Positions 1-64,000 of a stretch of DNA of 64,000 nucleotides are shown in pieces. Location: positions 372,001 through 436,000 of the forward strand of contig NZ_LN881722.1 in NCBI RefSeq assembly GCF_001457415.1, read 5' to 3'. The notes beneath the pieces are model-generated. The model saw only the letters and a list, made by a program, of their open reading frames with translations. It was not told the DNA's origin and made no database searches. Within the stretch, counting starts at the first letter, position 1. The number at the start of each line of letters is the position of its first letter. This stretch comes from Gorillibacterium timonense. Lineage in GTDB: Bacteria > Bacillota > Bacilli > Paenibacillales > NBRC-103111. The translations under genes were made by a program, and so were the position numbers.

Positions 1-1
1 C

Positions 2-517
2 GCGGGACTCGGGATCGCCTATGACTCCGATTTCAGTGAGTTGGAGCAGCTTCGCCGGGACAACCTGGAGCTGTTGGATCAATTGGTGATCTTGAGCGGC
101 GAGTCGAAGGGAATGGATGCGATCAGCTTCACCGACCTGACGGAATTCCTCCTCGCTTACGAGAAATCGATGCAAAGCGGCCTCTTCACTGGCAACGGGA
201 AACCAATCACGCAGAAGCTGCTGGATATTCTGAGCGGCACGTATAACGAGAATGCCTGGAACAAAGTGCTTGCGGACAAGGACCTGAAGATCAGCAAGGT
301 GCTTCGCGGCTTGGGCATCAAAGGCAAAGACATCACAAGAACCAATTCCCGCATCGCCTGGACCGTAGACCCGCTCTACCGCGCGCGTTTCGGACTCCTG
401 CTGGCCTACTTCAAGACGATCTTGGACAGCTCGGCCTTCTCCGGGATTGACCCTAGCAGCATCAAGCTGGAGACCCTGCTTCCTACCTTGTTGAAGGACA
501 GTCTCACGAATAAGTAA
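2..517 (+). CDS. Unknown protein, C-terminal part only
   Basis: The frame is open from base 2 to a TAA at 515-517, so the true start lies before the window; 171 residues are visible. A TTG at 41 is only an internal codon. The visible part is mixed helical, without membrane segments, cysteines or repeats, and ends in LKDSLTNK. I do not recognise the family. It has no clear terminator behind it, and the 486 bases that follow carry the promoter of the next operon, so it is probably not part of the EPS operon. Confidence 0.6.
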   Translation, partial: AGLGIAYDSDFSELEQLRRDNLELLDQLVILSGESKGMDAISFTDLTEFLLAYEKSMQSGLFTGNGKPITQKLLDILSGTYNENAWNKVLADKDLKISKVLRGLGIKGKDITRTNSRIAWTVDPLYRARFGLLLAYFKTILDSSAFSGIDPSSIKLETLLPTLLKDSLTNK

Positions 518-703
518 CGACTGGTGACTGGGGTGCCGCAAACGCAGCTCGTGCGGGAGCGGCCCCTAGATCCAAACCGGGCAACATGGAGGACGACATC
601 CCTGTGAACCGAGCGATCGGTGCAAAAAACGGCTGCTGTCCGGCTTCCGGCTAGTAATCGAATGATCGAAACCGGATTATGCAGGAACATGGCGAACGAG
701 GTT

Positions 704-761
704 AACTATCTTATAGGAGATAAATATTAATTTTATCAATATGATAGTTCATTCCTATAAA
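704..761 (+). promoter_or_regulatory. Candidate sigma-A promoter of the EPS operon with inverted repeat
   Basis: TTATCA (733-738) and TATAAA (756-761) are separated by 17 bp. An inverted repeat AACTATC (704-710) / GATAGTT (743-749) brackets the -35, its right arm lying in the spacer, as an operator might. Transcription would start near 768 and leave a leader of about 235 nt before galU. Confidence 0.45.
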
Positions 762-843
762 GATTGGTTCGTTTGAATGAATGGGTTGTTTTCATTGATA
801 CCACCGGTATACACCGGCAAGCGTCTTGTGCTGTTCGATATGG

Positions 844-940
844 CCTGAGCGGGCAGGCTTCGCGCGGCCCTCAAGCTCAGGGATCTCATGAAACGGTCCA
901 TCTCTTGACCCGCAGAGGGAAGGGCCGTCCCATGAGCATC
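844..940 (+). promoter_or_regulatory. Structured 5' leader RNA upstream of galU
   Basis: Two consecutive structures can be drawn. Hairpin 1 pairs CCTGAGC (844-850) with GCTCAGG (875-881), with an inner GGGC/GCCC. Hairpin 2 pairs GAT-CTCATG (882-890) with CATGAG-c-ATC (931-940), continues as ACGGTCC (893-899) with GGGCCGT (922-928, one G-U), and has CTCT/AGAG inside the loop. There is no U-run after either, so they are not plain terminators. I could not match them to a known riboswitch class. Confidence 0.5.
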
Positions 941-1003
941 TTAGAATCAGCCCTATGGTGCGCCGCAAGCATGCAGTCATCAAACCAATCGGAGGGATGC
1001 AAT

Positions 1004-1948
1004 GTGCAAAAAGTGAAGAAGGCGATTATTCCCGCTGCCGGTCTAGGCACCCGGTTCCTTCCGGCGACCAAGGCGATGCCGAAGGAGATGCTGCCCATCA
1101 TCGACAAACCGACGATCCAGTATATCGTCGAGGAAGCGGTGGAGTCCGGTATCGAGGACATCATCATCGTGACGGGCAAGGGGAAACGGGCGATTGAGGA
1201 CCATTTCGACCATGCGTTCGAGCTGGAGTCGAATCTGGAGATGAAAGGGAAGCTCAAGCTGCTTGAGGAGGTTCAGCGAACCTCCAAGGTGGATATCCAT
1301 TACATCCGGCAAAAAGAACCGAAGGGGCTCGGTCACGCCGTCTGGTGCGCCCGTCGGTTTATCGGGCAGGAGCCGTTCGCCGTTCTGCTCGGTGACGACA
1401 TCGTCCGGGCGGAGACCCCCTGCCTGAAGCAGATGATCACCCAGTACGAGGCGGTATCCTCCGCCATTCTCGGCGTTCAGCCGGTGCCGGACGGCGAAAC
1501 CGGGCGCTACGGGATCGTGGCTCCCGCCTCCCAGAACGGCCGCTTATACGAAGTGGCGGGCCTGGTCGAGAAGCCGCCGGCGGGACAAGCTCCCTCCAAC
1601 CTGGCCATCCTCGGCCGGTACATCCTTCCGCCGGAAATCTTCGGCATTCTGGACAGCCAGGAGGAAGGCTCCGGAGGCGAAATTCAACTGACCGACGCGA
1701 TTGCGCGTCTTGCGCTGGAACAGCAGGTGTACGCCTATAACTTCCAAGGAACCCGCTACGATGTCGGCGAGAAGCTCGGTTTTATCCTGACGACTCTCGA
1801 TTTTGCGGTGGCGAATCCCGAACTGAGAGGAGCGACCTTGAAGGCCATTCAAGAATTGCTGGTGAAGGAAGGGGCGGCTCCTGAGATCTTTCTCCGCGAT
1901 CTGCGCGCACGGGATGTAAGTGACTGGTCCTCTCGCTCCACAGGCTGA
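1004..1948 (+). CDS. galU: UTP--glucose-1-phosphate uridylyltransferase
   Basis: Makes UDP-glucose from UTP and glucose-1-phosphate in the cytosol, the precursor of glucosyl and galactosyl units in surface polymers. The N-terminus has the nucleotidyltransferase motif [20 protein letters not shown], followed by [14 protein letters not shown] and a GDD motif, all typical of bacterial GalU. The frame is open from 764, but the family start fits GTG at 1004, with a GGAGGG about 7 bases ahead; that gives 314 residues, near the usual 290-300. It is the first gene of the EPS operon and follows a long structured leader. Confidence 0.93.
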
Positions 1949-2040
1949 ACCGGCTGTCAGGCAGGATGAGAGTCGAATAACGAATGCTTAAGATTTCAAA
2001 TTTTCGGAAGATTCAAAATTCAGTGGGGAGGTTGACAACG

Positions 2041-2721
2041 ATGGGAATCGGGGAATATTCCAAGAATTTAACGGCGCAGCTTGGACAAGCCGAGGTAGGT
2101 GTACCGGCTCGCGAACGGATGTATCTCATGCTGAAACGGACGATGGATGTGATGGGAGGGATGCTTGGAATTCTCCTCGCCCTTCCCGTGCTCGTTCTGA
2201 TCGCACTCCTGATCAAGCTGGAGGACCCTCAAGGCGGCGTCTTTTTCCGGCAAACCCGAGTCGGCAAGAACGGCAAGGAGTTTCAGATGTTCAAGTTTCG
2301 CTCTATGGTCAGCGACGCGGAGAAACGGCTGGCGGACTTGCTGAAGCAGAACGAAATTCAAGGGAATATGTTCAAGATGAAAAACGATCCGCGCATCACC
2401 CGCGTCGGTCGAGTGATTCGGAAGATGAGCCTCGATGAGCTTCCTCAGCTGTGGAATGTCGTGAAAGGTGATATGAGTCTGGTCGGTCCCCGACCGCCCT
2501 TGCCCCGCGAGGTCAAGGATTACACGGTTTACCATCGGCAAAGGCTCCAGGTCACTCCCGGTTGCACCGGACTCTGGCAGGTCAGCGGGCGCAACAGCTT
2601 AAGCTTCGAGCAGATGGTGGAGCTGGATCTCACCTATATCCGCAAACGCAGCATCTGGATGGACCTCTCGCTGATCGCGCGGACGGTGAAGGAGATTTTT
2701 GCATCGAAGAGCGCGTTTTGA
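2041..2721 (+). CDS. Undecaprenyl-phosphate sugar phosphotransferase (EPS priming enzyme)
   Basis: Bacterial sugar transferase family (PF02397), the enzyme that moves a hexose-1-phosphate onto undecaprenyl phosphate to begin a repeat unit. One hydrophobic segment (about residues 35-55, GGMLGILLALPVLVLIALLI) precedes the cytosolic catalytic domain with FKFRSM, SLDELPQLWNV and VGPRPPLPRE motifs. It is the short form of 226 residues and lacks the extra N-terminal membrane segments of WbaP. GGGGAGG at 2025-2031 selects ATG 2041 rather than ATG 1984. The next gene starts 39 bases downstream. The sugar it transfers cannot be read from sequence. Confidence 0.88.
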   Translation: MGIGEYSKNLTAQLGQAEVGVPARERMYLMLKRTMDVMGGMLGILLALPVLVLIALLIKLEDPQGGVFFRQTRVGKNGKEFQMFKFRSMVSDAEKRLADLLKQNEIQGNMFKMKNDPRITRVGRVIRKMSLDELPQLWNVVKGDMSLVGPRPPLPREVKDYTVYHRQRLQVTPGCTGLWQVSGRNSLSFEQMVELDLTYIRKRSIWMDLSLIARTVKEIFASKSAF

Positions 2722-2760
2722 AGACAGATTCAAAGAGCGCACGGAAGGAGAGAGCAGGGG

Positions 2761-3921
2761 ATGGAGAGGAAGCTCTACCGCATCGGCATCGACGCTCAGG
2801 CGATCGGCACCAATTTTAGCGGCAACGAAGTCTACATCAAGAACGTCATCAAGAATCTCGACCGGAGCCGGTTCGATTACCGCCTGTTCGTCAATAAAAA
2901 CTACAACTACGCCGGGGATTTTTCCGAAACGGACTGGAAGACGGTGGAATTCAAGACGCGCAGCCCGTTTCTACGCCTGCCGATCGAATTCCCCCACCTT
3001 ATCCGCCGGGAGAAGCTTGACCTTCTGCATGTGCAGTACACGGCCCCGTATTTCGCCGACTGCCCGATCGTAAGCACCATCCACGACATTTCGTTTGAGC
3101 ATTACCCGGAATTTTTCACCCGGAAGGAAGCCTCCTTCCTCAAGGTCGGTATCCGTAAAACCGCCAAGGAAGCGGCCCGAATCATCACGGTCTCGGAATA
3201 TTCCAAGCAGGACATGATTGACACCTACGGAGTTCCCGAGGAGAAGATCGCCGTGACGTACAACTCCATCGACGAAGCGTTCCGGGCCGTTCCGGATGCT
3301 TCTCAGCTCACGGCGGTCCGCAAGAAATACGGCATCGAGGGCGAGTATATCCTCGCAGTTGGCAACCTGCAGCCGCGCAAGAACATCCCCCGCTTGCTGG
3401 AAGCCTATAAGCGCATTCGGCTGGAGAATCCGGATATTCGGGCGAAGCTGGTTGTCGTCGGGCGCAAGGCGTGGATGTTCGGAGGAATCTTCCAATCGCT
3501 GGCCGATTTCCCGTTCCTATCGGATGTCATCCTCACGGACTATGTGCCGAAGGAGGACCTGCCCCTGCTCTACAACGCGGCGGATGTATTCGTCTATCCC
3601 TCGATCTTCGAAGGCTTCGGCCTGCCGGTTCTGGAAAGTATGGCCTGCGGCACGCCGGTCGTCACCTCGAATACGTCCTGCCTCCCGGAAATTGCCGGAG
3701 GCGCGGCGGTGCTGGTCGATCCTTTGAAGGAGGACGAGATTGCCGCCGGGATCGTCAAGCTGCTCCGCGAGCCGCGAACGCGGCAGGACTATATGGCGAA
3801 AGGGCTTGCCCGGGCGCAGGATTTCAGCTGGGCCAAGACGGGGCGGCAAACGTCCGCGATCTACGAGAGCGTGTTGGACGAACGCCCGGCCCGCCGCACT
3901 CTCGGGGCGCAGACGGTCTAA
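2761..3921 (+). CDS. Glycosyltransferase family 4 protein
   Basis: GT-B fold retaining glycosyltransferase of 386 residues. The N-terminal acceptor half begins IGIDAQAIGTNFSGNEVYI; the C-terminal Glycos_transf_1 half has VGNLQPRKNIPRLLEAY, and the nucleotide-sugar signature YPSIFEGFGLPVLESMACGTPVV. No signal peptide; expected at the inner face of the membrane, extending the lipid-linked repeat unit. A purine-rich GGAAGGAGAGAG precedes the ATG. The donor sugar is unknown; GDP-mannose or UDP-glucose would fit the precursors made in the operon. Confidence 0.9.
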   Translation: MERKLYRIGIDAQAIGTNFSGNEVYIKNVIKNLDRSRFDYRLFVNKNYNYAGDFSETDWKTVEFKTRSPFLRLPIEFPHLIRREKLDLLHVQYTAPYFADCPIVSTIHDISFEHYPEFFTRKEASFLKVGIRKTAKEAARIITVSEYSKQDMIDTYGVPEEKIAVTYNSIDEAFRAVPDASQLTAVRKKYGIEGEYILAVGNLQPRKNIPRLLEAYKRIRLENPDIRAKLVVVGRKAWMFGGIFQSLADFPFLSDVILTDYVPKEDLPLLYNAADVFVYPSIFEGFGLPVLESMACGTPVVTSNTSCLPEIAGGAAVLVDPLKEDEIAAGIVKLLREPRTRQDYMAKGLARAQDFSWAKTGRQTSAIYESVLDERPARRTLGAQTV

Positions 3922-3951
3922 ACACCAACCAGTGAAGAAGGGGAACCTGTC

Positions 3952-5247
3952 ATGAACATACTCATCACCAACGCCTACTGCTATCTGAACAAAGGCGACT
4001 CCGGCATCATCCGAGCGATGGTGCAGGAGTTTCGCAAGGAGTATCCGCAGGCGCGCATCACGGTCATCTCGCTATTTCCGGAGCTGGATCAGGACAAATA
4101 CGGGGATTGCCGGGTAGTCGGCGGTCTGCTCTCGCCTTACAAGGGCAAGAGCCGGCTGGCCAAAGTGCTGCGGAACTCCTTTCGCTGGTCCGCGCTTTGG
4201 GCGGCGAATCTGCTGAAGCTACCCGTTCATCCCACTCTGCGCGAATTCCGGGAGGCGGACATCGTGGTGAGCTGCGGAGGGGGCTACTTCAAGGCGCGCA
4301 ACCTCGCTCAATTCCTTGGAGACTTCATGTACCATTACGTGCAGTTCATGACGGCGGTCCAATACCGCAAGCCCTTCGTGATCTATGCTCAGACGGTCGG
4401 CGAATTCGGCGAAAATGCGCTCGTGCAGAGCAAAATCCGCCGCATTATCAAGAAATCAGCGCTCTGCCTGCCGCGGGAGCCGATATCATCGGCGTTTCTT
4501 AAGCGTTTTGTTCCAGATGCGGACAACTGCTTCGAGACGAGCGACATCGCCTTCCTGCTGGAAAAGAAGGAGATCGGTCCGGGTCGCCTGCAGAAGCTGC
4601 TCACCTCGAACAGCATGAAGATCGGCATCACGATGCGCTCCTGGCATTTTCCGGGGGAAGCGAACCGAGACGAGTTGCTTGCGGGATACAAAGAAACGAT
4701 GCGGCAGACGATCCTTCATCTGGCCGGTATTCCGGGAGCGCAAGTGTTCCTGATGCCGCAGTGCATCGGTCCGGGAGAGGACAATGACCTGATCATCTCG
4801 CGGGAGATTCATTCCCGGCTGGAGGGTCTTCCCAATGTCCATCTGATCGGCGAGAACCTGACCCCGGAGGAGCTTAAGGGCGTCTACAGCTGCATGGATC
4901 TGTTCCTCGGTACGCGGATGCACTCGAATATCTTTTCCTTGTCGGAGGGGGTGCCCTGCGTGGCGGTCTCCTACGATCCGAAGACGGATGGCATCATGAA
5001 GGCGGTTGGGCTCGAAGAGTACGTGCTCCCGATCAAGGGCATCAAGGAGCAGGCGCTCATCTCGCTCGTCGACAAGGCCCTCGCCGATCTGGACGGCATG
5101 CGGCGGACGCTCTCGCGGACGCTGCCGGGGCTGAAGGCAAAATCGCGACTCAACAACACGCTTCTGTACGACGTGATCGCGTCGGGGGGAGCCACCCCGG
5201 CGAAAGCCCGGATCACCGCCGTAGCGGGAGAATGGCAGGATGCGTAA
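3952..5247 (+). CDS. Polysaccharide pyruvyl transferase family protein
   Basis: 431 residues of the PS_pyruv_trans family (PF04230), beginning MNILITNAYCYLNKGDSGII, the pattern seen in WcaK/AmsJ-type proteins that add ketal-linked pyruvate to an EPS repeat unit using phosphoenolpyruvate. Near the C-terminus is GTRMHSNIFSLSEGVPCVAVSYDPK, typical of the family. Its end overlaps the next start by 8 bases, which suggests translational coupling. Pyruvate would give the polymer negative charge. CsaB, which pyruvylates the wall polymer bound by SLH proteins, is a related family; position inside an EPS operon makes an EPS role more likely here. Confidence 0.85.
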   Translation: MNILITNAYCYLNKGDSGIIRAMVQEFRKEYPQARITVISLFPELDQDKYGDCRVVGGLLSPYKGKSRLAKVLRNSFRWSALWAANLLKLPVHPTLREFREADIVVSCGGGYFKARNLAQFLGDFMYHYVQFMTAVQYRKPFVIYAQTVGEFGENALVQSKIRRIIKKSALCLPREPISSAFLKRFVPDADNCFETSDIAFLLEKKEIGPGRLQKLLTSNSMKIGITMRSWHFPGEANRDELLAGYKETMRQTILHLAGIPGAQVFLMPQCIGPGEDNDLIISREIHSRLEGLPNVHLIGENLTPEELKGVYSCMDLFLGTRMHSNIFSLSEGVPCVAVSYDPKTDGIMKAVGLEEYVLPIKGIKEQALISLVDKALADLDGMRRTLSRTLPGLKAKSRLNNTLLYDVIASGGATPAKARITAVAGEWQDA

Positions 5248-6583
5248 GCGAGTGCTCTTCCTCGGGGCTTTCCAGGAGCCCGGTGGGGAGGAGGAGGTCA
5301 TCACCTACCTGTACAAGAACCTGGACCGAGAGCGATACGAACCGTATCTATGCGGACCGTTCCGCCAGGATTTCTTTGACAAGCATCACATTCCTCGGGA
5401 GGAAATTCTTGAGCTGCCGATGACCGGCATGGGCGATTTGAAGTCTTGGCGGATGCTGATCGGGTATATCGACAAGCTGAACATCGACCTCGTGCATTCG
5501 CACGGCAATCGCGGTGGTCTGTTCGGTCGGCTTGCATCCCGATTGTCTCAAAGACGCCCGAAGTCGGTCTGGACCGTGCATCTGCTCATCGCGGAGAACA
5601 CCTTCACGATATCGCCGATGCAGAAGAAGGTGTACACCGCCGTCGAATACGGCCTCGGCCGCCGCTTCACCGATCATATCGTCGCGGTATCGGACGATCT
5701 GCGCGGGAAATACGCGCCGCACTGCCCGAAGACGGCAATCTCCACCATTCACAACGGAATTGACGTTCGCCGCTTTCATACGGACAAAGCCGAGAGGCCG
5801 GTGAACCGCGAGAGCATCAAGTTTGGCTTCGTGGCGCGGATGTCCAAGCAGAAGGGACTTCCCTATCTGATTGAAGCCTGGAAGAGCGTAACGGAGGAGC
5901 TGCGGGGAACCGGACTCAAGCCGGAGCTGATCCTCGCCGGGACGGGCGAGGAAGAGGCGCCGACGAAGGAATTGGTGAAGCGGTTCGGCTTGGACAGCTC
6001 CGTCCAGTTTCTCGGCTTTCGTACCGATATTCCGGAACTGCTCGCCGGAATGGATGTCCTGCTGCTGCCCTCGCTCTTCGAGGGGCTGCCGATGGTCATT
6101 CTGGAGAGCCTCGCTTCCGGCACGCCGGTCATCGCGACCCGCGTCAACGGAGTGCCGGAGGTGCTGGAGGATGGAACGAACGGCAGGCTGGTGGCTCCCG
6201 GGAACGCGGCGGAGCTGGCGGCGGCTATGATGGATTACCTCCGGCAGCCGCAGCTGATCCGCGCTCATGGCACAGCCGGGCAGAAGAAAGTGGCGGAAGG
6301 CTTCACCAAGGAGCAAATGCTTCAGAAGCATATGTCGCTCTATGACAAGCTGCTCGCAGGTGCTCCGGCAGCGCTGACGGACGGCGTCGGCGGCATGGCA
6401 GGAGCGGGGAGAGCCGGTAGCGGAGCTACGCCGGCCTCTGAAGCGAGTGCTTCGGCGATGAAAGCAGCTGGAGGCTCCTCCGCCGAAAGAGCCGCGTTGA
6501 CGGCGAAGGCCGCCCCCGCAGTGCAGACCGCCGCCAAGCGGCAAGCCTCCGCTCTGCCCGCCGGTAAAGGCGGCGTCCGATGA
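5240..6583 (+). CDS. Glycosyltransferase family 4 protein with alanine-rich tail
   Basis: GT4-type glycosyltransferase. Residues 1-370 hold both GT-B halves: acceptor side with HSHGNRGGLFGRLAS and donor side with LLLPSLFEGLPMVILESLASGTPVIATR. From about residue 372 to 447 the protein becomes a low-complexity tail rich in Ala, Gly and Ser that is not part of the fold. The start overlaps the previous gene by 8 bases and the stop forms ATGA with the flippase start. The tail is encoded by GC-rich DNA that continues into the N-terminus of the next gene. Confidence 0.88.
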   Translation: MRKRVLFLGAFQEPGGEEEVITYLYKNLDRERYEPYLCGPFRQDFFDKHHIPREEILELPMTGMGDLKSWRMLIGYIDKLNIDLVHSHGNRGGLFGRLASRLSQRRPKSVWTVHLLIAENTFTISPMQKKVYTAVEYGLGRRFTDHIVAVSDDLRGKYAPHCPKTAISTIHNGIDVRRFHTDKAERPVNRESIKFGFVARMSKQKGLPYLIEAWKSVTEELRGTGLKPELILAGTGEEEAPTKELVKRFGLDSSVQFLGFRTDIPELLAGMDVLLLPSLFEGLPMVILESLASGTPVIATRVNGVPEVLEDGTNGRLVAPGNAAELAAAMMDYLRQPQLIRAHGTAGQKKVAEGFTKEQMLQKHMSLYDKLLAGAPAALTDGVGGMAGAGRAGSGATPASEASASAMKAAGGSSAERAALTAKAAPAVQTAAKRQASALPAGKGGVR

Positions 6584-8316
6584 ACGCGCGGCGGGCGGGT
6601 TCCGCCCCCAAGCGATTCCGCTCTCCGGCAGGAAGCGGAGCGGCCTCCGCTGGTTCAGCGGCCGCAGGGGTGGCTGCGGCGCTCACCGAATCGGCCACAC
6701 CCCCCACGGCACTCGCGGAAGCGGCCGCGTTAGCGGCACCGGCGGGGCCAGCTGCTGCCGCAGCGAAACCCAAATCAGCGGGCAGCAGCATGTCCGCCCT
6801 GTTCCTGGTGACCATCCTGCTCGCGGTCGTCGCCAAGCTCTCCGGCCTGATCCGCGAGATGGTCATCGGCTACTACTATGGCGCAAGCGCCGAGCTGGAC
6901 CTCTACTACTACCTGAACACCCTGCCCGAGCTGTTCAGCACGGGCATCACGGCGGCGGTTGCCGTCGCGCTCATCCCCTTCCTATACGGGAAGGAGGATT
7001 CCCGTTACGGCGAGAACCGCGTCATCGTCTCGCAGGTGCTCATCGCCGGAACGCTGTTCTTCGGCCTTGTGACAGCGGCCGCGATCGTGTTCCATCAGCC
7101 GGTGCTGGAAGTCCTGCTCGCCGGAAGCAAGATGCCGATGGCGAATGCGCCTGCCCTGCTCGCGGTTGCCAGCTTGCAGATGGTGCCGACCTTTCTCTCG
7201 GCCATCCTGCTCGCCGTCGAGACCAAGCTGGAGAAATTCAAGACGATCACTCTCTTAAGCCTTCCACTTAATCTGGCGGCGGTCGTGGCGCAGATCGTCC
7301 TTCATCACCGGACCGGCGTCCTCTCGGTCGGCATCGGCCTTCTCGTCGGCACGGTCTTGCAGACGGCCTATCTGTTCTACGACCTGCACCGTCAGGGGCA
7401 GCGCTACAAGGCGGTTCTTGCTCCGGCGGCTTACCGCGGACCGGAGTTTCGCGAGTTCCTGCTGTTTCTCATCCCCGTTTACCTCGGGACGATGATCCAG
7501 CGCGCAGGTGTATTCGTGGATCGCCGGCTGGCCTCGGGGCTGGCGGAAGGCAGCATTTCGGCTCTGTCGTATGCCGACCGGGTCATCCAGATGATCGTGA
7601 TGATCATCGTGAGCACCATCGGCATGATCCTCTTTTCCAAGATGAGCTCCATTGACGAACAGGATGAGGAGGGGATGGTGGAACTGCTTGGCGGCGCGAT
7701 CACCTTCAGTTGCCTGACCATTTTACCGGTAACCGCGTTTCTGCTCGTGTTCAGCCCCGAGGTCATCGCCCTCCTGTTCGGACGCGGCAAGTTCGATGCG
7801 AACGGGCTTCACCTCACCTCGCAGGCTCTCGCAGGCTATGGCATCGGGCTGCTCGGCATCGGGATGCGGTACATCCTCAACCGCGTGTATTTCGCGAAGC
7901 GGGATGCGCGCACCCCCACGATTAATACGCTGAATGCATTCGTCGTCGGCGTCATCTTGAGCATCGTGCTGTGCCGGTATTTCGGCGTAACGGGCATCGC
8001 CCTTGCCGCCTCGCTCACGATGATGCTGTCGAGCCTTCTGCTCGCTTACCGGCTGGAACGCCGCTACCGGTTCCTCTCGAGGATCGATTGGGGGGATGCT
8101 GCGAAGTCAGCGGCCCTGTCCGTTCTGCTCGGCGCGGTATGGTTCGCTATCCGCGAGCTCGTCCCGGCTTCCCCCGCCATGAAGCTCCTGGCCGCACTCC
8201 CCGCGGGCGTCCTCGTCTTCGCCGCTTGCGCCAAGCTCTTCGGCATTCGCGACTGGGTGAAGCTGGAGGCAGCTTTGAAGGCCAAACTCAGCTCCAAAAG
8301 GAGGTCCATCGGATGA
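6580..8316 (+). CDS. MurJ/MviN-family lipid flippase, probable EPS Wzx
   Basis: Polytopic membrane protein of the MOP superfamily. After about 70 Ala/Pro-rich residues the fold begins at residue 71 (MSALFLVTILLAVVAKLSGLIRE) and runs through roughly 14 hydrophobic segments. The region VDRRLASGLAEGSISALSYADR corresponds to the conserved central part of MurJ proteins. In this context it probably flips the undecaprenyl-linked EPS unit, not lipid II. It starts on an ATGA overlap and its own TGA overlaps the next ATG. The N-terminal extension is unusual; a start at 6790 would remove it but has no good ribosome binding site. Confidence 0.85.
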   Translation: MNARRAGSAPKRFRSPAGSGAASAGSAAAGVAAALTESATPPTALAEAAALAAPAGPAAAAAKPKSAGSSMSALFLVTILLAVVAKLSGLIREMVIGYYYGASAELDLYYYLNTLPELFSTGITAAVAVALIPFLYGKEDSRYGENRVIVSQVLIAGTLFFGLVTAAAIVFHQPVLEVLLAGSKMPMANAPALLAVASLQMVPTFLSAILLAVETKLEKFKTITLLSLPLNLAAVVAQIVLHHRTGVLSVGIGLLVGTVLQTAYLFYDLHRQGQRYKAVLAPAAYRGPEFREFLLFLIPVYLGTMIQRAGVFVDRRLASGLAEGSISALSYADRVIQMIVMIIVSTIGMILFSKMSSIDEQDEEGMVELLGGAITFSCLTILPVTAFLLVFSPEVIALLFGRGKFDANGLHLTSQALAGYGIGLLGIGMRYILNRVYFAKRDARTPTINTLNAFVVGVILSIVLCRYFGVTGIALAASLTMMLSSLLLAYRLERRYRFLSRIDWGDAAKSAALSVLLGAVWFAIRELVPASPAMKLLAALPAGVLVFAACAKLFGIRDWVKLEAALKAKLSSKRRSIG

Positions 8317-9521
8317 AGCATGTGTTCATAATCGGCTCCAAAGGCATTCCAGCCCGCTACGGCGGTTTTGAAACCTTTGTCGAGCAGCTGACCCGGCAGA
8401 AGCGTTCGGCGGACATCAAATACCATGTCGCCTGCCAAGCCAAGGAAGACGGAGAATTCGAGCATAACGATGCTCGCTGCTTCCAGGTCAAGGTTCCCGA
8501 GGTGGGCAGCGCCAAGGCCGTGCTCTACGACCTACTCAGCCTGAAGCGCTGCCTTCACTACATCCGCGAGCACAAGCTGGAGGATTGCGTCGTTTACATC
8601 CTCGCTTGCCGGATCGGCCCCTTCTTCGCTTATTACAAAAGCAAGCTGGAGCGTCTAGGAGCGCTCGTCTACGTCAACCCGGACGGGCATGAGTGGAAGC
8701 GCAGCAAGTGGTCGAAGCCGATCCGCGCGTACTGGAAGCTGTCAGAGAAGCTGATGGTGAAGCATGCCGATCTGCTCGTCTGCGATTCCGTAGGCATCGA
8801 GGATTACATCAGGAAGGATTATGCCCGCTACAAGCCGCGCACCCGCTTCATCTCTTATGGAGCGGACTTGATCCCCTCCGAGCTGCCTTCCGATTCGCCG
8901 AAGCTGCTCGACTGGTATCGGGAGCATGGCGTGGAGCCCGGCCAGTACTACCTGATCGTCGGCCGCTTCGTTCCGGAGAACAACTACGAGACGATGATCC
9001 GCGAGTTCATGGCGAGCGATTCGCCCAAGCAGCTCGTCATCGTTACGGGGGTGGAAGCGAACACCTTCTACGAAAGATTGCTCGCTTCGACCGCGTTCGA
9101 CCGGGACCCGAGGATCAAATTCGTCGGAACGGTCTACGACCAGGAGCTGCTCACGAAGCTCCGCGAGGAAGCCTATGGCTATCTGCACGGGCATGAGGTA
9201 GGCGGAACCAACCCCTCGCTGCTCGAAGCACTCGCTTCCACCCGGCTGAATCTGCTTCTCGACGTCGTATTTAACCGCGAGGTCGGAGCGGAGGGAGCTC
9301 TCTACTTCAGCAAGACCCAAGGCGATCTTGCCCGCGTGCTGCACGAAGCGGATCGCCTGCCCGCTGCCGTGCTCGCTAGCTACGGCAGCCGGGCAAAGGC
9401 CCGCATCCGGGAGGCGTATTCCTGGAGGGACATCGTGAACCAATATGAACGGCTGTTCCTCCTGGAACGGCGGAGCGAGGCGCAGGTGAATCGAGGCAAA
9501 GCTGCTGTGGCTTCCCGATAG
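8313..9521 (+). CDS. Glycosyltransferase with DUF1972 N-terminal domain (rhamnosyltransferase-like)
   Basis: 402 residues. The opening KHVFIIGSKGIPARYGGFET is the hallmark of the DUF1972 domain found in rhamnosyltransferases such as streptococcal Cps2F-type enzymes; the C-terminal half is GT4-like, with VGRFVPENNYETMI and GTNPSLLEALAS. The frame is open from 7971, but AAAAGGAGG at 8296-8304 and the family start place the ATG at 8313, overlapping the flippase stop. It directly precedes the dTDP-rhamnose genes, which makes rhamnosyl transfer a sensible inference, though not proven by sequence. Confidence 0.88.
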   Translation: MKHVFIIGSKGIPARYGGFETFVEQLTRQKRSADIKYHVACQAKEDGEFEHNDARCFQVKVPEVGSAKAVLYDLLSLKRCLHYIREHKLEDCVVYILACRIGPFFAYYKSKLERLGALVYVNPDGHEWKRSKWSKPIRAYWKLSEKLMVKHADLLVCDSVGIEDYIRKDYARYKPRTRFISYGADLIPSELPSDSPKLLDWYREHGVEPGQYYLIVGRFVPENNYETMIREFMASDSPKQLVIVTGVEANTFYERLLASTAFDRDPRIKFVGTVYDQELLTKLREEAYGYLHGHEVGGTNPSLLEALASTRLNLLLDVVFNREVGAEGALYFSKTQGDLARVLHEADRLPAAVLASYGSRAKARIREAYSWRDIVNQYERLFLLERRSEAQVNRGKAAVASR

Positions 9522-9562
9522 AGGCAAACGCCCATGAGGCAAAACGAAAAGGAGAGATGGAG

Positions 9563-10321
9563 ATGAAAGGGATTATTTTGGCAGGAGGAACCGGCTCTCG
9601 GCTGTATCCATTAACGAAGGTAACCAACAAGCATCTCCTTCCCGTAGGCAAATACCCGATGATCTATCACGGCATCCACAAGCTGATCGACGCGGGGATG
9701 AAGGAAATCCTCATCGTCACCGGCCGCGAGCATATGGGCGATGTGGTCAGCCTGCTCGGCAGCGGCAGCGAATTCGGCTGCACCTTCACCTACAAGGTGC
9801 AGGATCAAGCCGGAGGCATCGCCCAGGCGCTCGGCCTCGCGGAGAACTTCGCCGCCGGCGACAGCATCGCCGTCATTCTCGGTGATAACATCTTTGCCGA
9901 TGACATAGGGGCATATGCCCGCCGCTTCGAGCAGCAGGGCGAAGGGGCCAAGATTCTCCTCTGCCGCGTGCCCGATCCGGAACGCTACGGCGTCGCCGAG
10001 CTCTCCGGCAGCCGCATCGTCTCCATCGAGGAAAAGCCGACTCAGGCCAAGAGCCCGTACGCGGTGACCGGAATCTACTTTTACGACGCCAAGGTGTTCG
10101 AAATCATTCGCACCTTGAAGCCCTCCGGTCGCGGCGAGCTGGAGATTACGGACGTGAACAATCATTATATCTCGACAGGCGCGCTGTCCTACGACATTCT
10201 GAACGGCTGGTGGACGGACGCCGGAACGCATGCCTCACTGGCGCTTGCGAATCAACTGCTCGAGAACGCTGAATTCGATCCGGACTTCGGCCGTAAGCCG
10301 AAGCTGTCGATCGCAAACTAG
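9563..10321 (+). CDS. rfbA: Glucose-1-phosphate thymidylyltransferase (short form)
   Basis: First step of dTDP-L-rhamnose synthesis: dTTP plus glucose-1-phosphate gives dTDP-glucose. Motifs are KGIILAGGTGSRLYPLTKV, VILGDNIF, IEEKP and GWWTDAGTHASL. At 252 residues it is the short RmlA lacking the C-terminal helices of the 290-residue form. AAAAGGAG at 9547-9554 is too close to ATG 9557 and suits ATG 9563, so I use the latter. The stop codon TAG is part of a 13-bp inverted repeat that fills the gap to rfbC. Confidence 0.92.
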   Translation: MKGIILAGGTGSRLYPLTKVTNKHLLPVGKYPMIYHGIHKLIDAGMKEILIVTGREHMGDVVSLLGSGSEFGCTFTYKVQDQAGGIAQALGLAENFAAGDSIAVILGDNIFADDIGAYARRFEQQGEGAKILLCRVPDPERYGVAELSGSRIVSIEEKPTQAKSPYAVTGIYFYDAKVFEIIRTLKPSGRGELEITDVNNHYISTGALSYDILNGWWTDAGTHASLALANQLLENAEFDPDFGRKPKLSIAN

Positions 10322-10415
10322 TACGCTGTCCACTCAAAAACCGTGGACTCTGCACAACTTCTCATACCGATTGACGCCGATTCATATCCACACGATTAAG
10401 GCGGACAGCGTACTA
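10319..10415. repeat. Perfect 13-bp inverted repeat flanking a 71-bp spacer between rfbA and rfbC
   Basis: TAGTACGCTGTCC (10319-10331) is the exact reverse complement of GGACAGCGTACTA (10403-10415). The left arm begins with the rfbA stop codon. No T-run follows, so it is not a standard terminator; it could be a small MITE-like insertion or an mRNA-stabilising stem. GCGGACAGCGTAC recurs at 51549-51561, and AGTACGC is part of a palindrome at 16180-16193. Confidence 0.6.
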
Positions 10416-10464
10416 AACCGCATAGACAAGTCACTCAGTCACTCATTCGAAAGGGGACACCCTT

Positions 10465-11034
10465 ATGAAGCTCATCCCGGCCAAACTTGACGGGGTCTAT
10501 CTACTGGAGCCGGTCCGGCACCGGGACGCACGCGGATTTTTCATGGAGAGCTTTCGGGCGGATACGCTCAAACGGCTAGGGCTCCCATCGGCATTTATTC
10601 AAGACAATCATTCCTTGTCGGTTCCCCGTGGGACTCTGCGCGGTATGCATTACCAGACACCGCCGAAGGCGCAGACCAAACTGATCCGGGTGCTCGCCGG
10701 CGCGATCCACGATGTGGTCGTGGACATGCGTGAGAACTCGCGGACCTTCGGGCAATGGGAAGCCTTTCTGCTCACGGAGGAAAACCAGCTTCAACTACTC
10801 ATCCCGAAGGGCTTTGCCCATGGCTTTTGCACGCTGACCGAGAACACGCAGGTGCTGTACAAGGTCGATGCGCTCTACTCACCGGAGAATGACCGGGGCA
10901 TCCGCTACGATGATCCCGATCTTCAAATTCCTTGGCCGGTGGAAGAGCCCATCTTGTCGGACAAAGACGGCAAGCACCCGCGGCTTGCGGAAGTGGAGAT
11001 TTACACGAAGGAACAATGGGAGGGAACGGCATGA
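10465..11034 (+). CDS. rfbC: dTDP-4-dehydrorhamnose 3,5-epimerase
   Basis: Epimerises C3 and C5 of dTDP-4-keto-6-deoxyglucose. 189 residues forming a single cupin-like jelly roll, with the active-site segment GTLRGMHYQTPPKAQTKLIR (catalytic His in RGMHYQ) and PKGFAHGFCTL. AAAGGGG precedes the ATG. The stop overlaps the rfbB start as ATGA. The order A-C-B-D is common in Firmicutes. Confidence 0.95.
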   Translation: MKLIPAKLDGVYLLEPVRHRDARGFFMESFRADTLKRLGLPSAFIQDNHSLSVPRGTLRGMHYQTPPKAQTKLIRVLAGAIHDVVVDMRENSRTFGQWEAFLLTEENQLQLLIPKGFAHGFCTLTENTQVLYKVDALYSPENDRGIRYDDPDLQIPWPVEEPILSDKDGKHPRLAEVEIYTKEQWEGTA

Positions 11035-12035
11035 GGATGCTAGTGACGGGAGGCGCCGGATTCATCGGCAGCAATTTTATCCGCTATATGATCGAGCGGG
11101 CGGAGACGGAACAGATCGTGAACCTGGACAAGCTCACCTATGCCGGCAATCCGGACAATGTGAAGGAATGGGAAGGGCATCCGCGCTACACCTTCATCCG
11201 GGGCGATATCGCCGAGCGGAAGCTGGTGAGCCACCTGGTCAAGGCTTACAAGATCGATACCATCGTCAACTTCGCTGCCGAATCGCATGTGGACCGCAGC
11301 ATTACCCGCCCTGAGGTATTTGCCTTGACGAATGTGCTCGGCACGCAGACGCTCCTCGATGTGGCGAGGGCAAACGGGGTCGCCAAGTTCGTGCAGGTAT
11401 CGACGGATGAGGTGTACGGCTCGCTTGGGCCGACGGGTTACTTTACCGAGGAAACACCGCTCGCCCCGAACAGCCCCTATTCCGCTAGCAAGGCGGGCGC
11501 CGATCTGCTCGTGCGCGCTTATCACGAAACCTATGGCATGAACGTGAACATCACGCGCTGCTCGAACAATTACGGACCCTATCAGTTCCCGGAGAAGCTG
11601 ATCCCACTCATGATCACCCGAGCCCTGCAAAACAAACCGCTTCCCGTCTATGGCGACGGCCTGAACGTGCGCGACTGGCTGCATGTGGAGGATCATGCGG
11701 CGGCCATCGGTCTCGTCATCGAGAAAGGCGTGCCGGGTGAGGTCTATAACATCGGCGGTCACAATGAAAAAGCGAATCTCGACATCGTCCGCCTGATCCT
11801 GGACGCACTCGGCAAGCCGGAGTCGCTCATCCAGCATGTCGCCGACCGCCTCGGCCATGACCGCCGCTACGCGATCGACCCGGCGAAGATTACCTCCGAG
11901 CTCGGCTGGAAGCCGCGCTACACCTTCGAGACGGGCATCCGCGAGACGATCGATTGGTACCTGGGGAACGAGAGCTGGTGGAGAAGGATCGAGTCGGGAG
12001 AGTATCAAGCGGAGGAGGACCGGATCTATGGCTGA
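11031..12035 (+). CDS. rfbB: dTDP-glucose 4,6-dehydratase
   Basis: Second enzyme of dTDP-rhamnose synthesis, an extended short-chain dehydrogenase using bound NAD. It shows the glycine motif VTGGAGFIGSNF, STDEVYG, the catalytic YSASKAGADLLV and RCSNNYGPYQFPEKLIPL. 334 residues, the family length. The frame is open from 10932, but ATG 11031, overlapping the rfbC stop, matches the family start and follows GGGAGGG at 11019-11025. Confidence 0.95.
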   Translation: MRMLVTGGAGFIGSNFIRYMIERAETEQIVNLDKLTYAGNPDNVKEWEGHPRYTFIRGDIAERKLVSHLVKAYKIDTIVNFAAESHVDRSITRPEVFALTNVLGTQTLLDVARANGVAKFVQVSTDEVYGSLGPTGYFTEETPLAPNSPYSASKAGADLLVRAYHETYGMNVNITRCSNNYGPYQFPEKLIPLMITRALQNKPLPVYGDGLNVRDWLHVEDHAAAIGLVIEKGVPGEVYNIGGHNEKANLDIVRLILDALGKPESLIQHVADRLGHDRRYAIDPAKITSELGWKPRYTFETGIRETIDWYLGNESWWRRIESGEYQAEEDRIYG

Positions 12036-12921
12036 TATGACGAAGCGGAGAGCGATCGTGACTGGAGCGCGGGGACAGCTCGGGCAGGATCTGGTCAAGG
12101 TCCTCTCCGGAGCGGGCTGGCAGGTGTACGGTCCGGGTCGGGAGGAGCTTGACTTCACCGATCCGGAGGCGGTGGAGCGGGAGTTCGCCCGCATCCGTCC
12201 CGATGCCGTCATCCACGCGGGAGCTTACACCCAAGTGGACGCCGCCGAAGAGGATTATGGCGGAGCGTTCCTGGTGAACGCCTTCGGGACCCGCAATGTG
12301 GCGATGGAGGCGGAACGGTACGGAGCCAAGCTGGTCTACATCAGCACGGATTACGTGTTCGACGGGACGGGCAGCGAGCCCTACCGCGAGTCGGAACGGA
12401 CGTCTCCGGTCAACGTCTACGGCGAATCCAAGCTGGCCGGAGAGAAATTCGCCTTGCGTCTGTCGAGCCGTGCCTTTATCGTGCGAACCTCATGGGTGTA
12501 CGGGCTGAACGGCGGCAACTTCGTCAAGACGATGCTCACGCTTGCCGATTCCCGTGATACCATCTCGGTCGTTAACGATCAGATCGGCTGCCCGACTTAC
12601 ACGGTGGATCTTGCGCTTGCCGTCTCCCGCCTGATTGAGACGGAGCGCTTTGGAATCTACCACGCAGCAGGAGGCGGGCAGTGCTCCTGGTACGAGTTCG
12701 CGCGGGCGATCTTCCAGCGGGCGGGACGGACCGTCTGGCTGAATCCGGTTGATAGTTCCGCTTTCCCACGGCCTGCCAAGCGTCCGGCCTATTCGGTGCT
12801 CGGGCAGACGGCTTTGACCGCCGCCGGAGTTCCGGCGCTTCCGCATTGGGAAGCTGCGCTCGATGCGTTCTTCCACGAGTGGGAGCATGCGAACGCTCCG
12901 CGTTATTCGAAGCTCGGTTGA
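12028..12921 (+). CDS. rfbD: dTDP-4-dehydrorhamnose reductase
   Basis: Last step to dTDP-L-rhamnose, an NAD(P)H-dependent reductase. Motifs are VTGARGQLGQDL, AGAYTQVDAAE, STDYVFDG and the catalytic YGESKLAGE; RTSWVYG follows. 297 residues from ATG 12028, which sits 9 bases after GGAGGAGG (12011-12018) and overlaps the end of rfbB by 8 bases. The last codons form the first copy of a short direct repeat that continues into the intergenic DNA. Confidence 0.94.
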   Translation: MADMTKRRAIVTGARGQLGQDLVKVLSGAGWQVYGPGREELDFTDPEAVEREFARIRPDAVIHAGAYTQVDAAEEDYGGAFLVNAFGTRNVAMEAERYGAKLVYISTDYVFDGTGSEPYRESERTSPVNVYGESKLAGEKFALRLSSRAFIVRTSWVYGLNGGNFVKTMLTLADSRDTISVVNDQIGCPTYTVDLALAVSRLIETERFGIYHAAGGGQCSWYEFARAIFQRAGRTVWLNPVDSSAFPRPAKRPAYSVLGQTALTAAGVPALPHWEAALDAFFHEWEHANAPRYSKLG

Positions 12922-13010
12922 ACGGGTTCGTTCCTCATCAGAAGCTGCTGACCGTTCCGGTTTTCCCCTGCAGCTCGGCTGAACGTTCCGTTCTTTGCTC
13001 GAAGCTCGGG
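12908..13010. repeat. Imperfect direct repeats at the rfbD-manC junction
   Basis: CGAAGCTCGGTTGAACGGGTTCG (from 12908, ending rfbD) is echoed by TGCAGCTCGGCTGAACGTTCCG (from 12969), and CGAAGCTCGGG appears again from about 13000. The unit spacing is about 61 and 31 bases. It looks like decayed local duplication of the rfbD 3' end; no function is evident. Confidence 0.45.
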
Positions 13011-13080
13011 TTCCGAAGAGGATGGTTCCCATCCGATATTCGCTTGTGATATCCACTTGAATTCCAAGGAGGTTGCGTTC

Positions 13081-14490
13081 ATGAAGCTTGTGCTGTTATC
13101 CGGCGGCTCCGGCAAACGCCTGTGGCCGCTCTCGAACGATGCGAGGAGCAAGCAGTTTCTCAAGGTTCTGCGCGCGCCCGACGGAAGCTATGAATCGATG
13201 GTGCAGCGGGTGTGGCGGCAGCTGACCGCCGCCGGGCTCGCGGACAGCGCCTGCATCGCCACGGGAGGTGGGCAGGTGGACATGATCCGCAGCCAGCTCG
13301 GAATGGAGGTTCCGGTGATCGCCGAGCCCGAGCGCAGGGATACCTTCCCTGCGGTGGCGCTGGCCGCCGCCTATCTTTATTCCATCGAAGGGACTTCGCT
13401 GGATGAGACGGTTGTCGTCCTTCCCGTTGATCCTTACGTCGACGAGGAATTCTTCGTCAAGCTGACCGAGCTGGATGCTTACCTGCGGCAATCGGGTGCG
13501 GAGTTGGCGCTGATCGGCGCCGAACCCGTCCTGCCCTCGGAGAAATATGGCTACATCGTGCCAGAGCCGTTCCTGCCCGAATACCCGGAAGCCGTCATCC
13601 GCAAGCCGTACTCCCGGGTGCGCCGCTTTACCGAGAAGCCGAAGCGGGAAGCGGCGGAGGCACTCCTGAAGGAAGGCGCTCTGTGGAACTGCGGCGTCTT
13701 CGGCTTCCGGCTGGAGTATCTGGTGAACCGGCTGATCGCCTCCGGCCTTCCGGTTCACTATGAAGAGATGGTGCGGCAATATGGCCGCATGCCGAAGATC
13801 AGCTTCGACTATGAGGTGGTCGAGAAGGCGGAGCATATCATCTGCACACCTTATCACGGCAAATGGAAGGACCTCGGCACCTGGAATACGCTGAGCGAGG
13901 AGTTGGATACCCCGCAGATCGGCAAAGGTGTCGTGAGTGACGATTCCACTGGCTGCCACCTGATCAACGAGCTGGACATTCCGGTTACCGTCATCGGCAT
14001 TCACAACGCCATCATCGCGGCGAGCCCTGACGGCATTCTCATCGCGGAGAAGGAGGCGAGTCCGCGCATCAAGGATCTGCTGGTCGGCACTGACTCGCGC
14101 CCGATGTATGAAGAGCGGCGTTGGGGCTGGAGCCGGGTGCTCGATTACCGCTCTCTGCCCGGCGGGCGCGAGGTCATGACCAAGCGGATCGGCATCGCAG
14201 CCGGGAAGCATCTCAGCTACCAGCAGCATTTCAAGCGCCGCGAGGTCTGGACGATCCTGGACGGCAGCGGGGAGCTGGTGCTGGACGGCTCCTACCGGAG
14301 GATCGGCGCCGGGGATGTTGTGACCATTCCGCCTGGAGCGAAGCACAGCCTGCGGGCGACAAGCGACCTAGAGCTGATTGAGGTGCAGAGCGGAAGCGAG
14401 CTGATCGAGGAAGATATCGTGCGTCTCACCCCGGATTGGACGGAGATCATGCAGGAAGTGTCTGTCTATATAGAGGAAAGAACCGATTGA
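13081..14490 (+). CDS. manC: Mannose-1-phosphate guanylyltransferase with C-terminal cupin domain
   Basis: Makes GDP-mannose from GTP and mannose-1-phosphate. The N-terminal nucleotidyltransferase has LSGGSGKRLWPLSND, VLPVDPYV and FTEKPKREAAEALL; from about residue 350 a type II mannose-6-phosphate isomerase cupin follows, with HFKRREVWTILDGSGELVLDG and GDVVTIPPGAKHSL. 469 residues, usual for the two-domain form. AAGGAGG at 13066-13072 selects ATG 13081. Whether the cupin still isomerises mannose-6-phosphate cannot be read here. GDP-mannose probably feeds one of the GT4 enzymes upstream. Confidence 0.9.
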   Translation: MKLVLLSGGSGKRLWPLSNDARSKQFLKVLRAPDGSYESMVQRVWRQLTAAGLADSACIATGGGQVDMIRSQLGMEVPVIAEPERRDTFPAVALAAAYLYSIEGTSLDETVVVLPVDPYVDEEFFVKLTELDAYLRQSGAELALIGAEPVLPSEKYGYIVPEPFLPEYPEAVIRKPYSRVRRFTEKPKREAAEALLKEGALWNCGVFGFRLEYLVNRLIASGLPVHYEEMVRQYGRMPKISFDYEVVEKAEHIICTPYHGKWKDLGTWNTLSEELDTPQIGKGVVSDDSTGCHLINELDIPVTVIGIHNAIIAASPDGILIAEKEASPRIKDLLVGTDSRPMYEERRWGWSRVLDYRSLPGGREVMTKRIGIAAGKHLSYQQHFKRREVWTILDGSGELVLDGSYRRIGAGDVVTIPPGAKHSLRATSDLELIEVQSGSELIEEDIVRLTPDWTEIMQEVSVYIEERTD

Positions 14491-14522
14491 GTCGGACAGA
14501 AGGAGAGGACAACGGCTAACCA

Positions 14523-14554
14523 TCCGGCAAACCCGCTTCATCGGGTTTGCCGGA
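14523..14554 (+). promoter_or_regulatory. 13-bp perfect hairpin between manC and the next gene
   Basis: TCCGGCAAACCCG (14523-14535) and CGGGTTTGCCGGA (14542-14554) pair perfectly round a 6-base loop. It is followed at once by the ribosome binding site GAAGGAGGAGG, not a T-run, so it is more likely a processing or stabilising stem, or a weak attenuator, than a full terminator. Confidence 0.5.
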
Positions 14555-14571
14555 ACGAAGGAGGAGGAATC

Positions 14572-15792
14572 ATGAGAACATCCAGACGCAGGAGATGGTT
14601 GCGCTTGGCGGGAGGAGCCCTGCTCCTCCTTTTGCTGCTTGTAGGAGGAGTTGCCGGTTATTTGTGGAATCGCGTCCATCATGTCGACCTCGCTGATATC
14701 CGAGCGCGGCACGCCTTGCCGCAGGCTTCGGCAGGCGAGGATGGCAGCAGCGCGAGTCCCGGCCAAACGGAGGGAGGAGCTGCGCTGCCCGGCAAGCTGA
14801 GCGCGCCTGCAGCTAAAGCCGAGGAGCTCGCCGGCAAGCCGATCAGCTCGCAGGATGCGATCGACTTTGCCGCCATTCTGATGAAAGCGGGCTTGTCGTT
14901 CAAGGAAATCAATTACTTGACCCGGCAGACGGAAGCCGATCTCAGCGTGGAGGAGCGGCAGCACATTCGCGATCTTCTGCTGTCCAAGCTGTCTCAGGAG
15001 GAAATCGAAACCCTTCAGGCCATTACCCGCCCCTATGGCAAAAATCTCGTGATTCTCGACAAGGACTATCCGATCGAGCTGGTCGGCGTCTACGATGCTG
15101 CGGAACGGGAGAAGATCATCAATGCCCTTCATGAAAAGGGCTCCGCTTCAGATGAAGGGAATGCCGCTTCTGGAGTAGGTACGTCTTCTGGATCAAGTGG
15201 AAGCAAGGAGACCGCATCCGCAGCAAATCCTGTTCCATCGGGGACATCCAAACCAAGCGGTCATTCTGGAACATCCGGAACAACAACCGGGAATTCCGGC
15301 ACTTCCTCATCGTCCGGTTCAACCGCCAAACCGTCGAGCAAGCCATCCTCCTCGGGAGGGAAACAAACGGCAGAAGGAGCAGGCACGTCAGGCGGCTCGA
15401 CCGGTTCGACTGGGACCACTGGCCCCACTGGTGGCTCCAAAGGCTCCACTGGTTCTGCGACGGGAAAAGCAGTGATCACCGCCAAATACGAGAGCAAGCT
15501 GAAGGCTCTGCAGGCTTCCAGTGAAAAGAAGGTCAGCGCATTGGCCGCTTCCGCCATCCAAAAGCTCACTTCTTCCGGCAAGGTGCCGACGGAGCTGATC
15601 GGTCAGATCGCCGCAGCTGAAAGCGAAAGCGATGCTTCGTTTGAAGCCATCCTCGCTTCAGCGTCAAAGGAATACAAGGCGGGAGGCTATTCGACGGAGC
15701 AGCTATCCGCATGGCGCAATAGCTACGAATCGCAAAAGGCGGCTACCAAGGCGGCGGCGCTGGCCCGCCTCAGCAGCAAGACCGGCAAGTGA
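14572..15792 (+). CDS. Unknown membrane-anchored protein with Ser/Gly/Thr-rich linker
   Basis: 406 residues, not recognised. An Arg-rich start (RTSRRRRWLR) and a strong hydrophobic segment at about 11-31 suggest one N-terminal membrane anchor with the rest outside. Residues about 90-190 form a helical domain (AIDFAAILMKAGLSFKEINYL). Residues about 200-300 are a low-complexity linker of Ser, Gly, Thr and Pro. The last 100 residues are Lys/Ala-rich helix, possibly a coiled coil. It is the last gene of the EPS operon, so a role in polymer export or cell-surface attachment is plausible but only inferred from position. Confidence 0.75.
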   Translation: MRTSRRRRWLRLAGGALLLLLLLVGGVAGYLWNRVHHVDLADIRARHALPQASAGEDGSSASPGQTEGGAALPGKLSAPAAKAEELAGKPISSQDAIDFAAILMKAGLSFKEINYLTRQTEADLSVEERQHIRDLLLSKLSQEEIETLQAITRPYGKNLVILDKDYPIELVGVYDAAEREKIINALHEKGSASDEGNAASGVGTSSGSSGSKETASAANPVPSGTSKPSGHSGTSGTTTGNSGTSSSSGSTAKPSSKPSSSGGKQTAEGAGTSGGSTGSTGTTGPTGGSKGSTGSATGKAVITAKYESKLKALQASSEKKVSALAASAIQKLTSSGKVPTELIGQIAAAESESDASFEAILASASKEYKAGGYSTEQLSAWRNSYESQKAATKAAALARLSSKTGK

Positions 15793-15822
15793 TCTTTCAG
15801 AGTGTTTGCGCACCGGGTTCAT

Positions 15823-15851
15823 CGAAAGCCAAACCCATACGGGTTTCTTTC
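15823..15851 (+). terminator. Weak terminator-like hairpin after the EPS operon
   Basis: GAAAGCCAAACCC and GGGTTTCTTTC pair imperfectly, with AAACCC (15831-15836) and GGGTTT (15841-15846) as the core, followed by a pyrimidine-rich tract. Weak, but it is the only candidate after the last EPS gene. Confidence 0.4.
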
Positions 15852-15950
15852 CCTCACCTGTTATCTAGCACGTGTTTGCTAACCCGACCTAATGCCAGCG
15901 GATGCGTACCTTCATATTCAGCTCCATAAAAGCGAAAAAGAAGCATTATT

Positions 15951-16141
15951 CCGTGAAATGTTGCATTTTGTGCATGATATCAGATCAAAAGTGGGAGACA
16001 ATCGGATAAATGATGCATCTATTTCACTATTTTCAATAAAAAAGTAGCATTTATCTAAAAAATATTGCATTTTGTGCATGATTCTGGTGAAAAGATGAAG
16101 CTTGTCCGCGAAATGTTGTATTTTGTGCACGATTTTCGAAC
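15951..16141. repeat. Three copies of a dispersed intergenic repeat
   Basis: The core ATGTTGCATTTTGTGCATGAT occurs at 15958-15978, 16062-16083 (ATATTGCAT...) and 16113-16135 (ATGTTGTATTTTGTGCACGAT), two of them preceded by CCGYGAA. Related copies, one inverted, lie at 56553-56679. The 15793-16439 gap also holds the palindrome GCGTACTAGTACGC (16180-16193) and no gene that I can support. Confidence 0.7.
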
Positions 16142-16335
16142 AAGAGCGGATAAAATCCTAATGAATGATTATGGTTGCGGCGTACTAGTACGCTACCAGG
16201 ACCATAGTTTCAACATCCTTTCCCTTACTCATTGCCGTCATAACTTATCCGCGCGGTTAATAGCGCACTAGTCATCGTTTCTCCTATCTGCCGGTGGGTC
16301 ATTGCATCCATTGGTTTCCCTCAACGCAGCACAAA

Positions 16336-16394
16336 AAGCGCTTCGCTTACCCGAACGGAGGATGGCCTCTTTCGTGAAGGTAGGCGGAGCGCTT
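16336..16394 (-). terminator. Terminator of the Wzy-like gene
   Basis: AAGCGCTTCGCTTACC (16336-16351) pairs with GGTAGGCGGAGCGCTT (16379-16394) with few mismatches. An A-run just left of it gives a U-run on the - strand transcript. It lies about 45 bases after the stop of the - strand polymerase gene. Confidence 0.7.
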
Positions 16395-16439
16395 GCTGTT
16401 ATATAGGAGCAGCTTCGGACCGATAGCCCCAGACTCTTA

Positions 16440-17987
16440 TCATTCACGCAGCCTCGACCGTTTCACCACGACTTGCATGGTCCGGTCCAACCGGCGTTTG
16501 CTCTTAGTGGAGCTGATTCTCTCAGGCTTGCCGTTTGCATCGTCGCGTGTTTGGCTGAGGACCCAGATGAGTCCAAGATGAGCCCAGAACATGGCGAGGG
16601 TATGGCCGGGAGAGAAATTGTAGGAGAACAGCAGCACAGCCGAACCGCCCAGCAGGCCGAGGAGATACCCTTTTCGTTTCGGGTTTGTCGTTCTGATCGC
16701 GGCTCGGAAGCCCTGAAAGAGAACCGACCCTATTAGTAGAAGGAACAGAGAAAGTCCGATGACTCCCGTATCATCTAGCACCGCCATGAACATGCTCGCG
16801 ACCCATTCGTCCGGATTCAAGTACTTGATGGAGAAATAACCGTTGCCCACGACCGGATGATTGTCGAGCCAGTGGGTGTAGGCGAGATTCAGCTTCTCAA
16901 CCCGGTATTTTCCCGTCCCTTCATCGCCGTTAAACAGGTTGGTCAATTTGGAGGACAGCAAGTTTTCTCTTCCCGACGTCTGATCAAAGACCTTTTCTAC
17001 CGCGACGAGAGTTGGTACCAGCAGCAGGAGCAGGGTAACCAGCAGCAGGACCGTTTTTGGCTGGAACAAGCGTTTGAAATAGAAGATAAACACAATCAGA
17101 AGGCCAAGTACGCTTCCGATCCATGCGGATCGCGTCCACCCCATGATGATCCCGACCACGCAGAGAACCAGACTGAGAAAGAGCACGACCGGATAACGAA
17201 CTTTTCGTTTGGATAGCAGCAGGGTTGCGATAAAAACAATCGTGACCCCCATGAAAGCGGAGAAGAGATTCGCTTCATACAAGCCTCCCCGCCAGGTGAT
17301 CGAGGTCCAGTTTGTTCCGCTAATTTGCCCCGTCATTAACCCGCCGTATTTCTCCCCGAACAAAAAGCTTCCGGTGAATTGGTTGTAGAGAAAACAGATC
17401 AGCGCGTATACACATTGGAATACACCTAAGCCGATATATAGATTGACGTACCGGTAAATGGCGCCCGTCTCAAAGGTGGCGAGTTGGCTGACCAGGAAAA
17501 AGCCCATAAAAGCAAAAGAAATCTGCAGGATTCCACTGACGGAGTAATCGAAGACCTGACTGTTGATATAGGACACGACGGATGCGTATAGGACGAAGAT
17601 CAGGAAGAGAACGCTTTGCGGATTGATCGTGAGCTTGATTCGTCGGCTTTTGTTGAGCAGAACATACAGGACACCCGATCCAATCGCGACCAACGCCATG
17701 ATCATTTCGGGCCGGAAGCTGCTGCTGGACAGATCGAGGGTCAATCGGTTGAAGGTGACGCTGATCAGATAGACCGTCATGGAAGCCTTCCAGGAAAAAA
17801 GCAGCCATGCGAATAGGGCGGCGACCGCAGCATAGAGGATATAAGTTGGATGGATGGCGAATGCCGTTGTGAGAAGGGCGGCGAACATGACGAGCAGAGA
17901 TGTTTTAGCGCCAAGCTTTCCTCTTTCCATCCATAAACGCGTTCTCTCTTCCATATAAAAGCCTAGGTTTCCTTTATCAACGCTCAT
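16440..17987 (-). CDS. O-antigen ligase/polymerase family protein, probable EPS Wzy
   Basis: 515-residue polytopic membrane protein with about 11-12 hydrophobic segments and the large extracytoplasmic loop typical of the Wzy_C/O-antigen ligase family (PF04932); IIMGWTRSAWIGSVLGLLIV and the HWLDNHPVVGNGYFSIKYLNPDEW loop are the recognisable parts. It probably polymerises lipid-linked repeat units on the outer face of the membrane, the step missing from the + strand operon. Start at 17987 follows a GGAG about 12 bases upstream; ATG 17954 is an alternative. It is transcribed alone from a promoter overlapping two TGATACAA operators. Confidence 0.85.
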   Translation of the reverse strand: MSVDKGNLGFYMEERTRLWMERGKLGAKTSLLVMFAALLTTAFAIHPTYILYAAVAALFAWLLFSWKASMTVYLISVTFNRLTLDLSSSSFRPEMIMALVAIGSGVLYVLLNKSRRIKLTINPQSVLFLIFVLYASVVSYINSQVFDYSVSGILQISFAFMGFFLVSQLATFETGAIYRYVNLYIGLGVFQCVYALICFLYNQFTGSFLFGEKYGGLMTGQISGTNWTSITWRGGLYEANLFSAFMGVTIVFIATLLLSKRKVRYPVVLFLSLVLCVVGIIMGWTRSAWIGSVLGLLIVFIFYFKRLFQPKTVLLLVTLLLLLVPTLVAVEKVFDQTSGRENLLSSKLTNLFNGDEGTGKYRVEKLNLAYTHWLDNHPVVGNGYFSIKYLNPDEWVASMFMAVLDDTGVIGLSLFLLLIGSVLFQGFRAAIRTTNPKRKGYLLGLLGGSAVLLFSYNFSPGHTLAMFWAHLGLIWVLSQTRDDANGKPERISSTKSKRRLDRTMQVVVKRSRLRE

Positions 17988-18079
17988 AACCTGCTTCCAC
18001 TCCCATCCGTTCGGATCTCCTCTTCGTTGCGCTACTCATCGGTTTGCTTTTTTACCGGTCGATGGAGCAATTTATATAT

Positions 18080-18116
18080 TGATACAAATTGTATCAGTAT
18101 ACCGATTGTATCACAA
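18080..18116 (-). promoter_or_regulatory. Promoter of the Wzy-like gene overlapping two 17-bp operators
   Basis: Read on the - strand, TTGTGA (18116-18111) and TACAAT (18093-18088) are 17 bp apart, and TGATACAAT forms an extended -10. The same bases contain the perfect palindrome TGATACAAATTGTATCA (18080-18096) and an adjacent related 17-mer, GTATACCGATTGTATCA (18097-18113). A protein bound there would cover both the -35 and -10. Confidence 0.7.
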
Positions 18117-18260
18117 AAGAGAGACTTTACCAAGAACCTAATAGGAAGCGGATATGAAGGAGAGAGAGAATGCGCTATTTTTAACAACTATCAGGCAGAT
18201 TTCGCGAGAATCATCACTTGAAAAGCTAACAGGGATTAGCAGCATTGAATCGTTAATCAA

Positions 18261-18277
18261 TGATACATATTGTATTA
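18261..18277. promoter_or_regulatory. Operator-like palindrome, third copy
   Basis: TGATACATATTGTATTA matches 15 of 17 positions of the palindrome at 18080. It lies about 180 bp ahead of the probable -10 of the phosphatase-Wzz-kinase operon. The 17988-18475 gap is AT-rich and otherwise holds only promoters and operators. Confidence 0.6.
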
Positions 18278-18375
18278 ATAGGATATGTAGTTCGGGGGAC
18301 ATAAAACAAAATATGTTGAAAATAAAAATATGTGGATAGAAATGAAGTCGAATCCTGAAGGGAATAGGACTCGAT

Positions 18376-18392
18376 GGCTACAAATTGTATCA
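18376..18392. promoter_or_regulatory. Operator-like palindrome, fourth copy
   Basis: GGCTACAAATTGTATCA matches 15 of 17 positions of the operator at 18080. Its centre is about 54 bp ahead of the TACAAT hexamer of the + strand promoter. Confidence 0.6.
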
Positions 18393-18432
18393 GAAGAACG
18401 CGACTTTCTTCATTCGAAGAGCAAGAGACAAT

Positions 18433-18443
18433 GGTGGTACAAT
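18433..18443 (+). promoter_or_regulatory. Extended -10 promoter of the cpsB-like operon
   Basis: TGGTACAAT (18435-18443) has the TGN of an extended -10 and TACAAT. No good -35 is present 17 bp ahead (CGAAGA); TTCGAA is 19 bp ahead. The start would be near 18450, giving a short leader with the G-rich ribosome binding site at 18460-18467. Confidence 0.4.
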
Positions 18444-18475
18444 GAGACAAAGTTTTATAGGGGGGGATTCTTTCC

Positions 18476-19240
18476 ATGGTCGATATTCATGCCCACCTTC
18501 TTCCCTTCCTGGATGACGGCTCCTCCAGTTTGGAGGAATCGCTGGAAATGGCCGACATGGCAGTGTCCGAAGGCATTACGGCGGTGATCGCCACCCCGCA
18601 CCATGCGAATGGGATTTATGACAATGAAGCCTCGCGAGTTCGGGAGGAGGTCGCTTCCTTGCAAAAGCTTCTGGAGCTCCGGAATATTCCCCTTAAGGTA
18701 GCTTCCGGCCAGGAGATCCGAGGATTCAACGACCTGCTGCGCGACTATGAACGGGGGACGCTGCTCACGCTGGCGGATTCGTCGTACCTGCTGTTGGAGT
18801 TCCCGTCCGGACAAGTCCCGGCGAAGGCGAAGGAATGGATTTATGAGCTGGGATTATCGGGCGTAACGGTGGTGATCGCGCATCCGGAACGCAACAAGGA
18901 GCTGGCCGCGTCCCCAGAGAAGCTGGCGGATTTCATTGAAGCGGGGGCGCTCGCCCAGGTAACCAGTCATTCTCTGACCGGAGGATTTGGGCGCTCCGTC
19001 CAGAAGACCGCTCTCCAGATGTGCCGCAGCCGGCTAATTCATTTTGTGGCTTCCGATGCTCATAACGTCAAGGCCCGCCCGTTTGCTCTTCGAGAAGCAT
19101 ATTCCTTGCTAGAAAAGGAAGCAGGGAAAGAGCTCGCCGATAGCTGCCGGAGAAATTCCGAGCTGCTGCTCGCAGGTGAGGCGATCCCTTATGAGGAGCC
19201 GCTGCTCCCGAAAAAACGGTGGTCTTTCTTTTCCAAATGA
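18476..19240 (+). CDS. CpsB/CapC-type manganese-dependent protein tyrosine phosphatase
   Basis: PHP-fold phosphatase of 254 residues that removes phosphate from the partner bacterial tyrosine kinase. Metal-binding motifs are visible in order: DIHAHLLPFLDDGS at the N-terminus, ATPHH near residue 42, IAHPERN near 139 and SDAHN near 190. It heads a unit with a Wzz-like activator and a BY-kinase, the usual Firmicute set (as in B. subtilis YwqE with YwqC/YwqD) that controls polymer length and export. The + strand promoter region carries two TGATACAA-type operators. Confidence 0.9.
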   Translation: MVDIHAHLLPFLDDGSSSLEESLEMADMAVSEGITAVIATPHHANGIYDNEASRVREEVASLQKLLELRNIPLKVASGQEIRGFNDLLRDYERGTLLTLADSSYLLLEFPSGQVPAKAKEWIYELGLSGVTVVIAHPERNKELAASPEKLADFIEAGALAQVTSHSLTGGFGRSVQKTALQMCRSRLIHFVASDAHNVKARPFALREAYSLLEKEAGKELADSCRRNSELLLAGEAIPYEEPLLPKKRWSFFSK

Positions 19241-19401
19241 ATCCAGACGAATGAAACTATTTACCGTATTCTCCCAAGGCTTCACTAGCATGGATTGATC
19301 CGATTCAAGGTCAGCCCTCATTCGGGTCTGGTTTTGCATTTGACATAGCATGGAGTCAACGGATGACAAGTTCAACTACCCAACAAGATCGGAGGTATCT
19401 A

Positions 19402-20154
19402 ATGGAATTAGAATTCAAGGACTACGTGAGAATCTTGCGCAAGCGGCTTCTCCTCATCGTGTCCATCACCCTGGTAAGCACGCTCGCTGCAGGCTTGATC
19501 AGTTATTTTGTCCTATCGCCGGTCTATGAGGCATCGACCAAGATGATCGTCAAGTCCAACGAACAGACGGGGAATCCCCAGCTCGACATCAATGCGATCA
19601 ACAGCAACCTGAAGCTCATCGATACTTACAAGGAAGTGATCAAGACACCGGCCATCATGGACGCCGTTGTGGCGGAGCATCCCGAATTCAACATGACCTC
19701 GGAGGAGCTGATCCAGAAGGTAAGGGTAAGCTCGGTCAATAACACCCAGGTCCTCACGCTGGTGATCCAGGACGGCGATTACAACAAAGCCGCGCAGATG
19801 GTCAACGCGATTACCGAGGTGTTCAAGCAAGAGATCCCCAAGATCATGCTCGTGGACAACATCACGATCCTCAATCAGGCCAAACTGAACGCCGATCCGG
19901 TTCCCGTGAAACCAAACAAGGTCATGAATATCGCTATCGCGTTCTTGCTGGGGTTGTTCATTTCGGCAGGGCTCGCGTTCCTGCTGGAATTCCTGGACGA
20001 TTCCGTCAAGACGGAAGCGGACATCGAAGCTCTGCTCGGTTTGCCGACTTTGGCCGCCATCGCCCGCCAGAAGCCAGAGGACTTCAAGACTCAAGCTTCC
20101 ACGGAGCTAAAAGTGAAGGCAGGTGTTAAAGAGCATGCCACCCTCAACCAATAA
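19402..20154 (+). CDS. Wzz-family chain-length regulator and kinase activator
   Basis: 250 residues with two membrane segments (about 20-40 and 175-195) enclosing an extracytoplasmic domain: the Wzz topology of CapA/YwqC-type proteins. The N-terminus ELEFKDYVRILRKRLLLI is typical, and PVPVKPNKVMNIAIAFLLG marks the second transmembrane segment. GGAGGT (19391-19396) selects ATG 19402 over 19363. The short cytosolic C-terminus would contact the separate kinase encoded next, whose reading frame overlaps this end by 20 bases. Confidence 0.9.
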   Translation: MELEFKDYVRILRKRLLLIVSITLVSTLAAGLISYFVLSPVYEASTKMIVKSNEQTGNPQLDINAINSNLKLIDTYKEVIKTPAIMDAVVAEHPEFNMTSEELIQKVRVSSVNNTQVLTLVIQDGDYNKAAQMVNAITEVFKQEIPKIMLVDNITILNQAKLNADPVPVKPNKVMNIAIAFLLGLFISAGLAFLLEFLDDSVKTEADIEALLGLPTLAAIARQKPEDFKTQASTELKVKAGVKEHATLNQ

Positions 20155-20818
20155 ACGAATGCTCATCACCCTTGAGAATCCCAAGTCGCCGATCTCCGAG
20201 TCCTATCGCATGCTGCGGAGCAATCTCGACTTCACCTCGTTCGACAACAACGAGAAGATTCTGATGGTCACCTCCGCCGGTCCATCGGAGGGGAAGTCGA
20301 CTACAACGACCAATCTGGCCACCGTCTATGCACAGTCGGACAAGCGAGTCTTGATCGTCGATGCCGATCTGCGCAAGCCGACCGTCCATCTGTCGTTCAA
20401 TCGCTCGAACCGGAACGGCTTGTCCAACATCCTCGTCGGTCAGGCCGAGTGGAAGGAATGTATCCAGAGCAGCGGAATCGACAACCTGTCAATCATTCCC
20501 TCGGGTCCGATTCCCCCTAATCCGTCTGAATTGCTCTCATCCAAAAGGATGAAGAAATTCATCGAAGAGGTGAAGGATGAATTCGACATCATCCTGTTCG
20601 ATACCTCGCCGATTCTGGCGGTCACCGACGCCCAGGTCGTCGCTGCTTTTTGCAGCGGGGTTATCCTGGTCGTTGACGCCGGCAAGACCAAGAAAGACAC
20701 GCTATCCAAAGCCAAGCACACCCTGGAACGCGCCGATGCGCGCATTCTCGGCGTCGTGCTCAACAACATAAGCCGCTCTAAGGGCGACTCGTATTACTAC
20801 TATTATTACGGAACGTAA
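20135..20818 (+). CDS. Bacterial tyrosine kinase, CpsD/CapB type
   Basis: Cytosolic BY-kinase of 227 residues. Walker A is TSAGPSEGKSTTTTNLATV, Walker A' VLIVDADLRKP and Walker B IILFDTSPIL. The C-terminus ends in a cluster of six tyrosines, the autophosphorylation tail. It needs the Wzz-like protein for activity and is reversed by the phosphatase upstream. ATG 20135 is preferred to GTG 20123 by spacing from AAGGCAGG. A strong terminator follows. Confidence 0.92.
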   Translation: MPPSTNKRMLITLENPKSPISESYRMLRSNLDFTSFDNNEKILMVTSAGPSEGKSTTTTNLATVYAQSDKRVLIVDADLRKPTVHLSFNRSNRNGLSNILVGQAEWKECIQSSGIDNLSIIPSGPIPPNPSELLSSKRMKKFIEEVKDEFDIILFDTSPILAVTDAQVVAAFCSGVILVVDAGKTKKDTLSKAKHTLERADARILGVVLNNISRSKGDSYYYYYYGT

Positions 20819-20840
20819 GAGAGTCGTTATCAAACGGATT

Positions 20841-20897
20841 AACGAATAGCGAAGCCCCCCTTTGGTGAAGAAAAGGGGGGCTTCGCTATTCGTTTTT
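20841..20897 (+). terminator. Strong intrinsic terminator after the kinase gene
   Basis: AACGAATAGCGAAGCCCCCC and its exact reverse complement pair over about 23 bp round a short loop, followed by a run of six T. Confidence 0.95.
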
Positions 20898-20931
20898 TAC
20901 CCTCGCATCGATTCCGCTAGATTCATCCAGT

Positions 20932-21459
20932 CTATAGTGCATGAAGCTTTGCTACTTGCGCTTTCGCTGGCAACTCCTTAATCCTTCTCGCCGGAACCCC
21001 CGCATACAGGCCGTTCGGCTCGCAATCCCGGTGAACGACCGCACCGGCGGCAATGACGCAGCCCGCGCCTATCGTCACTCCGGGCAGGATGACGGCGCGT
21101 GTGCCGATCCAGCAGCCGTCTTCGATGCGAATGGGCAGGCCGATCGGCTTGCCCGCCCTTTGCTCGGCTCCGCCCATTTCATGAGTAGACGCACAGAGCA
21201 TCACCTCCATGCCGAGAGAAACGCCCTTGCCGATCGTGATCTCCCCGTGGTTTTCGAAATAGCAGCCGTAGTTCACGAAGGAGCGTTCTCCAATCCGGAT
21301 CCGGTTGCCGCTGAAAAAACAGCGCGGCGATAGAAACCGGGTCCGCACATCGATTCCGGCGGAACGGTATAGGGCGTGTCTCAACCGGGAAGGTACAAGC
21401 GAAGAAGCGGCGAGTCCGTTTACGATAAGCTTGCGATAGAGGGTCTGCCATTTGGCCAT
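20932..21459 (-). CDS. Hexapeptide-repeat (LbetaH) acyltransferase
   Basis: 175-residue left-handed beta-helix acyltransferase of the WcaF/maltose-acetyltransferase kind. Hexapeptide turns are visible (GNRIRIGERSFVNYG, GEITIGKGVSLG, DGCWIGTRAVILPGVTIGAG), with the catalytic-type His in STHEMGG and the C-terminal AGVPARRIKEL. It probably acetylates an EPS sugar, since it lies beside the kinase operon and shares its tandem operator with the Wzy-like gene. The substrate is unknown. It is transcribed alone toward the kinase terminator. Confidence 0.87.
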   Translation of the reverse strand: MAKWQTLYRKLIVNGLAASSLVPSRLRHALYRSAGIDVRTRFLSPRCFFSGNRIRIGERSFVNYGCYFENHGEITIGKGVSLGMEVMLCASTHEMGGAEQRAGKPIGLPIRIEDGCWIGTRAVILPGVTIGAGCVIAAGAVVHRDCEPNGLYAGVPARRIKELPAKAQVAKLHAL

Positions 21460-21495
21460 CGTCTCGCCTCCTGTTCAGATTGGGGAAGAGTGCCC

Positions 21496-21537
21496 CGATT
21501 GTAGATACCCGATAGTAGATACCCGATTGTAGATAAG
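21496..21537. repeat. Three 14-bp direct repeats between operator and acetyltransferase start
   Basis: CGATTGTAGATACC (21496), CGATAGTAGATACC (21510) and CGATTGTAGATAAG (21524) follow each other without gaps. They resemble the half-site CGATTGTATC of the operators next to them, so they may be further weak binding sites. Confidence 0.6.
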
Positions 21538-21542
21538 ACGAG

Positions 21543-21581
21543 TGATACAATATGTATCTGTATACTGATTGTATCTTTCAA
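21543..21581 (-). promoter_or_regulatory. Tandem 17-bp operators upstream of the acetyltransferase
   Basis: TGATACAATATGTATCT (21543-21559) is followed directly by GTATACTGATTGTATCT (21560-21576), the same two-site layout as at 18080-18113 and at a similar distance from the - strand start codon (84 versus 93 bases). A - strand TTGAAA (21581-21576) may be the -35; the -10 is less clear. Confidence 0.65.
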
Positions 21582-21739
21582 ACGGGTTCACCGGCAAGTG
21601 GACTTGAGTACCGGATCCTGTCATCTGGAAAATATCTAAAAAATACTAATCTAGGAATGATAAGAGAAAGGTATGTGAACATTGGGATTATAGTAGTCTT
21701 AAGGTCCTAAAAATGATAGAAAAGTAGGACTTTTATAGT

Positions 21740-21769
21740 TGACCCTTCTCTTCTTTTCATGGTTTAATT
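21740..21769 (+). promoter_or_regulatory. Candidate promoter of the type IV pilus operon
   Basis: TTGACC (21740-21745) and TTTAAT (21764-21769) with an 18-bp spacer. The resulting leader of about 180 nt has small inverted repeats, such as ACGAGTC/GACTCGT near 21893; I see no cyclic-di-GMP riboswitch signature in it. Confidence 0.5.
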
Positions 21770-21955
21770 GGATTATTATTCCTAGTCGGAGTGGGAGCTT
21801 TCTCGGGCATTCGCCTGGATTCTACCAATAATACCTGGTAATTTTCGATGTTTTCCGAAGGCTCGATTGTGTATTTGTACTCAAGCCCTCAACGAGTCTG
21901 ACTCGTCTCGACGTATCTGGCATTTGCCTATTTTTATGATCAGGATGGATGCACT

Positions 21956-23623
21956 ATGGCCTATACGCGCAAGCGAATTGGAGATTTGCTGATGGAAGCC
22001 GGGGTGATCACGGAGGAGCAGCTGAGCCAAGCTCTCATTCAGCAAAAGGAATTAAAAATGCGGCTCGGCGACGTCCTGATTACGCAGGGCTACATCACGC
22101 AGCAGCAGTTCATCGAAGTGCTGGAATTTCAGCTTGGCATCCCGCATGTCCAGATCTATCGGCAGAAGATCGAACAAAGGATCGTCCAGCTCATCCCGCA
22201 AAAGGTGGCCGAGCAGCACAGCGTGCTGCCGCTGCGCATCGACGGCAACAAGCTCGTGCTCGCCATGGCCGACCCGCTCGATTACTTCGCGATCGATGAG
22301 ATTCGTATTTTGACAGGGCTCCGCATTGAACCGGTCATCGCTTCCAAGGAAGAGCTCGTCCGCGCGATCGCCCGTTACTACGGCCTTCAGGACAGCATTG
22401 AGCAGATCACGCAGAGCATGCAGGCGCGCGAGGAGGAAGTGCTCCAAACCGCTCAGGACAACGATTCGCCCGTGGTCAAGACGGTGAATCAGATCATCCT
22501 GCAGGCCGTTCAGATGAGTGCCAGCGACATTCATTTCGATCCCCAGGATGACGGGCTGCGCATCCGCTACCGCATCGACGGGGTGCTGCGCAATGAACGC
22601 ACGCTTCCCAGCAGCATGCTTCCCGTGATTGTCGCCCGTGTGAAGATCATGGCGAATCTCAACGTCGCCGAACGTCGGGTTCCGCAAGACGGCCGAGTGG
22701 AGCTCGATATCGAGTTCCGCCGCATCGACATTCGGGTCGCTACGCTGCCCACGATTCACGGCGAGAAGATCGTCATGCGGGTGCTGGATACCGCCAGTTC
22801 TTTGACTCAAGTGAGCAAGCTCGGGTTTTCCGAGAGAAATTATTTCACTTTCATCCGCGCCATCGAGAAGTCTCACGGGGTGGTCCTACTGACCGGCCCG
22901 ACCGGCAGCGGCAAGACGACAACGCTCTATTCGGCGCTCGCGCATCTCAACCGGGACGACGTGAACGTGATTACCATCGAAGACCCGGTGGAATATCAGC
23001 TCGCCGGGATCAATCAGGTTCAGGTGAACAATGTAACGGGGCTGACCTTCGCCAAAGGACTTCGCTCCATTCTCCGGCAGGACCCGAACATCATCATGGT
23101 CGGCGAAATTCGCGACTCCGAGACCGCCGAGATTGCGGTTCGCGCTGCTATGACCGGGCATTTGGTTCTCAGTACCCTGCATACCAACAGTGCAGTCAAT
23201 TCAATCAGCCGATTGATCGACATGGGAGTCGAGCCCTTCCTCATCGCATCATCGGTCAATTGTGTCGTGGCGCAGCGGCTTGTCCGCAGAATCTGCCCGC
23301 ACTGCGCGAGCGCCTACGTCCCGCCCGAAGAGGAAGCGACGGAGCTAAGGCGATACGGCCTCGATGATTCCCGCTTACTCATCGGCAAGGGCTGCGGCGA
23401 ATGCGGCCGGACCGGCTACAAGGGCCGCCTCTCCATTCATGAGGTGTTGCATTTGGACGGAGGCCTTCGTTCCCTCATTCTGCAGAAGCGACCGGACCAC
23501 GAGTATTTTGCCTATGCGGCGGAACGCGGCATGGTCTCCTTGCTCGAGGACGGGCTGCGCAAGGCGGTGCAGGGACTCACCACCATTACCGAAGTGTTCC
23601 GCGTGACGGGGCGTGACGAATGA
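21956..23623 (+). CDS. pilB: Type IV pilus extension ATPase
   Basis: Cytoplasmic motor that drives pilin assembly. 555 residues: an N-terminal T2SSE_N (MshEN-like) domain, then the AAA-like core with Walker A GPTGSGKTTT, the Asp box ITIEDPVEYQ, Walker B IIMVGEIRDSETA and the His box STLHTNSA. A four-cysteine zinc motif, CPHC and CGEC, lies near the C-terminus, as in GspE/PilB. The ATG follows AGGATGG. It starts the pil operon and overlaps the upstream extension of pilT. Confidence 0.94.
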   Translation: MAYTRKRIGDLLMEAGVITEEQLSQALIQQKELKMRLGDVLITQGYITQQQFIEVLEFQLGIPHVQIYRQKIEQRIVQLIPQKVAEQHSVLPLRIDGNKLVLAMADPLDYFAIDEIRILTGLRIEPVIASKEELVRAIARYYGLQDSIEQITQSMQAREEEVLQTAQDNDSPVVKTVNQIILQAVQMSASDIHFDPQDDGLRIRYRIDGVLRNERTLPSSMLPVIVARVKIMANLNVAERRVPQDGRVELDIEFRRIDIRVATLPTIHGEKIVMRVLDTASSLTQVSKLGFSERNYFTFIRAIEKSHGVVLLTGPTGSGKTTTLYSALAHLNRDDVNVITIEDPVEYQLAGINQVQVNNVTGLTFAKGLRSILRQDPNIIMVGEIRDSETAEIAVRAAMTGHLVLSTLHTNSAVNSISRLIDMGVEPFLIASSVNCVVAQRLVRRICPHCASAYVPPEEEATELRRYGLDDSRLLIGKGCGECGRTGYKGRLSIHEVLHLDGGLRSLILQKRPDHEYFAYAAERGMVSLLEDGLRKAVQGLTTITEVFRVTGRDE

Positions 23624-23664
23624 TGGATGGACAAGCGTGCTTGGGGGAAGGCGGTGTAGAAAGC

Positions 23665-24732
23665 ATGAATCAGTCCAAATCGAAAGCCGACGCGGAAGGG
23701 CTGCTCCGGCTGGCTGTAGACCGACAGGCCTCCGATCTTCACTTGACCGCCGGATCGCCGGTGATGTTGCGTATCCACGGCAGCTTGAAGCCAGCCGGAA
23801 ATCATGTGCTTCGGCCGGAAGACACGGAGGCGGTCGCCCGTCAGTTGATCCCGGAAGCCGATTGGGGAGCCTTCCGGCAGAGCGGCGACCTCGACTTTGC
23901 CTACGGCATACCGGAGGTGGCTCGCTTCCGGGTGAATGCTTACCGGCAGCGGGCTCATGTGGGACTCAGCATCCGGATCATCCCGGATCGGGTCCCGCAT
24001 CTGGGAGAGCTGGGCCTGCCGCCCGCTGCGGAATGGTTCGCTTCGCGGCCTCAAGGCCTCCTGCTCGTGACCGGTCCGACCGGCAGCGGCAAATCGACCT
24101 CGCTCGCCGCGATTCTCGACCATATCAACCGAACGCGAAGCGAGCATATCATTACGCTTGAAGATCCGATCGAGTATCTTCACGAGTCCAAGAGGAGCAT
24201 CGTGAATCAGCGCGAGGTCGGCGGCGACACGGAATCGTTCGCCCGCGGTCTGCGGGCTGCGTTAAGGCAGGACCCGGATGTCATCCTCGTCGGCGAAATG
24301 CGAGATTTGGAAACCATCTCCACCGCCATCACCGCCGCTGAAACCGGACATCTCGTCTTTGCGACGCTTCACACGGCGGATGCTCCCCAGACCATCGACC
24401 GGATCATCGATGTGTTCCCTCCGGGCCAACAGCAGCAGATTCGCTCCCAGCTCAGCTCGGTTCTCCTCGGCGTAATGGCTCAGCGTTTGCTGCCGACGGC
24501 GGATGGGAACGGCAAGATCGCCGCCGTTGAGGTTCTCGTCAATACTCCGGCCATCGCGAATCTGATTCGCAGCGAGAAGGTGCATCAGATCCGTTCAGCG
24601 ATGCAGACAGGGCGAGGCAGCGGCATGCAGACGATGGAGCAAGCGCTGCGCGAGCTGATCCAGGCCGGGAGCATCACAGCGGAGACGGCGCGAGATGCCG
24701 TCGTCGGCTTGGCCGAGACGAAGCTGCTCTAG
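23665..24732 (+). CDS. pilT: Type IV pilus retraction ATPase
   Basis: Hexameric ATPase that depolymerises pili and powers twitching. 355 residues with ASDLHLTAGSPV at the N-terminus, Walker A GPTGSGKSTS, the Asp box TLEDPIEY, Walker B VILVGEMRDLET, ATLHTADAPQ and a C-terminal AEVLVN-like segment (AVEVLVNTPAIANLI). The frame also allows ATG 23620, overlapping the pilB stop, but GGGGGAAGGCGG and the family length favour 23665. Its presence shows the system is a retractable pilus and not only a competence pseudopilus. Confidence 0.93.
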   Translation: MNQSKSKADAEGLLRLAVDRQASDLHLTAGSPVMLRIHGSLKPAGNHVLRPEDTEAVARQLIPEADWGAFRQSGDLDFAYGIPEVARFRVNAYRQRAHVGLSIRIIPDRVPHLGELGLPPAAEWFASRPQGLLLVTGPTGSGKSTSLAAILDHINRTRSEHIITLEDPIEYLHESKRSIVNQREVGGDTESFARGLRAALRQDPDVILVGEMRDLETISTAITAAETGHLVFATLHTADAPQTIDRIIDVFPPGQQQQIRSQLSSVLLGVMAQRLLPTADGNGKIAAVEVLVNTPAIANLIRSEKVHQIRSAMQTGRGSGMQTMEQALRELIQAGSITAETARDAVVGLAETKLL

Positions 24733-24746
24733 AAGGAGGAGACTAG

Positions 24747-25964
24747 ATGCCCAAATATCGCTACAAGGCCGTCACCTCCGCTGGCAAACCATCCGCAGGC
24801 ATCCTCGAATCGGCTACTCTTCAGCAGGCTTCCGAAGAGCTTCGTAGCCAGGGGCTATGGATCATGAGCTTGAAGGATCAGGAAGACAGCCTGCTGACCC
24901 GCGACATCAACGTGTCGCTTGGCGGAGATAAGGTCAAGCTGGAGCATTTTACGGTGTTTTGCCGGCAGCTTGCCACCATGTACAAATCCGGCGTGAGCCT
25001 TGTCGAATCGGTCCGGCTGCTCAGCGAGCACGCGCCGACCAAGCCATTTCGCAAGGTGCTGGCGGAGGTTGCGGAGGAAATGAAGGACGGCGCGCAATTC
25101 TCGGATGCCGCTGCCCGGCATCCCAAGACATTCGGCCCGATCTTCGTCAACATGGTGAAGGCGGGGGAGGCAGGCGGCAACCTCGATGCGATGCTGGAGC
25201 GGCTAGCCATCTTTTATGAGAAAGAACACAACACGAAGCAGAAGGTCAAGTCCGCGATGGTGTATCCGACGATCATGGCGGTGGTCATGGTGCTCGTCGT
25301 GACGTTCATGATGATCTTCGTCATCCCGAAATTCGTGGATAGCTTTGCCTCCATGAACGTGGAGCTTCCACTGCCTACGCGGATCGTCATCGCCGTGAGC
25401 GACTTCATGCAGAGGTTCTGGTACCTGGTCATCGCCGGCTTGTTCGTGCCCAAGGGAATCCTCACCCTCATCCGCAAGTCCGAAACCGGACGGGAACGTC
25501 TGGATTACATAAAACTACAGGTTCCGGTATTCGGCAAGCTGTGGCACAAGCAGGCGATCGCCCGCTTCAGCCGCACCTTCAGTTCCCTGTTTGCCGCAGC
25601 GATTCCCCTCATGGAGGGACTGACGCTCGTCTCACAGGTTGTCGCCAATGAAGCAATCGGCAAGGTCATCCTGAAGCTTCGGGAGGACATCATGAAAGGG
25701 GAGTCGATGAGCGAACCGCTCCGGCGGAACAAGCTGTTCCCGCCGATGGTGGTCGAGATGATTGCAGTGGGGGAGCAAACCGGCTCCTTGGACAGCATGC
25801 TGGACAAAGTCGCGGATTTCTACGAGGCCGATGTGGACGCCATGGCCGACCGGTTGAAGTCGCTGTTGGAGCCTCTGATGATCTTAATCATCGCGGGGAT
25901 CGTCGGGATTATCGTCCTCGCGGTCATGACGCCGACGTTCAAGATGATTCAGGAAATGAATTAG
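24747..25964 (+). CDS. pilC: Type IV pilus inner-membrane platform protein
   Basis: 405 residues with two T2SSF domains (about 70-190 and 270-395) and three membrane segments (VVMVLVVTFMMIFVIP, a short one near 220-235, and LMILIIAGIVGIIVLAVM). The repeated family motif is visible in both halves: FCRQLATMYKSGVSLVESV and FSRTFSSLFAAAIPLMEGL, each followed by GEAGGNLD or GEQTGSLD. GAAGGAGGAG precedes the ATG. Confidence 0.95.
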   Translation: MPKYRYKAVTSAGKPSAGILESATLQQASEELRSQGLWIMSLKDQEDSLLTRDINVSLGGDKVKLEHFTVFCRQLATMYKSGVSLVESVRLLSEHAPTKPFRKVLAEVAEEMKDGAQFSDAAARHPKTFGPIFVNMVKAGEAGGNLDAMLERLAIFYEKEHNTKQKVKSAMVYPTIMAVVMVLVVTFMMIFVIPKFVDSFASMNVELPLPTRIVIAVSDFMQRFWYLVIAGLFVPKGILTLIRKSETGRERLDYIKLQVPVFGKLWHKQAIARFSRTFSSLFAAAIPLMEGLTLVSQVVANEAIGKVILKLREDIMKGESMSEPLRRNKLFPPMVVEMIAVGEQTGSLDSMLDKVADFYEADVDAMADRLKSLLEPLMILIIAGIVGIIVLAVMTPTFKMIQEMN

Positions 25965-26003
25965 GTTGTTATTCAAATTGATGAATAGAGGAGAAATGAA
26001 GCC

Positions 26004-26438
26004 ATGGAAGCTACGCTGGGGAAAGTAAGAACGCTGGGGAAAGTAAGGAACAAGAAGGGTCTTACGTTGATCGAGCTTTTGGCGGTTGTCTTGATCATCG
26101 GCATTATAGCGGCCATCGCAATTCCGGCTGTCAGCAACGCGATTGAAAAGTCGAAGAACAACGCGGATTTGGCTAATCAGCGACTAATTGTCGATGCGGC
26201 TAATCGCTACGCTTTAGAACAATCACCGGCAGCAGTTACACTTACTGTAGCTGAGTTACTAGCTAATGGCTATATAACGAGTCTGCCGAAATTTAATAAT
26301 AAGGCCAAGCATGAAGTCGCAAGTGTTACGATTACACCTAGGACTAATCCTACTGGAAGTGGTCTTGATGGGTACATTATAACCCTTACCGGAACCGATA
26401 CGAGTAATTTTAAAAATATGACGATTACTACTCCTTAA
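26004..26438 (+). CDS. Major type IV prepilin
   Basis: 144 residues. The type III signal KKG-LTLIELL has the cleavage Gly and Glu at +5, followed by a hydrophobic helix ending AIAIPAVSNAIEKS. The leader before the cleavage site is 19 residues, long for a type IVa pilin, because LGKVR is duplicated. The mature part ends in a small beta-rich domain with no cysteine pair. From about 26200 the DNA is visibly more AT-rich than the other pil genes. Placed after pilC, it is probably the main subunit. Confidence 0.88.
   Translation: MEATLGKVRTLGKVRNKKGLTLIELLAVVLIIGIIAAIAIPAVSNAIEKSKNNADLANQRLIVDAANRYALEQSPAAVTLTVAELLANGYITSLPKFNNKAKHEVASVTITPRTNPTGSGLDGYIITLTGTDTSNFKNMTITTP
26013..26048 (+). repeat. 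18-bp tandem duplication in the prepilin leader
   Basis: ACGCTGGGGAAAGTAAGA (26013-26030) is followed directly by ACGCTGGGGAAAGTAAGG (26031-26048), one base different. In-frame, it doubles LGKVR in the leader peptide. Confidence 0.9.
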
Positions 26439-26474
26439 GAATTCAATACATCTCCCCGAAAGGCAGGCTGTCCA

Positions 26475-27242
26475 ATGATCTCCGATCTTTTGCTTTCTCT
26501 TCTCATCGGACTGCTCCTTGGCAGCCTGCTTACTTGGCTTTCGGATTGCTTTCTGGAAAGTGCAAGCCCTGATTTTCAGAGATTCGTTATGAAGCGGCTT
26601 CCCCTTGGGTGGCATGAGAGTGTAGCGAAAACGAAATGGCTGGTAAACTCCAGATCCCTCATGACAGGCGAGTTGAAATCTCTTCCTCGGCGCTATGGAT
26701 CTGGCATTCTTGCATTTGGCGTCATTTCCGCTATCACCTACACCATCGTTGGACAAGAGAGGGAGCTTCTTATTACCGCATTGCTCCTAATCATCCTCTA
26801 CCTCATCGTCCTTACCGATCTGGCCGAGATGATCATTCCGGACGAAGTCGTTCTATTCGGAGCGATTGCGGCGGTTCTTCTCCGCCTGTTCCTCTCCAAT
26901 CCTTTGCCGTTATGGAATTACGCCGCTGCCGCAATCGGCGGGAGCGTGTTCCTTCTCGTCATTGGCCTCACATTCGAGAAGCTTCTAGGCCGGGAAGCGA
27001 TGGGCGGAGGGGACATCAAGCTGTATGGCTTTCTCGGCTTGATCCTTGGGGTGAAGCTAACCGCGCTCAGCCTGTTTCTCGCCAGCGCAGTCGGGTTGCT
27101 GGTTCTGCTTCCGCTTCAGCTATCTACCAAAAAAGGCACCGGGGAACCGGTACCGTTTGGCCCTTTTATCGCGATTGGTGCTTGGATCGCTTATCTCTGG
27201 GGTGATCCGATGGTGAATGGGTATCTTCATCTTCTCATGTAG
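26475..27242 (+). CDS. pilD: Prepilin peptidase (A24 family)
   Basis: Membrane aspartyl protease that cleaves prepilin leaders. 255 residues, about seven hydrophobic segments. The catalytic aspartates lie in LTDLAEMIIPDE and MGGGDIKLYGFLG (the GxGD motif). The N-terminal cytoplasmic domain, which in bifunctional PilD carries CxxC pairs and N-methylates pilins, is replaced by about 60 residues with only one cysteine. The symbol is assigned by context. It converges with the - strand minor pilins 5 bases beyond its stop. Confidence 0.87.
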   Translation: MISDLLLSLLIGLLLGSLLTWLSDCFLESASPDFQRFVMKRLPLGWHESVAKTKWLVNSRSLMTGELKSLPRRYGSGILAFGVISAITYTIVGQERELLITALLLIILYLIVLTDLAEMIIPDEVVLFGAIAAVLLRLFLSNPLPLWNYAAAAIGGSVFLLVIGLTFEKLLGREAMGGGDIKLYGFLGLILGVKLTALSLFLASAVGLLVLLPLQLSTKKGTGEPVPFGPFIAIGAWIAYLWGDPMVNGYLHLLM

Positions 27243-27247
27243 TTCTC

Positions 27248-27730
27248 CTACAGGCTTGGCACATAGACAACCGTAGATTCCTCATCCGTTGCTTGATTGG
27301 GCAGCAGCATCGTAAGCCGAATGGTTACCTTGCGGGTCTCGCTCGCATCCCGTTCGATGACGATACTTTTTACCTTTTGCGAGAGAACTTGATTCATCGT
27401 CGTACCATCTGGCTTGGCTAACGCGTAACTCACTTGATGAAGCGAGGCATCGAAGGAATAGGTCAGAACCTCTTTGGAGTCGGAATAGTGGATGATCAAG
27501 ATTCGGCTTCCGTCGCTCGACAGAGAGGCGTTTTCTTTACGCAAGGCGTTCACCATATGATTCAGAACGGTCCGGGAATCCCGTTTCGCTTCATCTCGGG
27601 TTGTCTGCTGCACAAGAGTGGCATGCGTCTGATCGGTGAGATACAGAATTCCCCCCATCACGATTCCCAAGATCACGATGACAGCTAGAACTTCTACGAG
27701 AGTGATGCCGCGTCGATTACGTTTCATCAT
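27248..27730 (-). CDS. Minor prepilin-like protein (second in pair)
   Basis: 160 residues starting MMKRNRRG-ITLVEVLAVIVILG: a short basic leader, Gly at the cleavage site and Glu at +5. The body is a beta-rich GspJ/ComGF-like domain (SRTVLNHMVNALRKENASL). It probably joins a priming or tip complex of the pilus. It is co-transcribed with the gene at 27745-28209, against the direction of the other pil genes. Confidence 0.82.
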   Translation of the reverse strand: MMKRNRRGITLVEVLAVIVILGIVMGGILYLTDQTHATLVQQTTRDEAKRDSRTVLNHMVNALRKENASLSSDGSRILIIHYSDSKEVLTYSFDASLHQVSYALAKPDGTTMNQVLSQKVKSIVIERDASETRKVTIRLTMLLPNQATDEESTVVYVPSL

Positions 27731-27744
27731 GAGTCTCTTCCCCT

Positions 27745-28209
27745 CTAGTGGCTGTCCAAATAGGCCTGAAGCACATAAGGCTGGCCGGTCTGCACGTCGG
27801 TAGCGGTCACTTGGACAAGTCGAAAATCTTCGTTCAGGTTATAGGTAGTTCCTTGGATGGCCACGTTAGTCGCTTGCTCGGGAAGAGGAAGGGTAGCGAT
27901 CTCAATCTTGACTTTCGGAGCGGCAGAGGTCGGAAGGTACAGGGTTTGGACAGGGGACGGAGTTGCAGCCTTGAGCGAGATCAAATCGACAGATTGTCCG
28001 TACAGAGTGATGGAGCTGTCCGATTTTAGGGCTTCCTTAAGCTCTTCCATGACCGTGCGGGCAGCGGATAGGTTCGATTCTTTGTCGTTATTTTGCTTGG
28101 AAAATAAGGACGTTTGCTGAAGCGCATAGGAGATGGCCAGAACAGCGACGGCGAGTATGACGATCGACACCAAGACCTCAATCAAGGTAATGCCCCGCTT
28201 GTTGTTCAT
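27745..28209 (-). CDS. Minor prepilin-like protein (first in pair)
   Basis: 154 residues with the leader MNNKRG-ITLIEVLVSIVILAVAVLAI, cleavage Gly and Glu at +5, in the GspI/PilV style. An amphipathic helix (ARTVMEELKEALKSD) is followed by a beta-rich part. The divergent 73-bp gap to the large exported protein at 28283 must hold both promoters, so the minor pilins and that protein may be expressed together. Confidence 0.82.
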   Translation of the reverse strand: MNNKRGITLIEVLVSIVILAVAVLAISYALQQTSLFSKQNNDKESNLSAARTVMEELKEALKSDSSITLYGQSVDLISLKAATPSPVQTLYLPTSAAPKVKIEIATLPLPEQATNVAIQGTTYNLNEDFRLVQVTATDVQTGQPYVLQAYLDSH

Positions 28210-28282
28210 AGGAACCTCCAGCCAACTAGTCTTATAGTCCTACTATAGAGGAATTGGGCAAGATTGGAAAGAGGGGATCGCG

Positions 28283-30502
28283 ATGAAGAAGCTTGCTTCC
28301 CAAAAAGGAAACGCCCTGCTGCTCGTTCTTGCTTTCGTATTGGTTATGGTGCTTCTGATTATGCCTGTCCTTGCCCTTGCGAGTGAAGGCCAGCTCCAGA
28401 CCTTAACGGATGGACACAACGAAGCGGCTTTTGTCAAAGCGGAATCGGCTGCGCGAGTCTATAAGGATCTGTTCGAGAAAGCCTTCGCTCGCATGGAGAG
28501 CGACTCAACGAGAACGACTCCGATCACGGTTGATGATGTCGCGGTTTTGGCACAGGAAACGGCAGCGGCTCTCCAGCATGCCAACCTGTATCCGTGGCTG
28601 ACGATCTCGGCGGATGCCATTCCTGCCGACGGCGGAGTTCCGGCTATCTCTTTTACCGCCTCTTCCGGCAGCGGTCCGCAAAAACGGGCAAAGGCCATCG
28701 TGCTCCAAATCTCAACCGAGCAGGAAACCGTCTCGAATCCGGCTGAGGGCGCCTTCTATATCCAGCACGGAGTCGTATCGAACAATACGCGCGTCAACCA
28801 CCTGTTTGAAGATGTTTCGAGCGAACTGACGCCGCCCGGTTATCGCTTCATCGAGAATGACTATCCCGCAGACAAATATACTGCTGAATTCAAGGATTAC
28901 ATGTCGAGATATACCGGAAGCTCCTTTGACGAAAAGTTTTCCAAAAGGCCGCTTCCTCTAGCTCCACTGTCCTTTGATGCCGCTTATCAGCCCTTCCCGG
29001 ATAGCCCACTGGGAACCGTGGACAAGGTTTATTCCAGACCAGGTGGGACCGGGCTGTTGAACGCTTCGAAGGTTACCTTGAAGGAAACGGAGTTTGATGG
29101 GTCGTATGTGATCACACCGGCTCCAGGAGGGAACGGCGTAGCGATTAAATCGAGTGGGGATGTTGTTTTCCCCGGCTCCATAAAGAATACGACCATCGAG
29201 GGAGACTTGCTGGTCGGTGGCAATCTTCTGGCGGAACAAGGAAACACGAAGCTCGTGATCAAAGGGAATGTGAAGGTGAACGGGGATATGCGGCTGGGAT
29301 CGTTCACTGACCTGATCATAGAAGGAAACGTGGAGGTACGGGGCAGCCTGACAACCGGAGCGTTCCACAACAGCTTGATCGTGAAGGGCGATCTCATCGT
29401 CCATGGAAGTGAGACGAAAATCGGCCAGATCGCTACCTTAACCGTCCAAGGAGACTTCCTAACCAAAGGGGATGTAACTTTTACCGGTTCGGTCGACAAT
29501 GAGGCCCAGGTCGGTGGCGACCTCATCACGAACAAGAATTTCACTGCTGCCGGAAATATGAAAGTTCTTGATGTACAAGGGGCTTTAAGCAGCAAGTTGT
29601 CCATGAAATTTGGTACCGTGGACTACCTGTCCGTCGGCAGATGGTCCACGATGGCGGCGAGCGATTCCTCTTATAAGAGCGGGACCATCGTCGGCAATGA
29701 CAGACAATCCATCGTGAGCGGAACGGAATTCCGTTATGGGCACATCGGATTCCTGCGAGCCACGCGTGACTTCAGCTGCGAGACCTTCACATCGGCGAGT
29801 GAGATTAGCATGCTTCGGCTAGGAGGTTCTCTCCTCACGGGGAACGACATTAAGATCCCCTCTACCGCTGCGTACTGGCTGATCGACGGGGATATCAGCG
29901 TCGGACAGAAGCTGAATTTTGAGTACATCACGAATGTAACAGTGAAGGGATCGATCTTCGCTGGCGAGGAATTCATGTTTACGAATGTCGCTACCGATTT
30001 TCATGTAGGCGGCTCCATCTTATCTCCAGGCAACATCTCCTTTTATGAGATTCGGAACGGAAGCATGGGGAGTATTCTCTCGAGAAAAGCGATCAGCTTC
30101 CGAACGATCACCTCCCTGCAAATTGCGGAGACCATCGCCGCTGGCGGGGATATCACGTTTGTTGCCGGAATCGGCAATCTGAAGGTGGCGAAGGATCTGA
30201 TCTCGGCTGGAAGCCTAACGATATCCGATAATTGTGATTTATCTGCCGAAGTGAAGATTGGAGGCATGTTGGCAGCATTAAAGGATATTTCCATTCTGAA
30301 TAATCTGCATCCGGGGACAACCTTTGGCGGCTTCTATTCCGGAGGCAACGTGACCTTCGCCTCCTGGAATACGGCTTCGGGATCGAACAGGCCAGCGGAG
30401 AATTATTTGAAAATCAACCATAAAGCGCCCGAAGCTCAGAGTGTCAGTCGGATTACGATCAGCACCAAATGGAGCTCTCGCGTCACCTACGCTGCCCCAT
30501 GA
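28283..30502 (+). CDS. Large pilus-associated protein: pilin-like anchor plus beta-solenoid
   Basis: 739 residues. The N-terminus KKLASQKG-NALLLVLAFVLVM looks like a pilin or PilX/GspK signal and helix but has Leu, not Glu, at +5, as tip pilins of the GspK kind do. An Ala-rich helical and beta region fills about 35-290. Residues about 300-690 are a long series of roughly 20-residue beta-strand repeats with Gly-rich turns (VIKGNVKVNGDMRLG, IIEGNVEVRGSLTTG, VVKGDLIVHG-like), resembling bactofilin or DUF342-type beta-helices. Between minor pilins and pilMNO, it may be a tip adhesin or pilus-tip scaffold; this is inference. Confidence 0.75.
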   Translation: MKKLASQKGNALLLVLAFVLVMVLLIMPVLALASEGQLQTLTDGHNEAAFVKAESAARVYKDLFEKAFARMESDSTRTTPITVDDVAVLAQETAAALQHANLYPWLTISADAIPADGGVPAISFTASSGSGPQKRAKAIVLQISTEQETVSNPAEGAFYIQHGVVSNNTRVNHLFEDVSSELTPPGYRFIENDYPADKYTAEFKDYMSRYTGSSFDEKFSKRPLPLAPLSFDAAYQPFPDSPLGTVDKVYSRPGGTGLLNASKVTLKETEFDGSYVITPAPGGNGVAIKSSGDVVFPGSIKNTTIEGDLLVGGNLLAEQGNTKLVIKGNVKVNGDMRLGSFTDLIIEGNVEVRGSLTTGAFHNSLIVKGDLIVHGSETKIGQIATLTVQGDFLTKGDVTFTGSVDNEAQVGGDLITNKNFTAAGNMKVLDVQGALSSKLSMKFGTVDYLSVGRWSTMAASDSSYKSGTIVGNDRQSIVSGTEFRYGHIGFLRATRDFSCETFTSASEISMLRLGGSLLTGNDIKIPSTAAYWLIDGDISVGQKLNFEYITNVTVKGSIFAGEEFMFTNVATDFHVGGSILSPGNISFYEIRNGSMGSILSRKAISFRTITSLQIAETIAAGGDITFVAGIGNLKVAKDLISAGSLTISDNCDLSAEVKIGGMLAALKDISILNNLHPGTTFGGFYSGGNVTFASWNTASGSNRPAENYLKINHKAPEAQSVSRITISTKWSSRVTYAAP

Positions 30503-30542
30503 AGACAGCAAGCGTTGACTCTATAAGAGGAGGAAGTCCACG

Positions 30543-31829
30543 ATGATTCAGTCGCTCTGGAGCCGCATCAAGCCGGGGAAATCCGTTTTCGGCATGGAAA
30601 TTACAGAGGATGAAGTGAAGCTCTGCGAACTGGATGCGGTTAGCAGCGGGCGGCTGCGGATTGTCCAATGCGCCTCGGTATCGCTCCCGAAGGGGACGAT
30701 GAACGACGGGCGGGTGAAGGACCCGCATGCCCTGGAAGAGGCGGTTCGCGAACTGCTCGCGGAGAAGCGGTGGGGAACCAACCGGGTGCATCTGGCTATC
30801 CCCAGCCAAACCGTTCTCGTGAAGACGATCAAGATGCCGAACGCCCCGGACAACCAGATGGAGAAGCTGATCCGGTATGAGCTGGCGCATCATCTGACCT
30901 TGCCCTTCGAGCACCCCCATTACTCCTACACTCGCCTGGAGCGGGAACAAGGAGGGAATGACACCAAGAAGGGGAAGAAGCCGGAGAAACCAGAGAAACC
31001 AGGGAAATCGGAGAAGCCAGGGGAAACGGGAAATCCAGAGCCGGAGAAACCGGAGAAACTGGAAAGGCTGGAGCAACCAAGGAAGTCAGAGAAATCAGTC
31101 CATAGGCCAAAGGCAAACCTCCTATCCTTCGCGCAAAAAGAGATCGATTTCTCCCGTCTCTTCACCCGCAAAGCTTCGCAGGAGGTGGCTGTCGCTTCCG
31201 AAGAAGGCGCTGACAGTCCTGTACTTAGCGAAGTGCTCATCGTAGCCGCGCCCATGGAGATGCTGGAGGAGTATGTCCATCTCTTGAACCGGATGAAGCT
31301 TGCGCCGCTCAGCTTTGAGATCAAAGCCTTCTCTCTGATGCGGCTGCAGGAGCGGTGCATGCCGCTTGAGGAGGACTCCTGGATCATCCTCGACGTCAAC
31401 GCCTCCAACACAGACTTGACCATCGTGGACCACGGGTTGTTCCGATTGACCCGCAACATGGAGATCCGTTTTGCCTCGGCAGATTCGCCAGCCGATGACA
31501 GCCAGGAGTATTCCTTCTACAACGGGATCATGAGCCCGAGTCAACCCTTCGAAAATGCTTGCCAGGATCTCGTTTCAGAGCTGGAGCGGCTGCTTAACTT
31601 CTACCGGTATTCCCTGGACAACCGCCATATCGAATTTCCGGCTATCGTACTTACCGGCAGCTTGGATCGGATGAAAGAGCTGGAGGATTACCTCGCCTCG
31701 CGCATGAATCAACGCATCTATCGATACGAGGCAACGTCTTCCGCCGGTCTTTTTGGCGGCGAATCTTCGATTGATCTCGCCGCTTTTGCCGTTCCGGTCG
31801 GCCTTGCTCTGAGGGGGAGTCGCGAATGA
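30543..31829 (+). CDS. pilM: Type IV pilus assembly protein PilM-like, with repetitive insert
   Basis: Cytoplasmic actin-like ATPase that binds the PilN N-terminus. 428 residues; VFGMEITEDEVKLCEL is the first actin-like strand pair, and LIVAAPMEMLEEYVHLL and IILDVNASNTDLTIVDHG are typical PilM elements. Residues about 138-188 are an insert rich in Lys, Pro and Glu (PEKPEKPGKSEKPGE) coded by repeated 9-bp units; it lies between two core strands and would loop out. The stop overlaps the pilN start (ATGA). Confidence 0.85.
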   Translation: MIQSLWSRIKPGKSVFGMEITEDEVKLCELDAVSSGRLRIVQCASVSLPKGTMNDGRVKDPHALEEAVRELLAEKRWGTNRVHLAIPSQTVLVKTIKMPNAPDNQMEKLIRYELAHHLTLPFEHPHYSYTRLEREQGGNDTKKGKKPEKPEKPGKSEKPGETGNPEPEKPEKLERLEQPRKSEKSVHRPKANLLSFAQKEIDFSRLFTRKASQEVAVASEEGADSPVLSEVLIVAAPMEMLEEYVHLLNRMKLAPLSFEIKAFSLMRLQERCMPLEEDSWIILDVNASNTDLTIVDHGLFRLTRNMEIRFASADSPADDSQEYSFYNGIMSPSQPFENACQDLVSELERLLNFYRYSLDNRHIEFPAIVLTGSLDRMKELEDYLASRMNQRIYRYEATSSAGLFGGESSIDLAAFAVPVGLALRGSRE

Positions 31830-32437
31830 AACCGATCAATCTTCTCCCCAAGGTTCCCTACCTGGTCAAGCGTCGCGACTTCCTGATTTTGATTGTACTG
31901 ATCTTCGCGCTAACCGCCTTGGCGGTGCAAGTCTCGCTGGCTTATGTGTGGAAGTCCAACAAAACCACCAGTGAGGCCACGCTTCAGAGGACGAGCGCTG
32001 ACGTTCGGGAACTGCAGAGTAAGACAACGCTCGACCCAAGGAGCTTGCTCTACGCGCAAGGGAATGCCATGCTCAAGCAGCTCACGGATGCCCGCCCGGA
32101 GTGGGTTCCGGTATTGGATTCCGTGCTTGCGGCAATGACCTATCAGGGTCAGATCGACCATCTCGCCGTATCCGAATCCCGCACTCTTTCTCTTACGACG
32201 ATCGTATTGACGGAGGAGCAGTTGAAGGAATGCATGGGGAAGCTGGAGGACGTCCCTTATTTCGATAAGATGACCCTCCATGTAACGGAGCACAAGCAGT
32301 TTCGCGAAGGAGACAAGGCCAAGCTGATCTCCTTCGACGGAGAGGTGGTCGATTTGACCCATCGTGATTATTACTCGTTGGATGTGGAGATTCAGCTACC
32401 CTCGGTCGCCGACATCCGGAAAGCGGGGACGCCATGA
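31826..32437 (+). CDS. pilN: Type IV pilus alignment protein PilN-like
   Basis: 203 residues: the short cytoplasmic N-terminus MKPINLLPKVPYLVKRR carries the INLLP motif that binds PilM, followed by a membrane helix (about 18-38) and an extracytoplasmic ferredoxin-like domain. It sits in the usual pilM-N-O order with 4-base overlaps at both ends, which implies equal expression. Confidence 0.88.
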   Translation: MKPINLLPKVPYLVKRRDFLILIVLIFALTALAVQVSLAYVWKSNKTTSEATLQRTSADVRELQSKTTLDPRSLLYAQGNAMLKQLTDARPEWVPVLDSVLAAMTYQGQIDHLAVSESRTLSLTTIVLTEEQLKECMGKLEDVPYFDKMTLHVTEHKQFREGDKAKLISFDGEVVDLTHRDYYSLDVEIQLPSVADIRKAGTP

Positions 32438-33177
32438 AGGATTCGATCCGCGGCCTGTACCGATCCGCTCACAAAAGAGCCGTTGTCGCCATCGCGGTTG
32501 CGGCTGCCGCAGCTCTCCTTGTCAATCTCGCTTTTGCCATTCTATCCTCATGGCCGTCCTACCGGGAATACCGGTCAATGGAGGAACAGTTGACGGTGAA
32601 ACAAGCGGAATGGGAGGAATTGTCCCGAAAGCCGATTGCCGAGCAAGCGTCGAACCGGGATATTGACCGATTGCTGGCCGCTATCCCTCTGAAGCTGCAG
32701 CTATCTGCGATGACCGGAGAGGTCATGGAGATGGCATCCCGCTCTCAAGTGCTGTTCGTTCGTTTGAGTCAGGGACAGGGACAAGCTGCGGGAAGCGCAT
32801 CGGCTCCCAGCACGAGCGCGAATGGAGACGCGGCCGCTCCAAGCAGCGGGACTGAAGCCAACGCCGGAACCGTATCGGGTGTGTTGGTCCCGCATGTGTT
32901 CCAGACCACCGTATACGGCGATATGCTTTCTCTGAGGACCTTTTTGGATAACTTGTCCAAGTCGGATACCTTCTTTACCGTGAACCAGGTTGCCTTTGCC
33001 AAAATCGAAGCCAAAGACGAGGGTGATCTTTCATCTCTTCTTCTGAAGCTGCCGCATTGGCGCGAAGGGCTGCCCGCTTATTCGATGGACCTCACTTTGG
33101 CGGCGTTCACTTTGCCGGAATCCTATCAGGAGTCATTTAAAGATTGGGAGAAGGGGCAGACGACCGCATGGCGATGA
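32434..33177 (+). CDS. pilO: Type IV pilus alignment protein PilO-like
   Basis: 247 residues with one membrane helix (about 13-35), a short coiled coil (YRSMEEQLTVKQAEWEEL) and an extracytoplasmic domain interrupted by a Gly/Ala/Ser-rich loop (about 112-142). Proteins of this kind pair with PilN. The last gene of the pil cluster; no PilP or PilQ follows, as expected for a cell without an outer membrane. Confidence 0.82.
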   Translation: MKDSIRGLYRSAHKRAVVAIAVAAAAALLVNLAFAILSSWPSYREYRSMEEQLTVKQAEWEELSRKPIAEQASNRDIDRLLAAIPLKLQLSAMTGEVMEMASRSQVLFVRLSQGQGQAAGSASAPSTSANGDAAAPSSGTEANAGTVSGVLVPHVFQTTVYGDMLSLRTFLDNLSKSDTFFTVNQVAFAKIEAKDEGDLSSLLLKLPHWREGLPAYSMDLTLAAFTLPESYQESFKDWEKGQTTAWR

Positions 33178-33248
33178 GCGGATTGAATGAAATGAAAAAC
33201 CGGGGGACCGCTAAGATCGCTAGGATCACTAGATCACTAAGAGCCAAA

Positions 33249-33291
33249 ATCGCCAGGATGGGCAAGATCGCCAGGATGGGGCAAGATCGCC
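33249..33291. repeat. Short tandem repeat after pilO
   Basis: ATCGCCAGGATGGGCAAG (33249-33266), ATCGCCAGGATGGGGCAAG (33267-33285) and ATCGCC (33286-) are consecutive. Looser AAGATCGC/AGGATC units precede them from about 33210. No gene is seen in this 211-base gap. Confidence 0.7.
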
Positions 33292-33324
33292 TGGCATCGC
33301 ACATCGCACATCACCAAATCGCGT

Positions 33325-33369
33325 AAAAAACAGCCATTCGTTCTTCTCCAAACGAAGAACGATAGCTGT
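33325..33369 (-). terminator. Terminator of the deacetylase gene
   Basis: ACAGC..TCGTTCTTC pairs with GAAGAACGA..GCTGT round a 7-base loop; the six A at 33325-33330 give a U-run on the - strand. Confidence 0.9.
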
Positions 33370-33388
33370 GCGCTTTCATGAGAACCCG

Positions 33389-34366
33389 TTATTTCGTATA
33401 CTCACGGATTTTGGCGATCAGATCTTTGCCGCTGATGCTCTTGTAGCCTGCGTTAATGCGGTACACCATATTTCCAGTCGGTCCGTTGAGCCCTCCCTGG
33501 ATGGTCACGTCCAGCTTATGGCCCAGCTTGGCGGAGATGGTGCGGATGTCCTTGTTGCTGGCTCCATACGGATAAGAGAAGACGTCCGTCTTCGTGCCCA
33601 GCTCTTCGCGGATCCGCTTGTCCGCCAGCGCCAGGTCGTCGGTGATTCGCTTGTGGTACTGCTCCACCGTTTCGGCGGGTTTGCCCTTCTCAGCGGGATA
33701 GCGGCTGGTGAGGGCGGGGCCGGCATTCGGGATATAGAAATGCTGGTTATAGGTGTGGCTGTAGAAGCTCATGCCGTTTTGGCCCATTTCTCTCATCTGG
33801 TCCCAGGTCAAATGCGGATTGCCGCCCGGATTCCCGGTTTCGGTCGATCGGACGATGATGAAGTTGGTGGCGGGAATCTTATTCTTTTTCAGGTAGGGAT
33901 AAGCCACGGTATAGAAATCCTCATACCCATCGTCGAAGGTTAGGAGAACGGCATTAGCCGGTACCTTGCCCTTGTTCAGCTTGAATGCTTTGAACTCGTC
34001 CATCGAGATGAAGTGAAAGCCGTTCTTGGTTAGGGTGGTCAACTGCTCTTGGAAAACCTTCAAGGAGATCGATTTGGCCTTCGGGTCATCCTTGAAATCG
34101 TGATACATCAGCACGGCAACCTTGTTGGTATAGGTAACCTTGGCTGTCGAATTGACCGTGGTCGGCTTCCCTTGACCGCTTGCAAAGTAGGCGGGCTCAG
34201 CTGTGGGTGAATTCCCAATCGGTACGGTAACCCCAGCGGGGCTCGGTTTTGCGATCTCCGCGGTATGGGCGGGTGTGGGTGGTGTTAAGAAGAATACGAA
34301 CGCCGCGATGAGCAAAACACCGGCAAGGCAGGTTAGGGAGATGATCCCTTTTTTGTGTATGTTCAT
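33389..34366 (-). CDS. Exported polysaccharide deacetylase
   Basis: 325 residues with an uncleaved or signal-like N-terminal membrane segment (about 8-27). The NodB-type domain begins near residue 80: VAVLMYHDF, LLTFDDGYEDFYTVAYPYL (the metal-binding Asp pair), SHTYNQH (the metal-binding His pair) and FSYPYGASNKDIRT. The arrangement resembles PgaB/IcaB enzymes that deacetylate poly-N-acetylglucosamine, but peptidoglycan or chitin oligomers are possible substrates. It is a single-gene unit between the pil operon and the chemoreceptor. Confidence 0.85.
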   Translation of the reverse strand: MNIHKKGIISLTCLAGVLLIAAFVFFLTPPTPAHTAEIAKPSPAGVTVPIGNSPTAEPAYFASGQGKPTTVNSTAKVTYTNKVAVLMYHDFKDDPKAKSISLKVFQEQLTTLTKNGFHFISMDEFKAFKLNKGKVPANAVLLTFDDGYEDFYTVAYPYLKKNKIPATNFIIVRSTETGNPGGNPHLTWDQMREMGQNGMSFYSHTYNQHFYIPNAGPALTSRYPAEKGKPAETVEQYHKRITDDLALADKRIREELGTKTDVFSYPYGASNKDIRTISAKLGHKLDVTIQGGLNGPTGNMVYRINAGYKSISGKDLIAKIREYTK

Positions 34367-34718
34367 GACGAGTCTCCTTCCCGCAATGCGGAAGCGGCCT
34401 GCACAGGCTTACTGGATATGAGGGACAAAGGGGAAGCAGGAAGAGAAGCGCGAATGGATAAACATTCCTCCCAATGCCGCCTCTCTATAGACGCTGCAAA
34501 TGGGTAAAAAGTTTCGCTAGTCAAGAATGTGAAGAGAGGGTATGAAAAAAATGATCGAAATGTGTCGAATCATAGTCTTTTTTAGACAGGAATAACCAAA
34601 TGGATGTAGAATATGTAGAGTGATCCTTTTGAGGCAGCGCTGAATGTGGATCGGGGAGTGACGATCGTGGCCGCGTGGCTTGGATAGGTGAATGTTTCAT
34701 TATTTGGGAGGAATGAGT
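34367..34718. other. Divergent intergenic region, deacetylase / chemoreceptor
   Basis: No gene is supported in these 352 bases. One interrupted inverted repeat, ATGATCGA (34551-34558) / TCGAATCAT (34565-34573, one extra A), could be a regulator site. I found neither a clear sigma-A pair nor a SigD-type TAAA-N15-CCGATAT promoter for the chemoreceptor. Confidence 0.4.
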
Positions 34719-36065
34719 ATGAGTAACCCTATCAAGCAGACTTGGCAGGCCATTTGGCAAAGATTCAACCCTGTACGATCATCGGATGCAGCCCCTGCTT
34801 CTCTCTTTGCCAATAAAAGCATAGCGGAGGGGAGCATTGATCCCACACTGGATGAAGAGATCCGGGAAAGATTGGACATGATCAAGCTGACGGAAGAAGA
34901 TATGGCGGTACTCCGGAGAATCAAGCCTCTTATGGAGCCCCATCTGCAGGCCGTCATCGATGACTATTACGATTCGCTCATGAAGATATCCAAGCTGAAG
35001 GCGATCATTTATATGCACAGCTCGGTTGAACGGTTGAAAGGAACCATGAGGCGGCATTTGCTGGAGATTCTCGACGGGCACATCGACACGTCCTTCATGG
35101 AGAAGCGGCTGCGCATCGCCATGATGCACAACAAGATCGGGCTCGAGCCGAAGTGGTATATGGCCGCTTTCGAGAAGCTTCAGTCCTCCTTTAAGGAGCA
35201 CCTGGCACAAGAATTGAAGACATCCGTCGATCGCGAACAGGCGACGGAGACCATCTCCAAGATGTTTAACTTCGAGCAGCAGGTCGTCCTGGACGCCTAT
35301 GAGAAGGAAAATATCCGGGAACGGGAGTCGCAATACGAGAAGGTCAAGGACGAATTGAAAGCCAATTTGGCTATGATCAGCGCGGAATTGGCTGCTTTGA
35401 CGGAAGAAACGAGCGCGTCCGTAGAGGAGCTCGTCTCCACCAGCAATGAAGTCAATCGCTCGCTGTCGCAGAGCGTCGATCAATCCCAGGAGAGCCGCAG
35501 CCTCGCCGCAACGGGGCAAGAGGATCTGCAAGCGCTGGGACAGCGGATATCCTCCATTCGCAAGAGTGCGGATCATATGGAAGAGACCGTTCAGCAGTTG
35601 AACCGGTCTTCCGCGCAAATTCATAACATCGTCCTGATCGTGAAAGACATCGCGGATCAGACGAAGCTGCTCTCCCTGAATGCTTCTATCGAAGCCGCAA
35701 GGGCCGGAGAGCATGGCCGCGGATTTGCCGTCGTTGCCGGTGAAGTCCAGAAGCTCTCGGACGACACGAAGCAGGCGGTTCAGCAGATCACCGAGCTGGT
35801 CGGGCAAACGTCCAAGTATACCGCCAGCGTGGTGAAGGCGATCGGAGATACCCGCGAGCTCGTGACAGCCGGAGAGTCGGAAGCGGTGCGTACGGAACAA
35901 GCCTTCGCCGATATCGTTCTCTCGATGGAGAGCAGCCTGCAATCAGCGGCAAGCGTGAAGCAGGATATGGATACGCTCGTGGGAATCATCGAAGAGATTG
36001 GGCAGGCTTCCTACCGCGTAGCGACTACGGCAGAAACCCTTAATTCTACAACACAGGACTTTTAA
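34719..36065 (+). CDS. Globin-coupled methyl-accepting chemotaxis protein (HemAT-like)
   Basis: Soluble oxygen/heme sensor for aerotaxis, 448 residues and no membrane segment. Residues about 45-200 are a sensor globin; the probable proximal His is near residue 137 in [15 protein letters not shown], the most conserved stretch of HemAT globins. A coiled coil leads into the MCP signalling domain, with [20 protein letters not shown] near 310-335 as the hairpin tip. GGGAGG (34706-34711) is 7 bases from ATG 34719 and only 1 from ATG 34713, so the former is chosen. Confidence 0.92.
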
Positions 36066-36130
36066 TCGAGAACCGGCAGGTTCGAGGCGCGAGCATCGCC
36101 TGATCGATTGTGATCGTCATCAGGGTGTAA

Positions 36131-36153
36131 AAAAGAGCGAGAGCTCTTTTTTT
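36131..36153 (+). terminator. Terminator of the chemoreceptor gene
   Basis: AAAAGAGC and GCTCTTTT pair round GAGA, followed by further T. Confidence 0.85.
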
Positions 36154-36203
36154 GTGTCCTTGAAAGCGGTTTAAAGAACGGATTCGCAAACACCTGCAAA
36201 ATA

Positions 36204-36246
36204 TGTGACCAATTTCACTTCTGCATCATTCAGGAGTCCCTATACT
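36204..36246 (+). promoter_or_regulatory. Fnr-type box and -10 of focA
   Basis: TGTGA-CCAATT-TCACT (36204-36219) is a near-perfect Fnr/Crp palindrome. TATACT at 36241-36246 starts 29.5 bp from its centre; with transcription from about 36253 the box lies at -41.5, the class II activator position. There is no good -35. Confidence 0.8.
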
Positions 36247-36435
36247 AAGACAGGGGTCCGGGGCAGGACGAAAGGAATTTGCTGCGCCCCTCTTTACGAT
36301 GCAGGGCTCACCCTTAATAATGGAGAAGTGGCTTCACCCGGTTCCGGCGTCATTCAATTATATCCTATGGAAGTGAGAGGTCAGCCTGATTCTGAAAGGC
36401 GCAGACGGCAGCGGGAAGGTCATCAACTAAAAAAA

Positions 36436-36449
36436 GGCGGTCCACCGCC
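36436..36449 (+). promoter_or_regulatory. Short GC-rich hairpin just ahead of focA
   Basis: GGCGGT and ACCGCC pair round CC, with seven A before and five A after. It sits about 10 bases ahead of the GGAG ribosome binding site, at the end of a leader of about 200 nt. It could act on translation or mRNA stability; it is not a + strand terminator. Confidence 0.45.
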
Positions 36450-36471
36450 AAAAATTTGGAGATGAAGAGAG

Positions 36472-37302
36472 ATGTACACGGAAGACAATGAACACATTAT
36501 CGAGTATGCCTTGAAGAAGAAGAAATTCCTCGACAATCACCCGCTTCGGTACCTGATTTCCTCCGGCCTTGCCGGGGCTTATGTGGGCGTTGCGGTTATC
36601 CTGATGTTTTCCGTATCGGCCCCGCTCTATGCCGTTCATTCCCCGTTCACTTACCTGATCATGGGGTTGTCCTTCGGCGTTGCGTTGACCTTGGTCGTCT
36701 TCGCAGGTGCGGAGCTGTTCACCGGCAACAATATGGCGTTTACCATCAGCACCTATTCCGGGGCGACAACCGTTTGGGACACCGTGAAGAACTGGGTGTG
36801 GTGCTGGCTCGGCAACTTCATCGGCGCATTTATCTTCGCGGCTCTCGTCTTCGGCGCCGGTCTGTTTAAAGGCATCGCTCCTGAGCATCAATTGATGGTT
36901 CTGGCTGTGAAAAAGATGACTCTCCCCGGCTATGAGCTGTTCTTCCGCGGTATTCTCTGTAACTGGTTGGTATGCTTGGCCATCTGGACGTCCCATAAGG
37001 CCAAAAGCGAGTCCGCCAAGCTTATTCTGATCTTCTGGTGTCTCTTCGCCTTCATCTCGTCCGGCTTTGAACACAGCATCGCTAACATGACGACCTTGTC
37101 CCTGGCTCTTCTTCTTGATCATCCGGCTAACGTCACGCTTTCCGGCATGTTCCACAACCTGGGCTTTGTCACGCTCGGCAACATTGTCGGCGGTGTGCTG
37201 TTTGTCGGTACCGCCTACTGGTTGATCTCGCCGATCCGGAATTACCGGGAGAAGCTCGCAACGGCGGCAGGCAAAACGCACTCCCACTCCCACAAAGGAT
37301 AA
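36472..37302 (+). CDS. focA: Formate/nitrite channel FocA-like
   Basis: 276-residue membrane protein of the FNT family, six hydrophobic segments. GAELFTGNNMAFT and GFEHSIANMTT are the two family signatures lining the pore. The C-terminus is His-rich (THSHSHKG). With pflB/pflA close by and an Fnr box in its promoter, formate export during fermentation is the likely role; nitrite transport is the alternative in this family. A bidirectional terminator separates it from fnr. Confidence 0.88.
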   Translation: MYTEDNEHIIEYALKKKKFLDNHPLRYLISSGLAGAYVGVAVILMFSVSAPLYAVHSPFTYLIMGLSFGVALTLVVFAGAELFTGNNMAFTISTYSGATTVWDTVKNWVWCWLGNFIGAFIFAALVFGAGLFKGIAPEHQLMVLAVKKMTLPGYELFFRGILCNWLVCLAIWTSHKAKSESAKLILIFWCLFAFISSGFEHSIANMTTLSLALLLDHPANVTLSGMFHNLGFVTLGNIVGGVLFVGTAYWLISPIRNYREKLATAAGKTHSHSHKG

Positions 37303-37335
37303 TTCCGACGGCAGAGGGATATCCTCAGAATCCAA

Positions 37336-37374
37336 AAAAGCCTTCTTTCCCGGATGGCGGGAAAGAAGGCTTTT
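37336..37374. terminator. Bidirectional terminator between focA and fnr
   Basis: AAAAGCCTTCTTTCCCG (37336-37352) and CGGGAAAGAAGGCTTTT (37358-37374) pair perfectly; A and T runs at the ends serve both strands. Confidence 0.93.
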
Positions 37375-37392
37375 ATTGCGAGGAATGATACG

Positions 37393-38118
37393 CTACACGC
37401 GGCATACCTCATTGGGACAAGATTCACAATGGCAGACGGATTGAAGGAATTCTTCATCCCTGACGACGATATATCCATTGTCGTAATCGACGGCGTCCTT
37501 TTTGCGGAGGTCGTTCAGCATTCGGTTCACACTTTCCCGGGTGGCTCCGATCATATCGGACAGCTCGGAGTGGGTCAGCTTCTTCGTGATCAGCAGGCCA
37601 CCGCTATCCGTCTTGCGACCGTAAGTATGCGCGAGCCGGAGCAGGGTGGAGCAGAGTGCTCCCGGCTTGCCGTACATGACCATGTCGCGAAATTTGGCTT
37701 GCGTGACCCGGTGAGTCAGGCCCATCCATTTCATGAAGTCGATGGCGAGCTCGCCGTGCTGCCAGATGAGGATCTCAAGATCGCTCAGCTGCAGGATACC
37801 GACCGTGCATTCCTCCATGGCGGTTGCGCTGAACGCTTGGCGGGAATTATGGAACGGGTCGATCTGACCGAGCATATCGCCCGATTGATGCATATACAGG
37901 ATGAGCTCTTTGCCTTCATCGGTGGATTTCGTGATCTTCACGCGTCCAGCTTTCAAATAGAATAATTTGTCGGAGTGATCGCCTTCCCAATAGAGATGGG
38001 AGCCAACGGGGAATTTTTGCTCGTACATGATTTCCCGGAGGATGGTTAAATTTTCTTCCGAAAACACGGAGGTATTTCCCGGGAGAACCTGATCGAGGTT
38101 CATTTGAGTGTCATTCAA
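37393..38118 (-). CDS. fnr: Fnr-type anaerobic regulator with C-terminal iron-sulfur cysteines
   Basis: 241 residues of the Crp/Fnr family: cNMP-like beta barrel (about 30-125), dimer helix, and the DNA-reading helix-turn-helix LTHSELSDMIGATRESVNRML near 180-205. The cysteines are at the C-terminus (VCHCESCPNEVC), as in B. subtilis Fnr, where a 4Fe-4S cluster is bound there and not at the N-terminus. The recognition helix (E..S..R) suits TGTGA-N6-TCACA sites like those found at focA, pflB, mobA and its own promoter. Confidence 0.92.
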   Translation of the reverse strand: MNDTQMNLDQVLPGNTSVFSEENLTILREIMYEQKFPVGSHLYWEGDHSDKLFYLKAGRVKITKSTDEGKELILYMHQSGDMLGQIDPFHNSRQAFSATAMEECTVGILQLSDLEILIWQHGELAIDFMKWMGLTHRVTQAKFRDMVMYGKPGALCSTLLRLAHTYGRKTDSGGLLITKKLTHSELSDMIGATRESVNRMLNDLRKKDAVDYDNGYIVVRDEEFLQSVCHCESCPNEVCRV

Positions 38119-38153
38119 TGGATTTTCCCCCTAATGATAGACCATTATTCCAT

Positions 38154-38197
38154 AGTATATCGTAAATTACTGGGAATACTGTGTGAGGAAAGTCATT
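38154..38197 (-). promoter_or_regulatory. Fnr-type box and -10 of fnr itself
   Basis: On the - strand TATACT lies at 38159-38154, and the box TGTGA-GGAAAG-TCATT (38182-38197) is centred 30.5 bp upstream of it, so the site falls near -42. This suggests positive autoregulation. Confidence 0.65.
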
Positions 38198-38227
38198 GAC
38201 CACTCAGGTTTTTACGGAAAACAATAC

Positions 38228-38270
38228 TGTGATTTAATTTACAGCTTAATGAGATTCGATGCTCGATAAT
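38228..38270 (+). promoter_or_regulatory. Fnr-type box and -10 of the mobA-like gene
   Basis: TGTGA-TTTAAT-TTACA (38228-38243) is centred 29.5 bp ahead of GATAAT (38265-38270), the same geometry as at focA and pflB. Confidence 0.65.
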
Positions 38271-38317
38271 TAAGCTAACTGAGAACGATGATGCCCGGAT
38301 GGAAGGAGGATTTTCAG

Positions 38318-38950
38318 ATGCTTACAGGTGTAATCCTGGCGGGCGACTCAAACCGCAAAACAGGCGCTCATTCCAAGGCGCTGCTTCCCTTTTGCGGAGA
38401 GATCTTGATCCAGCGACAAGTGCGGATGTTGAAGAGCGCGTGCAGAGAAATAATCGTCGTAACCAATGAACCGAAGCTTTATCTACCCATCTTGGGGAAC
38501 AGCGTTCGGATCATCACCGACTATTTCCCTGGCAAGGGCCAACTCGGAGGCATGCACGCAGCTTTGTCCTTAAGCACCTCCAATCGCCTGTGGGTTGTCG
38601 GAAGCGATATGCCCTTCCTCTCAGCCAAGGCCGCAGGCTTGATGCAGAGCCAGATGGAGCCGGACACGGATGCGGTGATTCCGCGCTACGGCAGCGAGAG
38701 CCACATGTTGCACGGCATCTACCACAAGCGCTGCCTGATTCATGTATCCGCCGCACTGGACAAGGGACACTACGAGCTTGCCGACCTGGAGGATAACCTG
38801 CGGGTGAAGACGGTTGACGAGCTTTTCTTTAAGGGACATGACATTGAGCCGCATTTCGTAACTCGCATCAATACAACAGAAGCATATCATCAAGCGATGC
38901 ACCTCAATTATCTTCATCATGATCATGAGGAAGCGGCGCGTTGCGTATAA
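38318..38950 (+). CDS. mobA: MobA-like molybdenum cofactor guanylyltransferase
   Basis: 210 residues of the MobA-like NTP transferase fold: TGVILAGDSNRKTGAHSKALLPFCG, VVTNEP, YFPGKGQLGGMHAAL and VVGSDMPFLSAKAA. The first loop reads LAGD where canonical MobA has LAGG, so activity toward GTP and molybdopterin should not be assumed. AAGGAGG ahead of ATG 38318 favours it over ATG 38288. Fnr control and nearness to formate genes suggest cofactor supply to an anaerobic molybdoenzyme, perhaps formate dehydrogenase or nitrate reductase, encoded elsewhere. Confidence 0.75.
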   Translation: MLTGVILAGDSNRKTGAHSKALLPFCGEILIQRQVRMLKSACREIIVVTNEPKLYLPILGNSVRIITDYFPGKGQLGGMHAALSLSTSNRLWVVGSDMPFLSAKAAGLMQSQMEPDTDAVIPRYGSESHMLHGIYHKRCLIHVSAALDKGHYELADLEDNLRVKTVDELFFKGHDIEPHFVTRINTTEAYHQAMHLNYLHHDHEEAARCV

Positions 38951-38976
38951 TTCGGTTGGATCATAATCGTAAGAAG

Positions 38977-39000
38977 ACTCCCGAGGTAGGGAGTTTTTTT
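38977..39000 (+). terminator. Terminator of the mobA-like gene
   Basis: ACTCCC (38977-38982) and GGGAGT (38989-38994) pair round GAGGTA, followed by seven T. Confidence 0.9.
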
Positions 39001-40098
39001 ATGGGCAAATTCCGCTGCTGCCGATTCAGGTACTGATTTCCGGTGTGTGTTACTCTGGAGCTCTCATGGATTGTCTTCGATTCGAATCCTCGCCATTCCC
39101 CGCACGGGTCCATCGCATGATTGCAGAGACATTTCTCATATCATTTATTTGGAAATGGGAATTATATGGTTATTTAGGCAATGGCATCCTGAAATGACAA
39201 CGGAAAAGAAGCGATTATCACAGGAGATCGCCGAAATCGTGCACTGAACAAGGCTGATTCCGGAATTTCTTTGGAAATAACAATGAAAGTCACTGTGACC
39301 ATTTGCACATCAACGGGACGTAAGGTAATGAAGGAAACGGAAGATACCGACGAGGGTGCTCATGAAACAAATGTTGTGTCGGATAAAGACCTGGTACAGG
39401 AAGAGGGGGAATCGTCGGGTGGAGTGAATGTACGTGGACAAGATCATGGGGGAGCATCTTTGCGACTGGGTGTCACGATCGGGTGTATGAACAAGATGAG
39501 GATCGCCTCTCAAAGACAGCAAACAGAAGCACGAACACACGATGAAACACGAAAGCAAATATCATCAACAGGAAATTATGCGAATCATCACAAAAAAGAG
39601 ATATTTATCATAGGTTTGGGTATGCAGTCGCCAATAATTTGGGTAAAACTAGATAAAAGAGGGTGAAATCGAGCCTGGGATGAAGCAGATACGGATAGAA
39701 TAAGCCGCATAATACCGCACCTTTAGGCCCTTCGAATTTTTTCTGAAAATGGTGACGAAAATCACTGTGATTATTTGCACAAAGTTTTAGAATGGAAACA
39801 TAGATCAACAAGGGGAAACAAAAGAAACACACAATGGCATTTATGAAACAGAGGGGAAATCACTCCCTGCGGATGCCACAGAGGCTCACCCCGAAGCGCC
39901 TGCAGATTTTACCGGTACACTTTGGGTGCGGCTGTTGAAAGCTCTCCCCCTTTTGATGGAACCCTAAGACGAGGCGAGGACAGGCCACAGGATCCTTGCG
40001 TAAGACCTCCTTCATCCCGTCTTGGAAGTTTTTATATAGCAGCTTTGCAAAGTGGTTCCTCCTGCAGCAGCAGGAAATCTTTTTGGAGGTGCAAGATC
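39001..40098. other. Long non-coding region ahead of pflB
   Basis: About 1.1 kb with no gene that I can support. It holds a duplicated Fnr-like block: TCACTGTGAccATTTGCACA at 39290-39309 and TCACTGTGAttATTTGCACA at 39762-39781, together with the pflB promoter and a leader of about 300 nt. A 131-codon frame at 39271-39666 overlaps the first block and lacks a ribosome binding site and recognisable composition. Confidence 0.6.
39751..39793 (+). promoter_or_regulatory. Fnr-type boxes and -10 of pflB
   Basis: GGTGA-CGAAAA-TCACT (39751-39766) is centred 29.5 bp ahead of TAGAAT (39788-39793), so it lies near -41.5. A second overlapping box, TGTGA-TTATTT-GCACA (39766-39781), follows directly. Confidence 0.75.
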
Positions 40099-42363
40099 AT
40101 GTCTATTCAAGAAAAAGATGTTATGCAAACCGGAAAAGAACCTTGGAGAGGCTTCCTCAAAGGAAAATGGATGCGGCACATCGATGTCAACGAATTCATC
40201 GGCCTCAACATCACCCCTTACTATGGCGATGACGCCTTCCTGGAAGGTCCGACCGCAGTAACGACGGAACTTTGGAAAGAAATCTCCGAGCTCACGAAGA
40301 AAGAACGGGAAGCCGGCGGCGTTCTCGACGTAGACGTCAAAAACCCGTCCACCATTCTCTCCCACGGCCCTGGCTATATCGATAAGGACAAGGAACAGAT
40401 CGTCGGCCTGCAAACCGATGAACCGTTTAAACGTTCGATTCACCCCTTCGGTGGTATCCGGATGGTCGAAACGGCTTGTAAGGCTTACGGATTCGAAGTT
40501 CCGCAAGAAGTCATCGACACGTTCACCAACATCCGCAAGACCCATAACCAAGGCGTATTCGATGCCTACACCCCGGAAATGCGCGATGCTCGTAAAGCCG
40601 GCGTCATCACCGGTCTGCCGGATGCTTACGGCCGCGGCCGGATCATCGGCGACTATCGTCGGATTGCTCTGTACGGGATCGACCGTCTGATGAAAGAAAA
40701 GCAACGCGAGCACGCTCTTCTCGAAGTTGGCACCATGACCGAAGAAATCATTCGCGACCGCGAGGAAATCTCCGAACAGTTCCGCGCCTTGAACGAGCTG
40801 AAGAAACTCGGTAAGCTGCACGGCTTCGATATTTCCCAACCGGCTCGCACGGCGAAGGAAGCTGTCCAATGGGTATACTTCGGTTACCTGGCTGCCATTA
40901 AGGAACAAGACGGCGCTGCCATGAGCCTCGGCCGCGTATCGTCCTTCCTGGACATCTATGTTCAACGCGATCTGGACGAAGGCACGATCACGGAACAAGA
41001 AGCTCAGGAAATCGTCGACCACTTCATCATGAAGCTGCGTATCGTTAAATTCCTGCGTACCCCGGATTACAACGAGCTGTTCAGCGGCGACCCGACTTGG
41101 GTAACGGAATCCATCGGCGGGATGTCCCAGAACGGAGAAACTCGCGTAACCAAGAACTCCTTCCGGTTCCTGCACACCCTGTACAACCTGGGCCCGGCTC
41201 CGGAACCGAACCTGACGGTGCTCTGGTCCACCCAGCTGCCGGAAGCGTTCAAGAAGTTCTGCGCGAAGGTTTCCATCGAAACGTCTTCCATTCAATATGA
41301 AAACGATGATCTGATGCGCCGCTTCTACGGCGACGACTACGGCATCGCTTGCTGCGTATCCGCGATGAGAATCGGGAAGCAAATGCAGTTCTTCGGCGCC
41401 CGCGCCAACCTGGCCAAGTCGCTCCTGTATGCCATCAACGGCGGCGTGGACGAAAAGCTCGGCATTCAAGTCGGCCCCCGCTTCCAGTCGGTCACTTCGG
41501 AAGTACTGGATTATGAAGATGTCATGTCCAAGTACAAGGAAATGCTCGAATGGCTCGCCGGCCTGTATGTGAACACCTTGAACATCATTCACTTCATGCA
41601 TGACAAGTACAGCTACGAACGCATTGAATTCGCTCTGCATGACAAGGACTTCCTGCGCACGATGGCTACCGGGATTGCCGGTCTGTCCGTTGCTGCTGAC
41701 TCCCTGTCCGCTATCAAATATGCGAAGGTTTACCCGATCCGCAACGAAAAAGGAATCGCCGTTGACTTCCGCATCGAAGGTGAATATCCGCAATACGGCA
41801 ACAACGACGATCGCGTCGACCAAATCGCTGTCGAGCTCGTGGAAATGTTCATGGGCATGATCCGCAAGCACCCGACGTACCGCAACGCTCTGCACACGAT
41901 GTCGGTCTTGACGATCACGTCGAACGTCGTGTACGGTAAGAAGACCGGGACGACCCCGGACGGCCGTAAAGCCGGCGAACCGTTCGCACCGGGCGCTAAC
42001 CCGATGCACGGACGTGACAAGAAGGGCGCCCTCGCTTCTCTCGAATCGGTAGCCAAACTGCCGTACGAAGACAGCATGGACGGGATCTCCAATACCTTCT
42101 CCATCGTTCCGAAGGCACTTGGCAAAGACCTTGACATGAGAATCGACAACCTGGCTTCCATGCTCGACGGTTACATGTCCAGCGACGGTCACCACCTGAA
42201 CGTCAACGTGTTCGACCGCGAACAACTGATCGATGCTATGGATCACCCGGAAAATTACCCGCAGCTGACCATCCGTGTATCTGGCTACGCCGTCAACTTC
42301 ATCAAGCTGACCCGCGAACAACAGCTGGATGTCATCAACCGGACGTTCCACCGCTCGATGTAA
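40099..42363 (+). CDS. pflB: Formate C-acetyltransferase (pyruvate formate-lyase)
   Basis: Glycyl-radical enzyme that cleaves pyruvate with CoA to acetyl-CoA and formate under anaerobic conditions. 754 residues. The catalytic Cys-Cys pair is at 418-419 ([10 protein letters not shown]), and the radical Gly is about 729 in RVSGYAVNF near the C-terminus. The frame is open from 39922, but TTTTGGAGG ahead of ATG 40099 and the family length fix the start. It is followed by its activase. Codon use is strongly biased, as in highly expressed genes, and leaves a long open shadow frame on the other strand. Confidence 0.97.
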
Positions 42364-42591
42364 GACAGATCGGGTATCGCGTGGGATGAATAAGACGAAT
42401 TCGCCGGATCGGTCTCGATCCGGCATCGTCTCTCTGATCCCCACGATCCCCACCTGTTAGACTCATTGCCTTTACCTGCTGGGGCCCCTGAAAAAGGAAC
42501 CGGGAATCTTCCCGTCATTTTTCGAGGCCCCGGATTCATGACCGCCTATACATTCCCTAATCCTTGCGCATGCCGCCTGGAAGGAGACGTG

Positions 42592-43452
42592 ATGATGATG
42601 CAAGGCCGTATTCACTCCGTAGAAACCTTTGGTACCGTCGATGGTCCCGGCATCCGTTTTGTGTTGTTCACACAAGGATGCGCTCTGCAATGCCAGTACT
42701 GCCACAACCCGGACACGTGGGAGATGAAGGGAGGGCGAAGCGTCACCGTAGATGAAATGCTTGGTGAGATTGAACCCTACCTGTCCTATTACCGCCGCTC
42801 CAAGGGCGGACTCACCGTGACCGGCGGCGAACCGACCCTGCAGGCCGGTTTTGTCGAAGCACTCTTCCGGGAGTGCAAACAGCGCTGGAATCTGCACACG
42901 ACCCTCGATTCTAACGGGTTTTGCGAGCCGGCTCATGTTGCCGGATTAATCGAAGTGACCGACCTTGTCCTGCTCGACCTTAAGCATATCGACCGGGACA
43001 AGCACATCGCACTCACCGCCCAGCCCAACGACCGCATGCTGCGTTTTGCCCGTTACTTGTCGGATATCAATAAGAAGGTGTGGATCCGCCACGTCTTCAT
43101 TCCCGGCATCAACGATGACGAAGAGGATCTGCTGAATCTCGGTCGTTTCATCGGAACCTTGAACAACGTAGAGAAGCTGGAGCTGCTGCCCTATCACACC
43201 ATGGGAATCTACAAATGGGAGCAGATGGGCAAGGCTTATCCCGGGGCGGACTTCCGATCCCCGACGGACGAGGAGATGGAACGCGCCAACCGGTTGATCC
43301 ACCAAGGCATCGAGGAAGGCAAGAACGGCAAGCAAGCCCCGTCGGCCATCGCCGCTGGAGCCGATCGCAAGCCGGAGCCTGCTGTCCAAACGGAAACCCA
43401 GGTGGACACGAACGCTGCCGCTTTCGAAGGCCACCGGGCTACTCACCGGTAA
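42592..43452 (+). CDS. pflA: Pyruvate formate-lyase activating enzyme
   Basis: Radical SAM enzyme that puts the glycyl radical on PflB. The cluster motif CALQCQYC follows GPGIRFVLFTQG near residue 25; LTVTGGEPTLQ binds SAM. 286 residues from ATG 42592; three ATG codons in a row (42592, 42595, 42598) follow AAGGAG, and the middle one has the best spacing. About 40 residues after VNRLIHQGIEE-like end (NRLIHQGIEEGKNG) are a Pro/Ala/Thr-rich tail not found in the usual 245-250 residue enzyme. Confidence 0.95.
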   Translation: MMMQGRIHSVETFGTVDGPGIRFVLFTQGCALQCQYCHNPDTWEMKGGRSVTVDEMLGEIEPYLSYYRRSKGGLTVTGGEPTLQAGFVEALFRECKQRWNLHTTLDSNGFCEPAHVAGLIEVTDLVLLDLKHIDRDKHIALTAQPNDRMLRFARYLSDINKKVWIRHVFIPGINDDEEDLLNLGRFIGTLNNVEKLELLPYHTMGIYKWEQMGKAYPGADFRSPTDEEMERANRLIHQGIEEGKNGKQAPSAIAAGADRKPEPAVQTETQVDTNAAAFEGHRATHR

Positions 43453-43478
43453 GACGCAAGAACGCAAACCCAGTCAAG

Positions 43479-43512
43479 TACCCTCTGCATTTTCAATGCA
43501 GGGGGTATTTTT
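43479..43512 (+). terminator. Terminator of pflBA
   Basis: TACCCTCTGCATT and AATGCAGGGGGTA pair round TTC, followed by TTTTT. Confidence 0.92.
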
Positions 43513-43713
43513 AATTCGCGCGGATAATGCGGCAAAGGGTCATCTCTGGTTCTTGAAGCCCATTTAAAAAAGTTGTCACATTTATTAATAAATCTAATCA
43601 TTTCGTTACATATATCACACTATGTCAGTTTATACGGGTGTATGATAAGGGAGTTTCATAGATAGAAGTAGAACGCTTATCATTATACATAGCTGCATCG
43701 GGGGCGCATCATC

Positions 43714-44478
43714 GTGGTCGGGCTGTCGTTGGGAATGTTGTTGTTCATTATGGCTGGAGGTTTTGTAGCTGCATTTGTCGATTCGGTTGTAGGCGGCGGT
43801 GGGATGATCTCGCTGCCGGTTCTGATGGCGACGGGAATTCCGCCGCATCTCGTTCTCGGTACCAACAAGCTGGCGTCTTCGATGTCGAGCTTAGCCAGCA
43901 CGCTGTCCTTCCTCAAATCGGGGAGAGTGGACAAGAAGCTGGTGCTGCGATTTGGAGCTTTTTCCGTGATCGGGGGAGCTGTAGGGACTACGGTTCTGCA
44001 CTGGGTGCCGTCCGGCTTTCTTCGGCCGATGATGATCGTCATGCTGTTCGCGGTCACGATCTTCACGTTGACGCGCAAGCAGATGGGGGACAAGCGTACG
44101 TTCACCGGCTTAACCGGAAAAACCACCCTCTGCTTGACAGGAGCCGCGCTTCTGCTCGGCGGGTATGACGGCTTCTTTGGACCGGGTACCGGTTCGTTCC
44201 TGATCTTCGTCTTCCTCTTGATCGGATTCGACTTCGTAGGCGCCGCCGGGAACGCCAAAGTGCTCAACCTGTGCAGCGGTCTAGCCAGTCTGACGATGTT
44301 CGCCTTCTTTCATTCCATCGATTATCGCATCGGCCTCGCCATGGGCCTCTCGATGGTCTTCGGATCACTTGTGGGAAGCCAGGTCGCTATCCGCAAGGGT
44401 ACCCGCTTCGTCCGTCCGCTGTTCCTCAGCATGAGCGCTCTGCTCATCGCCAAACAGCTGTGGGATTTCCTGCAATAA
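43714..44478 (+). CDS. TauE/SafE-family anion permease
   Basis: 254-residue membrane protein with about eight hydrophobic segments in two homologous halves. The paired motifs GGGGMISLPVLMATGIPPHLVLGTN and GGYDGFFGPGTGSFL are characteristic of the family, which moves sulfite, sulfoacetate and other organic anions. GTG 43714 follows a GGGGG tract. It is a single-gene unit with its own terminator; the substrate is unknown. Confidence 0.85.
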   Translation: MVGLSLGMLLFIMAGGFVAAFVDSVVGGGGMISLPVLMATGIPPHLVLGTNKLASSMSSLASTLSFLKSGRVDKKLVLRFGAFSVIGGAVGTTVLHWVPSGFLRPMMIVMLFAVTIFTLTRKQMGDKRTFTGLTGKTTLCLTGAALLLGGYDGFFGPGTGSFLIFVFLLIGFDFVGAAGNAKVLNLCSGLASLTMFAFFHSIDYRIGLAMGLSMVFGSLVGSQVAIRKGTRFVRPLFLSMSALLIAKQLWDFLQ

Positions 44479-44503
44479 GCTGGTGTTGCCCCATTGTAAT
44501 ATG

Positions 44504-44527
44504 ACGCTGCCTTCGGGCGGCGTTTTT
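44504..44527 (+). terminator. Terminator with UUCG loop after the TauE/SafE gene
   Basis: ACGCTGCC and GGCGGCGT (one G-U) close a TTCG tetraloop, followed by TTTT. Confidence 0.9.
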
Positions 44528-44544
44528 AAGTTTTACACAAACGC

Positions 44545-44560
44545 AGATAAGCGTTTACGC
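44545..44560 (+). promoter_or_regulatory. cre-like CcpA site ahead of glpP
   Basis: GATAAGCGTTTACG matches 11 of 14 positions of the cre model TGTAAGCGTTTACA, including the central TAAGCGTTTAC (44548-44558). It lies about 60 bp ahead of the glpP start, where it could repress initiation. Confidence 0.5.
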
Positions 44561-44618
44561 TCGGCAAACCTTCCTTCGGTACACTACTTATAGGAAGAGG
44601 CCGAAAGGAGCCGAAACG

Positions 44619-45179
44619 GTGGGGAGTTTGCAAAATCTGTTGGGGCAAAAACGAATCATTCCGTCCGTCCTAAAGGCCGAGGACTTGAAAATCGCCTGCA
44701 AAAGCGAGCTTCCGGTCATTTTTCTGCTGTCGGGGGATTTGTTTACGATCGGGGATTATGTCGCCGAGATAGCCCGGCGGAACAAGCAAGTGTTCATCCA
44801 CATCGATTTTATCGCTGGCTTCGGCAACGATCCCATCATCGTCAAATACGTGGCGGAGCGGATCAAGCCGGCAGGCATCATCTCGACCAAGGGGCATCTG
44901 ATCAAGCAAGCGAAGAAGTGCGGACTGTTGGCCATCCAGCGGATCTTTCTGATCGACACGGCGGCGCTGGAGCACGGGTTGAATACGATCCGGCAAAACC
45001 AGCCGGATGCGATCGAAGTGATGCCGGGGCTGATCCCCCGGGTGATTCGGGAACTGCGCCAGGAGTTGGATACGCCGATTATCGCGGGCGGGTTGGTCAA
45101 GCATCCGGAGGAAGTCGAGGCCGCGTTGAACGCAGGTGCGCTGGCCGTATCGGCGGGGAACAAGGAGCTATGGGCTTGA
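44619..45179 (+). CDS. glpP: Glycerol-3-phosphate-responsive antiterminator
   Basis: RNA-binding regulator which, in B. subtilis, binds glycerol-3-phosphate and prevents termination in glp mRNA leaders. 186 residues: QKRIIPSVLKAEDLKIA, FLLSGDLFTI, HIDFIAGFGNDP, GIISTKGHLIKQAKK, EVMPGLIPRVI and PIIAGGLVKHPEEVEAAL follow the family closely. GTG 44619 lies about 8 bases after AAAGGAG. It precedes phosphatase and Ugp-like genes, suggesting control of glycerol-phosphate use. Confidence 0.93.
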   Translation: MGSLQNLLGQKRIIPSVLKAEDLKIACKSELPVIFLLSGDLFTIGDYVAEIARRNKQVFIHIDFIAGFGNDPIIVKYVAERIKPAGIISTKGHLIKQAKKCGLLAIQRIFLIDTAALEHGLNTIRQNQPDAIEVMPGLIPRVIRELRQELDTPIIAGGLVKHPEEVEAALNAGALAVSAGNKELWA

Positions 45180-45364
45180 CCGCACTCTTTACGAAATCCC
45201 CAAAATAGAGAAACATTCCGAAAACAATCGTATTTTATAGTGAAAGTAGGAAACAACCAATTGAATGATGAGGGTTGAGACGATGAGAAAACCCTTTATG
45301 CAATGAACGGGATGTGTGCCGCTTTGATTCGGCGGACTTGTCGTTATTGGATAAAGGGTTATTT

Positions 45365-46180
45365 GTGTTGTCCGCCGAGAAGGAGTTGAGTCTGGCTTTG
45401 CTGCCATCATGGGATTTTGACGCTTATTTCTTTGATCTGGATGGCACGATTTATTTGGAGGATCGACTGCTTCCGGGGGTGGAGCGGACACTGGCGCACT
45501 TGCGGAAGGAAGGGAAGCGGGTCATGTTCCTGACGAATACAACGACGCAAACCCGCCGGCAGTGCCGGGAACGGTTGGAGGGGCTGGGGCTTGCGGCGGA
45601 GCTGGACGAGATCGTCACCGCTGCCTATCTGTCCGCGATGTATCTTCAGGAAACCGATGCGGCTTCGCTGATTTACGCGGTAGGGGAAACCGCTCTGATG
45701 GAAGAGCTGGAGGCGGCGGGGATCCAACTGTCCTGGGACCCGCTGGCCGCCACCCATGTGCTTGTCGGCATGGATCGCGCCTTCGATTACCGGAAGCTCC
45801 ATGCGGCCATGAAGGCTGTCCGCAACGGGGCGGTGTTGATCGCCGCCAATCCGGACCCGTTCTGTCCGGTCCAGGACGACGTGCTGCCGGATACGTGGTC
45901 GATGGTCCGGGCCATCGAGGCCGCGAGCAGCGGACAAGCCGGATTCGTCATCGGCAAGCCCTCGGCCTATTACGCCCGGAAGGTGTTCGAGAAGGTCGGA
46001 GTGCCGCCCCATCGCTGCCTGATGGTAGGAGACCGGCTGGAGACGGATATCCTGTTCGGGATTCAAAACGGCGTCTCCACCGCCCTCGTGCTGACGGGTG
46101 CGGCCTCTACCCAGGATGTGGATGCCACCGGGATCCGGCCGGATTACACGCTGATCACGCTGGAAGAGCTTTGCCCCTAA
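45365..46180 (+). CDS. HAD-IIA family sugar phosphatase (NagD/glycerol-phosphatase-like)
   Basis: HAD hydrolase with FFDLDGTIYLEDRLLPG (nucleophile Asp), VMFLTNTTT, IGKPSAYYARKVFEKVG and MVGDRLETDILFGIQNG; the large C2 cap of class IIA lies between. 271 residues from GTG 45365, with AAAGGG 6 bases ahead. The frame is open back to 45314, and TTG 45398 after AAGGAG is another possible start. Members dephosphorylate glycerol-1-phosphate, 4-nitrophenyl phosphate or nucleotides; the glpP/ugp surroundings favour a glycerol phosphate. Confidence 0.85.
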   Translation: MLSAEKELSLALLPSWDFDAYFFDLDGTIYLEDRLLPGVERTLAHLRKEGKRVMFLTNTTTQTRRQCRERLEGLGLAAELDEIVTAAYLSAMYLQETDAASLIYAVGETALMEELEAAGIQLSWDPLAATHVLVGMDRAFDYRKLHAAMKAVRNGAVLIAANPDPFCPVQDDVLPDTWSMVRAIEAASSGQAGFVIGKPSAYYARKVFEKVGVPPHRCLMVGDRLETDILFGIQNGVSTALVLTGAASTQDVDATGIRPDYTLITLEELCP

Positions 46181-46286
46181 AAGGTGCAAGGAATGATGCA
46201 ACAGCAAGGTATTGTACCGCTTCCCGCTGTTCCCATGACGGAACGCCGAAAGCGCGACAAAATAAAAACGGTTGGGAGAGAACCAA

Positions 46287-47642
46287 ATGAATATGAAGAA
46301 AGTAGCGGTGCCGCTGCTGATCGCCGCCATGTTGGCAGGATGCGGGAAGACAAGTGCTCCGGTGGACAGCGCAGCAAGCGTCAAACCGACGGAGACGGCT
46401 GCAGGAGAACAAGCAACGAGCAGCGAATCTCCGGCATCCCATGACGAGAAGGTGGAGCTGACCTTCTACTACCCTATCGCGGTAGGAGGCCCCCTGACGG
46501 CGACCATTGAAGGAATGGCAGCAGAATTCACCAAGCAGAATCCGAATATCGTCGTCAAGCCCGTTTATACGGGAAGCTACGCCGACACGACGATCAAGGC
46601 CCAAGCCGGCGTTCAAGGGAAGAACCCGCCGGATGTAGCTGTGCTGCTCAGTACGGAGCTGTACAGCTTGCTGGACATGGATGCCGTCATCCCGTTGGAC
46701 GATTATATCGCCCAAGAAGACGGATCGTATCTCTCTGACTTTTATCCGGCGTTCATGGCCAACTCGCAAACGGAAGGGAAGACCTACAGCATTCCGTTCC
46801 AACGCAGTACCATCGTGCTTTATTACAACAAGGAGATGTTCAAGGAAGCTGGACTCGATCCGGAAAAGGCGCCGCAAAACTGGGACGAGTTGGCCCAATA
46901 TGCGACGAAGCTGACCAAAGAGGGCAGATGGGGACTTGAAGTTCCGGTTAGCGGATTCTCTTATTGGATGTTCCAAACGTTCGCTCTGCAAAACGGTAAA
47001 AACCTGATGAGCGACGACGGTAAGCAAGTTTTCTTCGATACGCCGGAAAACGTGGAAGCCTTGCAATATTGGATGGATCTGGCCGGCAAGCATAAGGCAA
47101 CTCCCACCGGTGTTACGGATTGGGCAACCGTTCCTTCCGACTTCATTCAAGGGAAGACGGCCATGATGTACCACACGACGGGGAACTTGACCAACGTCAA
47201 GAAGAATGCCAAATTCGATTTCGGCGTATCCTTCCTGCCGCAGAAGAAAACCTTCGGCTCGCCGACAGGCGGCGGCAACTTCTACATTTTCAAGGATATC
47301 GACAAAAAGAAGCAGGATGCGGCCTGGAAATTCGTGAAGTTCATGACCGAGACGGAGCGAGCAGCGGCCTGGAGCCGGGATACCGGATATGTCGCCGTAC
47401 GCAAATCCGCTTACGAGACCGATACGATGAAAGCCTATATCGCCGAATTCCCCGCAGCACAAGTGGCCCGGGATCAACTGGAGGTGGCCGCTGCGGAATT
47501 GTCCACCCACAATAACGGCAAAGTGACCAAAGCCCTCAGCGATAATCTGCAGGCCGCTCTGACGGGAAGCCAGGATGCCCAAACGGCTCTGAAGAAGGCC
47601 CAGGAAGAAGCGACGGCGGCGCTGGCCCCGTTCAACAAATAA
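46287..47642 (+). CDS. UgpB-like extracellular solute-binding lipoprotein
   Basis: Family 1 ABC substrate-binding protein, 451 residues. The lipobox is AAMLAGC (Cys about 20), then a Ser/Thr/Glu linker to residue 50. VELTFYYPIAVGGPLTATIEGMAAEF is typical of UgpB, the sn-glycerol-3-phosphate binding protein, and FQRSTIVLYYNKEMFKEAGLDP of the fold. GGGAGAG selects ATG 46287. It starts a three-gene importer. Glycerophosphodiesters or sugars remain possible ligands. Confidence 0.88.
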   Translation: MNMKKVAVPLLIAAMLAGCGKTSAPVDSAASVKPTETAAGEQATSSESPASHDEKVELTFYYPIAVGGPLTATIEGMAAEFTKQNPNIVVKPVYTGSYADTTIKAQAGVQGKNPPDVAVLLSTELYSLLDMDAVIPLDDYIAQEDGSYLSDFYPAFMANSQTEGKTYSIPFQRSTIVLYYNKEMFKEAGLDPEKAPQNWDELAQYATKLTKEGRWGLEVPVSGFSYWMFQTFALQNGKNLMSDDGKQVFFDTPENVEALQYWMDLAGKHKATPTGVTDWATVPSDFIQGKTAMMYHTTGNLTNVKKNAKFDFGVSFLPQKKTFGSPTGGGNFYIFKDIDKKKQDAAWKFVKFMTETERAAAWSRDTGYVAVRKSAYETDTMKAYIAEFPAAQVARDQLEVAAAELSTHNNGKVTKALSDNLQAALTGSQDAQTALKKAQEEATAALAPFNK

Positions 47643-47784
47643 TCCGATCAGGCAGGAAAAGGATGCCAGGCGCGGGACGTTTCCGGATATGGACGGAAAC
47701 CTTACCCGCGCCCGCTCCTTATTCGCTAAGAACAATTTAACAAGAGCGTGGTTGCATACAAGCTCTAGAAGAAGAGGAGATCTC

Positions 47785-48678
47785 GTGGGTAAAGTTAGGC
47801 GCATGGCCTGGATCCGAACGAACGCATTCGCCTGGATGCTGCTTTTACCGTCTCTCGTTTTTTTGGTGCTGTTTACGTACTATCCCATCGTCAATACGAT
47901 CAAATTAAGCTTCTATCAAGCGGATCTATCGATTCGTGAACCGATCTACGTCGCCCTCGATAATTACAAAACGATGGTGCACGACCCCGTATTCCGCAAG
48001 GTGTTCGTCAACAACCTCTGGTTTGCGGCGGGGACGATCCCGGCGGCTCTGGCTCTGGCTCTCGCCATGGCTGTTTTCGCCAACAAGGCGTTGAGAGCAA
48101 AAGGCCTGGTGCGCACCGCTTTTTTCTATCCGACCGTCATTCCCATGATCGCCATCGCCAACATCTGGCTGTTCATCTACACGCCCCAGTACGGGCTGCT
48201 GGACCGGCTGGCGTCGGTGATCGGCAGCGGGGAGCACAATTATTTGGGCTCGCCCCATTTCGTCATGTGGGCGATGATCGCCATGATCGTCTGGAAGGAA
48301 GCCGGGTATTTCATGATCTTCTATTTGGCGGGCATGCAAAACATATCCAAGGAATTGTACGAAGCCGCCGAGACGGACGGGGTGGGGGGCTGGACCATTT
48401 TCCGCAAAATCACGTTCCCGCTGCTCCTGCCGACGACGCTGTTCGTCCTGATCGTCGCTTTGACGAATTCCTACAAGCTGGTGGATCATCTGTGGATCAT
48501 GACCAAGGGTGGTCCGAACAACGCGAGCAATCTGCTGCTTTTTCACATTTACGAAACGGCGTTTAGCTTCTGGGATCAAGGGATGGCCTCCGCTCTGACG
48601 GTGGCGATGGTGCTGCTGCTGCTCGTGCTGTCCGCTTTGCAGTTTTTCGGCATGGACAAAAAGATTCACTACCAATAA
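47785..48678 (+). CDS. UgpA-like ABC transporter permease
   Basis: 297 residues, six membrane segments (first LLLPSLVFLVLFTYYPIV), MalF/UgpA type. The EAA loop, which docks the ATPase, is YEAAETDGVGGWTIFRKITFPLL. AGGAG 5 bases ahead favours GTG 47785 over ATG 47689. It pairs with the permease downstream. Confidence 0.9.
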   Translation: MGKVRRMAWIRTNAFAWMLLLPSLVFLVLFTYYPIVNTIKLSFYQADLSIREPIYVALDNYKTMVHDPVFRKVFVNNLWFAAGTIPAALALALAMAVFANKALRAKGLVRTAFFYPTVIPMIAIANIWLFIYTPQYGLLDRLASVIGSGEHNYLGSPHFVMWAMIAMIVWKEAGYFMIFYLAGMQNISKELYEAAETDGVGGWTIFRKITFPLLLPTTLFVLIVALTNSYKLVDHLWIMTKGGPNNASNLLLFHIYETAFSFWDQGMASALTVAMVLLLLVLSALQFFGMDKKIHYQ

Positions 48679-48705
48679 GATCAAAAAAGCAAGGAGATGC
48701 GCAGG

Positions 48706-49524
48706 ATGCTGCATCGAATCAAACGGATATCTCCCCTCCATTTGTTTATGTACCTGATGGCGGTTGTCTGGATGGTCCCGCTGGGCTGGGTGTTGATGAC
48801 GGCGTTCCGTCCCAAGGATTTGGCCTTGTCGCCGAAGTGGACGTGGCAGTTTACCCTGGATAATTTCTCTACTGTGTGGGCTGCCGCCCCGTTTTCCATT
48901 TATTATCGAAATACGATTCTCATCGCCGCCGGAATTTTCCTCATTCAAATGCTCACCTCCACGATGGCGGCGTTCGCCTTTTCTCGGGTGAAGTTCTGGG
49001 GCAGCAACTTGATCTTTCTGCTCTTTACCGTTCAGATCATGATCCCCGCGGATGTTCTGATTTTCCCCAACTATATCGTCCTGAGGGACTTTTCGCTTCT
49101 CGATACGAAGCTCGGCATCATGATCCCTTATTTCGCTTCTGCGTTCGGCATCTTTTTGCTTCGCCAGACCTTCAAAACGATTCCCTCCGAGCTGGACGAA
49201 GCCGCTGTGATGGAAGGCTGCAGCAAATGGAAGATCATGTGGACGATCTATTTCCCTTTGGCGCGCTCCGCCTATGTCGCCTTCGGGCTCGTTTCCGTCA
49301 GCTATCATTGGAACAACTTCTTATGGCCGCTGATCGTCACCAACTCGGTGAACAACCGTCCTCTCACCGTCGGGCTTGCCATCTTCGCTCAGTCCTTCGA
49401 GACAGGCGCCCAGTGGACGGAGGTCAGCGCGGCTACCTTACTCGTGATCGCACCTCTGCTCATCGGATTCTTCGTATTCCAGAGGCAGTTTATCGATAGT
49501 TTTATGCAATCGGGTATCAAATAA
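48706..49524 (+). CDS. UgpE-like ABC transporter permease
   Basis: 272 residues, six membrane segments, MalG/UgpE type. The EAA loop is LDEAAVMEGCSKWKIMWTIYFPLA. AAGGAG directly abuts ATG 48697, so ATG 48706 with 9-base spacing is preferred. No ATPase gene lies in the cluster; a shared MsmX/UgpC-type ATPase elsewhere is probably used, as is usual for Firmicute sugar importers. Confidence 0.9.
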   Translation: MLHRIKRISPLHLFMYLMAVVWMVPLGWVLMTAFRPKDLALSPKWTWQFTLDNFSTVWAAAPFSIYYRNTILIAAGIFLIQMLTSTMAAFAFSRVKFWGSNLIFLLFTVQIMIPADVLIFPNYIVLRDFSLLDTKLGIMIPYFASAFGIFLLRQTFKTIPSELDEAAVMEGCSKWKIMWTIYFPLARSAYVAFGLVSVSYHWNNFLWPLIVTNSVNNRPLTVGLAIFAQSFETGAQWTEVSAATLLVIAPLLIGFFVFQRQFIDSFMQSGIK

Positions 49525-49540
49525 GAAAGGGGGAGGACTC

Positions 49541-50506
49541 ATGGACAACACGAGCATGATGATAGCTGATGCGTTTGCCTGGACCGCTTTACGGCCCTGG
49601 TTTGGCAGGCTTCCCGAGGAAATGAGCGGGGATTATTCTTTCGTCATCGTTGGCGACCGGACGGGCGGAGCGGTTCACGGTGTGTTTGAACAGGGCATGG
49701 AGGCGGCGAAAAGGTTGAATACGGCGTTCCTTCTCACCATCGGCGATCTTGTCGAAGGGTATTGGACGGACGAGGGGGAGGCTCATGAGGAGTGGGAGCG
49801 CGTGGACGCTTGTTTAACGGGCGTCGGCATCCCGCTTTTTCAGACGGTGGGCAATCACGATTACGGCACGGAAACGATGCGGAAGGTGTGGCGTGAACGC
49901 AAGGGAGCGGATTATTATGCCTTTCGGTTCGGCAAAACGCTGTTCCTCGTAGCCAACACCGAGCCAGAATCGGAGCCTGATGCAGAGGAGCTTGCGTCGG
50001 TGCAGCGGGTGAACCGCTACCTCTTGGCAAACCCGCAGCTTTCCTATGAGGAAGCGTACAAGGCGGCGATCCGCGAGGAGTACGATCCGCATTATACGGA
50101 GGATGCACTGATTAATCCGCATATCGGAGAAGAGCAGCTCGCATTCTTTGCGGATGTGCTTGAGAAGCATGAAGATGTGGAGTGGACGTTTCTTCTCTTG
50201 CACCAGCCTGCCTGGAAGAAGGCCAATCCGGCATTCGAAAGGCTGGAGCAGCTGCTTGCCGACCGCCGGTACACGGTGGTGAGCGGACACATCCATCACC
50301 TGGAGGTTACCGAAAGAAACGGAGCGCAGTATATTCAGATGGGCAAAACCGGCGGGCTCAGTTCATTTGAGGGTAAGGGTGATATCCATCATCTGCTGAA
50401 CGTCAACATGCGGGGCGGCGTTCCGGAGATGGAGGTGATCCTGCTGGAGGGCGAAGGCGGGACCGATCTCTTGAGCCACTATGTGAAAGTGGAATTGATT
50501 CCTTGA
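49541..50506 (+). CDS. Calcineurin-like metallophosphoesterase in the ugp-like operon
   Basis: 321 residues, no signal peptide. The five metal-binding blocks are visible: IVGDRTGG, TIGDLVEGYW, VGNHDYG, LLHQPAW and SGHIHHLEV. The start lies 16 bases after the UgpE stop behind AAAGGGGGAGG. Its place suggests a cytosolic step on the imported compound, for example cleaving a glycerophosphodiester to feed the HAD phosphatase. The exact substrate is not readable; cyclic nucleotides or other phosphoesters are alternatives. Confidence 0.85.
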   Translation: MDNTSMMIADAFAWTALRPWFGRLPEEMSGDYSFVIVGDRTGGAVHGVFEQGMEAAKRLNTAFLLTIGDLVEGYWTDEGEAHEEWERVDACLTGVGIPLFQTVGNHDYGTETMRKVWRERKGADYYAFRFGKTLFLVANTEPESEPDAEELASVQRVNRYLLANPQLSYEEAYKAAIREEYDPHYTEDALINPHIGEEQLAFFADVLEKHEDVEWTFLLLHQPAWKKANPAFERLEQLLADRRYTVVSGHIHHLEVTERNGAQYIQMGKTGGLSSFEGKGDIHHLLNVNMRGGVPEMEVILLEGEGGTDLLSHYVKVELIP

Positions 50507-50747
50507 GCTATTGTGCGAAGGTGGAATCGAAGGGCTGACAATTTCATCTCTGAATACGAAAAAGAGACTGCCGAATGCCCTCCATGAGGCGGATTTCATC
50601 CGATCTTCCTTCATCATTGCCGAGGTTCTGTGACCTAACCAGCCTTTCACGCTAGTTTGAGGACGCTTTAGCTTGCGCTCAGGTGGAAAGTTGGGTAAAA
50701 AGAAGGGAGAGCATGAGCATTCGAAATCCAAAGGAGGAGTTATCCGC

Positions 50748-51434
50748 ATGGAAATCCGGTTTCATGGCCATTCCTGTATTCAATTGACGGGAGGCGGGCA
50801 TTCTGTCATCATCGACCCGTTTCTAACGGGGAACAGTCTGGCGACCGTTCAGGCCCAAGACATCGAAGTGGATTGTGTGTTGCTGACTCATGGGCACGGC
50901 GATCATATCGGCGACGCTGAGGAGATTGCCCTGCGATGTGGAGCGCAGGTGATTGCAATAGCTGAGCTTGCGGGTTACATCGGCAAAAGCGGGGCGAAGG
51001 CTGTAGGGATGAACCTTGGAGGAACTTACCGGACGGAGTTCGCCCGGTTCAAGATGGTACAAGCCTTTCATAGCTCCAGTGTGGAGGGGCCGGATGGACA
51101 GCCTATCTACATGGGGATGCCCGCTGGATTCCTGATCGAGATGGAGGATCGGACGATCCTGCATTGCGGCGACACCGCTCTCTTCGGAGACATGAAGCTG
51201 ATTGGAGAGAGGCACAATATCGACGTGGCGTTCATTCCGATCGGAGACCATTATACGATGGGGCCTGAGGATGCAGCCCTTGCCGCCGAATGGCTGAAGG
51301 CCAAGGTGGTCGTACCGATTCATTACAACACGTTCCCGCCTATTCGGCAAAATCCTCTGGATTACCTCGCGCTCCTAGAGGAGCGGGATATCCACGGCAG
51401 GATTCTCGAGCCGGGAGAGGTTTTGGTGCTGTAA
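50748..51434 (+). CDS. UPF0173 metal-dependent hydrolase (metallo-beta-lactamase fold)
   Basis: 228 residues, like B. subtilis YtkL. HxHxDH is seen as LTHGHGDHIGDAEEI; other ligands lie in FHSSS, LHCGDTALFGDM and VPIHYNTFP. The frame is open from 50673, but AAAGGAGGAG and the family start MEIRFHGHSCIQL place the ATG at 50748. The substrate of this family is unknown. A terminator follows. Confidence 0.92.
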   Translation: MEIRFHGHSCIQLTGGGHSVIIDPFLTGNSLATVQAQDIEVDCVLLTHGHGDHIGDAEEIALRCGAQVIAIAELAGYIGKSGAKAVGMNLGGTYRTEFARFKMVQAFHSSSVEGPDGQPIYMGMPAGFLIEMEDRTILHCGDTALFGDMKLIGERHNIDVAFIPIGDHYTMGPEDAALAAEWLKAKVVVPIHYNTFPPIRQNPLDYLALLEERDIHGRILEPGEVLVL

Positions 51435-51462
51435 GTCGGTCTGCATGGTTGACCCAGCTATG

Positions 51463-51503
51463 AAAAAGCACTCCAGGCCCTGTCGGCTTGGAGCGCTTTT
51501 TTA
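51463..51503 (+). terminator. Terminator of the UPF0173 gene
   Basis: AAAAAGCACTCCA pairs with TGGAGCGCTTTTT with one mismatch, followed by more T. It lies in the convergent gap before the end of pbuX and may also serve that strand through its A-run. Confidence 0.85.
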
Positions 51504-51612
51504 TAGAAGAAAGAGTGTGGCGAAGAGGGCAGAAACCACGGTAATTGAGCGGACAGCGTACGGGTACCCTTGCTTGCCTCTCAACGAAAACTGGCGCTGC
51601 TTTTCTTTTATG

Positions 51613-52920
51613 TTAAGCGACATCCTGCGGCTCAGAAGCGCTCTCTGCCGTTTTGCTCCGGCGGGTCATGTTAAACAGAATGTTCAACAGGACAGCGGTG
51701 ACGCTACCCGCTACAATGCCGCTGTCGGCGAGTACTTGCAGGCGTTCCGGCAGCTTGCCGAAGATTTCCGGCATGACGGAGACCCCCATGCCGATACCGA
51801 CCGAAATGGCGATGATCAGCAGGTTTTCGTGGTTGCTCAGATCCACATCGCTCAGCATGCGGATACCGGACGACATGACCATGCCGAACAGGGCGATCAT
51901 CGCTCCGCCAAGAACCGGCGAGGGAATGACGGTCGTAGCGGCCGCAACCTTCGGGAGCAAGCCGAGCAGAACGAGAATGCCTCCCGCCATGATGATGACG
52001 TCGCGGGTTTTCACCTTCGTCATTTGGACGAGGCCGACATTTTGCGAAAAGGTGGTGTACGGGAAGGCGTTGAAGATCCCGCCGAGAATGCTGGCGAGCC
52101 CTTCCGCCCGGTAGCCCTTGGTCAGATCGGCCGGAGTCATTTCTTTGTCGCAGATTTTGCCGAGAGCGACGAATACACCGGTCGATTCCACGACGCTGAC
52201 GATGGCGACAAGCGTCATGGTGATGATGGCGGATGGATGGAACTCGGGAGTTCCGAAGTAGAAGGGCTTCACGATGTGAAACCAAGACGCTGCTTCAACC
52301 GTGGAGAAGTCCACCTTGCCCATGAAGGCGGCGGCAATCGTGCCTGCGACGAGACCGATCAGAACGGAGATGGAACGCAGGAAGCCGGTGGCAAAGCGGT
52401 TGAGCAGGAGGATCAGGATGAGGACGCCGAAGGCCAGCGCCAGGTTGGACAAGGAGCCGAAGGAGTCTCCGGCGTTACTTCCGCCGCCCATGTCTGTGAT
52501 GGCGACCGGGATGAGGCTGATCCCGATGATCGTGACCACTGACCCGGTGACGACGGGCGGGAAGAAGCGAATGATCTTGCCGAACAGCGGAGCGAGCAGG
52601 AATATGACGATGCCCGAGACGATAATGGACCCATAGATCGCGCCCATGCCGAACTTGGAGCCGATCGAGATCATCGGGCCGACGGCGGTGAAGGTACAAC
52701 CGAGCACGACGGGAAGTCCGATGCCGAAAAATTTATTTTTCCATACCTGCAGCAAGGTAGCCAGCCCGCAGGTGAGCAGGTCGATGGCTACGAGGTAGGC
52801 CGTTTGTTCGCCGGTGAGTCCGATGGAGTCGGCTACGATCAAGGGAACGACAACCGCACCGGCGTACATAGCCAGAACATGCTGAAGGCCGAGTGAAAAC
52901 AGTTTGAACGGGTTACGCAT
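51613..52920 (-). CDS. pbuX: Xanthine permease (NCS2 family)
   Basis: 435-residue membrane protein with about 12-14 hydrophobic segments. The N-terminus FSLGLQHVLAMYAGAVVVPL, GCTFTAVGPMI, and NAFPYTTFSQNVGLVQMT are the NCS2 signatures; the last covers the substrate-binding region of xanthine and uric acid transporters. Transcribed after xpt with a 19-base gap and an AGGAGAG ribosome binding site, as in B. subtilis xpt-pbuX, so xanthine import is the likely role. Confidence 0.93.
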   Translation of the reverse strand: MRNPFKLFSLGLQHVLAMYAGAVVVPLIVADSIGLTGEQTAYLVAIDLLTCGLATLLQVWKNKFFGIGLPVVLGCTFTAVGPMISIGSKFGMGAIYGSIIVSGIVIFLLAPLFGKIIRFFPPVVTGSVVTIIGISLIPVAITDMGGGSNAGDSFGSLSNLALAFGVLILILLLNRFATGFLRSISVLIGLVAGTIAAAFMGKVDFSTVEAASWFHIVKPFYFGTPEFHPSAIITMTLVAIVSVVESTGVFVALGKICDKEMTPADLTKGYRAEGLASILGGIFNAFPYTTFSQNVGLVQMTKVKTRDVIIMAGGILVLLGLLPKVAAATTVIPSPVLGGAMIALFGMVMSSGIRMLSDVDLSNHENLLIIAISVGIGMGVSVMPEIFGKLPERLQVLADSGIVAGSVTAVLLNILFNMTRRSKTAESASEPQDVA

Positions 52921-52939
52921 TCTTGCACTCTCCTAGAGA

Positions 52940-53739
<800 letters not shown>

Positions 53740-53757
<18 letters not shown>

Positions 53758-53776
53758 GTACGGAGAATGCGGTCTG
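53740..53776 (-). terminator. Riboswitch-controlled terminator of xpt-pbuX
   Basis: On the - strand AGACCGC and GCGGTCT enclose a further CTCC/GGGG pairing and are followed by TTTTT. It lies about 60 nt after the aptamer, as an expression platform should. Confidence 0.88.
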
Positions 53777-53834
53777 TCGGGTGCGCGGCAATACGTTCCC
53801 AGCTCGTGCGAAGCACTAAAGGGTAGGCGTCCGG

Positions 53835-53905
53835 CACTCGTAGTCCGATCATTTCCGGTGATCAGGTAGAGACTTGCGGGCCATATTCCCGCTATTATAC
53901 GAGCG
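53835..53905 (-). promoter_or_regulatory. Guanine-class purine riboswitch
   Basis: On the - strand the aptamer shows P1 CTCGTA/TACGAG, the J1/2 TATAAT-like segment, P2 with GCGGGAATATGGCCCGC, J2/3 AGTCTCTACC, P3 with TGATCACCGGAAATGATC and J3/1 GACTA. The C in GACTA is the residue that reads guanine (adenine aptamers have U). Guanine binding should favour the downstream terminator and switch off xpt-pbuX. Confidence 0.96.
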
Positions 53906-54051
53906 ATATGTGATTGTTCCGGCTCGCGCCGTTCGTTGGCGAATCGGTGCCGTCAGGTAAGTCGACTTGCGTGCTGCGTGCGGCTTCCACTGCGCGATGT
54001 GGCGACGCAGGGTGGTAGTTGACACATGCAGCCCTTCCATGGCATGGGAGT

Positions 54052-54080
54052 ATTATAGCTTAGCTTTCGTTTTCTGAAAA
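54052..54080 (-). promoter_or_regulatory. Candidate promoter of xpt-pbuX
   Basis: On the - strand TTTTCA (54080-54075) and TATAAT (54057-54052) are 17 bp apart; RNA would begin near 54045, about 140 nt before the aptamer. The rest of 53906-54566 holds no gene I can support. Confidence 0.6.
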
Positions 54081-54514
54081 GAGCTTTTGGATGGAAGGAA
54101 GAAACTGTTCGAACATTGTCGAATTTTGGCGATAATGACTGCGGGTGTGGAGTCAAAGTATGGGGGGACGACGAATGCATGAAGCGGATTCATTAGCTGA
54201 ATGAAGTCGTATAAGGCTCAATAGATAATAATAGCTCTCTGAGGTGTGTGATGAGGGAATCTAAAGCATGACGAATTGGGCGAGGGAAGCGGAACAGAGG
54301 TGCAAAAATGAAAAAGCAACATTTTTTAACATTATTAGGATGTACCTGAAAACTTATTATAACGTGTTGCGATCGCGCGGAATTGCAATTCCATTCGAAT
54401 TCGAACCTGAGGTGTGTTCGGCTCAGGCGATCTATCTCTTTGTAGAGCAGCAAGCCCTTTTTTGTCTGTTATAAGGAGGTACTTTGGAAATTCTGGATAA
54501 ATTATATCCTTAAT

Positions 54515-54543
54515 TTGGTTTGTGTAGTATTATAAAACTAATG
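54515..54543 (+). promoter_or_regulatory. Candidate promoter of the first SLH gene
   Basis: TTGGTT (54515-54520) and TATTAT (54538-54543) with a 17-bp spacer, 24 bases ahead of the start codon; TATAAA at 54541 is an overlapping choice of -10. A purine-rich AAAAGAGG precedes the ATG. Confidence 0.45.
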
Positions 54544-54566
54544 ACCATCCAGAAAAGAGGCATATT

Positions 54567-56393
54567 ATGAAGAAAAAACTATTAAATGGATTAGCTTTAC
54601 TGTCATTGTGCGCTTGTATATTGTTTCCAGGAGGTGCATCGGCTGCAGCTCTGCAAGTTCCCCTAAAAGATATGCAAACGCATTATTGGAGTGCAACTTT
54701 ACAAAGTGAACTTCAACCAATAGAATCAACTTGGTTGTGGAACGAACCACGTGCTGATAGGAATATTGAATATTGGGGGACAGGGTATTGGGCCGATGGT
54801 TTGACAATTTATAAGCCTGCGAATTTTTTGCTTTATGAAAACGGGGATTTATTGTTGTCTACAGATAAAAGTTTCAGTGAAAACAGCTTTTCTAAAGTTA
54901 TGAGCAATGTAAAGTCAATATCACAAATCACAGTTCCTTTCTACAAATCGCGAGAAATCACGGAGATAAGATATAATTCCAGAAGTCAATATAGCCTTGG
55001 TAAGGATCGTGATTCGATTTATACTGTGAACTTATCGACTATCCTTACTAACGATGGTGAGTTGTATATTATGGGAAGCCCTAGTGATATTCCATATACA
55101 AACAAAAACTTAACTATCGAAAATTTAAATGTAATATCAGAGACTGACACCAGTTATAAAAAGGATATTCTAATGACGACATCCATAGAAATGCTATTCC
55201 CATTTACCTATCAAGCAAATCCTAATACACCAATCAAGATCGCTGACAATATTGATTACATTGATCCATCCTACTACTATGTTGAGACGCTATATGGCAA
55301 CGGTGTACATAGAGGTTCAACAGGAGATGAAACTGGAGAAAAAGGATTTTTCATTGATAAACTGGGCAATACCTACCTTGGATTTCCAGGGCAGACCGAC
55401 TCCAATACTTTAGCAAATCAAAATCTAGTAAATTATAGCCCCTACGATAACATTATGTTATTAGAAGATGGTACACTTTACCGCAATAACGGCAAAGTAA
55501 GTAGTAATATCAAGGATTTTACACCTTACTTATATTTATTAAATGATGGAACTCTCTATGATTACGAGCATAAACTAATTGATCGAGATGTGAAGGCTAT
55601 TTATGAATCTTTGTATTTTGATAATGGAGAACTCTATTTGTATGATCATGATTATTATATCAAATCTGATGATAGTCTTTGGGGTGGCAATGGGGATGGT
55701 TACAAAAAGCTAATGGATGATGTCTCTGCTATTTTCCAAGTATATGCAGTAAGAACGAATGGTGATGCTTTCACAATCGAAAAAAGTGAAAATGGATCAC
55801 TCTTACCGAGGAAAATAATGAATGGAAATGGGTTATCACCAAAACCAGCAGCCAAGGTACATGAAGGAAAAATATTCAAGGATGCCTCCAACTGGGCACT
55901 TGTTGATTTACGTTCAGCTAGAACATCTGGACTTACACTTCCAGTTCAAGATTTAAGTTATAATAAGGCAATAACACGTGAAAAATTTTGTGAAATTGCT
56001 GTTAAACTCTATGAGAAATTAGCTCAAAAGTCAGCACCTTCATCAAGTAAGAATACTTTCGAGGATACTAGCAATCCTGAAATACTGAAAGCCTATGAAT
56101 TAGGCATTGTGAAGGGTACTTCAAAAACGACTTTCTCTCCACAAGCTAATATTACACGTGAAGAAGTAGCAACCATGTTAAAACGTACTGTGGATAAGGC
56201 AGGGAAATCATTACAAAAAGGCAGTGCTAAGAATTTCTCCGACCATGCTCAAATCTCTAGTTGGGCTAAGGATGCTGTGAGCGCAATGTCTGCCGCGAAT
56301 ATTGTGAAGGGGCTGAGTGAAACTACATTTGCCCCAAAACAGAATACGACGATTGAGCAGGCTGTTATTATGGCGAATCGACTAGTGAAGTAA
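54567..56393 (+). CDS. SLH-domain surface protein with DG-type beta repeats
   Basis: 608 residues, exported (signal KKKLLNGLALLSLCACILFPGGASA). Residues about 85-420 contain repeated blade-like motifs with a turn of the form DGxLYxxG (ENGDLLLST, NDGELYIMG, KLGNTYLG, EDGTLYRNN, NDGTLYDYE, DNGELYLYD), resembling an RCC1-like or other beta-propeller. Residues about 430-608 hold SLH modules (FEDTSNPEILKAYELGIVKGTS, FSDHAQISSWAKDAVSAMSAANIVKG) that anchor to pyruvylated wall polymer. The DNA is clearly more AT-rich than its neighbours, which suggests later acquisition. Partner or ligand unknown. Confidence 0.85.
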   Translation: MKKKLLNGLALLSLCACILFPGGASAAALQVPLKDMQTHYWSATLQSELQPIESTWLWNEPRADRNIEYWGTGYWADGLTIYKPANFLLYENGDLLLSTDKSFSENSFSKVMSNVKSISQITVPFYKSREITEIRYNSRSQYSLGKDRDSIYTVNLSTILTNDGELYIMGSPSDIPYTNKNLTIENLNVISETDTSYKKDILMTTSIEMLFPFTYQANPNTPIKIADNIDYIDPSYYYVETLYGNGVHRGSTGDETGEKGFFIDKLGNTYLGFPGQTDSNTLANQNLVNYSPYDNIMLLEDGTLYRNNGKVSSNIKDFTPYLYLLNDGTLYDYEHKLIDRDVKAIYESLYFDNGELYLYDHDYYIKSDDSLWGGNGDGYKKLMDDVSAIFQVYAVRTNGDAFTIEKSENGSLLPRKIMNGNGLSPKPAAKVHEGKIFKDASNWALVDLRSARTSGLTLPVQDLSYNKAITREKFCEIAVKLYEKLAQKSAPSSSKNTFEDTSNPEILKAYELGIVKGTSKTTFSPQANITREEVATMLKRTVDKAGKSLQKGSAKNFSDHAQISSWAKDAVSAMSAANIVKGLSETTFAPKQNTTIEQAVIMANRLVK

Positions 56394-56449
56394 CTTATAG
56401 TCCGACTTAAGAACGAATACAATAGGATTTCAATGAAATATCATAAACG

Positions 56450-56478
56450 AGAAGCTGCGTGATATCAGCTTCTTTTTT
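56450..56478 (+). terminator. Terminator of the first SLH gene
   Basis: GAAGCTG (56451-56457) and CAGCTTC (56466-56472) pair, followed by a T-run. Confidence 0.88.
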
Positions 56479-56551
56479 GTATTGCAGTGTCACTACTAAA
56501 ACATAATACCCCGAAATTATCAAAATAATTATTGATGAAGACATAATCGAA

Positions 56552-56680
56552 AATGTTGCATAATGTACATCATTTTCAACCGGTTCCCTTGTGTTTATCG
56601 GAAAATCCTGTATTTATTGCACAATTTCCGAACTACGAACCTTCATTTCTAAGAAAATGATGCCTTTTTATGCAACATTT
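56552..56680. repeat. Dispersed repeat family, second locus, with inverted copies
   Basis: ATGTTGCATAATGTACATCATTTT (first 20 bases from 56553) matches the core at 15958 and 16113. AATGATGCCTTTTTATGCAAC (from 56656) is an inverted copy, so the two could form a long stem. Between them, CTGTATTTATTGCACAATTT (from about 56608) followed by CCGAAC resembles the copy at 16113. Confidence 0.7.
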
Positions 56681-56730
56681 ATATGAAGAGGGCTCAGCTT
56701 GATCTCTAAAGTGAATTCCGCCTGAACGTC

Positions 56731-56759
56731 TTAGTATCCGATTATTCTTGTGCTAGAAT
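56731..56759 (+). promoter_or_regulatory. Candidate promoter of ung
   Basis: TTAGTA (56731-56736) and TAGAAT (56754-56759), 17-bp spacer, about 50 bases ahead of the start codon. Confidence 0.45.
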
Positions 56760-56809
56760 GAGAGAAATAGAGTGTCAGCAAAATGACAATGATTGAAGGA
56801 AGGATAGAC

Positions 56810-57484
56810 ATGACGATTTTGCGCAACGACTGGTCCGGTCCGCTTAAAGGAGAGTTCGATAAGCCGTATTACCGGGAGCTGCGGACTTTTTTGGCAGAGG
56901 AATACCGGACAGGAACCATCTTCCCGGATATGTACGATATCTTCAACAGCCTGCACACTACCCCGCTTCACAAAGTGAAGGCGGTGATCCTGGGGCAGGA
57001 CCCTTATCATGGGCCGGGGCAGGCTCACGGGCTCAGCTTCTCCGTCAAGCCGGGCGTTCCGGTACCGCCGTCTCTCCGCAATATGTTGCAGGAGCTTCAT
57101 GAGGATCTCGGCTGCCGCATCCCCAACCACGGCCACCTGACACATTGGGCGCAGCAAGGGGTGCTTCTGCTCAACACGGTGCTCACGGTCCGTTCCGGTG
57201 AAGCAAACTCGCACAAGGGCAAAGGCTGGGAGGCTTTCACGGACAAAGTGATCCAAACCGTCAATACGCTGGATCGTCCGGTTGTTTTCCTCCTGTGGGG
57301 AAGCCCAGCGCAGAGCAAGCTGCCGATGATTGACGCCTCGAGGCATGGAGTTATCCGCTCCCCGCATCCAAGTCCGCTGTCCGCGCATCGCGGCTTCTTT
57401 GGCAGCCGCCCGTACTCGCGCACCAATCAATTTCTCCGCGAGAACGGCCAAGAGCCGATCGACTGGCAATTGCCGCAGCTGTAA
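56810..57484 (+). CDS. ung: Uracil-DNA glycosylase, family 1
   Basis: Removes uracil from DNA as the first step of base-excision repair. 224 residues; the catalytic-water motif is [18 protein letters not shown] and the DNA-intercalating loop [28 protein letters not shown] (56796-56804) selects ATG 56810 over ATG 56783. It is a single-gene unit inserted between SLH genes. Confidence 0.96.
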
Positions 57485-57545
57485 TAAGAGAGTTATCAGC
57501 TAACGTGGGGAAATGCCCCCTGACGTGAGGTAAATCCTATCCTTA

Positions 57546-57606
57546 CACCTCCAAAAGAGTGAATTCTGTCGTACGATGGAATTTCTTCTCTTGGGGGTGT
57601 TTTTCG
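57546..57606 (+). terminator. Terminator of ung
   Basis: ACACCTCCAAAAGAGTGAATTC pairs with GAATTTCTTCTCTTGGGGGTGT imperfectly over about 20 bp, then TTTTT. Confidence 0.85.
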
Positions 57607-57776
57607 TTGGCAGTCCGATTGGACTATCTTTCTCATAAATGAGGCTTTTAGAATAGTCTATCATTCAAACCTCTTTCCTGGCAGAAGGGACCTTTTCCTT
57701 ATTCGAATCAGGAGTTTGGTTTTCAATTCACTTGGAAAACAGTGAATGCTTTGTCGAATATGATAAAAATTAGTCA

Positions 57777-57805
57777 TGGATAGGTCGAATTTACCATGGT
57801 ATAAT
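57777..57805 (+). promoter_or_regulatory. Extended -10 promoter of the second SLH gene
   Basis: TGGTATAAT (57797-57805) is a perfect extended -10; the -35 (TGGATA) is weak. RNA would begin near 57812, leaving a leader of about 100 nt. Nothing else coding is seen in 57485-57909. Confidence 0.6.
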
Positions 57806-57909
57806 ATGGGGGCATTTCCGCTCATTCACTTCTAGTAGAAAGGGGGATTCACCGTTACATAGCAAAATATGGCATCTGGCCATCATCAATATTTATTAGG
57901 GAGGATTCT

Positions 57910-60663
57910 ATGAAGAACGTAATCGGACGAAAATTATTAACAGGTGCATTGGCGCTCACTTTGTCGTTGAGCCCGTTCGCTGGAGTAGCGGGCCATGCTG
58001 CGGCGGAATCAGCCGCCACGACGCAGGTGGCGACCGCTGACTTCGCGGATGTGGGGAAATCCTACGCAAAAACGGAGATCGAGGAATTGGTCAAACTCGG
58101 TATCCTGTCTGGCGACGGTTCGGGTCATTTCAACCCAACGGCAGGTTCGACCCGAGCTGAGATGGCAAAGGTGCTAACGCTGGCGCTTGGCTTGAAGCCG
58201 AATCCTGAAGCAGCAGCATCGTTCAAGGATATCCCGGCGAATGCATGGTACAAAGGCTATGTAGGTGCGATGGTCGCAGCAGGGATTACGAAGGGAACAT
58301 CGACGACAAGTTTTTCGCCGAATGAGCAAGTATCGCGGGAAGCGCTGGCCGTATTCTACATAAGAGCCATGGGACTTGAGGAGTCAGCGCAAGCCCTGCA
58401 AGGGGAAGCTGCGTTCGCGGATGCGAACAAGATCTCGTCCTGGGCATTGCCGGCGGTTCGTCTCGCTGCGAAGCTGGGCTTCATTCAAGGCGTAGAGAAG
58501 GACGGAAAGCTGTACTTTGAGCCGGCTGCAAAGGCCGAACGGCAAGCGCTTGCGAAGCTGACGTACAGCTTCTACGTAAACAAGGATGAATACGTGGAAC
58601 AAGCGGCAAAGATCGTGAAAGAGGAGACATCCCCCTCACCATCCGCTTCGGCAAGTCCGAGCGCCACGCCGACACCGAGCGCAACCCCGACTCCGGCTGG
58701 GGGAGGGGGAGGCGGCTATGTGCCTCCGGTGACGACACCGGAGCCGACGGCAACTCCGGCCCCGACGGAAACAGAAAAGCCAACCCCCGCCCCGACGATT
58801 GGAGAAGGGGATCCTTCGGTCAGCAAGCCGCATTATGTGTACAAATACGTAGCAAAAGGTTATTCGGTTTATGGGATGGTCGACGGATATGCTACTGTCC
58901 GGGTGTATTACAAGGGATCCCTCATTGCCGAAGAGAAATCCAAGTACTCGGGGCGATTCTCTATTTCTCTTTATCCAGTCAGGGAGCGGATCGTGGACGG
59001 AGTTTTGCAAATCACGTCGCAGCGACCTGGGGAGAATGAAAGTGTACCTTATACCCTTCCCGTGAGCGCTCCAGAATCTACTGAAAGTGGAACTACCGCG
59101 AAACCTCTCGTTGATCAAATCCATGCTGGAGATCTTATGATTACCGGGAAAGCGGCTCCCTACTCCACTATTTATATCCGGAACAGTGAAGATCGTCTTA
59201 TTGGCGTAGGATCGGCAGATCATGGCGGAACTTTCGTGGTGCCCTTTTATGTCCATCCGTTGGAGAAAGAAATTGTTCGCGTGACATCGATTGAGGGGAT
59301 GAAGGCGGAAAGCCCTGTTGAAGAAATAACGGTAGTAGCGACACCAGATGAGAAGACCCCGGCTCTCAGGCTCCCGCTTGAATCCTTCGTCTCGGGTCCT
59401 TTTATTTGGTTCAGCAACAGTGCGCCGGGAACCGTCTTTGAAATCGAGATAGACCACCGGGTGTTTACTCTGAATCAAACGGGTACCACCCTCGCTACGA
59501 TAAACCCGCTCATTAAGCTTCAGGTCGGTGATAAGGTTCTTGTACGCGCGCAATTACCAGGAAAAGCAGCGACGGAGATTCGAGAATTTCCGGTTGTAGC
59601 TGCAACGGGCAAGACACCCATGCCTCAAGCAGGCACTCTTTATTACAACACCAGCGAACTGAAGGTTACCAAAGCCGCTGGTTCAATTCTCTATATAAAA
59701 AATGAGGCGGGTCAATTAGTCCAAAACCCGACTCTTATGGCTTCGGATACAGAGGTTACTATCGATTTTAACTATGAACTGAATCCAGGCGAAACCTACT
59801 ATCTGTATGCCTTGATTCCTAATAAAGAAGAGAGCGATCCTCTCGTCTTAACGGTTCCCGCCGTAACCAAGAGAGTGGCTGAGCCTACGGTAAGCGAAAC
59901 GGTCTACGAAGGGGCTACCAGCATCGATTTTAAGGCCGAGCCAGGTTCCAATGTGAGGGTTTACCTGATAAATCCAAGTGTCATCGAGTCGGGGAGATAC
60001 AGTTGGACCCCAATGTATAACGAGAGCGGCAACTATCAATATTTCACGAGCAATCCGGTTGGGCTTGGTGATCTTTTCTTGATTGTCGCAGAAAAAGATG
60101 GGATGGAAGTAAGTAAAGCAACTTGGGTAAAAGTGATGCCTCTGCCGGAGAGTATGCCGCTATCAGTTGAACCGACCGTGGTAGGAAGCGTCTACGAAGG
60201 CGATCAAATGTTGAATTTGAAACTGGATAAATGGGACAAGTACCAGAGATATGTCATTTACGATGATCAAGGAAAGCTGCTGGTTTCGGGGAGAAGCCAG
60301 GTTTACAGCGAGCCGATCGCGAAAGGAACGAAGTCGTTAACGGTAACGGTACAAGAAAAGGATAAACGTCCCGTCACGGTCACCATTCCGGTCCTTCCGA
60401 CTGTTGGTCGGACGGAAGGAGTCCATATTGAGAACGACAAATTTGTGGCAGGACCGAATAATTTGAAGCTAACGGCAAACAAAGGCGACCATATTTATGT
60501 CAGATGGAATAAGGTTCTTATGCTGTCATCGTATTATCGCGATTCTCTCACGCTTGATAGCCTCGATTTACATATGGCAAAACCAGGCGACATCATCACC
60601 ATTTATGTAACGACGCCGGGTAAAGAAGCATTCGAGCAATCATTCGTCATTCAGGCACCGTAA
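57910..60663 (+). CDS. SLH-domain surface protein with Ig-like repeats (paralog 1)
   Basis: 917 residues: signal peptide (about 1-32), three SLH modules (about 38-220: ADFADVGKSYAKTEIEELVKLG, FKDIPANAWYKGYVGAMVAAG, FADANKISSWALPAVRLAAKLG), a linker rich in Pro, Ser and Thr with a GGGGGG turn, then six or so beta-rich modules of about 80-100 residues, several opening with VYEG and ending in a V-rich strand (for example VSETVYEGATSIDFKAE and VVGSVYEGDQMLNLKLD). The SLH part binds the cell wall; the modules probably extend a ligand-binding or structural arm. Its function is unknown. The paralog follows directly. Confidence 0.87.
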   Translation: MKNVIGRKLLTGALALTLSLSPFAGVAGHAAAESAATTQVATADFADVGKSYAKTEIEELVKLGILSGDGSGHFNPTAGSTRAEMAKVLTLALGLKPNPEAAASFKDIPANAWYKGYVGAMVAAGITKGTSTTSFSPNEQVSREALAVFYIRAMGLEESAQALQGEAAFADANKISSWALPAVRLAAKLGFIQGVEKDGKLYFEPAAKAERQALAKLTYSFYVNKDEYVEQAAKIVKEETSPSPSASASPSATPTPSATPTPAGGGGGGYVPPVTTPEPTATPAPTETEKPTPAPTIGEGDPSVSKPHYVYKYVAKGYSVYGMVDGYATVRVYYKGSLIAEEKSKYSGRFSISLYPVRERIVDGVLQITSQRPGENESVPYTLPVSAPESTESGTTAKPLVDQIHAGDLMITGKAAPYSTIYIRNSEDRLIGVGSADHGGTFVVPFYVHPLEKEIVRVTSIEGMKAESPVEEITVVATPDEKTPALRLPLESFVSGPFIWFSNSAPGTVFEIEIDHRVFTLNQTGTTLATINPLIKLQVGDKVLVRAQLPGKAATEIREFPVVAATGKTPMPQAGTLYYNTSELKVTKAAGSILYIKNEAGQLVQNPTLMASDTEVTIDFNYELNPGETYYLYALIPNKEESDPLVLTVPAVTKRVAEPTVSETVYEGATSIDFKAEPGSNVRVYLINPSVIESGRYSWTPMYNESGNYQYFTSNPVGLGDLFLIVAEKDGMEVSKATWVKVMPLPESMPLSVEPTVVGSVYEGDQMLNLKLDKWDKYQRYVIYDDQGKLLVSGRSQVYSEPIAKGTKSLTVTVQEKDKRPVTVTIPVLPTVGRTEGVHIENDKFVAGPNNLKLTANKGDHIYVRWNKVLMLSSYYRDSLTLDSLDLHMAKPGDIITIYVTTPGKEAFEQSFVIQAP
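58111..58724 (+). repeat. 614-bp tract nearly identical to 61056-61669
   Basis: From GGCGACGGTT to TATGTGCC the two SLH genes keep the same register (offset 2945) with no indels and roughly sixteen base differences by eye. Just before it, over about 60 bp, the two genes encode the same residues (KSYAKTEIEELVKLG) with many synonymous differences. The sudden boundary points to recent gene conversion or duplication. Confidence 0.88.
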
Positions 60664-60745
60664 CTGCACAAGAAAAATACAAGCGCACCGAGGCTGCGGG
60701 TTCAAACTAGCAACTGCCAAGCTATTGGTGCGTAGGGCCTATGTC

Positions 60746-60784
60746 AAAGAGACTTTCCTCTCTGAGGAAGGAAAGTCTCTTTTG
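60746..60784 (+). terminator. Terminator of SLH paralog 1
   Basis: AAAGAGACTTTCC (60746-60758) and GGAAAGTCTCTTT (60770-60783 region) pair, ending in TTTT. Confidence 0.9.
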
Positions 60785-60857
60785 CAAGGACCCAGGGAAT
60801 GAAAGCCTATTCAATCGCAGTAGCTTCATGATCAAATTAAACTTGGGAGGCAAGAGA

Positions 60858-63590
60858 ATGAAGGGAAAAGCTCACAGAAAACTTACAGCAGGGCTATTAG
60901 CACTTGCTCTCGTCACTAGCCCGTTTGCCGGCACGACAACACGGGCGTTCGCGGACGGTGTAGGGACGACTGCCGCTGCGGCCAGTTTCTCCGATGTGGA
61001 AAAATCCTATGCCAAGACTGAAATTGAAGAGCTTGTGAAATTGGGCATTCTCTCTGGCGACGGTTCGGGTCATTTCAACCCAACGGCAGGTTCGACCCGA
61101 GCCGAGATGGCAAAGGTGCTGTCGCTGGCGCTTGGCTTGACGCCGAATCCTGAAGCAGCAGCATCGTTCAAGGATATCCCGGCGAATGCATGGTACAAAG
61201 GCTATGTAGGTGCGATGGTCGCAGCAGGGATTACGAAGGGAACATCGACGACAAGTTTTTCGCCGAATGAGCAAGTATCGCGGGAAGCGCTGGCCGTATT
61301 CTACATAAGAGCCATGGGACTTGAGGAGTCAGCCCAAGCCCTGCAAGGGGAAGCTGCGTTCGCGGATGCGAACAAGATCTCGTCCTGGGCATTGCCGGCG
61401 GTTCGTCTCGCCGCGAAGCTGGGCTTCATTCAAGGCGTTGAGAAGGACGGAAAGCTTTACTTTGAGCCGGCAGCCAAAGCCGAACGGCAAGCGCTTGCGA
61501 AGCTGACATACAGCTTCTACGTAAACAAGGATGAATACGTGGAACAAGCGGTAAAGATCGTGAAGGAGGAGACGTCCCCCTCACCATCCGCTTCGGCAAG
61601 TCCGAGCGCCACGCCGACACCGAGTGCAACCCCGACTCCGGCTGGGGGAGGGGGAGGCGGCTATGTGCCCCCCGTGACGACGCCTGAGCCGACAGCCACG
61701 CCGACTCCGACCGCGGCCCCGACGCAAGGGCCTGGCGATGCCACGGTGAATGTACCGTATTTTGCAGAGCAATACTTGGCAGGTTCTACTTACGTCAGAG
61801 GCCTTGCTGATGGACATGCGACGATCCGGGTTTATTACAACAAGGAACTGTTGGGAGAGGGCGAATCGGATTATAACGGGATTTTTAACGTTAATCTCAA
61901 CAGTGAGAAAGTACAGTTCATTGATTCCGGTTCTCTAGCCGTCACAGCACAAAGAGACGGCGGGAATGAAAGTGGATCCTTGAGTATTCCGATTCTCGGA
62001 GGCACAGGAAGCGAAGTAGAAAAAGCACCTGCCCCGGTTGTATCCGATGTCCATGCTGGCGATTTCTTGCTAACAGGGACTTCAGTGGGATATGCTTCCT
62101 TAAGTGTTGAGGATGACCATGGAAACTCCATCGGATATGGCTTTGCCGAAGAAGACGGGGGTTTCCGCGCCGTTATCTATAGCGATATTAAAGAGGGAGA
62201 TACTTTCCAAATTATTGCCACTGCCTTTGGAATGAGAGCCAGCGATCCGGCTAAGGTTGTCGTGAAAGCTCCTCTGACCGATAAAGGGCCTGATGATTTC
62301 CTGCTGGGTACGGTCTATGAAGGTCCAACTTATTTGAACTTGCCAGAGCTTGAAGGTTTGAGCTATCTTGTTAAGACTCCCAATCTCTATACATGGGTAA
62401 GAGAGGGCGGGCTCTTCTACCAGCCTTACGCCTATTTAAAGGCAGGCGAGACGGTTAGGGTTTTCGCGCAACAATCAGGAAAAGCTCCTGTCGTCAAGCA
62501 AGTGACGGTTGTAGCTGCCAGCGATAAAACGGAAACTCCGTCCACGAAAAACACAATTACCTTCAATGCAACAAGCATTCAAGTAGATACGGTGAAGAAT
62601 GCCGCGCTGTACATGACCAACGAGGATGGAACAAGCTACTTTGGCTATAGCGCTGAAGGCGATGCACAGCGTACGGTTAGCATTAATTCGTACAGATCGC
62701 TCAAACCGGGTTCCAAGGTGAAATTGTATGCTTACGTTCCGGGTAAACAGTTGAGCGATCCCTTCGTCATTCAAGTTGCTTCATTGCCAGAAAATCGTGC
62801 AGCCCAGGCTACGGTAACCCAAACGGTTTATGAAGACGACTATACGTTGTCTGCTCAAGTGGAAGAAGGAAGCAAGGTAACCGTTTATCATCTTGGCTCC
62901 GAGCCGATAACGAGTACTTATGGGCCTTCTTACCCTGCTGTGGACGGAGTTGTTAATATTAGACTCTATGGGCCGCAAGCAGGGGACAAGCTGATCCTCG
63001 TGACCCAGAAAGATGGGTACGAATCGAGTATCCCACTTGTGATCGAGGTACAGGCGTATACAGAGCTGTCTACGATTCCAACCGTAACGGGAACCGTGTA
63101 CGAAGGGGATTTTTACCTTCCGATCGATGCATCCAACACCTCACTAAGAGTCTATGATGATCAGGGTAATCAGCTCGGATCTTATACTACTGGTAAAAAC
63201 AGCATAAGAATGCCCCTGTCAGTGCCGGTTCCTGTAGGGAGCAAATCGATCAAAGTGGTCGCGCGGGAGGAGGGAAAGCGCGCTGTGGAAATTGAGATTC
63301 CTGTGGTAGAGAACAGCGGGCAAACCAATCCGGTTGCTTTAATTGAATCGAGTAAAATCTATCCTGGGGATGCCACTATTACAATTGAAACACAACCTGG
63401 TGATGATCTTTTATTTGCTTGGGGCTCCAAAAAGCTTATGTCACACGCAGTTGAAGGGGGTAAAATGACTATCCGGTTAGGCGGGGACGCTTACTATGAC
63501 TTTAAACAAGGTGATGTCATTCGCATCACGGTAAAGTCTCGTGGCAAAGCTGCCGCAACCCTTGATGTAACCGTTAAAGCCCGCCCTTGA
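60858..63590 (+). CDS. SLH-domain surface protein with Ig-like repeats (paralog 2)
   Basis: 910 residues with the same plan as its neighbour: signal peptide (AGLLALALVTSPFAGTTTRAFA), three SLH modules, the same Pro/Ser/Thr and GGGGGG linker, then divergent beta modules of about 80-95 residues opening with VYEG or VYED (GTVYEGPTYLNL, QTVYEDDYTLSA, GTVYEGDFYLPI). The frame is open from 60741 but overlaps the upstream terminator; GGGAGG 7 bases ahead fixes ATG 60858. The module part differs much more from paralog 1 than the SLH part does, as if the arms have diversified on a shared anchor. Confidence 0.88.
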   Translation: MKGKAHRKLTAGLLALALVTSPFAGTTTRAFADGVGTTAAAASFSDVEKSYAKTEIEELVKLGILSGDGSGHFNPTAGSTRAEMAKVLSLALGLTPNPEAAASFKDIPANAWYKGYVGAMVAAGITKGTSTTSFSPNEQVSREALAVFYIRAMGLEESAQALQGEAAFADANKISSWALPAVRLAAKLGFIQGVEKDGKLYFEPAAKAERQALAKLTYSFYVNKDEYVEQAVKIVKEETSPSPSASASPSATPTPSATPTPAGGGGGGYVPPVTTPEPTATPTPTAAPTQGPGDATVNVPYFAEQYLAGSTYVRGLADGHATIRVYYNKELLGEGESDYNGIFNVNLNSEKVQFIDSGSLAVTAQRDGGNESGSLSIPILGGTGSEVEKAPAPVVSDVHAGDFLLTGTSVGYASLSVEDDHGNSIGYGFAEEDGGFRAVIYSDIKEGDTFQIIATAFGMRASDPAKVVVKAPLTDKGPDDFLLGTVYEGPTYLNLPELEGLSYLVKTPNLYTWVREGGLFYQPYAYLKAGETVRVFAQQSGKAPVVKQVTVVAASDKTETPSTKNTITFNATSIQVDTVKNAALYMTNEDGTSYFGYSAEGDAQRTVSINSYRSLKPGSKVKLYAYVPGKQLSDPFVIQVASLPENRAAQATVTQTVYEDDYTLSAQVEEGSKVTVYHLGSEPITSTYGPSYPAVDGVVNIRLYGPQAGDKLILVTQKDGYESSIPLVIEVQAYTELSTIPTVTGTVYEGDFYLPIDASNTSLRVYDDQGNQLGSYTTGKNSIRMPLSVPVPVGSKSIKVVAREEGKRAVEIEIPVVENSGQTNPVALIESSKIYPGDATITIETQPGDDLLFAWGSKKLMSHAVEGGKMTIRLGGDAYYDFKQGDVIRITVKSRGKAAATLDVTVKARP
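61056..61669 (+). repeat. Second copy of the SLH near-identical tract
   Basis: Partner of 58111-58724; see that entry for the comparison. Confidence 0.88.
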
Positions 63591-63627
63591 TGCGGCGCTG
63601 AATGGTCAAGAAACGTACACGTTAGCG

Positions 63628-63677
63628 GGAGGGTGTCCAAAAGTCATCGTATATGACTCAAGGAACCCTCTCTTTTC
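63628..63677 (+). terminator. Terminator-like hairpin after SLH paralog 2
   Basis: GGGAGGGT-g-TCC pairs with GGA-a-CCCTCTC, with an inner GTCAT/ATGAC stem, followed by TTTTC. The GAGGGTGTCCAAAAGTCA stretch also resembles transposon ends; see the findings. Confidence 0.65.
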
Positions 63678-63814
63678 ATTTCGTCAAACTAAAGAAACCA
63701 CTCTTTGGTAAAATGGAAGTGCGACCCACCCTCTTAGGCAAAGGACGGTTTCTTTTGAACATGCTCCAAATGAAGGGAATATCCTATTACCTGTTGGTAC
63801 ATACTATGTAGTGA

Positions 63815-63865
63815 TTTTACAATGTAAAAATTTATTTTACATCCCTTTGTTTGATACCATATAAT
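63815..63865 (+). promoter_or_regulatory. Promoter with palindromic operator ahead of the last gene
   Basis: TTTACA (63836-63841) and TATAAT (63860-63865) with an 18-bp spacer. TTTTACAATGTAAAA (63815-63829) is a near-palindrome just ahead, and TTTACA recurs as the -35, so a repressor binding TTTACA half-sites could block the promoter. Confidence 0.7.
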
Positions 63866-63895
63866 AAAGCAAGATACAGGAGAGAGGTGTGAAAA

Positions 63896-64000
63896 ATGCA
63901 CTACGACTATTATGAATACCGTGATCTGATCGCTCAGAACTTAATTTCTTTTTTGAAACAGCGTGGCTACTCCAAGTTATCCTTTTCAAAGTTGACTGAC
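63896..64000 (+). CDS. Start of a small, possibly XRE-type DNA-binding protein (truncated by window)
   Basis: ATG 63896 follows AGGAGAGAGG and opens a frame of 35 codons to the window end: YEYRDLIAQNLISFLKQRGY, then SKLSFSKLTD. The pattern of a helix followed by Gly-Tyr-Ser-Lys and a second helix ending xLTD resembles the first helices of XRE-type HTH proteins, but the recognition helix lies outside the window. Its promoter carries a palindrome suited to autoregulation. Confidence 0.5.
   Translation, partial: MHYDYYEYRDLIAQNLISFLKQRGYSKLSFSKLTD

Follow-up and report, generated by a model that had tools for sequence, protein, structure and literature searches.

A palindromic operator at the exopolysaccharide locus of Gorillibacterium timonense and its predicted XRE-family repressor

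The window analysed is a stretch of 64,000 nucleotides from Gorillibacterium timonense, starting at C5:372001, and contains an exopolysaccharide (EPS) locus in which genes for polymerization, chain length control, phosphorylation and acetylation are interspersed with palindromic sites. The features are given in Table 1. A 145-residue neighbour had been taken by eye for a PilZ-like protein; this identity was rejected as two members gave no Pfam match. No plasmid records were found for the neighbouring pilB-type gene.

Table 1. Features of the window; scores are those of the site matrix described in the text.
Feature	Position	Strand	Remarks
End of gene of unknown family	1–517	+	Start at C5:370709, outside the window to the left; signal-peptide-like start (by eye)
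galU-type nucleotidyltransferase frame	764–1948	+	Start uncertain; first gene of large operon
wzy, O-antigen ligase/polymerase (Wzy_C)	16440–17987	-	
Operator, perfect palindrome TGATACAAATTGTATCA	18080–18096	.	26.7 bits
wzy sigma-A-like promoter, TTGTGA-17-TACAAT	18088–18116	-	TG before -10; consensus match only
Second operator unit, half-conserved, GTATACCGATTGTATCA	18097–18113	.	9.4 bits
Operator	18261–18277	.	22.7 bits; 1 mismatch to TGATAC-N5-GTATCA
Partial operator	18376–18392	.	12.4 bits
cpsB/capC-type tyrosine phosphatase	18476–19240	+	CpsB_CapC, 2.7e-56
Wzz-type chain-length protein	19363–20154	+	
CpsD-type tyrosine autokinase	20123–20818	+	
Hexapeptide-repeat acetyltransferase	20932–21459	-	
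Operator	21543–21559	.	22.6 bits; 84 bp ahead of acetyltransferase start
Second unit, half-conserved	21560–21576	.	Below 9 bits

The initial annotation had described six copies of one palindrome, and the perfect copy at 18080 was confirmed. A search of the window gave 8 matches counting both strands, corresponding to 4 places, where 0.07 were expected from dinucleotide shuffles; the copies at 18261, 18376 and 21543 (minus strand) each carried 2 mismatches to the perfect sequence. Scoring with a matrix of 322 distinct sites from relatives gave one additional match at 5333 (13.5), within a glycosyltransferase frame, and single-base shuffles of the window contained a mean of 0.14 matches scoring at least 9. 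On these matrix scores and shuffle counts four sites were judged sound or fair, while those at 18097 and 21560 were only half-conserved. Four of the six copies therefore stood and two were weak, and three copies outside the window had been missed: a second perfect one at C5:370446 and TGATACATTACGTAACA at C5:369691, both a short distance to the left of the window, and TGATACGAATTGTATTG at C5:446959, upstream of a second cpsB. The distances given for the gene starts, 93 bp for wzy and 84 bp for the acetyltransferase, were correct. The genome-wide search that had been proposed, allowing up to 3 mismatches, found 11 places: 6 fall in a 77 kb region surrounding the EPS genes, and the other 5 lie farther away. 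The reversed control gave 5 rows over the entire genome, placing the 5 distant matches at chance level, and the credible sites of this genome are confined to the 77 kb.

A 122-residue XRE-family protein (XRE) is encoded 2.7 kb left of the window (C5:368982-369347). The protein contains an HTH_3 domain scoring 64.4 bits against a Pfam cut-off of 23, and only generic HTH families were found above cut-off among the curated families; scores for the RstR phage repressor subfamily (NF041951) were 66.1 and 65.3 bits against the required 80. The scanned neighbours are EPS, two-component and transporter-type genes, placing XRE outside a prophage. The VIA-align coverage was mostly of the HTH part (residues 1–67), and claims on the C-terminal fold are therefore limited to Foldseek and phmmer. 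The recognition helix is near-invariant among orthologues, (S/T)RA(S/A)LSHYE.

Calling orthologues at E≤1e-36 divided 98 genomes of the order into 74 with XRE and 24 without. The motif TGATAC-N5-GTATCA occurred in 249 exact copies in the 74 genomes compared to 3 for the reversed control, with at least one exact site in 70 of them and a density of 0.507 per Mb (control 0.006 per Mb); the orthologues of G007, G026, G037 and G083 stand in genomes with no exact site. The genomes without XRE held 7 exact sites, or 0.060 per Mb (Mann-Whitney p 3e-11), and the excess held within families f1 (51 vs 8 genomes) and f10 (10 vs 7). The 18 genomes that were XRE-positive and cpsB-negative contained 50 sites, while the 19 that were cpsB-positive and XRE-negative contained 4, so that site number tracks the XRE gene rather than the EPS genes; cpsB or EPS presence was rejected as the driver. 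Across 80 named loci there were 184 sites against 0 reversed controls, and 176 of 203 distinct sites were intergenic. Such an excess over control, in the order as in the window, together with the intergenic placement, leaves only a negligible chance that the repeats are AT-rich palindromes arisen by accident or a mobile repeat, an explanation to which the two weak units and the chance-level matches elsewhere in the genome would otherwise be suited. Genes preceded by the operator in the relatives further include those for secreted-type proteins, glycosyltransferases, LytR-CpsA-Psr proteins and a short tyrosine recombinase. A Pfam tally of the first downstream genes (59 of 80 listed frames) gave a mixed list, with Phage_integrase 6, Wzz 5, CpsB 3 and most families represented by a single member.

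The sites also accompany the XRE gene itself: of 70 distinct orthologues, 40 are preceded by a site with at most one mismatch no more than 400 bp upstream, and 59 have one within 1.5 kb on either side. In the window's genome, 360 bp separate the XRE-side operator from the XRE start, and this operator is closer to a small gene on its far side; it is the one operator between the two, with a perfect copy 1.1 kb away. PBSX-type Xre repressors of Bacillus prophages have the operator GATACAAATTGTATC. Viral loci encoding the XRE helix SRA.YSH(Y/F/I)EN contained at least two sites in 5 of 7 cases, compared to 2 of 73 loci without such a helix (4 of 6 vs 2 of 68 with repeats dropped). The kinship to PBSX-type operators suggested in the initial annotation is thereby supported, and the suggestion of an XRE-family regulator of EPS gains support from the co-occurrence, the position of the XRE gene and the sites at its own gene.

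Co-occurrence and neighbourhood cannot prove binding, and another transcription factor travelling with XRE could read the palindrome, leaving XRE as a passenger. SinI-domain proteins are encoded in 43 of the 98 genomes, that of the window included. However, 39 XRE genomes lacking SinI hold 119 sites and 8 SinI genomes lacking XRE hold 0, the sites are independent of cpsB, and in viral regions this operator goes together with a related helix, making a passenger role for XRE very improbable. SinR was rejected as the reader, the sites being independent of SinI-domain genes.

The arrangement of sites and promoters suggests what XRE binding would do. The wzy promoter match is overlapped by both operator units, the operator at 18080 covering the -10-like TACAAT; 3 promoter-like sites were found in 17900–18560 where 1.6 were expected. 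Using a promoter matrix, and counting a promoter with two sites twice, 50 site-promoter pairs were collected from the window's genome and relatives. The site overlapped the promoter in 28 pairs, against a mean of 17 and a maximum of 26 in a rough random-anchor control. In 13 of the 50 the operator fills the spacer between the TTGACA-like and -10 hexamers, in 20 the site is just downstream of the -10, and in 2 it is upstream of the -35. As the sites coincide with sigma-A-like promoters or follow them closely, with 13 filling the spacer, the predicted effect is repression. Activation by XRE at EPS promoters, or both activities combined, would suit the cpsB side, where the sites at 18261 and 18376 are well upstream of a possible TG-TACAAT -10 near 18439 and where the second cpsB retains a counterpart of the nearer site at 18376 (L013 near 7082). 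It is considered unlikely, since sites upstream of the -35 are so few among the pairs and since the close structural relatives of XRE are phage repressors, DdrO and SinR.

The galU operon was initially annotated as lacking the site and being controlled apart from the other genes, which was not borne out. The perfect operator at C5:370446 is located in a promoter-like spacer (TTGACA-N18-TAAAGT) upstream of the gene beginning at C5:370709, which precedes the galU-type frame, and neither a terminator (0.7 expected by chance) nor a plus-strand promoter turned up in a simple scan of window positions 400–1100. In the relative G021, a gene assigned to the galU type by eye has an operator 90 bp before its start, positioned in the spacer of a TTGACA-17-TAGAGT match.

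The small gene beside XRE lies on the opposite strand and belongs to a family that had escaped annotation; its proteins have about 50 residues and the core LDI..(I/V)(L/M).QLGI.P.K, and its pN/pS is 0.40. The gene was detected in 56 of the 74 XRE genomes, leaving 18 where it was undetected, and in 0 of the 24 others. Among fetched loci it was present in 125 of 171 with XRE compared to 2 of 92 without (83 of 117 counted once per distinct XRE sequence), and never on the XRE strand within 2.5 kb. A good operator was found at most 250 bp upstream of 44 of 105 small proteins, against 249 of 1934 other short ORFs in these loci. The member in the window's genome has 67 residues (C5:369847-370050), is behind an operator, and is weakly similar to the family: the leave-one-out E was 2e-4 within the fetched frames of its own genome, and 0.0013 (rank 136 of 168 reported) among all fetched short ORFs. 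Searching the protein collection with this one candidate returned only itself. Ten small proteins gave no curated family above cut-off and no SinI (PF08671) when scanned at E≤1.

The evidence tips slightly towards this protein being the antirepressor of XRE. It is quite possible that repression by XRE is as proposed but the small protein acts as a co-repressor or is a further target, as in 19 of the 56 genomes the best match is on a different contig or over 1.5 kb away from XRE. Against this, the other 37 best matches are all within 1.5 kb on the opposite strand, no member was found in the 24 genomes without XRE, the protein is modelled as two short helices (mean pLDDT 71), and the phage phi106 repressor structure was solved with a small antirepressor.

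Taken together, the palindromes are copies of one operator and the predicted target of a phage-type XRE repressor. XRE probably binds TGATAC-N5-GTATCA and thereby represses the sigma-A promoters of the EPS locus, as predicted from sequence. The data establish the sites and their distribution, their association with the XRE gene, their position on promoter-like sequences and the conservation of the small opposite-strand gene; recognition of the sites by XRE, repression as its consequence and inactivation of XRE by the small protein are inferred. Bound XRE would block the promoters and keep the slime-making genes off, and the 67-residue candidate would release them; with its own gene behind an operator this candidate would itself be repressed, giving a double-negative and potentially bistable slime switch. 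We see about an even chance that across the entire order (Paenibacillus, Cohnella, Thermobacillus and kin) the matrix and surface regulon is under a domesticated phage immunity switch. In this reading the switch would consist of a PBSX-type Xre repressor, a promoter-spacer operator and a new family of antirepressors, some 50 residues long and encoded on the opposite strand, and would be unrelated in sequence to SinR-SinI.

Paenibacillus and its kin are makers of useful exopolysaccharides. A paper from 2021 on the EPS of Paenibacillus polymyxa refers to SinR from Bacillus subtilis for clues to how regulation might work (PMC7911366). A literature search covering few subscription papers turned up no title concerned with this regulator or its operator, and no paper with the TGATAC-type or PBSX operator sequence. 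If the proposal is correct, the order gains its own slime regulator, an operator and a target list for any genome, the small protein becomes a handle for tuning the regulator, and a phage lysogeny switch has been reused in biofilm control.

The proposed system resembles SinR-SinI of Bacillus subtilis in that matrix genes would be under an XRE-family repressor, with a similar HTH fold and a small protein nearby. It differs in that neither XRE nor any of the ten small proteins scanned gave a SinI match; SinI-domain proteins occur separately in the window's genome, and the operator differs from the SinR box. The DNA-binding domain is 43% identical over 63 columns to ImmR of ICEBs1 (PDB 7t8i), although the scanned neighbours of XRE include no integrative element. 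The best whole-length relative of known structure is the phi106 repressor with AimX (PDB 9sf2, 9iaq), ranked first by Foldseek and matching XRE residues 4–120 (E 4.1e-11); both systems would pair a repressor with a small antirepressor, a candidate here, but identity is about 26% and the predicted targets here are host genes. The PBSX-type repressors share the operator core, the recognition helix SRA.YSH(Y/F/I)EN.R.EPD seen in operator-holding viral contigs, and several operators at the repressor gene, a likeness drawn through these contigs and the PBSX operator. TGATAC-N5-GTATCA was found at the repressor gene in the window's genome, in relatives and in viral regions, as for PBSX-type repressors. 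Unlike these, the predicted repressor described here is encoded by a chromosomal gene beside an EPS locus, where EPS and secreted-type targets would replace the phage genes.

The operator, found as TGATACAAATTGTATCA and its variants, was located at 18080, 18261, 18376 and 21543 by scanning the window (C5:372001-436000 of a 5.26 Mb genome); the units at 18097 and 21560 are weak and half-conserved. Counting both strands, 8 motif matches were obtained against 0.07 expected. The exopolysaccharide (EPS) region lies within the window, and the sites precede the Wzy_C polymerase/ligase gene, the cpsB-wzz-cpsD operon and a hexapeptide acetyltransferase gene. Three further copies lie beyond the window (see table), one of them ahead of a second cpsB (C5:447172; L013:7173 onwards) that is 75% identical to the first and whose promoter region and operators are present as a degenerate copy. 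Near-copies of CCCGATTGTAGATA were seen by eye at 21497-21535, adjoining the acetyltransferase operator.

Coordinates of the regulator, its candidate partner, additional operators and neighbouring genes
Feature	Location	Strand or orientation	Remarks
XRE orthologue	C5:368982-369347	minus	57% identical to relatives' XRE
Small protein, 67 residues	C5:369847-370050	divergent from XRE	family model
Operator, perfect	C5:370446		outside window
Operator, one mismatch to TGATAC-N5-GTATCA	C5:369691		outside window
Operator ahead of second cpsB	C5:446959		outside window
Tyrosine recombinase	L205:4565-5083	minus	Pfam Phage_integrase
Tyrosine recombinase	L061:4124-4648	plus	Pfam Phage_integrase
64-residue SinI-domain protein	L198:6663-6857		Pfam SinI 8e-9
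SinI-domain matches	G000:C7:156990, C7:157429, C5:278486		window's genome, away from EPS region

Exact TGATAC-N5-GTATCA was present in 76 of 98 genomes. In five genomes, chosen for high counts or as reference, copies with at most one mismatch numbered 58 (G033), 42 (G056), 25 (G021), 20 (G059) and 9 (window's genome) against 3, 7, 3, 4 and 3 for the reversed control. The fetched neighbourhoods, selected because they surround a site or an XRE gene, held 203 distinct sites; 176 were intergenic, and 127 lay within 350 bp of a start codon (median 75 bp). Gene starts were assigned mechanically throughout. A class-wide scan matched 86 of 299 genomes, comprising 21 of 27 from the same order and 65 of the remaining 272, 48 of these 65 with a single copy. 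The operator motif is order-wide, the order being grouped by the kinship labels of the genome collection.

In several relatives the genes adjoining the sites included one for a 122-residue XRE protein. The XRE of the window's genome is an HTH_3 protein to which Pfam- and NCBIfam-type scans gave no curated family name, and its nearest named counterpart, from Gorillibacterium sp. sgz500922, is 93% identical. In the 74 of 98 genomes with an orthologue (E≤1e-36), exact sites numbered 249, or 0.507 per Mb against 0.006 for the control; the 24 without held 7, or 0.060 per Mb against 0.026 (p 3e-11). In family f1 of the order 188 sites were found in 51 XRE genomes and 0 in 8 without, and in family f10 25 sites in 10 and 2 in 7; four XRE-bearing genomes (G007, G026, G037, G083) had no exact site. 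Eighteen genomes with XRE and no cpsB held 50 sites, against 4 in 19 with cpsB and no XRE (p 7e-6). Allowing one mismatch, a site lay within 400 bp upstream of XRE in 40 of 70 distinct orthologues and within 1.5 kb on either side in 59; XRE was divergent from a neighbouring cpsB in 19 of the 70, with a site in between in 10. The named loci, the best 80 of 324 (Paenibacillus, Cohnella, Thermobacillus and one MAG, overlapping partly with the 98 genomes), contained 184 sites and 0 control matches, with at least one site in 74 loci and a site within 400 bp upstream of XRE in 43. Class-wide, XRE matches at E<1e-50 occurred in 16 of 299 genomes, all of the same order, with weaker matches in 9 more. 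From the sequences we infer that XRE is the predicted operator-binding protein. Short HTH-only relatives of XRE (~62-69 aligned residues; G021:C1:4096832, G061:C2:563712, G069:C43:26411) occur near EPS-type operators and are possible competitors for them.

Promoter-like matches, defined by an author-set score, accompanied 50 of 78 oriented sites, sites with starts on both sides being excluded. Of these 50 sites, 28 overlapped the promoter, 20 followed the -10 closely and 2 preceded the -35; promoters with two sites entered the count twice. Random anchors gave 17 overlaps on average and 26 at most, so that overlap is modest evidence on its own. In 13 of the 50 the operator occupied the spacer in a TTGACA-17-mer-TAAATT-type form, with a spacer of 17 in ten and 18 in three, the perfect copy outside the window having 18. 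Several sites had a second operator 33-37 bp away, and both units at 18080-18113 overlap the wzy promoter-like match TTGTGA-17-TACAAT. The one-sided placement and the operator-in-spacer form point to likely repression by occlusion, in which XRE on the operator would block the promoter. At cpsB, XRE may instead activate, a role made conceivable there by sites lying upstream of a possible -10.

A ~170-residue single-domain tyrosine recombinase, FimB-like in size and with Phage_integrase in both members scanned, adjoins XRE in 26 of the 80 named loci (best 80 of 324). XRE operators lie just upstream of some of these genes, and phase variation of EPS is possible. They also lie a short way upstream of the L198 SinI-domain gene, whose cluster was found in 8 named loci (best 80 of 324); the two matrix switches, XRE and SinI-type, may be wired together.

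An opposite-strand family of small proteins (46-67 residues with mechanically assigned starts; core LDI..(I/V)(L/M).Q(L/C)GI.P.K) was found by a short-ORF search around XRE. It was present in 125 of 171 fetched XRE loci, which overlap one another, and in 2 of 92 loci without XRE; per distinct XRE sequence the count was 83 of 117. The 100 distinct members within 2.5 kb of XRE were convergent in 63 cases, divergent in 37 and never on the same strand. Of the 74 whole genomes with XRE, 56 contained the family, and none of the 24 lacking XRE did (p 8e-12). The top family hit was no more than 1.5 kb from the top XRE hit in 37 of these 56 genomes, with the two on opposite strands in every case; in the other 19 it was more distant or on a different contig. 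The gene looks coding, since 73 of 75 related, non-independent pairs had a lower pN than pS (pooled ratio 0.40). In the window's genome TATAAT and then the one-mismatch operator lie between XRE and the small gene. A family model built without this sequence placed it first among 2472 available frames of the genome, at E 2e-4 with the runner-up at 0.76; when all fetched short ORFs were searched instead, it came 136th of the 168 reported (E 0.0013). No Pfam or NCBIfam family fitted the ten small proteins scanned, and a homologue search of the protein collection with this product returned itself alone.

Viral contigs were scanned for GATACAAATTGTATC, which we take to be the operator of B. subtilis PBSX, an assignment not found in the open-access papers searched, giving at least 80 loci (at least 119 stretches). 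Among the matches listed, 7 loci encode an XRE-like protein (E<1e-6) with recognition helices such as SRARYSHYENGRSEPD, and at least two sites were present in 5 of these 7 compared with 2 of 73 without it. One contig supplied two of the seven as almost identical stretches, and some of the rest have contexts in common; once repeats were removed the counts, again among the matches listed, were 4 of 6 and 2 of 68. That a like helix accompanies the same operator supports the XRE-operator pairing and its putative phage origin.

AlphaFold gave two short helices at the conserved part of the small protein (pLDDT ~83-93 there) and an XRE model with a mean pLDDT of 90. The closest Foldseek match to XRE was the phage phi106 repressor, which also matches XRE residues 4-120 in sequence and was solved with its antirepressor AimX. 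This likeness in fold and sequence, with the pairing of XRE and the small gene, suggests by analogy that the small protein is a putative antirepressor that would inactivate XRE, as AimX is the antirepressor partner of the phi106 repressor.
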